Source of the DNA: Candidatus Woesearchaeota archaeon
Lineage (GTDB): Archaea; Nanobdellota; Nanobdellia; Woesearchaeales; GW2011-AR9
Assembly: GCA_018303285.1 (NCBI GenBank)
Contig: JAGVYL010000009.1
Coordinates: 1-35,120, forward strand
Length of the DNA stretch: 35,120 nucleotides
Direction of reading: 5' to 3'
The notes beneath the pieces are model-generated. The model saw only the letters and a list, made by a program, of their open reading frames with translations, was not told the DNA's origin and did not search any database. Each line of letters starts with the position of its first letter. Position 1 is the first letter of the stretch. The position numbers and the translations under genes were made by a program. Below, piece after piece: positions 1 through 35,120 of the stretch.

Positions 1-646
1 CTCCATCCAGAATCCCCACGATATTCTCTAAATCCCGTCTTTCCAACCTAGCCATTAATTTTAATTCTTTTTTATTAATTTTTTCTTGGTCTATTAATTT
101 AAATGCATAGAACTGTTCTAAATCATTGCGATAAACTTTGTAAACAGAACCTCCTTTACCCGTACCAAGTTTACAAACAGCAAAACCATTGAAAACGGGC
201 ACAGTATAACATTCTAATATTTCTGCTAAATCTTTTGTTTCATGGAAAGACATTATTTTCTCCACTGTTATCAATCCATTAACATGCATAAAAGCTATTA
301 CAGAATAATTAGTCGTATGATAACGACCTAGTTCACCAATTTTCAAAGATAATGATCTTCCTATTTCAGTTTCTATTTCCCCTAAACTTTTTAATTTTCC
401 GTCTCTCGTTTTAATATATTCAGACGTTAAATACATAAATAACAGACGAGTAAGAACATCCTGTTTATCTTTGATTTTGGGGGGAATTCCTCTGATTATA
501 GAATCAAATGTCTCTGTTGGATCTTCCGGAACAGCAGAGTTAGCTCCAAAGTTCGGATTAGTACAATCATCTAATGCCTTTTCTGTGTATACGTCAGTTA
601 TGATATTTACTATTTCCTTTTCCGTCAACTTCTCTTCAAGCGCCAT
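1..646 (-). CDS. Protein-kinase-like protein, partial (C-lobe beyond window edge)
   Basis: An open frame on the minus strand starts at ATG 646 (a second ATG lies at 652) and runs off the left edge, so only about 215 residues are visible. The first 145 or so residues match no family I recognise. They are followed by a kinase N-lobe: a glycine-rich loop reading LGTGKGGSVYKV, a beta-3 lysine in YAFKLI, and a helix-C region with ELKLMARLE. It is therefore probably a Ser/Thr kinase-like protein. The start overlaps the last codons of the upstream kinase-like gene by about 10 nt, which implies translational coupling in one operon. Whether the catalytic loop and DFG are intact cannot be seen, and the substrate is unknown. 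Confidence 0.75.
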   Translation of the reverse strand, partial: MALEEKLTEKEIVNIITDVYTEKALDDCTNPNFGANSAVPEDPTETFDSIIRGIPPKIKDKQDVLTRLLFMYLTSEYIKTRDGKLKSLGEIETEIGRSLSLKIGELGRYHTTNYSVIAFMHVNGLITVEKIMSFHETKDLAEILECYTVPVFNGFAVCKLGTGKGGSVYKVYRNDLEQFYAFKLIDQEKINKKELKLMARLERRDLENIVGILDG

Positions 647-2009
647 ATTCATTAAACCTCGCTTCTAAAACTTTGTAATCTTCATCTAGGCCTTCGGAAG
701 TTAGACAAAAGTTAACAATCTCGCACAGGTCTCTGTCTTTAACCGTTTCTTCCACTTTTCTTAAGTAAGGCTGAAGTCTTTCTTCCGGCCGCTCGTAGAT
801 CCAATCTCTCTGGTCTCTGAGCTTATCTGCGTAAGTCGTTCTTTCCATGGATTTTGATTCGGCGAAGATGTGTTCGCCCGTGGCCATCTTGTAGACTACT
901 TGGCCAAGAGAAGTCAGATCATTGGCTCGGTCCCGGTGATGCCAGATGCCGGCCTGACGGAGTTCGAGAAGGCCGTTGAGGATGCCAACGGAATATCGTA
1001 TGGTTCTTTCTTTGGGAAAAGGTTTTACTCTTTCAATAATCTTATGAAGAGAATCTCCCCTGATGTATTCCAATTCAAACACAAATATATTCTTCGAGAA
1101 AGTACTTTGATTTGTATCTACCACGCTTATTAGATTTATGACGTGACTGTTTACGCGGCCATCGGCTGCAAGGGATAATACTTGTGATTCATCTTCGCCG
1201 TTAGCAGTTATTTTGTATGCCCGATGTGTGTGATTATTGAATAAGACTATCCCCGTATACCCCGCATCAACAAAACTATACACTCTTGGATTAAAAGAAA
1301 AGGCAGTTTCCCTATATGAAAATAACTCAAGTATATCAGAATCTTGATTCTGTGTAATCGTATTTGATTCCCCGTTTAATAAATTGGACGAAACATAATC
1401 TGTATTCTGTACAATAGCTTTTAATACTTCTATTAAATTTTTCTTTTGTTGTTCGTTAGAAAATGAATCTGGAAGAATACCAACTTGTTTAAGCGAAGGA
1501 AGATTACAAGATGTAAAAATCTCTGAAGGATAACCTCTCGCTTCTTCCGGGAGCATGTTTTCTCGGATTAAAGAAAACACTTCAAAACCGGGAAACTCAG
1601 GAAGATAAGAATTTGCAGTTTCGGGGGAAATATTTTTACCAAAAAAGGTGAACACTACCTCTGGGTCTTTATGAAGATATTGTTTTATTTGGTGAGGAGT
1701 AATCTTTCGTGCTACGTATTCAGCGATGATCGACCCATGGCTGAGAGGAACTACTTCGCCATAAGACTTCGCAGTTTCATAAGACACTCCACCGAGATAT
1801 AATGGCGCGATATCCCAACCTTCAGCTTCTTTTGGATCAAACTGATTTGCGTATTTTGGAGGGACTGCAGCATCAACTAATTTCTTTACTCCAAACGCAT
1901 CAAATTTTGGATTATACAGTACTGCTTTTTCAAGCGAAACTTTAAATTTATTAAGTTCTTCTAACCGATGAGTATCAACTACCTCTGAATCAATGGTTGG
2001 TTTTAGCAT
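636..2009 (-). CDS. Repeat-containing protein with a deleted kinase domain (pseudokinase)
   Basis: This 457-residue protein has two parts. Residues about 45-185 contain roughly five units of 25-28 residues with a shared pattern like ISPETANSY, VSYETAKSY, ITPHQIKQY and MLPEEARGY, probably a helical repeat scaffold. Residues about 245-457 resemble a protein kinase: a beta-3 lysine in AYKIT, a hinge-like FVFELEYIRGDSL, an AGIWHHRD segment at 353-360, and then helix F NDLTSLGQVVYKMATGEH. The usual catalytic loop (K and N), the DFG and the activation segment between HRD and helix F are absent, so phosphotransfer is unlikely. It probably acts as a scaffold or regulator with the overlapping downstream kinase. 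Candidate TATA boxes lie at 2033-2041 (leaderless spacing) and 2093-2100. Confidence 0.75.
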   Translation of the reverse strand: MLKPTIDSEVVDTHRLEELNKFKVSLEKAVLYNPKFDAFGVKKLVDAAVPPKYANQFDPKEAEGWDIAPLYLGGVSYETAKSYGEVVPLSHGSIIAEYVARKITPHQIKQYLHKDPEVVFTFFGKNISPETANSYLPEFPGFEVFSLIRENMLPEEARGYPSEIFTSCNLPSLKQVGILPDSFSNEQQKKNLIEVLKAIVQNTDYVSSNLLNGESNTITQNQDSDILELFSYRETAFSFNPRVYSFVDAGYTGIVLFNNHTHRAYKITANGEDESQVLSLAADGRVNSHVINLISVVDTNQSTFSKNIFVFELEYIRGDSLHKIIERVKPFPKERTIRYSVGILNGLLELRQAGIWHHRDRANDLTSLGQVVYKMATGEHIFAESKSMERTTYADKLRDQRDWIYERPEERLQPYLRKVEETVKDRDLCEIVNFCLTSEGLDEDYKVLEARFNEYGA

Positions 2010-2032
2010 ATTTAACTACTTGCGTATAACAA

Positions 2033-2100
2033 CTATAAAAACCTTCCGCTAAAATTAGAAGAATTCCGGAAAAGCCGAGAAAAGTAAGATTTGCTTTATA
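2033..2100 (-). promoter_or_regulatory. Promoter region of the kinase-like operon with TTCCGGAA palindrome
   Basis: On the minus strand there is TATAAAGC at 2093-2100 and a second AT box, TTTTTATAG, at 2033-2041. The second is centred 28 nt before ATG 2009, which would give a leaderless transcript. A perfect 8-bp palindrome, TTCCGGAA at 2064-2071, sits about 28 nt downstream of the first box. A CGGAAGG arm (plus strand 2042-2048) can pair with TTTTCCG (plus strand 2067-2073). Which box is used cannot be decided from sequence. Confidence 0.4.
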
Positions 2101-2133
2101 ATCCGCGGACCGAACCACTAGAACTAAACGAAA

Positions 2134-2568
2134 CTAACAGAACTTCTCTTTTTCCAGCTCTTCGATGATCTGGTACTCGTGGAGCTCCTTCAGATTAAAG
2201 CTTTCTTTAAGACCGTCCCTGAAGTCTGTGTATTCCTTGATGTCTTTGCTTATCACTTCGGCCAGGAAATCAAAGCCTCCGTTGATTTCATGCAAAGAAT
2301 TGACTGAATGATGGTTCTGCAGGAACTGCTGCAAAGCTGGTTTCTGCTCCCGGCTCACTTTTAAAGCAAGATGGATGTGATGATGATACCCCAGCTTGGC
2401 AAAGTCCAAGAGAAGAGCTTGTTTTCTGATTACTCCTTCTTTCTGCAAGCGGGTGAGCTTATCATAAACAGTAGATAAAGGAACATTAAGAGCCTGAGAA
2501 ACTGCTCCCAAGCTCAGCCGGGCATCTTTTCTTAGATGAGAAATGATTAAACGCTCTTTTTCATCCAT
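2134..2568 (-). CDS. Lrp/AsnC-family transcriptional regulator
   Basis: This 144-residue protein has the usual length of the Lrp/AsnC family. Residues 1-55 form a winged helix-turn-helix (opening MDEKERLIISHLRKDARLSL, with a recognition region around NVPLSTVYDKLTRL). Residues about 62-140 form the RAM-like effector and oligomerisation domain (HIHLALKVS ... GGFDFLAEVISKDIKEY). Archaeal members bind inverted repeats near promoters as activators or repressors, often sensing amino acids. It starts 18 nt after the NYN gene and is probably co-transcribed with it. The ligand cannot be predicted. Because TTTCCG-type palindromes occur in its own neighbourhood (2064-2071 and 3171-3195), it is one candidate for the protein that binds them; that is inference only. 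Confidence 0.88.
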   Translation of the reverse strand: MDEKERLIISHLRKDARLSLGAVSQALNVPLSTVYDKLTRLQKEGVIRKQALLLDFAKLGYHHHIHLALKVSREQKPALQQFLQNHHSVNSLHEINGGFDFLAEVISKDIKEYTDFRDGLKESFNLKELHEYQIIEELEKEKFC

Positions 2569-2586
2569 CTCGTTTCAATATTTTGT

Positions 2587-3030
2587 TTAATATTCACTGT
2601 ACCTTTCATCTACCGCTTCAAAGAAATCAACTGTATTTCTGAGAGAAGTAGAGTTTCCGTTAGTGGTCAGGCCGATCATCATTGTTTTTTTTCCGTATTC
2701 TTTCACTCTATTGACCACAGGCACGTAATCGCTGTCTCGAGAAGCTATAGCAATCAGATTTATCTGGGGATATCTCGGTGAGCAAGCCACTTCCATGATC
2801 CTGGCCGTCAACGCTGTATCCACATCTTCGGGAGCTTCGATTACCGGCCGAAAGCCGTTATTAAGAGCGGATTCAATCAACGCTGGTGAAGAGTGCTTAT
2901 CCAGATAAACTTCCCGCAGTTCCACTCGGCCATAGCCTTTTGCTTTTTCATAAATTTCTTTAAAATCTGCCCGAAACATGTTGGGGCCATCCATCAACAG
3001 CGCGATTACATAATCAAGATTTTCATCCAT
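2587..3030 (-). CDS. NYN-domain protein (LabA/DUF88-like, TIGR00288 type)
   Basis: This 147-residue protein matches the NYN nuclease-like fold of the PIN superfamily. It has an early LLMDGPNMF motif (Asp14, Asn17), a central acidic segment EDVDTALTARIME, and SRDSDYVPVV, the typical SxDxD strand end. These acidic residues form the predicted metal site, so RNase activity is likely. The archaeal TIGR00288 family has this length and layout, but its substrates are not established. ATG 3030 is preceded at a good distance by a Shine-Dalgarno GGAGGC (plus strand 3036-3041), so this transcript has a leader. It lies upstream of the Lrp gene on the same strand. Confidence 0.85.
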   Translation of the reverse strand: MDENLDYVIALLMDGPNMFRADFKEIYEKAKGYGRVELREVYLDKHSSPALIESALNNGFRPVIEAPEDVDTALTARIMEVACSPRYPQINLIAIASRDSDYVPVVNRVKEYGKKTMMIGLTTNGNSTSLRNTVDFFEAVDERYSEY

Positions 3031-3152
3031 TTTTTGCCTCCAAAAGATGTATGCACCTATCTAATGCTACTCTCTTTTGTAAAAAATCTATACTGCTTCC
3101 TTAAAAAGCATTTTTCCAGATATTTCGAAAAGTTTCCGGCCGAGATTTCTTT

Positions 3153-3195
3153 CTTTATAAACGGATGAAAAATTTCCGAAAGGCTTGCGGAAATT
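3153..3195 (+). promoter_or_regulatory. TATA box and TSS-centred inverted repeat upstream of the decarboxylase
   Basis: A good archaeal TATA box, CTTTATAAA, lies at 3153-3161. An 8-bp perfect inverted repeat, AATTTCCG (3171-3178) and CGGAAATT (3188-3195), is centred at 3183, exactly 26 nt downstream of the TATA centre, where transcription should start. This suggests an operator over the start site, or a hairpin at the very 5' end of the mRNA. A second AT box, GATTAAAAA near 3208-3216, could instead drive a nearly leaderless transcript. Confidence 0.45.
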
Positions 3196-3245
3196 ACGGG
3201 GAAAGGGTGATTAAAAACCCCGCTTAAGAATTCTTGGTGATTCAA

Positions 3246-4966
3246 ATGGAAAACTTTGAAATATTACTCGGTGAATATAGAAACTATTTTTTAGATCCTT
3301 CCGGGTCTAATCTGAAAGAGTTTTTACATTATTCCAATAAAATGCTTACTAAAGTTCTCCAGATGTATACTAAACGGGATGTCAAAGTAAAAATATCTTA
3401 TGTTGGAGAAAGAACTGCAGAGATAAGCATCCATGATAAGACCGACAGTTCTACTATAAAGAAAAAAATCTTTGATGCCGCATTTGAAATGCCAGAGAAC
3501 GGTCATTCTTTAGATGAACTTGTTGATACGTTAGGGGATCTGCTTCAAAGTGAAGTCTGCTTTAACACAAAATTTTTAGGTCAGATGCACCCTCATGACA
3601 GTATTCCTAGTTTCGTAGCAGGTATCACGGCTAAATTTTTGAATGGAAATACTGTAGCTGAGGAGGTTTCTCGAGTAACTACCTATCTAGAAAAACAAGC
3701 TGTTGGTTGGTTGGCTGAAGCGTGTGGTTATAACCCGGATTTAACTTGGTTGGAAGATATCAAATTAGAAGGTAAAATCAAAGAAGTGTTAGATAAAATG
3801 ATTGAACTTCCCTCTTCTTCGGGGAATATCACTTGCGGAGGAACTACTGCAAATTTTGCTGCGTTGTTAGTAGCAAGAAATAAGGCGTTTATGGAAGATA
3901 TTTACTGGCGAAAAGAGGGTGTAGCAGAAGCAGGACTAACAAAAAAAGAAGACTGCGTAGTATTTGGATCTGAATATTCCCATTACTCTATAGAAAAACT
4001 CTGTGGATATGCTGGTATCGGCTCAAAAAAATTCATTAAAGTTAATACTACTGATAAAAAAGTAGATGCTCGGGATACTCGCCCCGGTTCATTAAAGCAG
4101 ATGATGTGGCAGGCGGCCAAGGAGGGAAAAAAAGTATTGCAGTTGCTGGAACTACAGAAACCGGGAATATTGATGATTTAGAGGGGATTGCTAACTTATT
4201 AGATGAATTTGAAAACGAATTTGAGTATCGACCTCATTTTCATGTTGATGCGGCACATGGGGGGGGATTTGTATTTCATGACTTGTACAGCCCAAAGAAG
4301 AATGGATTATTAAAAGGTATAAATCGAGCAGATTCTATAACTGTTGATCCTCACAAAATGCTGTATACTCATTACAACGCAGGATGCATTCTTTTTAAAA
4401 ATAAGCAGGATCATTATTTGTTGAAGCAAACTGCAGATTATTTGTTCAAAAATGATGGAAGTTGTAACTTAGGGCAATTTAGAGTGGAAGGGTCGATGGG
4501 TTTAGAAGGAGCTATACAAACGTGGGCCAGCTTATTCTGTTTAGGTAAAAAAGGATATCAGACTATTCTCCAACACGTATTAGATCTCACCGAGTACTTA
4601 GAAGGAAAAATAAAAGCTACAACCTGCTTTGAGGTTTTGCACAAGAGAGAGATGAATATACTTTGTTTTAGATATTATAACCCAGAATTCAGCGAAGAAG
4701 TAAACAATGAGATAAACAAGGAAGCTCAGAAACGCATGTACGATACAGGCAAGGCTTACATATCTAATGAAAATCAACTGCATACTATCGCAGGAGAAAA
4801 AAAGAAAATTGAAGTTTTTAGAGCTATACCCATGCATCCATGGACAAAAAGAGAGGACATTGATTTTGCGTTTGAAGAAGTTAATAACGCAATTTGTAGT
4901 ACCTTATCTGATAGAGAGAAATACTTTCAAAGATCGATTGCTAGTATAAAAAACGGAGGGGCTTGA
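3246..4966 (+). CDS. PLP-dependent group II (aromatic/glutamate-type) decarboxylase, with -1 frameshift
   Basis: Two overlapping frames (3246-4181 and 4106-4966) together encode one group II PLP-dependent decarboxylase of about 573 residues. The first frame carries GQMHPHDSIPSF, the SGNITCGGTTANFAALLVAR cofactor region and SEYSHYSIEK. The second carries AGTTETGNIDD, HVDAAHGG and the PLP lysine in VDPHKM. The frames join without loss at an A7 run (4127-4133): reading GGA AAA AAA then stepping back one base gives ...KEGKK-SIAVAG, as expected for the family. ATG 3246 is chosen; TTG 3234 and GTG 3237 are in-frame alternatives. The stop at 4966 lies just before TyrRS. Tyrosine is the favoured substrate from context only; glutamate or another amino acid remains possible. 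It may be a sequencing error, a pseudogene or a real recoding site. Confidence 0.8.
4127..4133 (+). other. In-phase A AAA AAA slippery heptamer at the frame change
   Basis: The seven adenines fall in the 0 frame as GGA AAA AAA, which is the X XXY YYZ arrangement needed for -1 ribosomal slippage. Transcriptional slippage adding one A, or an undercalled A8 homopolymer, would restore the frame equally well. I see no obvious strong stem just downstream. Confidence 0.6.
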
Positions 4967-4968
4967 AA

Positions 4969-6189
4969 ATGGTCTTATCATACAATGAGATAGAACGTCG
5001 GATTAAATACCTGGGCCGAGGAGCATTTCAAATAATTGAACGGGATGAGTTAGCTTGGAAGATAGAAAAAGCGGACAGGGAAGGTCGATCGTTAATAGTT
5101 AAACTGGGAGTTGATCCTACTGCTCCAGATTTACATCTTGGCCATACTGTACCGTTAATGAAGCTGAAGCACTTCCAAGATTTGGGATATTCAGTAGACT
5201 TCTTGATTGGAGATTTTACTGCTTGCATTGGCGATCCAAGCGGCCGATCTTCTGCTAGAAAACCTATGACCGAAGAAGAAGTATTGAGCAATGCCGAGCA
5301 ATACAAACGGCAAATTTTTAAAATCCTCAATCCGGAATTGACTAACATTGTTTACAACAGCCATTGGCTTGGCCAAATGAAAGTTGATGATTTTATTCGT
5401 GTTTTGGGCAAAGGAACAGTCAATGAGATGAGCAAACGAAGCGGAGTGGCGGACCGCTTAGAAAAAAAGAATCCGGTTTCAGTAGCGGAATTTGTTTATC
5501 CTTTTTTACAAGCATACGACTCGGTGGAGATGAAAGCTGATGTAGAGATTGGTGGAGAAGATCAGTATTTCAACTTTGTCTTTACACGGGAGATGCAACG
5601 GCTTTATGGTCAAGAGCCCCAGGTTTGCATGACTCTTCCCCTGCTAATCGGTACAGACGGCATTGAAAAGATGAGCAAGAGCTTGAATAATCACATTGGA
5701 ATTGAAGAAAGCCCTTCAGAAATGTATCGCAAGGTTATGTCTATTGATGATAATCTTATTATTAAATATTTTGATCTTTTGACCCGAGTACCTTTTGAAG
5801 AAGTTTCTGATATGGAATCTGGTTTGCTTAAAGGAGAAAAACATCCTCGTGATTTAAAGGCAAGGTTGTCAGAAGAGATCGTTACTCAGTATCACAGTCG
5901 AGAAGAGGCGATTAAAGTAGCAGGAGAATTTGATGCAGTCTACAAACATCACCAATTACCTGAAGAGATGGAAGAAATATGTGTTAAATATGAAGACGGC
6001 ATTGATCTTCGACAGCTCCTTTTGGATATAGGAATGACAAAATCGCGCAGCAATGCTAAGCATCTAATCCTGCAGGGAGGAGTAAGAATTGACGGAGAGG
6101 AAATTCGCGATCCTCTTTACAAAGTGAATACCACTGATGGAATGATAGTTAATGTAGGAAAAATAAAATACAAAAGATTACGATGTTAG
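4969..6189 (+). CDS. tyrS: Tyrosyl-tRNA synthetase, bacterial type with S4 domain
   Basis: This enzyme attaches tyrosine to tRNA-Tyr. It is a class I synthetase of about 406 residues with bacterial rather than archaeal architecture: HLGH (the HIGH motif) near residue 56, GDFTACIGDPSGRS, a tyrosine-site region FVYPFLQAYDSVEM, GGEDQYFN, KMSKS near 234, and a C-terminal S4 RNA-binding domain (about 340-395, TKSRSNAKHLILQGGVRIDG). Archaeal TyrRS is shorter and lacks S4. ATG 4969 is chosen because GGAGGGG at 4955-4961 is ideally spaced for it; TTG 4963 is in frame but too close. It immediately follows the decarboxylase, a pairing also found in bacterial tyrosine decarboxylation operons. Transfer from bacteria is likely. 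Confidence 0.95.
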   Translation: MVLSYNEIERRIKYLGRGAFQIIERDELAWKIEKADREGRSLIVKLGVDPTAPDLHLGHTVPLMKLKHFQDLGYSVDFLIGDFTACIGDPSGRSSARKPMTEEEVLSNAEQYKRQIFKILNPELTNIVYNSHWLGQMKVDDFIRVLGKGTVNEMSKRSGVADRLEKKNPVSVAEFVYPFLQAYDSVEMKADVEIGGEDQYFNFVFTREMQRLYGQEPQVCMTLPLLIGTDGIEKMSKSLNNHIGIEESPSEMYRKVMSIDDNLIIKYFDLLTRVPFEEVSDMESGLLKGEKHPRDLKARLSEEIVTQYHSREEAIKVAGEFDAVYKHHQLPEEMEEICVKYEDGIDLRQLLLDIGMTKSRSNAKHLILQGGVRIDGEEIRDPLYKVNTTDGMIVNVGKIKYKRLRC

Positions 6190-6198
6190 CAACCAAAG

Positions 6199-6762
6199 AT
6201 GCGAATAACAACAAGAGAGACCAATAAGAATCTTTTTTTTGTTACATTTGTAAAAGACCAGTTTAAACTAGAACGATACGACCAGGTTTATGACCTTTGC
6301 TGCGGATTAGGCTTAAGTGGAATTTATTTTTATAAACTTGGTAAAAAAGTGATTGCCTTGGATAATCAAGAGAATACCCGTCGGACAATATTATTAAACG
6401 CTGTCGGTGAAGATTATCGGTTTAGTAATCAAGATATTTGGAAGTTGGATAACCTTTATTCGAATTCGTTGATTTTATCGATTCATGCTTGTGGAAATTT
6501 AACTGACCGGGTCATTGAATTAAGCATGGCTTCAAAAAATGATTTTGCAGTGATGAGTTGTTGCCACGGAGACAAAATATACTTCACACCTCAAGAATTA
6601 CCTTCAAACAAGATAGTCGAAGAACGAGGGAGAGATTATTATCAAGATATGTTAAGATTACAGTTTATTAGAGAACGGGATTACATTGCGGGGATTTATG
6701 AAATTCCTGCAGAAATAACCCCCAAAAATAGAATTATCTGGGGGGTTAATAACTCTTCTTGA
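6199..6762 (+). CDS. SAM-dependent methyltransferase-like protein (Methyltransf_32 type)
   Basis: This 187-residue protein looks like a Rossmann-fold methyltransferase. Motif I reads VYDLCCGLGLSGIYF (about residues 30-45), followed by an acidic strand end VIALDNQ. A segment SIHACGNLTDRVIEL then VMSCCHG resembles the Methyltransf_32 family (METTL25/GSTCD-like), in which HACG...LTD and a CC pair are characteristic. The substrate is unknown and RNA is only a guess. It starts 9 nt after tyrS on the same strand, so it is probably co-transcribed with it. The 3' end of the gene contains an inverted repeat that may be part of a terminator. Confidence 0.65.
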   Translation: MRITTRETNKNLFFVTFVKDQFKLERYDQVYDLCCGLGLSGIYFYKLGKKVIALDNQENTRRTILLNAVGEDYRFSNQDIWKLDNLYSNSLILSIHACGNLTDRVIELSMASKNDFAVMSCCHGDKIYFTPQELPSNKIVEERGRDYYQDMLRLQFIRERDYIAGIYEIPAEITPKNRIIWGVNNSS

Positions 6763-6767
6763 GAAGA
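6717..6767 (+). terminator. Possible terminator hairpins at the end of the plus-strand operon
   Basis: AACCCCC (6717-6723) and GGGGGTT (6741-6747) form a 7-bp stem inside the last codons of the methyltransferase-like gene. TCTTCT-TG-AGAAGA (6754-6767) forms a second small stem across the stop codon. They lie between convergent genes (the next ends at 6803). There is no long U tract, so the call is weak. Confidence 0.3.
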
Positions 6768-6802
6768 TAGCGCAATACTGTCGATAGTACAAAGTGCATC
6801 TT

Positions 6803-7330
6803 CTAATTAATAACAAGACTTATTGCTGTTTCCACCGCTTCTTCGGGAGTGTTTACTGCCACACATTTTAATCGTTTCCGTTCATCAATAAATTCGCCCG
6901 CAAGTTTTTCACTCCAGCCTCCGAATCCAGTTATGCACACTATGGGTATATTTGCTTGATAAGCCATGGCCATTTCCGTCAACGTTCCAGAACCTCCACT
7001 GATTGCAATAATAACATCGCAACTATTTACAAGTACAAATTCTCTTCCTCCGCCTCGCTCAAGTCCGGTTCTTATGATTACATCTGTTGTTTCAGGATTA
7101 AAAATGTCCCTGCTTCTACCATAAGTAACACCGATGGTCATTCCTTCATATTTCTTTGCACCTCGAGCTGCTGCAGTAGATAACGAATCGTAATCTTTCT
7201 CTGCACCATAAACAAGTATATGGCCGTTCTTTGCAATTAATTCACCGATTTTTTCCGCTACTTTTTCCATCTCCTGAGAATATTCTAAATCTGCTGCAGA
7301 GCCCATGACTCCTATTTGAAGTGTTTTCAT
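6803..7330 (-). CDS. LOG/SLOG-family Rossmann protein (TIGR00725 type, possible nucleotide phosphoribohydrolase)
   Basis: This 175-residue protein has a LOG/SLOG fold: an N-terminal IGVMGSAAD strand-loop, a nucleotide-binding YGAEKDYDSLSTAAARGA region, GGGREFVLVNSCDVIIAI, and GGSGTLTEMAMAY (about 114-126), equivalent to the PGGxGTxxE signature of LOG phosphoribohydrolases. LOG enzymes split nucleoside 5'-monophosphates into base and ribose 5-phosphate, but SLOG relatives can also bind nucleotide ligands as sensors. The TIGR00725 branch has no settled role. It is the last gene of a five-gene minus-strand operon and its ATG overlaps the stop of the PfkB kinase by 4 bp, so a function in the same nucleotide pathway is likely. 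Confidence 0.82.
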   Translation of the reverse strand: MKTLQIGVMGSAADLEYSQEMEKVAEKIGELIAKNGHILVYGAEKDYDSLSTAAARGAKKYEGMTIGVTYGRSRDIFNPETTDVIIRTGLERGGGREFVLVNSCDVIIAISGGSGTLTEMAMAYQANIPIVCITGFGGWSEKLAGEFIDERKRLKCVAVNTPEEAVETAISLVIN

Positions 7331-8124
7331 TTTTTTCCCTCTAAAAAATCTGAAGTGTAATCCAAAGCAAATCTCATTGACTCAGTTACATCTTTAGTCT
7401 TATTAAATGTTACTAAAAAAGATGCGAAAAAAGTATCTCCCGCTCCAACAGTGTTGGTGATAATAGTTTTTCTTGGAGTGAACTTGAAGATTTTATTTTC
7501 GCTGATAATCGCAGCCCCTTTTCCTCCCAGAGTTATTATAACAATTTTTGGACCTATCTCCACAAACCTTTTCAATTTTTCCTCTACACTTAAACCGGGA
7601 AATATTATATCTGATTCAACTTCATTAAGTTTTAGTATGTCAATATGTTTTAACAATCCGTCTAAATTTTCTGGTTTCTTCTTCCAACTTTCTTTTAAGA
7701 ATTTCTTGTTTTTGTCACGCATAAATCCCTGCAGGTCTAATGCAAGAACTGATTTTTTTTCAAACATTGAAGGCTGGACCTCATCAAAGAGAGGTGACAA
7801 GAATAAAATATCTGGAGCTAATAACTCTTTAGGTACTAAGGTTATATCCAATTCTGTATTTCGACTAATTATTGCGCAGCTTATATCTTCCTCTTCTTTG
7901 ATGTGCAAAGTAGTTGTCTCGTCACATATTTGCAATCCTCTACAGTCAAACAGTTCTTTGTTTTCTTTAAGCTCAATCGTTCCTATCTTTGAAACTATCC
8001 CATAATTCAGATTTAGATTTTTACAGACTTTACTGAAGAAAAACGGAGCTCCACCGAGTTTTATTTCTTTCTTGCCTCCAAGTTCCAGTATATCTCTAGT
8101 TATTGTTCCAAAACAAGTTATCAT
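7327..8124 (-). CDS. PfkB-family sugar/nucleoside kinase
   Basis: This 265-residue ribokinase-fold protein has an N-terminal substrate lid region with LGGAPFFFSKVCKNL (the GG pair of PfkB signature 1), LNEVE at 166-170, ITLGGKGAAII near 198-208, and TNTVGAGDTFFASF near 223-236, whose GAGD holds the catalytic Asp230. The residue before TVGAGD is Asn where many members have Asp. Family members phosphorylate ribose, nucleosides, fructose phosphates or related sugars using ATP; the exact substrate cannot be read. It overlaps the HAD gene and the LOG-like gene by 4 bp on either side, and its position between them argues for a nucleoside or ribose-derived substrate (inference). Confidence 0.88.
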   Translation of the reverse strand: MITCFGTITRDILELGGKKEIKLGGAPFFFSKVCKNLNLNYGIVSKIGTIELKENKELFDCRGLQICDETTTLHIKEEEDISCAIISRNTELDITLVPKELLAPDILFLSPLFDEVQPSMFEKKSVLALDLQGFMRDKNKKFLKESWKKKPENLDGLLKHIDILKLNEVESDIIFPGLSVEEKLKRFVEIGPKIVIITLGGKGAAIISENKIFKFTPRKTIITNTVGAGDTFFASFLVTFNKTKDVTESMRFALDYTSDFLEGKK

Positions 8125-8780
8125 TTCAGTACCTCAACTAATTTATTGATATCTGTTATTTGATATCTTGCTTTAGTCGGTTTATTATATGGATTTACCA
8201 GCACGGTTGTGATTCCCAACTCCAGAGGTACTTGTATATCAAGTTTCTCGTCATCGCCTATCATCAAAGTTTCTTTAGGCAATACTCCAAATTTGTTTAT
8301 TATCTGTAGATAGCTCTCTCGCGTTGGTTTTCTTATCGCGGTTTCTCCAGTCCACACATTTCCACAAAAATATTTCTCGATGCCTATCTCTCTAAGCACA
8401 TTTAATACCCAAGGTTGGGGAGCATTTGTTAGCACGGCTAGATTGGGAGCTATTTTTGTTAAAACCTGATCTAACGTTTTTGCGTGGATTGCCCCCCGTT
8501 GAATATAATCTCGGGGGTGGATCTTACCCCATGTATGAGAAAAATATTCATCCATTGAAACACCCAACCTCTCATTGAAAGCCCGACTTATTTCTCCTCC
8601 ATAATCAATAAAAAAATTATGGAAAATGTTCTTTGCTTCATCCTTCGCATATTTTTTGGTTTCTGCAATTAGGTCTATCGATTTTTCTATAACCTCCTGC
8701 CAGAAGGGAGAGTCTAAAAAAGGGCCATCTGGCTGCTGATACAACGTTCCATCACAATCAAAGATGATTAGTTTATTCAT
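8121..8780 (-). CDS. HAD-superfamily hydrolase (phosphatase, pyrimidine-nucleotidase-like)
   Basis: This 219-residue protein has all four HAD motifs: FDCDGT with nucleophile Asp8 and Asp10, LTNAPQPW (motif II), a KPTRESY lysine (motif III), and MIGDDEKLDIQVPLELG (motif IV). An alpha-helical cap lies between motifs I and II. The layout resembles SDT1/pyrimidine 5'-nucleotidase-like and phosphoglycolate-phosphatase-like proteins, with dephosphorylation of a small phosphate ester the probable reaction. ATGA overlaps link it to the phosphatase-like gene upstream and to the PfkB kinase downstream, so it is likely a step in the same pathway. The substrate is unassigned. Confidence 0.88.
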   Translation of the reverse strand: MNKLIIFDCDGTLYQQPDGPFLDSPFWQEVIEKSIDLIAETKKYAKDEAKNIFHNFFIDYGGEISRAFNERLGVSMDEYFSHTWGKIHPRDYIQRGAIHAKTLDQVLTKIAPNLAVLTNAPQPWVLNVLREIGIEKYFCGNVWTGETAIRKPTRESYLQIINKFGVLPKETLMIGDDEKLDIQVPLELGITTVLVNPYNKPTKARYQITDINKLVEVLK

Positions 8781-9232
8781 TTTTGTCCAACCAACTCCTC
8801 CAAAATCGTTCTTTTTACTGCATCCCTGCTTTCTCTTAGTTTCTGATATGTTTCTTCATCTACAGGTGCTAATCCATCCATCTTTGCTCCAGGATCATCT
8901 ATTTTAATTCTGATGACCTTTTTTGAATCTTTGAGATAGTCCGGGAGATATTCATGTTTACATAGAACAGCTATGATAGAAGACCGATCAACTAATTCTG
9001 GGGTTACAAGCCTCATTGTTTGAGGTGATATGTCCACTCCGATTTCTGCCATGACTCGTACAACGTCTGGATGTGGACAATTATTGTATTTCTCTCGGTA
9101 ATCTGCAATTCCCGCGCTTAAAGCTTTACCCCAACCCAAAGAGTTGTAAAATCCTTCGGCCATTTGACTTCGAGCTACATTTGCATAACAAACAAACAAC
9201 ACATCAATCTCATTCGATTCAGTATTCTTCAT
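8777..9232 (-). CDS. Low-molecular-weight phosphotyrosine-phosphatase-fold protein (ArsC-like)
   Basis: This 151-residue protein has the LMWPc P-loop CYANVARS (Cys15 to Arg21, CX5R) near the N terminus and the general-acid Asp-Pro in KIDDPGAKMDG toward the C terminus. GIADYREKYNNCPHP and AEIGVDISPQTMRLVT are typical of the arsenate-reductase-like branch. Known members dephosphorylate phosphotyrosine or reduce arsenate; arsenate reductases need extra redox cysteines, which are not clearly placed here. The 4-bp overlaps with the phosphoribosyltransferase gene upstream and the HAD gene downstream point instead to a small-molecule phosphatase in the operon's pathway (inference). Confidence 0.85.
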   Translation of the reverse strand: MKNTESNEIDVLFVCYANVARSQMAEGFYNSLGWGKALSAGIADYREKYNNCPHPDVVRVMAEIGVDISPQTMRLVTPELVDRSSIIAVLCKHEYLPDYLKDSKKVIRIKIDDPGAKMDGLAPVDEETYQKLRESRDAVKRTILEELVGQK

Positions 9233-10263
9233 TTCGCATCCCTCCCTATCTGCGCCATGTAAGCATCAATTTTAGTTTTTATTTGATTATATCCCGGACA
9301 TAGTTGGTCTAACTCTATCAGAGTACTACAGATTTCATCTTGGTTACGCATTACCTTTTCTCTGTCAATCTGTTCCGCAAAATATTTAGATGCCCAAAGG
9401 AAAGGGTTTTTTGCGTGGTAAGAGTTCTCCGGTGGATTACCTCCGGAAAGTATAAACCTCTCCTCCGCCACCAACCTCATTATTTCTTCTACGTTAAATA
9501 CTTCAGGAAATAGTAAATTTAAGGTATCTAAATTTTTAAGCTCGTTCCTTACCTCTGATGAAGTATCCCCATTGTATCCCATAATTTTCTGCAGTTCTAC
9601 TGATTTTTGAAAAGCTTCTTTTAATCGGGGATGATGATGTAAATCTTTTAAATGCCATCCGTCATCGTTAGGGGATTTTATTTGATATCCCGCAAAAACG
9701 TTTCTACCTTTCAATACATCTGCGGCTCCATCCTTGGAACCTAGTCTCCCTATGTTTAAGATTAAATATGCATGATCTGGGTTTGCAATTCCAAACTTTT
9801 TTTCAACATACAGTCCAGTGCCTCCGCTAAAGCTTACATCATCTAAAATAAGCACTTTTTTTCCTTTAACCACTTGTGCTATTTCTTGGATTCTCTGTTC
9901 TGAACATTTTTGCCGATATCCTGTCGTAGTCAGCAACGGGGTATCAACTTGTCTCACTCGACTTAAACCAAAGTCTGTTATTAGATTTGTTTTTGGAAAA
10001 AGTTCTGTTACTAATCCTCCAAGCCATCCCGTCAAATCAAAGACTACTTCATAATCATTTTCTTTAATCTGCGAGGTGATTTTTTTGATGCATGGTATCG
10101 GATCTAAAATAACTTGTTCTAAATCTCTTCGACTACAAAGCTCAATAAGGTTCGAATATAATCTGTCTATCCTTTCCCAATCTGATGGAAGAGATTCTGC
10201 TCTTGATTCATCCATCATCCAAACTACTCGTTCTAACTTATCGCCGGTGATACCGACAACCAC
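9229..10263 (-). CDS. Phosphoribosyltransferase-domain protein, first gene of the five-gene operon
   Basis: The central part (about 75-200) is a type I phosphoribosyltransferase-like domain with a PRPP-binding signature LILDDVSFSGGTG near 138-150 and a preceding segment VVFDLTGWLGGLVTELFP. The C-terminal 150 residues match no family I recognise. PRTases join a base to PRPP or reverse that reaction; the base is unknown. The open frame extends upstream to a TTG at 10362, but that lies inside the tRNA-Tyr gene, so I place the start at GTG 10263 (344 residues). The nearby ATG is out of frame and no clear Shine-Dalgarno is seen. The stop overlaps the next gene by 4 bp. Confidence 0.75.
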   Translation of the reverse strand: MVVGITGDKLERVVWMMDESRAESLPSDWERIDRLYSNLIELCSRRDLEQVILDPIPCIKKITSQIKENDYEVVFDLTGWLGGLVTELFPKTNLITDFGLSRVRQVDTPLLTTTGYRQKCSEQRIQEIAQVVKGKKVLILDDVSFSGGTGLYVEKKFGIANPDHAYLILNIGRLGSKDGAADVLKGRNVFAGYQIKSPNDDGWHLKDLHHHPRLKEAFQKSVELQKIMGYNGDTSSEVRNELKNLDTLNLLFPEVFNVEEIMRLVAEERFILSGGNPPENSYHAKNPFLWASKYFAEQIDREKVMRNQDEICSTLIELDQLCPGYNQIKTKIDAYMAQIGRDAK

Positions 10264-10336
10264 CCTTGTTTTCCAGTTCCATTTTATTTTTCCCCCGATT
10301 AATTTAAATCCCCCCTCCCGGATTCGAACCGGGGAT

Positions 10337-10366
10337 TTCGAGTAGTGGACGATTAGGTCCAACTAT
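10337..10366 (-). other. tRNA intron 2 in the variable loop (45/46)
   Basis: This is a predicted 30-nt non-canonical intron. Exon CGAG (10372-10369) pairs with intron CTCG (10342-10339) as a 4-bp central helix flanked by 3-nt bulges GGA and AAA, followed by an inner stem TAGT(T)GGAC/GTCCACTA with loop CTAATC. The outer helix is missing, so this is a relaxed motif. Cutting after the second base of each bulge leaves exactly the five-base variable loop GGATC. Confidence 0.65.
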
Positions 10367-10374
10367 CCCTCGGT

Positions 10375-10434
10375 GACTATTGGCTGACTGAGTTTCATTC
10401 AGAGCATTTGTGCTTCGTCCCTCAGCGCATAAAG
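10375..10434 (-). other. tRNA intron 1 at position 37/38 with bulge-helix-bulge motif
   Basis: This 60-nt intron sits at the canonical site after G37. Exon CTGT (32-35) pairs with intron ATAG (10380-10377), giving a 4-bp central helix. It is flanked by 3-nt bulges AGC (5' site, cut AG/C) and TCA (3' site, cut TC/A), the classical substrate of the archaeal splicing endonuclease. The rest of the intron can form further stems, for example AGCA/TGCT. Confidence 0.75.
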
Positions 10435-10471
10435 CTACAGCCGAGTGTTCTAGCCACTAAACTAAGATTTC

Positions 10472-10696
10472 TACTTTAATTGTGATAAGAACCTCTAAAA
10501 AAGGAAGTTCTTCTATCAGTAATAATAGTAGAAATTATAGTTGACACTAAACCTAATTGCCGAATTTGGTAATGATTGTTTAATGTTCATAAAATTTTAT
10601 GAGTATATGTTGTTTATATATTTTTCTTTTCTTGCTCCGGAAAGTTTCCGGATTTTTTGGAGGAATTGTTAAAAGAAAGTTAATCAGCTTGAGTGT
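10472..10696. promoter_or_regulatory. Divergent promoter region between tRNA-Tyr and the M20 peptidase
   Basis: This 225-bp AT-rich stretch has no coding potential that I can see. Toward the tRNA (minus) there is a TATA-like element CTTTTTTAG around 10494-10502, about 27 nt before the tRNA 5' end, and an imperfect inverted repeat AAGAAC...GTTCTT (10487-10512). Toward the peptidase (plus) there is TTTATATA at 10613-10620, then the palindrome described separately, and a GGAGG at 10659 that is too far (33 nt) from ATG 10697 to serve it. Confidence 0.5.
10636..10658 (+). promoter_or_regulatory. TCCGGAAA-G-TTTCCGGA palindrome followed by T6, upstream of the M20 gene
   Basis: This perfect inverted repeat (10636-10652) is centred at 10644, about 27 nt downstream of the TATA box TTTATATA, so it covers the predicted transcription start. 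As RNA it gives a 6-bp UCCGGA stem with a 5-nt loop followed directly by six uridines (10653-10658). This could be an operator over the start site or, less likely in archaea, a terminator-like attenuator. Confidence 0.5.
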
Positions 10697-11887
10697 ATGG
10701 ACGATAACCGATTAGTAGAATTGACTAAACAGTTGATAGAATATCCCTCATATCATTTTCAAAGTAGTATACGGGTTGTAAACTTTTTAGATAGTTATCT
10801 CCTTGACGAGACTGATAGAGACGCAGAAATTGACTTGATTAATAATCTAGATGGTAGCGGACAAAACATCCCTTGTTTATACGCTAAAAATAAAGAAGAG
10901 ATGCCAGAAAAACCAACTGTCCTTCTTCTTGGTCATCTTGATGTTGTCCCTGCAGATACACCTCAATTTACTCCCTGTATAAATGGAAGTAGATTATACG
11001 GGCGCGGAGCAGGAGATATGAAAGCAGGGGTAGCCGTTGCTACTCAACTATTTATTGAACATTATAAAGAATTAAATCTTCAACTTTTAATGACTACTGA
11101 TGAAGAAACCGGAGGGAAATATGGGACAAAGATAGTTTCGAAAATGCTTAATCCTGATTTTGTGATTACCCTCGAGCCAAGCGATTTAAAGATTTGTACT
11201 AAACAAAAGGGGGCATTGGCTATTGAGATTGAAGCGCACGGTCCTGGTGGCCACGCTTCTCGCCCGTGGAAGAGTACCAATGCAGTAGATATATTGATTG
11301 ATATGTACAATCGATTACGAGAATTTTTTCCTGATCTAGATACAGAATTATGGACAAACACTATGAATGTCGGAGCAATTGTAGGAGGAACTGTTAAAGC
11401 AGAAAAAGATAGAATATTATTTGGGGGGGCAAATATTATTGCTGCGAAAGCATCAATGAAATTGGATCTACGATTAACTGATAATATGTCTCATACAGAA
11501 GCGATAAACATTATTAAAAAAAACGCTGCAGATATTGGATACAAACTTAAAGGCAGAAGTGATTCCCTCGGTTTAATAGATAATTGTTATAAAATACTAG
11601 TTAATGAACCTAGTGTAATCGCAGACCATCTTATCACTTCAGAGAAGGATACCTTTGTCAGACAGTTGATGGAATCCTACCGATTCTGTTTGGGAGAAGA
11701 AGCCGAGTTATATTCCGGCCCATCTGCTAGTGATGCACGTTTTTTTAGCAAACGAGGAATACCCACTGTAGTTTTTGGTCCGATTTCTGTGAATCAACAT
11801 GGAGAAAATGAATATGTGGAAATACCTTCAATTATAGATACTTACCGAGTATTAGATACCTTTCTTAGTACAGTAAAAAGAGACTAA
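10697..11887 (+). CDS. M20-family metallopeptidase (ArgE/DapE/ACY1-like)
   Basis: This 396-residue zinc hydrolase has the complete M20 set: GHLDVVPA (metal His and Asp), [10 protein letters not shown] (bridging Asp), TTDEETGG (catalytic Glu and metal Glu), a TLEPSD metal region, GPGGHASRP in the dimerisation domain, and SDARFF plus QHGENEYV at the C terminus (last metal His). The family includes acetylornithine deacetylase, succinyl-diaminopimelate desuccinylase and dipeptidases. No lysine or arginine pathway genes lie nearby, so peptide or N-acyl amino acid scavenging is the safer guess. ATG 10697 has no close Shine-Dalgarno. It lies alone on the plus strand before the HerA-like gene. Confidence 0.9.
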
Positions 11888-11906
11888 CTCCTCCATCACC
11901 ACAATC

Positions 11907-11937
11907 CTTATTAAACCGTTTTTGATTGTTGGTCTTA
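11907..11937 (+). promoter_or_regulatory. TATA box for a leaderless HerA-like transcript
   Basis: CTTATTAAA (11907-11915) is centred 26 nt upstream of ATG 11937, the spacing expected if transcription starts at the start codon. This supports ATG 11937 over the in-frame TTG 11922. Confidence 0.5.
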
Positions 11938-13463
11938 TGCTCAAGGGCCAAATACTTTCCGGTGAATTTAAGAGCTTAGTGCTGCGGCAGAAGCAGGGCT
12001 GCTCTCTGGAATTAGGAGAACTGCTGGTGGCCGACCAGGGAGCAGAAAAGATTCTTCTGCAGGTTTATGATCTGTTTTATGGCAGCCAAGTGTCTGATCA
12101 GAATCTGGAGTTGATCTCCGGCCTGCAAATGGAAGGGGAAGGAGAAGAATTTCTTGATAAAGAACTGAGGCATTATCAATTAGCCAGACTTAAACCTTTG
12201 CTGGAGATGAAAGGGAAAGAAGCAAACCTTTGCAAAGCCTTGCCCCCATTTTTTGCTAAGGTGAGAGAAATAGAGAAAGAAGATTTACCATTTCTTACCA
12301 AACCAACTAATCCTTTACTCTTAGGAAGACTGCGCTCTGGCCGCAGAAAGATTGATTTAGATGTTTTTCTGCCCGGAGAATTATCTTTGTCACATCACAT
12401 TTTGATCGCTGCCAGCACAGGAAGAGGAAAAAGCAATCTTTGTTCAGTGATGCTCTGGGGAGCATTAGATAATAATTTTGCCGGAATTCTCGTGATTGAT
12501 CCTCATGATGAGTATTATGGAAGGACTGGACGAGGCCTAAAAGATCATCCTCATCGAGAAAATCTTTCGTATTATACTCCTCTTAATCCTCCGGCTGGAG
12601 CGAAAACATTAAAGTTTCATCTTAGTTTGCTCAAACCAGAACATTTCTCCGGAGTGCATCATTTTTCTGATCCACAGAAGCAGGTGCTCTTTGCCTATCA
12701 TCGCAAATACAAAGAGAGCTGGGTTGAAGCCTTGCTTAAAGAGAGTTATGATTTACTTTTAGAAAAGTATTTTCATGAAGAGAGCATTTTAGTGGTAAGA
12801 AGAAATCTTCTGCGGATTCTTGATGTTACTGTGGAAAATAATCAGCTTTTCTTCCAAGGAATCTTTGACGGAACCGCTGGAAGAAATACTACTGCAGAGA
12901 TCTGCAAAGAATTGGAATCGGGGAAAATAGTGGTGATAGATACTTCTTATCTGCCGGGAGAAGTAGAAATTCTTACTGCGTCTATACTGACTAATGAAAT
13001 TTTTAATCGTTACCGCAGGTATAAGACCGAAGGCCAGCTAGATCTTAAGCCTGTGGTCTCTGTGATTTTAGAAGAAGCGGCTCGAGTGTTAGGCAAAGAA
13101 AGTCTGGAAAGAGGGCCGAATATCTTTTCTACTTTGGCTCGTGAGGGAAGAAAGTTTAAGGTCGGTCTGGTAGCCATCACCCAAATGCCTAGCTTGATTC
13201 CTAAAGAGATTTTAGCTAACATCAATACCAAGATTATATTGGGGCTGGAAATGGCTTCAGAAAGACAGGCGATAATTGATGCGGCTCCCCATGATCTCTC
13301 TGACGATTCCCGCACTATCGCTTCTTTGGACAAAGGAGAGGCTATTGTCAGCAGCATTTTTACCAGATTTCCTCTGCCTTTGGCCATTCCCCTTTTTAAG
13401 GAGATGATTGAGACTAGACGGGAGAGAAAAGAGGGAATAGAGTTTAGCGGAGTGGGAGAATGA
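11937..13463 (+). CDS. HerA-like hexameric ATPase (DUF87/FtsK-HerA superfamily)
   Basis: This is a DNA-translocating ATPase of about 508 residues. It has an N-terminal beta-rich region, then Walker [11 protein letters not shown] (about 158-167), [13 protein letters not shown] just after it as in HerA proteins, a Walker B-like strand with glutamates [13 protein letters not shown], and a C-terminal sensor/arginine segment [20 protein letters not shown]. HerA works with the nuclease NurA in DNA end resection; no NurA is in this window, so a partner elsewhere or another role is possible. Its stop overlaps the next gene by 4 bp, pairing it with a nucleotidyltransferase-like protein, which is not the usual partner. 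Confidence 0.88.
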
Positions 13464-14038
13464 AAGGAGAACGAAGCTTATCTGAGGTTTTCCGCGAGTT
13501 TCTTACCAAGGATGCGGAGTTTAGTCTAGCAAAAAAGATCGTTTTGCAGAATTCTGCTGGCAGAAACTGGTTGATAGGGGGTCATCTTTATCGCAGTCTA
13601 GCTTATCTTTTATATGGCACGTTAAGACCGTCTGTAGATTTTGATTTTGTTGTAGAAGAACCGCGAGAAAAAATAGTCTTACCAATGAGTTTTGAATTAA
13701 AAGAAAATCGTTATGACAATCCCAAGTTCGTAGGAAAAACATTTTCTATTGATTTCGTGCCTTTAGCCACGATTCATTCTATTAACCGGAGAAGATTAAA
13801 ACCCACTATAGAAAATTACCTTACCGGTACTCCCTTAACGGTTCAATCTATTGCATACGAAATTGGAACTAGTAGGTTGATTGGAGATGTCGGCATTCGC
13901 GCTTTATTGTGTAAAGAAGTTGGCGTTAACAATCTTTCTCAAGCAAAGATTTATGCTGAGAAAAAAGGCCAATCCATAGAAGAAATTATTAGAAAAAAAG
14001 CAGACAGTTTAGGATTTAAGCCCGTTATTCTACAGTAA
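13460..14038 (+). CDS. Nucleotidyltransferase-like protein (Pol-beta fold, AbiEii-like)
   Basis: This 192-residue protein resembles a nucleotidyltransferase. [16 protein letters not shown] (about 38-53) fits the GG...R helix, [10 protein letters not shown] (about 57-66) supplies a DxD metal pair, and SIDFVPL (about 95) could supply the third acidic residue. This arrangement is seen in AbiEii-type and related stand-alone nucleotidyltransferases. The C-terminal half is unassigned. ATGA overlap with the HerA-like gene indicates co-translation. The gene ends 14 bp inside the convergent AlaX gene. Substrate unknown; a defence or DNA-repair accessory role with the ATPase is speculation. Confidence 0.55.
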
Positions 14039-14735
14039 AATAAATTCTTCGATTATCTTTTCCCTTGTTTTCGGCTGATAAGAAGATAATTTTTCCGATT
14101 TCTCTTAAGCAATGGACGTGTGTTCCGCCATCGGCCTGCTGGTCAATGCCTTTTATCTCTACGATTCTAAGAACAGCGATTTCTGGAGGCAGGGCTCCGG
14201 CCAGTTTGACCATACCCGGCAGTTTAAGAGCTTCTTCTCTTGGCAAGGAAGAGATTTTTATCTCAGCATCTGTTTGGATAAGTTCGTTGGCCTTGTTTAC
14301 CAAAGATTTAATCTTTTCTTGGTCAAACTGCTCTAAACTGAAATCAATACGAGATTTGTCAGTGTCAAGCTGGTTGCCAGTGATTAAAGCACCGTCTTTG
14401 TGAAAAAGAGCGCTAAGAAGATGGGCGGCAGTATGCATACGCATCAGCTTGTAACGTCTGTCCCAATCAATCACTCCTATCACTTCTTCGTTTATCTTTA
14501 AGCCGTGCTTATTGACAACATGGATAATCTTACCGGTAGTTTTATCTTTACTGACCGAAGTGACTTGATAATCTTCACCACCAACCGTCAAAATTCCCGT
14601 ATCATTGGGCTGGCCGCCGGAGGAAGGATAAAAAAGTGTTTGGTCTAAGATAATCTTGGTGCTTTCTTCTACGGAAATGATTCTGGCTTCAAACTCTTTC
14701 CGGTAAGAATCGTTGAGGTAAAGGAGCTCGGCCAT
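14025..14735 (-). CDS. alaX: Alanyl-tRNA editing protein AlaX
   Basis: This is a free-standing editing domain that hydrolyses Ser-tRNA(Ala) (and Gly-tRNA(Ala)). The 236 residues have the AlaX-M layout: an N-terminal domain containing FYPSSGGQPNDTG (residues 36-48), the zinc motif HTAAH with His101 and His105, and a C-terminal ADGGTHVHC supplying the other zinc ligands. The length matches medium AlaX and the synthetase catalytic domain is absent. The ATG at 14735 starts a clean frame. It is convergent with the nucleotidyltransferase-like gene and lies 78 bp downstream of the FKBP gene on the same strand. Confidence 0.93.
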   Translation of the reverse strand: MAELLYLNDSYRKEFEARIISVEESTKIILDQTLFYPSSGGQPNDTGILTVGGEDYQVTSVSKDKTTGKIIHVVNKHGLKINEEVIGVIDWDRRYKLMRMHTAAHLLSALFHKDGALITGNQLDTDKSRIDFSLEQFDQEKIKSLVNKANELIQTDAEIKISSLPREEALKLPGMVKLAGALPPEIAVLRIVEIKGIDQQADGGTHVHCLREIGKIIFLSAENKGKDNRRIYFTVE

Positions 14736-14812
14736 AGACTAAGAAAACGTGGGTGGTTTATATGGTTTGTGTTGAATGATTCTAATAAATAAGAATAAGA
14801 ATAAGAAAGTTA

Positions 14813-15244
14813 TTATTCATTTATCCCCACGACTTTAATCTTAAATATCAAAGTCTTGCCGGCCAAAGGGTGGTTCAAATCAATAGTGACCTCTCCAAGA
14901 TTAACTTCAGTCACTACGGCCGGAATCTGCTGCTCACCTTGTCGGCCCACTAAGATACGCATGCCTACTTTCAGCTTTTCTCCGTTAGGGATGGCCTTGA
15001 GAGGAATCTTTTTAATAAGCTGGGGATTGACAATGCCATACGCATTTTCCGGTGTGATAGTTACTTCTCGTTCTTCTCCTACGTTCAAACCTAAAGCTCC
15101 GTGTTCAAAACCAGGAATGACTTCCCCCGCTCCTACTTCAAACTCCAACGTCTGATCATGCGCTTGAGAACTATCAAAAACTGTGCCGTCTTCTAAGCGG
15201 CCTTCGTATTCTACTTTTACCTTATCTCCGTGTTTTACTGCCAT
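14813..15244 (-). CDS. FKBP-type peptidyl-prolyl isomerase (SlyD-like)
   Basis: This 143-residue cytosolic folding helper has the short archaeal FKBP layout: VKVEYEGRLEDGTVFDSS at the N terminus, EVGAGEVIPGFEHGALGLNVGEE, and an insert-in-flap region (about 75-125) with NAYG, ending DLNHPLAGKTLIFKIKVVGI, typical of SlyD-like enzymes combining isomerase and chaperone activity. There is no signal peptide and no His-rich metal tail. The start has a strong Shine-Dalgarno GGAGTTGAT, about 6 nt upstream of ATG 15244, and TTTATTTTGG-like AT sequence further up as a possible TATA box. Confidence 0.95.
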   Translation of the reverse strand: MAVKHGDKVKVEYEGRLEDGTVFDSSQAHDQTLEFEVGAGEVIPGFEHGALGLNVGEEREVTITPENAYGIVNPQLIKKIPLKAIPNGEKLKVGMRILVGRQGEQQIPAVVTEVNLGEVTIDLNHPLAGKTLIFKIKVVGINE

Positions 15245-15361
15245 GTTATCAACTCCGTCATTCTAATTGGTTTATCGTAAACTAATTTTATCCAAAATAA
15301 AGCAATTAGTTATTAAATCTCTGTTAAAAAGTATGTTAAGTACTATATTTTCCAAAAACGG

Positions 15362-15523
15362 TATACTTATAAAGACAGAGTAAATCATTTTTCTTAACAT
15401 GTCGGAAATATACCTTTAGTCTGTGACTGATAGAATATTTCCGAGCATGCTCAAAAACACCGGTCTGGGTTTTTGACAAAAAGGGGACTTTAGTTAGAAT
15501 TGAAAAAAAGGGGTGATGGATTT
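15362..15523 (+). promoter_or_regulatory. Promoter and structured leader (about 130 nt) before the small Cys-rich gene
   Basis: TATA box CTTATAAA at 15366-15373 predicts a start near 15395. The leader then holds two inverted repeats: TCGGAAATAT (15402-15411) with ATATTTCCGA (15435-15444), a 10-bp stem with a 23-nt loop, and TCAAAAAC (15451-15458) with GTTTTTGA (15469-15476), extendable by CC/GG inside. A Shine-Dalgarno GGGGTGAT (15511-15518) precedes the ATG by 5 nt. A long folded leader is unusual for archaea and could be regulatory or an independent small RNA. Confidence 0.5.
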
Positions 15524-15652
15524 ATGTCTAAAACGACTAAAGAAAAACCGAAGAAAATTTCTTATCAAGCCACTATCGGCTGCAAGTCCCTGGATTGTTA
15601 TGGGTGCTGTGAAGAGAAAAAAGAAGAAGTAGCTACTAATGCCCTTCCTTAA
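15524..15652 (+). CDS. Small 42-residue Cys-rich protein
   Basis: This short frame begins at ATG 15524 with a strong Shine-Dalgarno (GGGGTGAT) and ends at TAA 15652. It encodes a basic N terminus rich in Lys (MSKTTKEKPKK), a cysteine cluster CKSLDCYGCC (pattern Cx4CxxCC) and a charged tail EEKKEE. The four cysteines could bind zinc or an iron-sulfur cluster. I do not recognise a family. The last codons and the stop lie inside a copy of the gatE 3' end read antisense. The strong ribosome site and the clear promoter make it likely to be a real gene despite its size. Confidence 0.6.
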   Translation: MSKTTKEKPKKISYQATIGCKSLDCYGCCEEKKEEVATNALP

Positions 15653-15696
15653 CTAATTCCTTAAGCATTTCTGAAATGATTTTGCCTGAAGCTATG
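15636..15696. repeat. Direct repeat, distal copy of the gatE 3' end
   Basis: This 61-bp segment matches 16353-16413 at 55 positions, including 15 and 29 base identical blocks. Read on the minus strand it still encodes the last residues of GatE with a stop (ASGKIISEMLKELVKEGH), differing by two silent changes and one Ile-to-Val, but it is cut off from any gatE body. It marks the far side of the toxin-antitoxin cassette. Confidence 0.85.
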
Positions 15697-15717
15697 GATA
15701 TTCTTTTTATGCAAACC

Positions 15718-16071
15718 CTACAGTTTGCGAATCTCTACAAATTCTTCACTCAGAATACAAAGAGAATTTTTAATTCTTTGGCTTAGCGAAGATTTAAGGA
15801 AAGACAAAAACCGGGAGGTTACTCCCTGCGGCTGCTGATTTTTAAATCTAAGAATAACTATGCCTATCTTTGGCGGATGCAATTGAACAAAGTGCAAAAA
15901 GTCTTTATCATAGGTCAAGACAATCAAATTTTCTTTCCGCGCTAATCCTATGACTTCTTTATCGCTTATTCCAGTGAGGCTCTCTTCCTTCAAATCTTTG
16001 ACTTTGTGTCCATCATTTCTTAAAGCTTTAGTTAAAGAAGAAGGGATGTTTTCATCAGCAAGAAAATTCAT
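15718..16071 (-). CDS. DUF5615 PIN-like toxin
   Basis: This 117-residue protein has the DUF5615 PIN-like pattern: FLADENIPSSLTKALRNDGH at the N terminus, with early acidic residues, and SDKEVIGLARKENLIVLTYDKDF in the middle, providing the second acidic pair of the PIN-type nuclease site. Such proteins are predicted RNases paired with DUF433 antitoxins. ATG 16071 follows the antitoxin stop by one base and is preferred to TTG 16083. The two-gene module sits between two copies of the gatE 3' end, which suggests that it was acquired. Toxin activity is inferred from family and pairing. Confidence 0.85.
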   Translation of the reverse strand: MNFLADENIPSSLTKALRNDGHKVKDLKEESLTGISDKEVIGLARKENLIVLTYDKDFLHFVQLHPPKIGIVILRFKNQQPQGVTSRFLSFLKSSLSQRIKNSLCILSEEFVEIRKL

Positions 16072-16072
16072 T

Positions 16073-16303
16073 TTACGCTGCAATCACGGCTTTGATTTGG
16101 TGTATTTCTTCGTGCTTTAATGATTTAGCAGCAAAAGTTATAGCCTCAAAGACATTTTCTCTGGTTAAATGGGGATATTCTTGTAGGATGCTATCCACTT
16201 CCATCCCCGAAGATAATAACTCGAGCACTAATTCTACTGAAATACGCGTTCCCCTAATAATCGGCTTGCCGTTTAATATCTTAGGATTAAGTTCGATTGC
16301 CAT
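16073..16303 (-). CDS. DUF433 antitoxin
   Basis: This 76-residue protein matches DUF433: NPKILNGKPIIRGTRISVEL near the N terminus (the hallmark GKPxIRGTRI), then a helical part SILQEYPHLTRENVFEAITFA with a helix-turn-helix character. DUF433 proteins are the antitoxin partners of DUF5615/PIN-like toxins and are likely to bind their own promoter. It is the first gene of the pair, stops one base before the toxin start, and begins 50 bp after the gatE stop on the same strand. The antitoxin-then-toxin order is typical. Confidence 0.9.
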   Translation of the reverse strand: MAIELNPKILNGKPIIRGTRISVELVLELLSSGMEVDSILQEYPHLTRENVFEAITFAAKSLKHEEIHQIKAVIAA

Positions 16304-16352
16304 TTCTCCGTTTAATAGGTCATTGTTTATTAATTTTTCTCGAAAATGCGCG

Positions 16353-16413
16353 CTAATGCCCTTCCTTGATTAGCTCCTTAAGCATTTCTGAAATGATTTT
16401 GCCTGAGGCTTTG
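16353..16413. repeat. Direct repeat, gene-attached copy of the gatE 3' end
   Basis: This is the functional 3' end of gatE and the partner of 15636-15696; the spacing between the copies is a constant 717 bp. Differences between the copies are silent or conservative, as if both evolved under coding selection before being brought together. Confidence 0.85.
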
Positions 16414-18197
16414 CCTTGCAGCTTTTTCATGGCCGCTCCCATCAACGCAGAGATATTAGCTCCAGCGTTTTCTTTGATGATTTGCTGCAGTTCTTTATGC
16501 AGCTCTTCGGTACTAAAATAAGCGTAACGTTGGATGTTAAACTGGTTTTTCGCAAAGTCTATAAGCACAGGGATCATGATATCTTTGTGTACTTTTCCTT
16601 CAGCAAAATGATGGAAAATCTCTTTAAAATGTTCGTCAGCAATCTTTTCTGTATCTAACTGGTAAGTTCTTCGCAGTTCGGCTAAGGTGGCAGTGAGAGT
16701 CTCTGCGATATAGGCAGGTTTGATAGAATGATGTCTCTTGACTAATTCTTCAAACAAGAAAGCTTTTGGTGAATACGCAATATTTTCAGCAAGGTCTTTA
16801 GCTAAGCCTAAGTCTTTGATAAAACGGGAAACTTTCTCTTCGATTAATTCCGGCAGAACAATACCTTCCAGATGGGGGTATATCAAGGGAACATCTGTTT
16901 CCGGGTACATTCTTGCTGAGCCGGGCATCGGCCGCTGATAAGACGTGGTGCCGTCTTCATTGGCTTTGCGCACTTCTTTAGGCACTCCGTCAAAAGTTTC
17001 TCTAACCCGCTCTAAAACAGCCTGCAGGGCTTTTTCTGCCCGTGATTTTTCTGCGCAGACTAAAACAAAGGCGTCTTTCTCTTTCAGCTTTAACAGCTCT
17101 CTTATTTTTTTCACTTCTTCTACGGTGATGCCATAATTTGGTAATTCGTCAGAATGAAAAATTCCCCCCACCCCAGCTTTGACTTTAGCTCTTTCTGAGA
17201 ATTCTGTGCCTAATCTGCGGTTAGGCTGGACTTCTTTACCGATTAAACCGGCAAAGCCAGGCAGGGCAAGAGCAAGAATTATTCCATTATTTTTTAATGT
17301 TGTCTGAATAATTTTGCTGGGAGACTGAGCAAAAAGAGAAGAAAGAGAGTGAAAAGACTCTTTTAAATCTATCTTCTTTAGAGCTCTTCTTTTTAATTCC
17401 TCTCTTATCCCCAATAACGTAATCTGCCGCAGACATTCATATTCTACCCATTTAGTGATAGAAGAAAGATCCTGAGCTCCTTTGATTTCGATTCTTGCTC
17501 CTCCCTTAATCGAGATGTTAATATCCTGACGGATAGTGCCTAAGCCGCGCTTTGCCTGACCAGTGGATCGTAAGATCATTCCTAATTTTTCTGCTGCTTC
17601 CCGGCATTGCTCTGGAGAAAAAATATCTGGGGCTGTACCAATCTCTATCAAAGGGATGCCTAAACGATCAAGCCGGAAGATATGATAATCTTTCTCTTCC
17701 TTGACTGTCCGGCAGGCATCTTCCTCCAAAGAAATATTTTCTATTTTTATCTTTCCATCTTTGGTTTCTAAAATTCCTGCTCTGGCGATTAAAGCGGTGC
17801 GCTGGAAGCCGGAAGTATTGCTACCATCAACCACTGTCTTTCTCATCACTTGGATTACAGACGGAATGTCTGCGTTTAGAAGCTTGGCTACCTGTAGAGA
17901 AACATCCATCGCCTTGGTATTTATTTGATGGGGCGGCTCTTCATCCAGTTCTACTTCACAGACTAAATTGGTGTGGCCTTCGTACAAAAAATATTTTCCT
18001 TTCTCCTGCTCTTGTTTGGCAGCGATATCTACTTCTCCGCCTTCTCCAGCTACGGCCCGCAGTTCTCTCCGCACAATAAAATCCGGCTTTTCTTCTGTTA
18101 GCTGGGAAGGACAGGAGCAAAAAAGCTTGCCAGTGTCTAACTGCTGATGAATTTCAAGGCCGCATCGAAGGCCGAGTGATTTGTAATCGAGTGGCAT
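16353..18197 (-). CDS. gatE: Glutamyl-tRNA(Gln) amidotransferase subunit E
   Basis: GatE is the archaea-specific tRNA-binding kinase subunit that activates Glu-tRNA(Gln) for amidation with GatD. The 614 residues show the GatB/GatE cradle: LRCGLEIHQQLDTGKLFCSC at the N terminus (Cys zinc ligands), KTVVDGSNTSGFQRT, RLGIPLIEIGTAPDI, GTIRQDINISIKGG, and a C-terminal YqeY-like helical tail ending in GKIISEMLKELIKEGH. An insert in the middle (about 300-420) corresponds to the AspRS-like GatE insertion. GatD is not in this window. The gene starts 1 nt after the DNA ligase stop, so the two are co-transcribed. Confidence 0.97.
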   Translation of the reverse strand: MPLDYKSLGLRCGLEIHQQLDTGKLFCSCPSQLTEEKPDFIVRRELRAVAGEGGEVDIAAKQEQEKGKYFLYEGHTNLVCEVELDEEPPHQINTKAMDVSLQVAKLLNADIPSVIQVMRKTVVDGSNTSGFQRTALIARAGILETKDGKIKIENISLEEDACRTVKEEKDYHIFRLDRLGIPLIEIGTAPDIFSPEQCREAAEKLGMILRSTGQAKRGLGTIRQDINISIKGGARIEIKGAQDLSSITKWVEYECLRQITLLGIREELKRRALKKIDLKESFHSLSSLFAQSPSKIIQTTLKNNGIILALALPGFAGLIGKEVQPNRRLGTEFSERAKVKAGVGGIFHSDELPNYGITVEEVKKIRELLKLKEKDAFVLVCAEKSRAEKALQAVLERVRETFDGVPKEVRKANEDGTTSYQRPMPGSARMYPETDVPLIYPHLEGIVLPELIEEKVSRFIKDLGLAKDLAENIAYSPKAFLFEELVKRHHSIKPAYIAETLTATLAELRRTYQLDTEKIADEHFKEIFHHFAEGKVHKDIMIPVLIDFAKNQFNIQRYAYFSTEELHKELQQIIKENAGANISALMGAAMKKLQGKASGKIISEMLKELIKEGH

Positions 18198-18198
18198 T

Positions 18199-19935
18199 TT
18201 ATCTCTTCTTCCTCCACATCTGCTCCAATTCCTTGGCCGTTGTGGCCTGCTCGGCCTTCTTGTCTTCGCGGTATTTCATAAAGCGGGGGAATCTTAAAGC
18301 AAGACCTTTTTCTCCATCAAAAGCAGCAGTATGAATGGGGCTTTGAGTGATCTCTGCAGCCAGAACTTCTACTACCAGTCTTGGTTCAAACCAAACATCT
18401 GGTTTCATTTCCTTTCGAGCATTGACTCTTGCGGATTTATGATTTAACTTATACTTGTTAAGCATTTTCGGCAGCTCTTCTAATTGTTCGTCAGTGAAAC
18501 CTGTCCCTAGTTTGCTGACAGTTTCAAAAGAATCATCCTTTTCATTGTATACTGCGCAGAGCAGTGCACCATAACCGCCTGAGCGCTTGCCCTGGCCGGC
18601 AAAGGCTCCGACCACTACTAAATCTACTGTGTCTTTCATCTCTGAAGAATAATCTCTCTTCCACTTTATCCAAAGCCAGCCTCTTGTGCCAGCTTGATAA
18701 ACTGAATCTTCCGCAGTAGATTTGGCGATAATTCCCTCGCAGCCTTCTTCCAGAGCATGGTTGAAAAAATCTTCCACTTCTTCGATATCATCAGTGATTA
18801 CTCTTTTAGCTTGAACTAGATGCTTGGAAGGCTTGATGATTTTTTCTAAAACTTTAATGCGTTTTAGATAACTCTCTTCTAAGTAAGATTCTCCGTTCAG
18901 ATAAAGCACATCAAATAGATGCAGACGGACAGGAATATCGATGACGTATTTCTCTATGTCATATTTTCTCCTTCTTTGCATCAAAGTCTGGAAGGGCAGG
19001 AATTCTCCTTTCTTGCCGATGGCCACTGCTTCTCCTTCAATGACAAACTCCTTAGCTGAAATGTTCTGATTCAATTCTGTGATGATGTCAGGAAACTGAT
19101 GGGTGATGTTTTCCATCCGGCGGGAAAACAAAATAATCTTATCTTTGCTCTTGTGGGCTTGTATTCTCTCCCCGTCATATTTTTCTTCCACCGCAATCTT
19201 TCCTTCGATATGCTCTTTTATATCTTCGATATTTTCTACCCGCTGGCAGAGCATCATCTTGATGGGGCGGCCGACCCGGATGCCGATCTTATTGATGCCC
19301 TTAAGGCCGGAGCTGGCTATGGTCCCGGCAATGATTCCCACATCTGGGCAGATGTTGTAAGCGTTTTCCAGAAATTCTTTGTTCTTTTTTTCTCCGGTAA
19401 AAGCAATGGCTAAGGAATCAAGAACGGTCATCTCTCCTACGCCCATCCTTAACGTGCTGAGGACAATGCGGCAGAGATATTTTGCTCCTTGAGGAGAAGA
19501 TTTTTGGAGAAGAGAAGCGAGAATACTTATTTTGGCATCCTGGCTGCCGCTGCCTTCGGCTCCGGCTAACTTATGCAGTTTTTCAAAAACTTCTTTGACA
19601 GTAAGAGTGCCTATCGGAACAAGAGTTCTTCCTTTAGTTTTTATTATCTCTTCTGCGGCCAAGCCGAGATCGCCTTTTTCCTTGCTGAGCTTCTTGACTT
19701 TGGTTTCATCTCTTCCTCCGGCTACAGCAATGGCTTTGAGAACCATCTGATCAGCCATGCCCAGATTGATATCATCAAATTCCGAAGAGATGCGGCCGAG
19801 AGTGAGATAAGCGATGACGTTAATTTCTTCTGCTGAGACTTTCTTGAAGAACTCGGAGAGGATTTCTCTCATCTGGTTGCCAGAGGCGGTCTTTTCTAAT
19901 TCTCCATAGACGGCCACTAGCTTATCGAAGTCCAT
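18199..19935 (-). CDS. lig: ATP-dependent DNA ligase
   Basis: This replicative and repair ligase of about 578 residues matches archaeal LigI: an N-terminal helical DNA-binding domain (about 1-215), adenylation motif I EEKYDGERIQAHK with the AMP-linked lysine near 250, VIEGEAVAIG (motif III), EGIIAKS (motif IV), and GWLWIKWKRDY (motif V), then an OB domain with DVWFEPRLVVEV and a C-terminal RFPRF. ATG 19935 is chosen because it follows the HEPN gene stop by a single base; the frame can be read nine residues further upstream, but that would overlap the HEPN gene. Confidence 0.97.
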   Translation of the reverse strand: MDFDKLVAVYGELEKTASGNQMREILSEFFKKVSAEEINVIAYLTLGRISSEFDDINLGMADQMVLKAIAVAGGRDETKVKKLSKEKGDLGLAAEEIIKTKGRTLVPIGTLTVKEVFEKLHKLAGAEGSGSQDAKISILASLLQKSSPQGAKYLCRIVLSTLRMGVGEMTVLDSLAIAFTGEKKNKEFLENAYNICPDVGIIAGTIASSGLKGINKIGIRVGRPIKMMLCQRVENIEDIKEHIEGKIAVEEKYDGERIQAHKSKDKIILFSRRMENITHQFPDIITELNQNISAKEFVIEGEAVAIGKKGEFLPFQTLMQRRRKYDIEKYVIDIPVRLHLFDVLYLNGESYLEESYLKRIKVLEKIIKPSKHLVQAKRVITDDIEEVEDFFNHALEEGCEGIIAKSTAEDSVYQAGTRGWLWIKWKRDYSSEMKDTVDLVVVGAFAGQGKRSGGYGALLCAVYNEKDDSFETVSKLGTGFTDEQLEELPKMLNKYKLNHKSARVNARKEMKPDVWFEPRLVVEVLAAEITQSPIHTAAFDGEKGLALRFPRFMKYREDKKAEQATTAKELEQMWRKKR

Positions 19936-19936
19936 T

Positions 19937-20470
19937 TTATTGCAGTACTTTTTCCATTTCAAAGATAAATCTTTTTGCTCTGTCCAACGAGGTTTGCGCT
20001 CTTGAACGCACTGAGGTTTCAGTCATGCTGTATTGAAAGCGAGAACGTTTGATTCTCTCAAAATCAAAATATTCAATCAACTCATCAGCTTTTATTCCTG
20101 ACAGTTCCAACGCTTCCTGCTGTGCATCTTCATATTCTTCAATCAGCGTATCTTTCAGTTTACTTCTTACAAAAATAATTAAAGAATCGGCAGCAATCTT
20201 ATGGGGTATTTTATGTTCTATTTTGTAGCCTAATTCGTATAAAACTGCGGAAGTTATGTAAAACATAGCGTAGTATGAACTGACAATCACCCATAGACTA
20301 GAGATGTTCATACTAAACAACGTATCTGCTACCTTCAAGCTTTCTCTGCTATTATTAATCAATATTTTTTTAACTTCTCCTTCTTTCAAAGTTACTTTGC
20401 GTAATAGTCCTTCCTCTAAGTAATTCTTGACATTATTTCTTGCTTCTTTAATCCGCGGCTCGTCCAGCAT
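19937..20470 (-). CDS. HEPN-domain protein, partner of the upstream nucleotidyltransferase
   Basis: This 177-residue, largely helical protein resembles HEPN proteins of the PF05168 type: SLKVADTLF, then VIVSSYYAMFYITSAVLYELG, followed by a basic helical end (SRFQYSMTETSVRSRAQTSL). I cannot find the canonical RX4-6H RNase motif, so it may be a non-catalytic partner. HEPN/MNT pairs form toxin-antitoxin modules in which the nucleotidyltransferase modifies the HEPN toxin. The gene overlaps the nucleotidyltransferase by 23 bp and ends one base before the DNA ligase, so the housekeeping ligase-gatE genes may be transcribed from its promoter. Confidence 0.75.
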   Translation of the reverse strand: MLDEPRIKEARNNVKNYLEEGLLRKVTLKEGEVKKILINNSRESLKVADTLFSMNISSLWVIVSSYYAMFYITSAVLYELGYKIEHKIPHKIAADSLIIFVRSKLKDTLIEEYEDAQQEALELSGIKADELIEYFDFERIKRSRFQYSMTETSVRSRAQTSLDRAKRFIFEMEKVLQ

Positions 20471-21038
20471 TTTTCAACAAACGATAATACTCTTCTATCC
20501 CCATTAAAATGATGTTCTTTTTAAGCGCTTCGGAAACCACACTAAATTCCCTACTTTTGGCCATTTGAATAAATTCTTGATACGTTATGGCAGTTAGATG
20601 CAAATTGGAAGGAAGCAGTTTTATCTCTTGTTCTATTTCGGAGAGATTATTTGTTATTAATAATAAATCTATATCAGAATACTTATTCTGCTTTTTTTTA
20701 GCATATGAGCCAAAAAGCAGGGCGATAAAAGGAAAGTTTAATGCCTTCAAACGAGAGTATACCACCCCCAGGCTCTTGTTTTTTAGCAAACTTTTTCTAC
20801 GTTCATCCTCTGCTGAGAAGACAAGAGAATCAAAATTGTTGCTGACAGAGCAGTTCAAAGTATTGCCATAACGGTCCATGCTAATGATTCCTCTGGACTT
20901 AAGAAGAAGAACGGCTTGATAGGCAGATTTGTAGTTTATTTTTCTTAGTAGAGCAATTTTCCTGATGCTAAACGAAGCTTCTCGATTCTCGAGAAGTAAT
21001 TTCAGTATTTCGCTTTTCTCATTGCCAGTTTTAACCAT
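20448..21038 (-). CDS. HTH-fused minimal nucleotidyltransferase (MNT)
   Basis: Residues about 1-60 form a winged helix (EILKLLLENREASFSIRKIA ... LLKSRGIISM). Residues about 95-165 form a nucleotidyltransferase core with LLFGSYAKKKQNKYSDIDLL, that is GSY followed by the D-x-D metal pair. It is paired with the overlapping HEPN gene downstream. I place the start at ATG 21038 (196 residues) because a TATA box at 21061-21068 predicts transcription starting there; an in-frame ATG at 21059 would sit inside the promoter. The DNA-binding domain and the palindromes over the promoter suggest autoregulation. Confidence 0.8.
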   Translation of the reverse strand: MVKTGNEKSEILKLLLENREASFSIRKIALLRKINYKSAYQAVLLLKSRGIISMDRYGNTLNCSVSNNFDSLVFSAEDERRKSLLKNKSLGVVYSRLKALNFPFIALLFGSYAKKKQNKYSDIDLLLITNNLSEIEQEIKLLPSNLHLTAITYQEFIQMAKSREFSVVSEALKKNIILMGIEEYYRLLKNAGRAAD

Positions 21039-21070
21039 AATACTATGGTTTTTTACCATATATTTAAATC
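21035..21070 (-). promoter_or_regulatory. TATA box and double palindrome over the MNT/HEPN start
   Basis: The minus-strand TATA element TTTAAATA (21061-21068) is about 26 nt before ATG 21038. Two overlapping inverted repeats follow: ATGGT-TTTTT-ACCAT (21045-21059) and CCATA-ATAC-TATGG (21035-21048), sharing the half site ATGG. The second is centred on the predicted start. This is a good candidate operator for the HTH domain of the first gene. Confidence 0.6.
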
Positions 21071-21110
21071 TTTTGGTAAGACTGATTAGGTCAGTAGTTC
21101 TTAGAGAAGC

Positions 21111-22106
21111 TTATCCAAAAGAAAGCCGCAGATAAACATCTCTCAATACTTCCGGAAGTTTTGTGATATCTTCCACTGGTTTGTAATGAGAATGAAAGAT
21201 ACGCATTAATCTTTCATCTGATTGGTCCAATAAAGAATTTTGCATCTGCTGCCTAAGGCTTTTCAGGACATCGAGGTTAAGGCGGGGGCCGATCTTTTGG
21301 GCATTCTTTTGTTGCTCCACCTTTTTCTTGATACAAATTCCTACTGGAATGATGCCCAAAGATTTAGCATAATTAAATGCATGCTGGACATCTTCAACTG
21401 CTGCTCTTCCTTCATAAGGATAAACTTGTATGCCGGAAGAGACTACTGCAGGACGGTCAGAGGGCTGCATATCTCCTAAATGGAAAAGGAATCTGGTTTT
21501 AGCCGGCTCTTTTGCCAAGAGCTGGGCAGCATAACGGATGGCTGCTCCGTCCCGATTGTTCAGCTCCGGCCGCAGCAGCTCCATCCGCTCCTGCAGTCTG
21601 GACAGGCCGTCGGGAAAGTTTTTCAGCAGATATATCCTTGTGTCTGAGAATCCTGTGCCGTTATACGCCAGAATAGCAGCTTTGTCTTCCAAACATTCTG
21701 CTCCTAAAGCGAAATAATAAGCGGCTTCTTTAGCATAATCTAAAACACTCTTAGTTTCGTCCACCAATCTATCAGTAGAATGGCTGGCATCGATTAGTAG
21801 GACAGAAGCTACTTCCCGCCTCCGTTTCTGCCATTGGTAATAAAAATTAGGGTAAGGGTCATTTCCTGCTTGCAGCTCCAGCCAATACTCAAAAAATCTT
21901 TTTTCGTCTAATTCTCCTTCAAAGCAGTTTCTGCGGATAGTTCTTGCCTGCGGTTTTATACGCTCCATCTCCCGTTCTATTCTTCTTACTCTGATGGAAT
22001 CTACTTCTAAATCTCTGCTTGAAAGAGATTGATGCAGAATGTCTGAACGTTTCAATTCTTTTTTAAGATGAGCAATCTTTCTTTCGGCTGCATTTCTTCG
22101 TTTCAT
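21111..22106 (-). CDS. VWA-domain protein, NorD/CoxE-like
   Basis: This 331-residue protein has a lysine- and arginine-rich N-terminal helical stretch (1-65) and a von Willebrand A domain from about 100. The MIDAS is DASHS (106-110), followed by NRDGAAIRYAAQLL and HLGDMQPSD for the remaining metal loops, then YPYEGRAAVEDVQHAFNYAK and IIPVGICI, a close likeness to the C terminus of NorD. VWA proteins of this class work with MoxR/NorQ AAA+ ATPases to insert metals or remodel target proteins. It is the last gene of a four-gene minus-strand cluster headed by an unknown protein; no nitric oxide reductase is seen, so the target is unknown. Confidence 0.85.
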   Translation of the reverse strand: MKRRNAAERKIAHLKKELKRSDILHQSLSSRDLEVDSIRVRRIEREMERIKPQARTIRRNCFEGELDEKRFFEYWLELQAGNDPYPNFYYQWQKRRREVASVLLIDASHSTDRLVDETKSVLDYAKEAAYYFALGAECLEDKAAILAYNGTGFSDTRIYLLKNFPDGLSRLQERMELLRPELNNRDGAAIRYAAQLLAKEPAKTRFLFHLGDMQPSDRPAVVSSGIQVYPYEGRAAVEDVQHAFNYAKSLGIIPVGICIKKKVEQQKNAQKIGPRLNLDVLKSLRQQMQNSLLDQSDERLMRIFHSHYKPVEDITKLPEVLRDVYLRLSFG

Positions 22107-22164
22107 AGCATCTTGAAGATCTTAAACATAATTAATATCAGAGCGGATTTGCCCATTGTATATA

Positions 22165-23466
22165 TCATATTCTTTGGTTCCTGGTTAAATCATAGGTCAT
22201 GATTCTAACTGCCCGAGGGACTAATCCTCCGTCTCTCAGTTCAGGCAGATATTGGGATTTGCCTCCGGCTTCTTGAAGATTGGCCGGAATTTCCAAAGCC
22301 GTCAACTGAGAAGAGGGAACTTCTTGGAAAACCATCTGTTGAGAATCGTCTAGCCCCTTTTTTAAAGGAATATCCGCGGTAGAAAAGTTTTCAGAAAAAA
22401 TATCGCGATATTTTTTACCCCCCCGTTCTAAAGTTTGCAGTCTAAATTTTAATTGGCGAAAGGATCCTATTCCGGAAGGAGGAAATTCTTGGAGGCTTGA
22501 GTTTGTTAATGTCTGTTTTAGTTCCGCTTCTATCTTTTGCAACCAGCGGTCAGAAACTTCGTTATTGTCTTTCTCTTGCTTGATTGACCAAGAATCTTTT
22601 GCTCTAGTCTCGATACCATGATATACATCCGAAAGGCTCGACACCTCGAACGGATTTTTACCTTCAATCTCTCTGAAATAATTTCCAACTAACATTCTCC
22701 ATTTTTCTGTTCTTTTCCAGCTTTCTTCCCAATTGCTTTGCAAGGACTGGTCGAATTTGATTAAACTGTCTAGTTCTTCCCAAATTCCTTGGTAAGGAAG
22801 CTTCATTTGTTTAAGCATAGATTCTTTCAATTTTTCTTCCCTAGGAGAAATAATCTGTTCTCGAACTTTCATCTCAAAAAAAGAAGAAATAAAGCGCTTA
22901 AGCTCTTCTTCCCCGACCCCCAAACTTTTCCAATAACTATGCACCAGAGCCAAATCGATAAGATGGTATACCTGTCTTCCCGTGCGGTCTACACCTTTTG
23001 CCGATTCACAAATATCAGCAATACTAAAAAGACTACTGAAACCAATAGTCATTTCTTCTCCTAGAACAGGATAATCTTCTGAAAGGCATTGCATCCTGCG
23101 AGATACTTCAAATACATGATAGATACCCTTAGTTATACCGGTAGAATCCCTATCGAGAAGATGTTCTAACGACTCAGTTTTGTAAGACTGCAGCTGCTCC
23201 TTTGTTGGCAGTCCCCGGTATAACAATGCAGAGGACTGCAAAGCCACTAATCCTTTATAGACGGCCAGTGCCAACTCTTCTTTGTTTTCTCCGCGAGGAT
23301 TTACTTGATAAGGAAGATAAATTTTAAGGGCATCGGCCACTTGGGCTTCTAAGGTTTCTGCTGCGGCAGTATTACCTGGAGATTGGACAATTATTCGAAC
23401 AGGCAATCCGGTAAAACTCTCTGCGAAGAAAGTGAGCCTGTCCAGAAACTGGCTGGCGTGGACCAT
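22165..23466 (-). CDS. Unrecognised protein between the MoxR-type ATPase and the VWA protein
   Basis: This protein of about 433 residues starts at ATG 23466, two bases after the ATPase stop (an in-frame GTG at 23478 would overlap it). It is soluble and mostly helical, with charged segments such as EELKRFISSFFEMKVREQII and no signal peptide or membrane span. I find no clear motif. Its place between NorQ-like and NorD-like genes suggests that it corresponds to the large N-terminal part of NorD/CbbO proteins, carried here as a separate gene, but the sequence alone does not prove that. It is likely an obligate partner of the ATPase. Confidence 0.6.
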   Translation of the reverse strand: MVHASQFLDRLTFFAESFTGLPVRIIVQSPGNTAAAETLEAQVADALKIYLPYQVNPRGENKEELALAVYKGLVALQSSALLYRGLPTKEQLQSYKTESLEHLLDRDSTGITKGIYHVFEVSRRMQCLSEDYPVLGEEMTIGFSSLFSIADICESAKGVDRTGRQVYHLIDLALVHSYWKSLGVGEEELKRFISSFFEMKVREQIISPREEKLKESMLKQMKLPYQGIWEELDSLIKFDQSLQSNWEESWKRTEKWRMLVGNYFREIEGKNPFEVSSLSDVYHGIETRAKDSWSIKQEKDNNEVSDRWLQKIEAELKQTLTNSSLQEFPPSGIGSFRQLKFRLQTLERGGKKYRDIFSENFSTADIPLKKGLDDSQQMVFQEVPSSQLTALEIPANLQEAGGKSQYLPELRDGGLVPRAVRIMTYDLTRNQRI

Positions 23467-23468
23467 TT

Positions 23469-24344
23469 TCAGCCCCACTTGAATAGTTTACTGGCGATAT
23501 CTTTTAAGGCCTTCTGCTGTTCTGATTCGTAAGTCAAAGGATTAATCATCCCTACTTCAATGGCAGTAGCAGGTGAAAGCCCATAAGCAATAAGCTTAGC
23601 TGTGCGGGCAACTAAACGAGTACCTGGTCCTTCCCGGATTCCCATTGAATCAGCACTATGCGCCATTCTGCGGTAATCATTGGCTAATTTTACCAACTCC
23701 TTTATCGGCACTTGGGGATTAGAAGTGTATCTTCTGGTTCCTGCTCGAATTGCTTCTGCATCGGCTGTCTGTTCTTTATTAGAATAAACAAAATTAGAAA
23801 CAATCATTTTTTCTAAATCTTCCGAGGGATGAGGAACATCGATAGTGATAAATCTCTGAGCAGTAGAAGGTTTTACTCTGTTCTGTAATTGATAGAGGGG
23901 GTTATAAGAAGCGACTAATATCCATTGGTCATTTGCCTGCAAAGTTTCATTATGGGCGCGCACAGGCAAGACCCGGCGGTCATCTGTAAGAGAATGCACT
24001 ACGACAATAACATCCTGGCGGGCTTCTCCTAATTCATCAAGATAATAAACTGCACCATGGGGATAACGAAGAGAAGCAGTAGCACTGCCATCAGCCCAAC
24101 CATCCGGCCGATTTCGTCCAATCAAATCCGCAGCTAAGGTGTCTTCATTGCAGGGCTCTTCAACCAAAGGCTTATTCAAAAGCTGAGCAAGAGTAGAAAC
24201 AAGAGTAGTCTTACCGACACCAGTAGGGCCTCGAAGCATCAAAGGAAACTGCAAATCAAAACAAGCCAATGCGATATCCAACTCTTCTCCCTGCGGTTTA
24301 TACATTATACCGCTGCTCTTCGGACTGGCTGGTAGATTCTCCAT
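23469..24344 (-). CDS. MoxR/NorQ/CbbQ-type AAA+ ATPase
   Basis: This 291-residue ATPase has Walker A RGPTGVGKTTL (38-48), Walker B AVYYLDELGEA (98-108), sensor 1 in ILVASYNP, and the arginine-finger region KPSTAQRFITIDVPHPSED. DTLAADLIGRNRPDGWADG before the Walker B is characteristic of the NorQ/CbbQ branch, as is the C-terminal lid with GPGTRLVARTAKL. These ring ATPases use ATP to remodel a target bridged by a VWA partner, which lies two genes downstream. It starts 59 bp after the unknown 259-residue gene and leads directly into the 433-residue gene. Confidence 0.93.
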   Translation of the reverse strand: MENLPASPKSSGIMYKPQGEELDIALACFDLQFPLMLRGPTGVGKTTLVSTLAQLLNKPLVEEPCNEDTLAADLIGRNRPDGWADGSATASLRYPHGAVYYLDELGEARQDVIVVVHSLTDDRRVLPVRAHNETLQANDQWILVASYNPLYQLQNRVKPSTAQRFITIDVPHPSEDLEKMIVSNFVYSNKEQTADAEAIRAGTRRYTSNPQVPIKELVKLANDYRRMAHSADSMGIREGPGTRLVARTAKLIAYGLSPATAIEVGMINPLTYESEQQKALKDIASKLFKWG

Positions 24345-24403
24345 TTTAATTTGAATTAATTTGAACTTTCTGCTGCTAGGACTATAATAATAACCACCTG
24401 GGT

Positions 24404-25183
24404 TTATTCTTGAACCTGAGTAATCTGAGCGGTGATATTCTCGTATAAATCGTCTCTATATTTCTTGGTGGAAGCATCTTTAGCTAAAGATTCCACAATA
24501 ACTCGCTCAACTTCAGAGGCACTTCGAACAGCTGAAGGACTAGTGACAATAGTCTGTTCCATGTCAACTTCTAAACCCTGAAGAGTATAGTTGAAAGTAA
24601 CATTGGTTCCTCGAGGCAGTCCTCTGAAAATTTCTTCAGAAACCGGCTCTTTGTAAAGAGTTGCGCCTTCGTACATCACTACCAGCTTGCTTCTCTCGAA
24701 TTTCTCTACAGGTTTAGCTTCGATAATGTTAACCAAAGAAGATGCATAACCAGGATCAGACTCTACCTCTAAAGTAGTTCCCATAGGATTTCCTTGAAGC
24801 ATATCGCGATCACGTTGAAGTCTTCGTTCAGAGATTATTTCAACAGTTTCAGGAGTATGAATATGCTTCACTCGAGCGACAAAATCTGCATATTGCTTTA
24901 GTTCAGGAGGAAGTTTTCCGTCGGAATAGAAAAAGTTTAGCCAGTAGTCCATTCGTCCTACTTCTTCCAAATCTTGTTTGGTTAAATTTGCAAGAGATGC
25001 TGTTTCCATATCTTCACCGGCAGATAATGCATGGCATTGCCCATCTAATTTAAGACATTGAGAAAGGAGATATAATCTTTCTCGAAGAGCATGCTTCCGT
25101 TCCGGAGTCATCTCTATGGCTCCTCTTTGAGATAAATAACCATTTAATTTTTGAACTAAACTTTCTGTGCCTTTTTCATTCAT
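24404..25183 (-). CDS. Unrecognised protein heading the MoxR-VWA cluster
   Basis: This 259-residue soluble protein has no family that I recognise. The N-terminal half (1-135) is helical and charged. The C-terminal half (about 150-235) looks beta-rich, with LVVMYEGATLYKEPVSEEIF and GTNVTFNYTLQGLEVDMEQ, and could be a small binding domain. There is no signal peptide or membrane span. It is the first gene of the cluster and is transcribed divergently from the pentapeptide-repeat gene. It may be an adaptor or a substrate of the AAA+/VWA machine; this is based only on position. Confidence 0.6.
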   Translation of the reverse strand: MNEKGTESLVQKLNGYLSQRGAIEMTPERKHALRERLYLLSQCLKLDGQCHALSAGEDMETASLANLTKQDLEEVGRMDYWLNFFYSDGKLPPELKQYADFVARVKHIHTPETVEIISERRLQRDRDMLQGNPMGTTLEVESDPGYASSLVNIIEAKPVEKFERSKLVVMYEGATLYKEPVSEEIFRGLPRGTNVTFNYTLQGLEVDMEQTIVTSPSAVRSASEVERVIVESLAKDASTKKYRDDLYENITAQITQVQE

Positions 25184-25347
25184 TTTTTCCTCCTAAATTT
25201 ATTGTTTATAATTATACGTTTAAACTACACCAAAGACGAAACTGGTGTTTATATCCTAAGAATCCTTGTTATTTATAAAGTTTTCTAAAATACTTACTAC
25301 TTTCAGATAACTAAAGATTTTTAAAGAATGATTATTTTGAAAGAAAA

Positions 25348-26592
25348 ATGGAACTAGTAGACATTGATGGGAAATCATTGCGGAAGATAACCGGAGATGA
25401 ATTCATTCAAAAAATAATCTCTGGAGAACGATATTTAGAACGTATTCTCTTAGAGGATGTAAATCTTAACCAGCATCCTCGCTTTGCAGAATTTAATCAA
25501 TATTTAAAAGAAAATACATTGGGGGGTAATTCTTTAGTACTTTCGCAGGCTTATCTTAAAGGGGTACAAGCAAAGGGCATTTATCTTCCGTATTTAAACG
25601 GAAGGTATATCACCTTAGAAGATGTTGATTTAGAAGGTGCGTATCTGGAGGGGGCGGACTTAGAAGAAGCACAGCTCTCGGGGATAATCTTACGAGGAGC
25701 TAATCTTCGAGAAGCTTGCCTTCAACAGGTTTTCCTTAATGAAGCGGATTTTTCTTGGGCCGTGCTAGAAAGAGCTGATTTGACTGGCGCGAGTACAAGA
25801 ACTAGTTATTCCCATACTACACTTAAAGAACGTATTGACGAGATGGAAAGTTCTGAGTTAGATAAAACCAACTTCTCTTTAAAAGAAAGATTAAGCATCA
25901 ATGCAATGCGCATACATCTTAGAAAACAAGGATACCTGGATCCGTCAGTAGACGACTATAAGAGGTTTCTTCTAAAGAAACGAGCACATGATGAAGAAGT
26001 GGTTGAGTCTACACTTTTTGAAGGAGAGAATGTTTCCTTTGCTCGAGCAAATCTTAATAGAGCCACGCTGATAGGCGCTTATCTAAAGGGAGTGGATTTT
26101 CGAGGAGCAAGCTTGATTGACGCAATGATTCACGATGACTCTGCTAATATCCACCGTATAGACACCGACGAAGAATCACCACCCATGATGTTAGAAGACG
26201 CAGATTTTAGAGAATCTGATCTTACTAGCGCGATCATGAAAGGAGCGAATGCTGCGAAGGCAAAGTTTAGTGGTGCGAATCTTACTAATACAAATATATC
26301 GGGAGTATACGCTGCAGGAGCAGATTTTAGCAACGCTGAGTTTAATCAGACTGATTTAACCTTTGCAGATCTTAGAAATAGTGATTTCATGAACGCAAGA
26401 ATTGTTAAAAATGCATGGTTTGGTAACGCAGACTTAAGAGGAGCAAAAAATCTTGATAAATGTAGCGGATTAATCAGGAACGGCCGATTCAGCTACACGA
26501 TGGTCACACAAAAAGAAAAATGGCTTTTGGAAGAAATGCTGCGTAAAGAAGGAAAACGGCTGATGACAACTCGCTGGGATGTTCAGAAATAA
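25348..26592 (+). CDS. Pentapeptide-repeat protein
   Basis: This 414-residue protein contains two blocks of pentapeptide repeats with the A(D/N)Lxx rhythm: about 90-150 (LEGAYLEGADLEEAQLSG, LRGANLREACLQ) and about 225-375 (FARANLNRATLIGAYLKG through FADLRNSDFMNAR). Each block should form a right-handed four-sided beta-helix. Between them, about 150-220, lies a helical insert with LKERLSINAMRIHLRKQG and DDYKRFLLKKR. There is no signal peptide. Function is not readable; such proteins act as scaffolds, DNA mimics or binding platforms. It is divergent from the MoxR-VWA cluster, with a TATA box TTTATAAA at 25272-25279, and convergent with secY. Confidence 0.88.
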   Translation: MELVDIDGKSLRKITGDEFIQKIISGERYLERILLEDVNLNQHPRFAEFNQYLKENTLGGNSLVLSQAYLKGVQAKGIYLPYLNGRYITLEDVDLEGAYLEGADLEEAQLSGIILRGANLREACLQQVFLNEADFSWAVLERADLTGASTRTSYSHTTLKERIDEMESSELDKTNFSLKERLSINAMRIHLRKQGYLDPSVDDYKRFLLKKRAHDEEVVESTLFEGENVSFARANLNRATLIGAYLKGVDFRGASLIDAMIHDDSANIHRIDTDEESPPMMLEDADFRESDLTSAIMKGANAAKAKFSGANLTNTNISGVYAAGADFSNAEFNQTDLTFADLRNSDFMNARIVKNAWFGNADLRGAKNLDKCSGLIRNGRFSYTMVTQKEKWLLEEMLRKEGKRLMTTRWDVQK

Positions 26593-26611
26593 AAGATAAG
26601 AACTAAAAAAA

Positions 26612-28003
26612 TCACTGCATGAACTTTCTCAGAGCCGGGAACATGTCTTCCATGTGCTGTTTGGCAATGTCTTCGTATAGACGATAGACAATCATTACTG
26701 TCAATAAGATACCAGTACCTCGGCTTAAGGCGCCGGTCAAATCAGCAAAGGAAGCGAGGACACCAATGGCCGCACCACCGATAATGGTCAACGGCCAGAT
26801 GTATCGTTCCAGCACTTTTTCCATCACTCTTTCATCTCTTCTAAAGCCCGGCATCTGCAAGCCAGAAGCTAGGATCTGCTTAGCTTGTGATTTAGCATCC
26901 ATGCCTGCGGTCTGCACCCAAAAGACAGAGAAGAGAACCGCTCCCACGACCATCAGTAAGATATAATCCAACGCTTGGATGACATTCTGCCAGACAAAGC
27001 TTCCTCTAATCAAATTTTCAATCATGGGGGGAGCATGAATCCAATACACAAATCCACTCACCGGCGAACCGCCAGAGAACGTACCTAACCAAGGATGGCC
27101 GATGCGTTCTAACATGGTAGCTGCTAGTTGGATGTTGGCCATCAAGGCCGCAGTCAGGATAACTGGGATGTTTGAAGTATAAAAAAAGTTTAATGCCCAT
27201 CTGATGCCATAACCCCGTACTCTGCCGAAGCTAAGCGGGATATCTACCTTCATCGCTTGACCATACACTGATACAGCAAATACGGCAATGGTAGCTGCAA
27301 TCTCTGCCAGATTAAGAGCGACAGTTTGTGTTTCTCCTGCAGCTAAAGCTTGGAACAATTCTGGAATCTTTCCTGAAGCAAAACCAGAAGGATTGTTTGG
27401 AGCAGGCAGGAAATTGAAAGCTTGAATGAAAATCTGCTGAGCTACTCCTGCGGCAATGAACAGAGAGATACCTGAACCAAAACCCCATTTGGAACAAACT
27501 TCATCCATCAGCATGACCATCAGACCGCCTAGACAAAGCTGGAAAACAAGAATCAACTGAAATTGCAAGTATGCAGACGTTCCCACCAAACTTTGATCCG
27601 GAGCCAAACCGCCCATAAACACATAGATCGCTGCTTCAAAAATAATGAAAAAGATAGAAGCTACTTTCTGCAAAGCTTGATACTGTTTCCTTCCCTCTGG
27701 AGTATGAACATCCATCTTGAGGATGCCTGTCCCTTTAAGCAATTGAAGGACAATTGATGCTGTGACCAAGGGGCCGATACCCAAGGACATGATACTGCCA
27801 AAACTGGCTCCTAAGATGATAGATAAAAATTCAAACTGCTGTAAAGAGTTCTGGCCTAATCCATAAAGAGGAATTAAAGATAAAACGAAGAATAAAACTA
27901 AAACAATCAAAGTCCATTTCAGCTTCTCCTTAAAGGAAAGCCGTTTCTGCAACGGGCCTTTGACTTCAGGCAGAAATTTAGCGATGTTTTCAAGAAGCTG
28001 CAT
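26612..28003 (-). CDS. secY: Preprotein translocase subunit SecY
   Basis: This is the channel-forming subunit of the Sec translocon in the cytoplasmic membrane. The 463 residues carry about ten hydrophobic segments, beginning LKWTLIVLVLFFVLSLIPLY, with the plug region following (LGASFGSIMSLGIGP). The cytoplasmic loop VDIPLSFGRVRGYGIRWALN is a conserved ribosome-contact loop, and the protein ends with a short basic tail. The N terminus LPEVKGPLQKRLSFKEKLKW is archaeal-like. It follows L15 by 57 bp at the end of the ribosomal operon, its usual place. No adenylate kinase gene follows, which is the common next gene in archaea; a convergent pentapeptide gene does. Confidence 0.97.
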   Translation of the reverse strand: MQLLENIAKFLPEVKGPLQKRLSFKEKLKWTLIVLVLFFVLSLIPLYGLGQNSLQQFEFLSIILGASFGSIMSLGIGPLVTASIVLQLLKGTGILKMDVHTPEGRKQYQALQKVASIFFIIFEAAIYVFMGGLAPDQSLVGTSAYLQFQLILVFQLCLGGLMVMLMDEVCSKWGFGSGISLFIAAGVAQQIFIQAFNFLPAPNNPSGFASGKIPELFQALAAGETQTVALNLAEIAATIAVFAVSVYGQAMKVDIPLSFGRVRGYGIRWALNFFYTSNIPVILTAALMANIQLAATMLERIGHPWLGTFSGGSPVSGFVYWIHAPPMIENLIRGSFVWQNVIQALDYILLMVVGAVLFSVFWVQTAGMDAKSQAKQILASGLQMPGFRRDERVMEKVLERYIWPLTIIGGAAIGVLASFADLTGALSRGTGILLTVMIVYRLYEDIAKQHMEDMFPALRKFMQ

Positions 28004-28059
28004 TTTGTTTCTATCACCGGGAAATTGTTTCTGCTTTTATATCTTACTACTAAACCACC

Positions 28060-28533
28060 TTACTCTTCTTTCTTTTCTTTCTTTTCGGCCTTTGTTACTG
28101 AAACCTTGCCGCCGACTGCAGATAACTTTTCAGCTGCTCCGGTACTGCAATGTTTAACTTTAATCTCCATCTTAGCTTTAGGCTGGCCGCTGCCTAACAG
28201 TTTATTGAAGCCTAAAGCTTCTAAGTCAATATGATAAACATCTCCTTTCTTGTCTGCTTTCTTACTAGTTACCCAATGTTCTAAGCAGGCATTGATAGTG
28301 TCAAAGTTGATGGGGGAAATCTCTTCGTGATAACCTTTAAATCGGAAGCCGCACTTTCCTAATGTGATTCCTAATTTTCTCATCAAAGGCTGAATGCTGT
28401 TAGCACGTTTACCAGTACCAGACATTCCTCGGCCACCCCTATTACCTGATCCTCTATGCTTTTTCTTGCTCCCCCAACCATGAGTGTGATGACCTCGCAT
28501 CTTCATGGATTTTCTTCGGCGATTGGTAACCAT
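28060..28533 (-). CDS. rpl15: Ribosomal protein L15 (uL15)
   Basis: Large-subunit protein of 157 residues. The glycine- and basic-rich N terminus (RGHHTHGWGSKKKHRGSGNR, then GGRGMSG) threads into 23S rRNA as in archaeal L15. The globular part contains LGFNKLLGSGQPKAKMEIKV and a Cys/Ser-rich end, GAAEKLSAVGGKV. The last residues form a short Lys/Glu tail (KAEKKEKKEE). ATG 28533 directly abuts the L30 stop at 28534, so translation is coupled in the operon order S5-L30-L15-SecY. Confidence 0.96.
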   Translation of the reverse strand: MVTNRRRKSMKMRGHHTHGWGSKKKHRGSGNRGGRGMSGTGKRANSIQPLMRKLGITLGKCGFRFKGYHEEISPINFDTINACLEHWVTSKKADKKGDVYHIDLEALGFNKLLGSGQPKAKMEIKVKHCSTGAAEKLSAVGGKVSVTKAEKKEKKEE

Positions 28534-28959
28534 TTAAATCATCCTCTGGATTAGATTATTAATCTTTTCTTTTCTGTCTCCTAAAGCTCCGCTGTTAGTA
28601 AAACTAGTTTTGACTCCTTTGCGGCCGTAGCCTTTTGTAGGCGGATTCAATTTAAAGACAGGCAGATATTTTTTCCCGTTGAATTCAAAACAAGTGTATT
28701 TATACTTTTTCTTGCTGTCTGTTTCTCTTCCTTCCCAGAGCACGCCTCTCTTTTCTACTAATAGTTTAAGAGTAGCTTCATCCAAATCGCCCCAGGTGGT
28801 ATAATCCTTAACTCTGTTGACCATGCCCAGCAAAGCAGGATTCTTTTCAAAGATAACACAATGATTACTGTGCTTCAATTTAAGCAAATCCAAAGTATGC
28901 AAAACATCCGGATGAGCTCTGATGGCACTTCGGATACGAATGACAGCAATTTTTGACAT
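28534..28959 (-). CDS. rpl30: Ribosomal protein L30 (uL30, archaeal long form)
   Basis: Large-subunit protein of about 141 residues, the long archaeal/eukaryotic L7-like form. It opens MSKIAVIRIRSAIRAHPDV, with LKLKHSNHCVIF after it, and has an archaeal C-terminal extension containing FKLNPPTKGYGRKGVK. ATG 28959 is chosen, one base after the S5 stop; the frame remains open to 28989, but those codons overlap S5 and are not conserved in character. Confidence 0.95.
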   Translation of the reverse strand: MSKIAVIRIRSAIRAHPDVLHTLDLLKLKHSNHCVIFEKNPALLGMVNRVKDYTTWGDLDEATLKLLVEKRGVLWEGRETDSKKKYKYTCFEFNGKKYLPVFKLNPPTKGYGRKGVKTSFTNSGALGDRKEKINNLIQRMI

Positions 28960-28960
28960 T

Positions 28961-29815
28961 TTATTCCTCACCTTGCTCGATAGGAGCAACGTCTAATGAT
29001 TCAGCATGTTTATTGCGGCCAGTAATCATACCTACTGCAGGAATATCCTGCGGCCGGATTTTCATTTTATTAAGATTAGACAAGGCATCCATTAGAGCGA
29101 GAATCATATTTTCTTTAGTGACTGTTTTTCCCTTACTTTTGCTCCAGATATCTTTCACTCCAGCTAAACCTAAAACCTTTCGGCATTCTTTTTCTACTAC
29201 TAACCCTTTTCCTTTAGGAGCAGGAAGCAAAGTTATTTCACAGGAGCCGTGCTTGCCAGAGACTTCAAAAGGCAATGAATGCGGCTGGCGGCAATTACAC
29301 TGCCAAGAACCGCAGCCCCGGCGGATTCGAATAAGGGCCAACTTAGCATTACGCAGAGATTTTTCCTTAGCAGGAACAGTTTCTTTGCTTTTTCCAAAAT
29401 CAACACCTACATAACCATCGCGGTTGCCTACTACTGAACAAGTTTTAAAGTGAAGCTTATTTCCTTCTTTTGTTTTCTTTTGAGTCTGGCTGAAAGCTCT
29501 ACGCTGACCGCCTCCGAATTTACCTTTTCCTTGACCAATCAATAATAAGTCAGCTTCTAGATTAGGAAGCAAAGCATCAACAATCTCTGCTTCTTTAATC
29601 GGTTTTCCTTCATCAATGATCTGATCAATATCAGTAATCTTTCTTTCTTTTACTTTTCTACCGACTTCAGTAAGGGGATGCCATCCAGAAAGAACTTCGG
29701 GGACGGGTTTTTCGATGATAGCGGTTTCTTCCACTATCTCTAAAACTTCTGACTCTTCAGGAACATTGCTCTCTAAGCGAGATCCTTCTGATTCTGGTAT
29801 TCTTTTGTCAGCCAT
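28961..29815 (-). CDS. rps5: Ribosomal protein S5 (uS5), with acidic N-terminal extension
   Basis: Small-subunit protein near the decoding and mRNA entry region. The conserved part starts near residue 42 (SGWHPLTEVGRKVKERKIT). It has the double-stranded-RNA-binding-like domain (NKLHFKTCSVVGNRDGYVG, about 120-140) and the C-terminal domain (LALIRIRRGCGSWQCNC ... GSCEITLLPAPKGKGLVV). The total of 284 residues is longer than the usual archaeal S5 of roughly 210-235. The first 40 residues are Glu-rich (EESEVLEIVEETAIIEK), and there is a short acidic end (IEQGEE). It lies 3 bp after L18. Confidence 0.96.
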   Translation of the reverse strand: MADKRIPESEGSRLESNVPEESEVLEIVEETAIIEKPVPEVLSGWHPLTEVGRKVKERKITDIDQIIDEGKPIKEAEIVDALLPNLEADLLLIGQGKGKFGGGQRRAFSQTQKKTKEGNKLHFKTCSVVGNRDGYVGVDFGKSKETVPAKEKSLRNAKLALIRIRRGCGSWQCNCRQPHSLPFEVSGKHGSCEITLLPAPKGKGLVVEKECRKVLGLAGVKDIWSKSKGKTVTKENMILALMDALSNLNKMKIRPQDIPAVGMITGRNKHAESLDVAPIEQGEE

Positions 29816-29818
29816 TTT

Positions 29819-30400
29819 TTACAGTTTAGCGATTTTTTCTTTGATTTCTTTAAAATGTTTGCTAAAATGAGCGGGATCCAAGCCACCTTTGATATACAAT
29901 GCAAAAACCTTTTCGAATTTCTGCGCATCTTCAGTTTTAAGCTTGTTAGCATACTCCTCAATATGTTTGCCGCTTAAACGGTCTTCAGGAGGAAGAATCT
30001 CTATGCTGTGAGGAACATTCAGACCTGCATCAAGGACTCCTTTCAAACAGGCATAAATCCTGTTCCCTTTAGTCAAAGAGAATATTCCAGTATCCAAAAT
30101 TGCTTCGGGAACTTTCTTGACAATCTTTTTTCCTAACAGGTATCCTAAAAGGTAAGCGGCGGAAACATTTCCCCCATTACCTTTCCAGCCAAGTTTTTTT
30201 AAAGCAGAGACATCTATTCCGTAGATAACTTTATCTCCTCCGGACTGGAAGCTTATCAGCTGGATAGTCAATCCTTTGAGAGAGGGCCGCACCACTAATC
30301 TTATTTTTCTGCCGGAAAGAGTTTTCAACTTCTTATGATAGTTTGTTTTTCCTTCCCGCTTTCGGCGGAAAGCTACGGTTTTCTTTTTGTAAGATTTCAT
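29819..30400 (-). CDS. rpl18: Ribosomal protein L18 (uL18)
   Basis: 5S-rRNA-binding large-subunit protein of 193 residues with the archaeal signature: YKKKTVAFRRKREGKTNYHK at the N terminus, SGRKIRLVVRPSLKGLTIQL, GGNVSAAYLLGYLLGKKI, and VLDAGLNVPHS followed by PPEDRLSGKHIEEYA. Its ATG overlaps the stop of L19e by 4 bp. The archaeal gene order L32e-L19e-L18-S5 is kept. Confidence 0.96.
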   Translation of the reverse strand: MKSYKKKTVAFRRKREGKTNYHKKLKTLSGRKIRLVVRPSLKGLTIQLISFQSGGDKVIYGIDVSALKKLGWKGNGGNVSAAYLLGYLLGKKIVKKVPEAILDTGIFSLTKGNRIYACLKGVLDAGLNVPHSIEILPPEDRLSGKHIEEYANKLKTEDAQKFEKVFALYIKGGLDPAHFSKHFKEIKEKIAKL

Positions 30401-30849
30401 TTCTCTTTCCTCTCAATAAGCTTGTACTCTTCAAGATGCAGTTTTAAATGGCGAAGATTTCTAAAAAATCCCCCCTTGATCTTGGAATATAATGCAGCAT
30501 AATTGGCAATATTAAGTAATTCTTTATCTTTCAAATGACGAATGAATCTTCTCTGTAATCTGACCTTTTTTATCCATTCAGTTTTTGACGGCAGGCGGGC
30601 ATTGGCTGTTCCTTTACGGCTACCATGACCGACTTGGCGGCCTTTTTTCTTTTGGCGAGCAATTTTTCTAGCCGGACCGCGGGACTGGCTGTTCTCGGCT
30701 GCATAATTAATCGCTTTCTGATTGATTAAACGAAGGATATCATTACGAGTGATAGCTTTCTTGATGTCTTCTAGCCGTGATTGGTCAAACCGGATTTTAT
30801 TGGTTGAACATTTCAGCAAAGATGCGGCTAATCGTTTTTGAGTTTTCAT
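30397..30849 (-). CDS. rpl19e: Ribosomal protein L19e (eL19)
   Basis: Archaeal/eukaryotic-specific large-subunit protein of 150 residues. It shows the standard pattern: TQKRLAASLLKCSTNKIRFD at the start, ITRNDILRLINQKAI, the basic RQKKKGRQVGHGSRKGTANA segment, and WIKKVRLQRRFIRHLKD. No bacterial L19 resembles it, so this alone marks the window as archaeal. It lies 46 bp after L32e. Confidence 0.97.
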   Translation of the reverse strand: MKTQKRLAASLLKCSTNKIRFDQSRLEDIKKAITRNDILRLINQKAINYAAENSQSRGPARKIARQKKKGRQVGHGSRKGTANARLPSKTEWIKKVRLQRRFIRHLKDKELLNIANYAALYSKIKGGFFRNLRHLKLHLEEYKLIERKEK

Positions 30850-30895
30850 TTTGTACTTTATTTTTTTGTGAGTTTGCTTGTTTTGTGTTTATTTT

Positions 30896-31486
30896 TTATT
30901 GCGGTGCGGTTAGTATCTCTTCTTTTAATTTTTTTTCTTCCTCGAGTTTTTCTTCGATACTTTTTTCGTCTTTCTTTTCTTCGGTTTTCTCTTTGTGCTT
31001 CTTCTCGTCTTTAGCTTTTTCTGTTTTCTTTGCCAAGCGAGATTTTCTGTTTTCTTTTCTTTCCTGCAAATCTTTTTCGATAACCGTCAAGTTTTCTTGA
31101 GGAGATTTATGATTGAAAATTCGGATATGATGAGCAACTGCTTCCCGCAGTATCTCTGCTTTCTTTCTGTTTCCGACTTTGCCGGAAAGGATTGCTCCTT
31201 CAGTTTTAGGATTGATGGCCAGCAACTGTGCGATGGTTTCAACAAAAACCATCTTTAATCCAGAATGATGCATACCAGATACTGCTCGAGGAGAACCCCA
31301 ACCCGGAGTAGGCATAATGGGCTTGCCTTTGAAATGGCGCCTCATCTTAGAGTGGATACCACGCGGCTTTCTCCAGCGAAGGACATTGCCTAAGCGGGGT
31401 TTTTTATTAGTGTCCTGCCTAAGGAAAGTCGGCTTCTTGCTTTTGATAGTTTTTCTATGAGCCAACAGATGTGCGTGTTCGGTCAT
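30896..31486 (-). CDS. rpl32e: Ribosomal protein L32e (eL32), with Lys/Glu-rich tail
   Basis: Archaeal/eukaryotic-specific large-subunit protein. Residues about 18-130 hold the conserved core: KPTFLRQDTNKKPRLGN, WRKPRGIHSKMRRHFKGKP, GWGSPRAVSGMHHSGL and EGAILSGKVGNRKKAEILRE. After about residue 135 the sequence becomes a low-complexity, charged extension (KDEKKHKEKTEEKKDEKSIE) of about 55 residues to the end at 196. Archaeal members often carry extra segments, but usually at the N terminus. Confidence 0.95.
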   Translation of the reverse strand: MTEHAHLLAHRKTIKSKKPTFLRQDTNKKPRLGNVLRWRKPRGIHSKMRRHFKGKPIMPTPGWGSPRAVSGMHHSGLKMVFVETIAQLLAINPKTEGAILSGKVGNRKKAEILREAVAHHIRIFNHKSPQENLTVIEKDLQERKENRKSRLAKKTEKAKDEKKHKEKTEEKKDEKSIEEKLEEEKKLKEEILTAPQ

Positions 31487-31552
31487 TTTTTGTTTGTTTT
31501 TATTTATTGATTTTTATTTTTTATTTAATTTTAGTTTAGTATCGTTTGTTTC

Positions 31553-32239
31553 TTATGCTATCGGTATTCCATCTTTCTCTACGATGTAAATGCCGTCTTG
31601 GAAGACGCGCAGATCACGATTAGTGATGCGGCAAAGTTTTTCAAAGGAAGCGGCAGTCTGGCTTACTAAGTCCAAATCCACCCCATACACAGTAATCTCT
31701 GTTCCGTTAATCTTCACTTCTACTCCTTCTTTCAGAGTAAGAGTGCGGGGATACGATTCTCCAAGGAAATTCTTAACGGAAAATTCTTTTCCTTTGACTG
31801 TAACAGTGATGGGGAAGTGGCCGGAGCAGATTTTTAATTTGTAAATAAATCCTTCGGTTACTCCTTTGACGCAATTTTTTAAGTGACTAGTAAATGTGCC
31901 GATAATCTTCTTTTCATTTTTTGTAGATTTTTTTGAAGAAAGAAAAACCTTTCCATCCTGAACTTCCACTTTCATCAGGGGATTGTCTATCTTTCTGTGC
32001 ACTTCTCCCTTGGGACCTTTGAAAGTGATAATTCCTCCAGTAATACTGGCCTGAGTGCTGCCTAAAGAGACTTCTCTCTCGTAAGACTCTCCTTTCTTCT
32101 TTCCGGATTTGTCAAGAACCGCCCGACTAAAGCCATGAGCGTGTTCTTGAGCATGCTCAGAAATCGTCGATTTACTGTGAGCTGAAGCTCTTGGTGTGTA
32201 TCCCACGATTTCTGACATGTCGGTTTTTTTGGTTTCCAT
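31553..32239 (-). CDS. rpl6: Ribosomal protein L6 (uL6), with N-terminal extension
   Basis: Large-subunit protein of 228 residues. The conserved two-domain L6 core begins near residue 50 (SYEREVSLGSTQASITGGII), with TFKGPKGEVHRKI, GTFTSHLKNCVKGVTEGF, VKNFLGESYPRTLTL and a C-terminal RDLRVFQDGIYIVEK. Archaeal L6 is usually about 180 residues; here the first 45 or so are an extra segment containing His-rich SEHAQEHAHGFS. An in-frame Met at residue 8 gives a slightly shorter alternative. It lies 36 bp after S8. Confidence 0.94.
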   Translation of the reverse strand: METKKTDMSEIVGYTPRASAHSKSTISEHAQEHAHGFSRAVLDKSGKKKGESYEREVSLGSTQASITGGIITFKGPKGEVHRKIDNPLMKVEVQDGKVFLSSKKSTKNEKKIIGTFTSHLKNCVKGVTEGFIYKLKICSGHFPITVTVKGKEFSVKNFLGESYPRTLTLKEGVEVKINGTEITVYGVDLDLVSQTAASFEKLCRITNRDLRVFQDGIYIVEKDGIPIA

Positions 32240-32275
32240 TTTTTATTTTTTTAATGATTTTAAGGATCTTAATAA

Positions 32276-32662
32276 TCAATAACAATAGGCGATTAAATTT
32301 CCTCCTTCATTCTTTTTCTTAGCTTCTTCCAAAAGCATCAGGCCTTTGTTAGTGGAAATAAGAATGATACCAAATCCCTGCGCAGGGAGGAATCTCTTTT
32401 CCCATTTTTCTGATTCTTTTATGGAAATACTGAAACGAGGCTTGATGGCTCCGCATTGGTTGATTCTTCCCAAAAGGTTTATTTTAAGCACTCCGCCTTT
32501 GCCGTCTTCGATATCTTCATAAGAGCCTATATACCCGTGAGCATTCATCAAATCTAAAACCTGCTTGTTCATATTGGAGCGCTTGACTGAGCATTCTTTC
32601 AGGCTTTTTCTCTCTGCATTGAGGATCTTTGACAAAGCAGCGGCAAGGGTATCGTTGAGCAT
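32276..32662 (-). CDS. rps8: Ribosomal protein S8 (uS8)
   Basis: Small-subunit central-domain protein of 128 residues that binds 16S helix 21. It has the typical MLNDTLAAALSKILNAERKS start, a middle GYIGSYEDIEDGKGG followed by LKINLLGRINQCGAIKPRFS, and a C-terminal end LPAQGFGIILISTNKGLMLL. The final NLIAYCY is as in archaeal members. It follows S14 by 17 bp. Confidence 0.96.
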   Translation of the reverse strand: MLNDTLAAALSKILNAERKSLKECSVKRSNMNKQVLDLMNAHGYIGSYEDIEDGKGGVLKINLLGRINQCGAIKPRFSISIKESEKWEKRFLPAQGFGIILISTNKGLMLLEEAKKKNEGGNLIAYCY

Positions 32663-32679
32663 TTTTTTCTTTTACCTCC

Positions 32680-32910
32680 TTATGAATATTTTTTGAAGCC
32701 TAATTCTACAGCTATCTCCCGGAAACAAAGCCGGCAGAGATGGATACCATACTTAGAGATATGGCCTCCGGATCTTAAGCAGCGGCTGCACTTGTGCTTG
32801 GATAAGCCGCAGCTGCGCTCCTTAGGCTTGTTATGCTTAAGGAACTTGTTCATCTTAGCTGGTTTAGCGCGTAATTGTGTAAAGGCTTTGCGATAATCAC
32901 TGGCTGTCAT
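32680..32910 (-). CDS. rps14: Ribosomal protein S14 (uS14, zinc type)
   Basis: Small-subunit protein with four zinc cysteines in the pattern CSRC...CRLC ([20 protein letters not shown] then [18 protein letters not shown]). Archaeal S14 is usually 50-56 residues; from ATG 32910 the protein is 76 residues, so it has about 20 extra N-terminal residues, or the real start is the Met at residue 20. ATG 32910 lies 7 bp after the L5 stop, which favours the longer form. Confidence 0.93.
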
Positions 32911-32917
32911 TTTTTTC

Positions 32918-33433
32918 CTAAACTAGGTTCACCCCGAATTCTTTTTTCATGAACTCTTTAGCTTCCGCAGGAGTGATAAGATGAGCTTTGCCAATCTTTC
33001 GAGGCTGGACTTTGCGTTTCTTTACTTTGTAGCCAGGACGTTCTAAAGTAACTGCCACTTCTAGCCCTAAAACTTTTAGTTCGGGGTCGTAATCCACTCC
33101 GGGAATATCAATGTACTCGGGAATACCAAAGGAAAAATTGCCTTGTTTGTCAAATTTTTTCTCGGGAAGATTATTATCCTTTGATTTAAGCAGTAATCTT
33201 AACAGCTCTTCTGCTTTCTTCTTGCGCAGGGTTAATTTGCAGCCGATCTGCAGGCCCGGGCGCAATTCCCATGCAGGAATTCTTTTCTTGGTTACGGTTT
33301 TTATCGGCTCGATGCCAGTTATTTTTTTTAACAGCTTTAATCCTCTCTTCATGGTCTCTTCGTCCTTGCCTACACCGACGTTAAGAGTGATTTTTTCTAT
33401 CCTAATTTTTCTGAGAGGATTTTCTTCGGCCAT
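32918..33433 (-). CDS. rpl5: Ribosomal protein L5 (uL5)
   Basis: 5S-rRNA-associated large-subunit protein of 171 residues with archaeal features: [20 protein letters not shown] at the start, [60 protein letters not shown] and the end [15 protein letters not shown]. It starts 1 bp after the S4e stop and is spaced 7 bp from S14, so it is coupled in the operon. Confidence 0.97.
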
Positions 33434-33434
33434 C

Positions 33435-34118
33435 TTATTTCAGTTTAATCTCCGGTTTGTTTTCTCCGATGACAAAAACATAATTTTTACTGGTCTGGAC
33501 TTTTTTTCCGTTGATAAGAAAAACTGCCTGCTCGTCCTGCAGTTCCACTAATTCTCCAGTCTCTCCCTGGTGGCTGCCGTCGATAAGGAAAATAGCTGCT
33601 CCCTTATGGGCTTTCCAATGTTTGTTGATTTTCAGCTCAGGTAAAGAGATTAGAAGAGTGTCTCCGGTCTTGATATCTTTTTCTTCTGAGAGGATATTCT
33701 TTCCGTCATAAAGATTGAGTTGAGTCTTTCCTCCATTGATGATTCTCTTTCCGATAACTTTACATGGTTCGACCTTACTTTCTTTCTCGTCAATTTTAAT
33801 AGGGGCGAGACGGCCTTTTTCATCCATCAGGATGCGGTAATGCTCTTTTGTTTCTGGAATAGAAAGAACATCAAATAGTCCTAACGCAGATTTACTTTCT
33901 TTCACTTTTCTACCGTCGACCAAAATCTCTTTGCTGAGAAGGATTTTTTTTACTTCTCGACTGGTCTTGGCCAGACCCAAAAAGTCTCTTAAAACTACAA
34001 CTAAAGATAGGGAATCTTGAAGAGCGTGCTTTCCGGACATCGGCCGAGAGATATACTTGTTCTCTTTACGCTTAATCATCCAGCTTCCGGGAGCAGCAAT
34101 GCGTTTGACGTGGCTCAT
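33435..34118 (-). CDS. rps4e: Ribosomal protein S4e (eS4)
   Basis: Archaeal/eukaryotic-specific small-subunit protein of 227 residues: an N-terminal basic segment MSHVKRIAAPGSWMIKRKEN, an S4-like RNA-binding fold (LGLAKTSREVKKILLSKEIL, VDGRKVKESKSALG), a central domain and a KOW-type C terminus (KAHKGAAIFLIDGSHQGETG). Its ATG overlaps the L24 stop by 4 bp. The order L24-S4e-L5 is archaeal. Confidence 0.97.
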   Translation of the reverse strand: MSHVKRIAAPGSWMIKRKENKYISRPMSGKHALQDSLSLVVVLRDFLGLAKTSREVKKILLSKEILVDGRKVKESKSALGLFDVLSIPETKEHYRILMDEKGRLAPIKIDEKESKVEPCKVIGKRIINGGKTQLNLYDGKNILSEEKDIKTGDTLLISLPELKINKHWKAHKGAAIFLIDGSHQGETGELVELQDEQAVFLINGKKVQTSKNYVFVIGENKPEIKLK

Positions 34119-34504
34119 TTTTTCTCCATTTTTGTTTCTAGTTTTTCCTTGCGTTTTTTATCTTCTAAGTTTAATTCAAGAATCAAAAGATTTGAGGGAT
34201 GAAAGGGGAGAAGAGATTTTGTTCCGTCTTTTCTGGTCTTTTCCATGCCTTCTATAAAGACTCTGGTATGACGAAGATTTACTCTGGCGATTTTGCCTTC
34301 TTTCTTAGTGAACTGACCGCGCATGATTTTCACTTTGTCTCCTTTTTTTAGAGGAAGACTGCGCTTTTTGTATTTTTTAATCAATTCTTTAGAAAGATGG
34401 GCAGAAACAAATTTATGCTTTATATGAAGAGGAGCGGTGAATCTATATTTTCTTTGCTTTTTGGGATTCTTGCTGCTTTTCCAATGTGTACTGAATTCTT
34501 TCAT
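34115..34504 (-). CDS. rpl24: Ribosomal protein L24 (uL24)
   Basis: Large-subunit assembly-initiating protein of 129 residues: FSTHWKSSKNPKKQRKYRFT then HIKHKFVSAHLSKELIKKY at the N terminus and the KOW motif GDKVKIMRGQFTKKEGKIAR near 55-75. A Lys/Glu-rich C-terminal tail follows (EDKKRKEKLETKMEKK). It is the first gene of this operon, with its own promoter upstream. The expected preceding genes L14 and S17 are not found here. Confidence 0.96.
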   Translation of the reverse strand: MKEFSTHWKSSKNPKKQRKYRFTAPLHIKHKFVSAHLSKELIKKYKKRSLPLKKGDKVKIMRGQFTKKEGKIARVNLRHTRVFIEGMEKTRKDGTKSLLPFHPSNLLILELNLEDKKRKEKLETKMEKK

Positions 34505-34539
34505 TTTAATTACGGCCGGGATTACTAAACCTGGCTGGT

Positions 34540-34573
34540 TTTCTTTAAAGAATGAGGATTATTTATAAAGGTA
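34540..34573 (-). promoter_or_regulatory. Promoter of the ribosomal operon
   Basis: The minus strand reads CCTTTATAAATAA around 34559-34571, a near-ideal BRE/TATA element. The predicted start is near 34540, giving a leader of about 36 nt before ATG 34504. No TTTCCG inverted repeat is present here, unlike the accessory-gene promoters in the window. Confidence 0.6.
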
Positions 34574-34587
34574 TTTAGAAGAAATGT

Positions 34588-35097
34588 TTAGTAAAGATAA
34601 GTTTTGATAAATTCCCGGAAATAATCAAAATCTAAATCGACTACGATTGTATGTTTGTCTCCTTCTGTAAAAATAGTTCTTCCCACATCATCCACCTCTA
34701 AAGAGATTTTTTCAGTGATCAGATGCTCTGGATGAAGATAACAATAGGGAGCATAAAGATCGGCAATGGAAAGGGAATCGGGAATAAGCTTTTGAAGCTC
34801 TATGCTGATTAGATTGCCGAACCTAAATCTGTTATCCGGATCCTTGAGAAGAGTTATTATATCGGCATATTCCGAAAAATATGCGTTCCCATTAAAGGCT
34901 GCCGATTCTACGTCTCGAATAGCATTAAGCAGTATATTCTTTTGCCGGTCTAACCGCAGACATTTTTTCGCGCCATAATTCTGGATAGAAATATCTGGAT
35001 GAGCCATCTCCCGGATAATCTTCTCTAACGATTCATCGTGTAAACTGCGACAGATAAAATTTTGGGCAGTATGGACAGCAAGAAAAGATTCTGCCAT
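34588..35097 (-). CDS. Unrecognised 169-residue protein upstream of the ribosomal operon
   Basis: This soluble, helix-rich protein of 169 residues has no signal peptide, membrane span or motif that I recognise. Visible features are a charged helical N-terminal half (EKIIREMAHPDIS, CLRLDRQKNILLNAIRDVES), a middle with DLYAPYCYLHPEHL, and an acidic end VDLDFDYFREFIKTYLY. ATG 35097 begins a clean frame. It stops 84 bp before the L24 start and is separated from it by the ribosomal promoter. It sits where L14/S17 would be expected in archaea. Confidence 0.6.
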   Translation of the reverse strand: MAESFLAVHTAQNFICRSLHDESLEKIIREMAHPDISIQNYGAKKCLRLDRQKNILLNAIRDVESAAFNGNAYFSEYADIITLLKDPDNRFRFGNLISIELQKLIPDSLSIADLYAPYCYLHPEHLITEKISLEVDDVGRTIFTEGDKHTIVVDLDFDYFREFIKTYLY

Positions 35098-35120
35098 ACG
35101 CTTAACATACCTGCCGACAG

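Follow-up and report, generated by a model that had tools for sequence, protein, structure and literature searches.

A five-gene operon in a woesearchaeal contig

Five minus-strand ORFs fill positions 6803-10263 of the window, by which we mean the whole stretch of 35,120 nucleotides that was analysed; they are listed here with the neighbouring features that bear on their role.

2134..2568, minus strand: Lrp/AsnC-type regulator (PF01037 and PF13412)
4963..6189, plus strand: tyrosyl-tRNA synthetase, TyrRS (TIGR00234, 350 bits)
6803..7330, minus strand: SLOG-cluster-4 protein of a tight subfamily (PF18306, LDcluster4, 111.2 bits)
7327..8124, minus strand: short PfkB-family kinase (PF00294, 73.5 bits; cut-off 25.8)
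8121..8780, minus strand: HAD hydrolase, pyrimidine-5'-nucleotidase-like, HAD1 (PF00702, 69 bits; cut-off 26.4)
8777..9232, minus strand: LMW phosphotyrosine phosphatase/ArsC-fold protein (PF01451, 44.9 bits; cut-off 23.2)
9229..10263, minus strand: class I PRTase-like protein, putative divergent relative of PRT2 (start uncertain, GTG 10263 or upstream TTG 10362)
10315..10466, minus strand: tRNA-like sequence (Rfam tRNA) containing intron-like inserts, immediately upstream of the operon
10697..11887, plus strand: M20 peptidase/deacylase, divergent neighbour (PF01546, 84 bits)

Re-reading of the ORFs and of their junctions bore out the five-gene operon, with the coordinates that an earlier, sequence-only reading of this DNA had given: all four junctions are ATGA overlaps. 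The same overlap is found in 8 of the 32 same-strand neighbour pairs of the window, however, so that four in succession are not striking and the matched amounts of the five proteins suggested by the earlier reading are not implied. What stands above chance is not the overlaps but the conserved neighbourhood of the SLOG protein and a PRTase. The conserved core is a PRTase and SLOG, often with PfkB and the window-type HAD.

The LMW phosphatase is an accessory gene outside this core. It keeps the CX5R loop (C-YANVA-R) and has relatives in 14 of 190 related genomes, but lies near none of the 82 other SLOG loci, and the idea of a conserved five-gene set does not hold. Assignment of the protein as a thioredoxin-linked arsenate reductase, ArsC, was rejected (56 bits against 174.3; one redox cysteine is missing, as judged by eye). 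HAD1 matches TIGR01993 (64.6 bits) with an intact DxDGT motif, and its type is found beside SLOG in six other loci (L099, L100, L119, L121, L142 and L152). The PfkB kinase carries the motifs DxQG(F/Y)xR and GAGDTFFA; its subfamily adjoins SLOG in 10 other loci and is fused to SLOG in a single protein in one archaeon (L088/L106). That the PRTase, PfkB, HAD and SLOG proteins form a recurrent functional unit is supported by the fusion, by the repeated presence of this HAD and by the adjacency of PRT2 and SLOG in two domains. The alternative, in which unrelated housekeeping genes share a loose operon in a compact genome, would accord with the frequency of 4-bp overlaps and with an LMW phosphatase that has no conserved link, but it is highly improbable given that the PRTase-SLOG, PfkB-SLOG and HAD1-SLOG adjacencies recur across domains, as well as the fusion.

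The SLOG protein and its PRTase partner

Residues 4-166 of the SLOG protein match PF18306 well above the cut-off of 26.3 bits, and the subfamily is marked by the motifs GAEKDxDSLSTAAARGAK, GGGREF and SGGSGTLTE. The window protein is 54-71% identical to relatives in CPR bacteria, DPANN archaea and gut Bacillota; a search of viruses found none. LOG enzymes, the cytokinin riboside 5'-monophosphate phosphoribohydrolases, rely for catalysis on an Arg and on the glutamate of GGxGTxxE. The presumed counterparts in SLOG, Arg96 (R96) and Glu119 (E119), are invariant in nine SLOG sequences and spaced relative to the GG as in LOG. The LOG-type identity proposed earlier does not hold as to family: the protein belongs to SLOG cluster 4 rather than to classical LOG, and falls below the cut-offs of the LOG profiles (PF03641, 20.1 against 27; NF058542, 33.1 against 300) and of TIGR00725. 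It shares the fold and the Arg/Glu spacing (GGGREF...SGGSGTLTE) with LOG and with the TIGR00725/MoCo carriers, its best solved relatives being 1rcu, 6y01 and the MoCo carrier 2iz5, with LOG 7w2i weaker. In place of the nucleotide loop GGGxxGLMG of LOG and TIGR00725, however, it has GAEKDxDSLST, so the ligand probably differs.

The usual neighbour of this SLOG subfamily is PRT2, a class I PRTase family not described before, which we define in this analysis. None of the PRT2 members scanned is covered by a Pfam family; profile matches are to OPRT and PyrR. The model of a PRT2 relative (pLDDT 97) gave 58 Foldseek matches with E below 1e-3 (best 2.8e-5), led by OPRT and APRT, and the best 50 were all PRTases or PRTase-fold proteins. 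PRT2 has the PRPP motif and core fold in common with OPRT, APRT and PyrR but differs in additional N-terminal helices and in a conserved C-terminal part (CERDF/ELRDL, PFG..WASIP), with whole-chain TM-scores of only about 0.3-0.5.

The PRTase of the window, encoded in the same operon as a member of the SLOG subfamily, is, as judged by alignment, a divergent relative of the PRT2 family. Its match to PF00156 is weak (18.7 bits; cut-off 26.3) and is aligned at the PRPP-binding motif (hydrophobic-DD-x4-GxT), present as VLILDDVSFSGGT. This motif and the LOG-like Arg and Glu of SLOG are intact. With L164 added and a deeper PRT2 alignment, hhalign related the protein to PRT2 at 94.3-94.6% probability (3.2% in a single-sequence run), whereas eight unrelated families from the neighbourhood reached no more than 1.1%. 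The two share R104, R119, Q124, D141, G147 and D207 but are only ~13% identical in the joint alignment. The model of the window PRTase is poor (pLDDT 55, core 70-84), its top match being UPRT 2ehj (E 7e-4). Among about 570 genomes, the protein has a single clear relative, which also argues against a conserved five-gene set; this relative, L164, likewise lies beside SLOG, with an overlap of 22 bases. Apart from a generic PurF-like match, 190 related genomes gave none; 380 CPR genomes gave L164 and a weak match to the PRPP-motif region; and plasmids, phages, viral contigs and a pattern scan of genome contigs gave none. The PRTase ORF begins at TTG 10362; as its first part overlaps the tRNA-like sequence, GTG 10263, the start chosen in the sequence-only reading, is reasonable.

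Linkage of SLOG and PRT2 to histidine genes

Neighbours within six genes were examined at 83 SLOG loci, including the window, gathered by SLOG similarity. PRT2 is found at 46, HisRS at 37, HisG at 15, M20 genes at 13, PfkB at 11, HisR/YerC at 10, and histidine ammonia-lyase and the window-type HAD at 7 each; 51 of the loci have at least one histidine gene. Of the 54 tRNAs encoded at these loci, 23 are tRNA-His; in two archaeal loci (L106 and L107) tRNA-His stands immediately before PRT2, on its upstream side. Among 191 related genomes, six have both SLOG and PRT2, four and two have one alone and 179 have neither (P=9e-8), although P values here overstate independence, since loci were picked by SLOG similarity and many are related. 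PRTase/HAD gene sets have reportedly been proposed for Ter operons, and the window likewise has a PRTase and a HAD side by side; however, the other neighbours differ, those of the PRT2-SLOG pair being histidine genes; no Ter family came up among the annotated neighbours, and Ter-type biology is not indicated.

The his genes at these loci are partial (HisG, HisI/HisE), and HisG is found beside SLOG without HisI/HisE or HisD in L092 and L138. Because HisD is missing from 42 of 44 genomes tested, a classical full histidine pathway is unlikely. HisZ was considered in place of HisRS; HisRS is preferred because HisRS motifs are retained in most of the sequences and a C-terminal anticodon-binding-like region is present in all of them. 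The regulator of TrpR type belongs to TIGR02531 (YerC), known as the histidine repressor HisR (PMC9413887), and the ammonia-lyase qualifies as a genuine hutH (662 bits against a cut-off of 539). Histidine ammonia-lyase normally degrades histidine; to be consistent with a starvation response, it would have to work in the reverse direction or on a different substrate.

Leader peptides and frameshift sites in bacteria

Of 14 bacterial leader peptides rich in His, 13 lie ahead of target genes, compared with 43 of the 215 that are rich in other residues (P=9e-9). Six gut Bacilli have a conserved attenuator, their leaders representing one homologous element; T-box leaders were looked for and none was found. 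The loci thus resemble histidine operons under attenuation or HisR control (PMC9413887) in having a His-rich leader with a terminator, HisR/YerC, HisG, HisI/HisE and HisRS, but differ from them in the frequent absence of HisD and in their targets, which are PRT2, SLOG, PfkB, HAD and the ammonia-lyase.

In ten gut Bacillota genomes, full-length PRT2 is restored by a +1 frameshift at CCC_CAT, with the His codon CAT in the vacant A site, whereas unsplit relatives carry CCT or CCA at this position. An assembly error is an unlikely source of the split gene, as the same site is found in independent MAGs. The gene for release factor 2, prfB, is read by a +1 programmed frameshift. The PRT2 site of L168, L203 and L205 is similar in having an internal Shine-Dalgarno sequence three bases before the slippery codon and a slow A site; unlike in prfB, the slow codon is a sense codon for histidine and not a stop. 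We give about an even chance to the view that production of PRT2 in gut Bacillota depends strictly on a +1 slip of the ribosome at CCC_CAT while CAT is empty, the hungry codon reading the level of charged tRNA-His. In bacteria, expression of the PRT2-SLOG pair appears to accompany a shortage of charged tRNA-His. A 2016 review knew of no hungry-codon frameshifting that yields a starvation-specific protein (PMC5009743). The sites make testable the decades-old question of whether such frameshifting serves as a natural amino-acid sensor; if it does here, programmed frameshifting gated by starvation would have a natural example, in a new pair of histidine-salvage enzymes common to CPR bacteria and DPANN archaea.

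A proposed role in phosphoribosyl and base salvage

We lean towards the view that the window operon is the woesearchaeal version of an undescribed, widespread PRT2-SLOG pair that takes part in phosphoribosyl/base salvage during histidine starvation. The pair would form part of a gene set for histidine supply in gut Bacillota, CPR bacteria and DPANN archaea. PRT2 would join ribosyl-5-phosphate to an imidazole- or purine-type base or, working in reverse, split the two; SLOG would hydrolyse the ribotide to the base and ribose-5-phosphate; and the PfkB kinases and HAD phosphatases would interconvert riboside and ribotide. Acting together, the enzymes may provide a histidine-related compound, by salvage or synthesis, in organisms most of which have no complete histidine pathway. 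We infer the direction of the reaction, the substrate and the histidine role of the window copy from what is directly observed, namely gene content, homology, active-site motifs, genomic linkage, leader peptides and frameshift sites. Most amino-acid pathways are missing from CPR bacteria and DPANN archaea; a conserved PRTase-SLOG pair with links to HisRS, tRNA-His and histidine-sensing controls is a concrete candidate for how they secure histidine.

The sequence-only reading had proposed a route that makes, salvages or destroys an unusual nucleoside or nucleotide. On such a view, with no special tie to histidine, the HisRS and tRNA-His neighbours would be incidental. The recurrent unit of ribosyl-phosphate genes agrees with part of this idea, as the PRTase, the nucleotidase-like HAD, PfkB and the LOG-like SLOG all handle ribosyl phosphates, and the window is without histidine genes. 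As a stand-alone route, however, it overlooks the share of tRNA-His, HisRS and HisR/YerC at the loci, and also that the PRT2-SLOG pair itself carries His leader peptides as well as frameshift sites with a His codon; we regard it as unlikely. Alternatively, histidine shortage could lead an enzyme that uses PRPP (PRT2, or only HisG in L092 and L138) to produce a phosphoribosyl nucleotide for SLOG to sense or cleave, which would act as a histidine-specific alarm nucleotide. SLOG proteins of other systems do bind nucleotides (Thoeris literature), and the two loci with HisG and no HisI/HisE or HisD fit such signalling; but no effector gene is conserved beside the pair, and the partners that are often present, M20, deacylase, kinase and phosphatase genes, point to metabolism, making the scenario rather improbable.

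The window copy and its flanks

The window itself has no HisRS, tRNA-His, his gene or leader peptide, and its genome gave no match to HisG or HisD. The absence of a histidine gene, and the presence instead of a tRNA-like sequence, perhaps with anticodon GUA, and of TyrRS, count against a histidine role for this copy, as does the distance of its PRTase from PRT2. The tRNA-like sequence scores 22.7 bits, under the Rfam gathering cut-off of 29, with an unconvincing acceptor stem and an anticodon, GUA (Tyr), read by eye; ARAGORN found no tRNA gene at 10315-10466. TyrRS, 0.6 kb from the 3' end of the operon, is the only aminoacyl-tRNA synthetase found near it, HisRS being usual at other loci.

In many organisms, queuosine is present in the tRNAs for His as well as Tyr. 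The window copy could have moved from histidine to tyrosine, or the system could serve GUN-anticodon tRNAs: the GUA sequence holds the position taken by tRNA-His in L106 and L107, and TyrRS is also found near PRT2-SLOG in L122 and L153. TyrRS is near only 3 of 83 loci, however, similar to ArgRS (4), the tRNA-like match is below the cut-off, and the leaders are rich in His only, with no link to Asn or Asp; we hold this reading to be very unlikely, and queuosine salvage was rejected for the same lack of an Asn or Asp link and the same leaders. As to the remaining flank, the family of the Lrp/AsnC-type regulator recurs near SLOG in other DPANN loci.

The window operon

The sequence-only reading placed five reading frames in the operon, joined by four ATGA overlaps, and both the positions and the sequence hold as it gave them. 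The window features to which we refer are:

6803-10263 (-): operon for a PRTase, LMW phosphatase, HAD, PfkB and SLOG
10315-10466 (-): tRNA-like sequence upstream of the operon, with two intron-like inserts, below the Rfam cut-off
3234-4181 and 4106-4966 (+): overlapping frames of a split PLP-dependent decarboxylase (PF00282), near GGAGGGAAAAAAAGT at ~4121-4135

The overlaps had been taken to imply matched protein amounts; 4-bp overlaps join 8 of the window's 32 same-strand neighbours, so they are a sign of a compact operon only. PfkB, the HAD and the LMW phosphatase have clear family assignments, with GAGDT, DxDGT and CX5R intact, respectively. The PRTase is barely detected by Pfam, and its PRPP loop, VLILDDVSFSGGT, is intact. 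The label "LOG-like" for the fifth protein is replaced here, as SLOG sits in PF18306, outside LOG proper; its Arg/Glu pair is intact, with LOG-like spacing, so that both this protein and the PRTase keep their catalytic motifs. Where LOG carries the loop GGGxxGLMG, the SLOG subfamily has GAEKDxDSLST, largely invariant throughout, and this exchange suggests that the SLOG ligand differs from that of LOG. Two explanations fit the split decarboxylase, a -1 frameshift and a homopolymer error.

PRTase-SLOG is the conserved unit

Among 191 related genomes, the SLOG subfamily is found in 10, full-length PRT2 (the class I PRTase family defined here) in 8, and both together in 6 (Fisher P=9e-8). A scan of 85,000 genomes extended the sample; the best 80 of 106 SLOG loci come from CPR, DPANN, gut Bacillota and one alphaproteobacterial bin and, with the window and other order relatives, make up 83 distinct loci. 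PRT2 lies within six genes of SLOG in 46 of these, and in 33 the two are immediate same-strand neighbours.

Other genes within six genes of SLOG (loci of 83; best 80 of 106 plus window and order relatives)
HisRS: 37
HisG: 15
M20: 13
PfkB: 11
YerC: 10
Cof-type HAD: 9
Histidine ammonia-lyase: 7
Window-type HAD (pyrimidine-5'-nucleotidase-like): 7
APH-like kinase: 6
HisI: 5
HisE: 4

At L088 and L106, PfkB and SLOG are fused in a single 405-aa protein flanked by PRT2 and HisRS. The LMW phosphatase was not found near SLOG in any other of the 83 loci (best 80 of 106 plus order relatives). Thus, the five-gene set does not recur as a whole: the conserved unit is PRTase-SLOG, with PfkB and HAD optional, and the LMW phosphatase falls outside it. 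In the SLOG tree, the window sequence lies in a supported clade of mixed CPR and DPANN sequences, which fits transfer between domains without proving it. An AstE/aspartoacylase-like domain is fused to SLOG at L175:7956-9260 (assigned by resemblance to L108), and such deacylases stand free beside SLOG in other loci. A Wolfebacteria locus carries a group I intron match near SLOG (L131:6724-6945; Rfam, 61.8 bits).

PRT2 and the window PRTase

Three PRT2 members scanned match no Pfam family above cut-off; profile searches with PRT2 hit OPRT, PyrR and PRPP synthetase, the matched region being the PRPP site, and an AlphaFold model (pLDDT 97) matches PRTases in structure. The window PRTase and its one clear relative, at L164, align to PRT2 at 94% in hhalign, against at most 1.1% for eight other neighbour families, and the common columns extend past the PRPP loop; by these alignments, the window PRTase is a divergent PRT2 relative that occupies the equivalent genomic position. 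The structure model of the window protein itself is weak (pLDDT 55; core 70-84), and the guiding alignment included PRT2 sequences. Among viral proteins, the one that best matches PRT2 in structure is A0A172Q0R7, an uncharacterised protein of Acinetobacter phage vB_AbaM_ME3 (TM 0.52/0.63, E 1.8e-5).

Histidine genes and their control

The HisRS proteins of the loci mostly carry the class motifs, and all have a C-terminal anticodon-binding-like region; further his genes encode HisG, HisI, HisE, HisA, HisF and HisH, and the ammonia-lyase scores above the hutH cut-off. HisD had no match in 42 of 44 SLOG-bearing genomes, the window's included, many of them draft assemblies. Six loci (L098, L109, L113, L134, L136, L150) hold front-half his genes (HisG, HisI/HisE), some with HisA/F/H in addition, in genomes without a HisD match. 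Moreover, tRNA-His accounts for 23 of the 54 tRNAs in SLOG loci and precedes PRT2 by 101 bases in archaeal L106 and by 37 in archaeal L107.

Three bacterial controls point to histidine. Firstly, the TrpR-type regulator adjoining ten loci is YerC, which in Firmicutes acts as the histidine repressor HisR (PMC9413887). Secondly, two CPR genomes carry what read as textbook histidine leader peptides:

L111:3640-3684: MKKVTAIHHHHHHQ, with terminator, followed by tRNA-His-HisRS-ammonia-lyase-HAD-SLOG-PRT2, the tRNA-His lying between leader and hisS
L136:5256-5332: MTIKRHHHHLHHTMDHRVYRAICAE, with terminator, upstream of a permease-like gene

Of 14 His-rich short ORFs, 13 lie upstream of target genes, whereas among short ORFs rich in other residues the share is 20% (P=9e-9, the loci being only partly independent), and in six gut Bacilli the leader, antiterminator arms and terminator are all alignable. 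Thirdly, PRT2 is split at CCC_CAT at two different sites:

Site A, before I[VI][TS]LD, eight gut Bacilli genomes: L154, L158, L163, L167, L168, L203, L204, L205
Site B, two Clostridia MAGs: L172, L174

A +1 slip, in which tRNA-Pro re-pairs perfectly with CCC, gives full-length PRT2 aligned to unsplit relatives, which lack the CCC_CAT site; the 0 frame meets a stop five or six codons later. Proline is encoded by CCC ~3% of the time in the Bacilli loci and 6% of the time in the Clostridia loci. Upstream Shine-Dalgarno-like pairing lies beyond the background 5th percentile in 8 of the 10 loci, and L168, L203 and L205 have GGGAGG exactly three bases 5' of CCC, the same spacing as in prfB. CCC_CAT is a candidate programmed frameshift site at which a His codon occupies the ribosomal A site. 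However, an Ile codon (ATN) in the +1 frame forces CAT in the 0 frame, so codon choice cannot by itself carry the argument for a histidine gate, which draws on the two independent sites together with the other controls. According to Atkins et al. 2016 (PMC5009743), no examples of hungry-codon frameshifting that makes starvation-specific proteins were known, and the titles and abstracts searched here gave no contrary one.

Proposed role

We read the gene set as a putative histidine-starvation salvage system, in which PRT2 and SLOG would act on the ribosyl-phosphate-to-base bond and the kinase and phosphatase would interconvert riboside and ribotide; the substrate could be of an imidazole type, a purine type or a histidine adduct. 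At L111 and L119 the ammonia-lyase stands under a histidine leader, which hints at urocanate as a possible intermediate. The literature searched, mostly open-access papers, held no account of such a gene set. The window itself holds no histidine genes and its genome (~1 Mb, 50 contigs, 94% complete) has no match to HisG or HisD; moreover, the tRNA-like sequence at 10315-10466, in which no acceptor stem was found, has a possible GUA anticodon, and TyrRS is encoded near the operon. Thus, that the histidine role carries over to the window operon is only probable.
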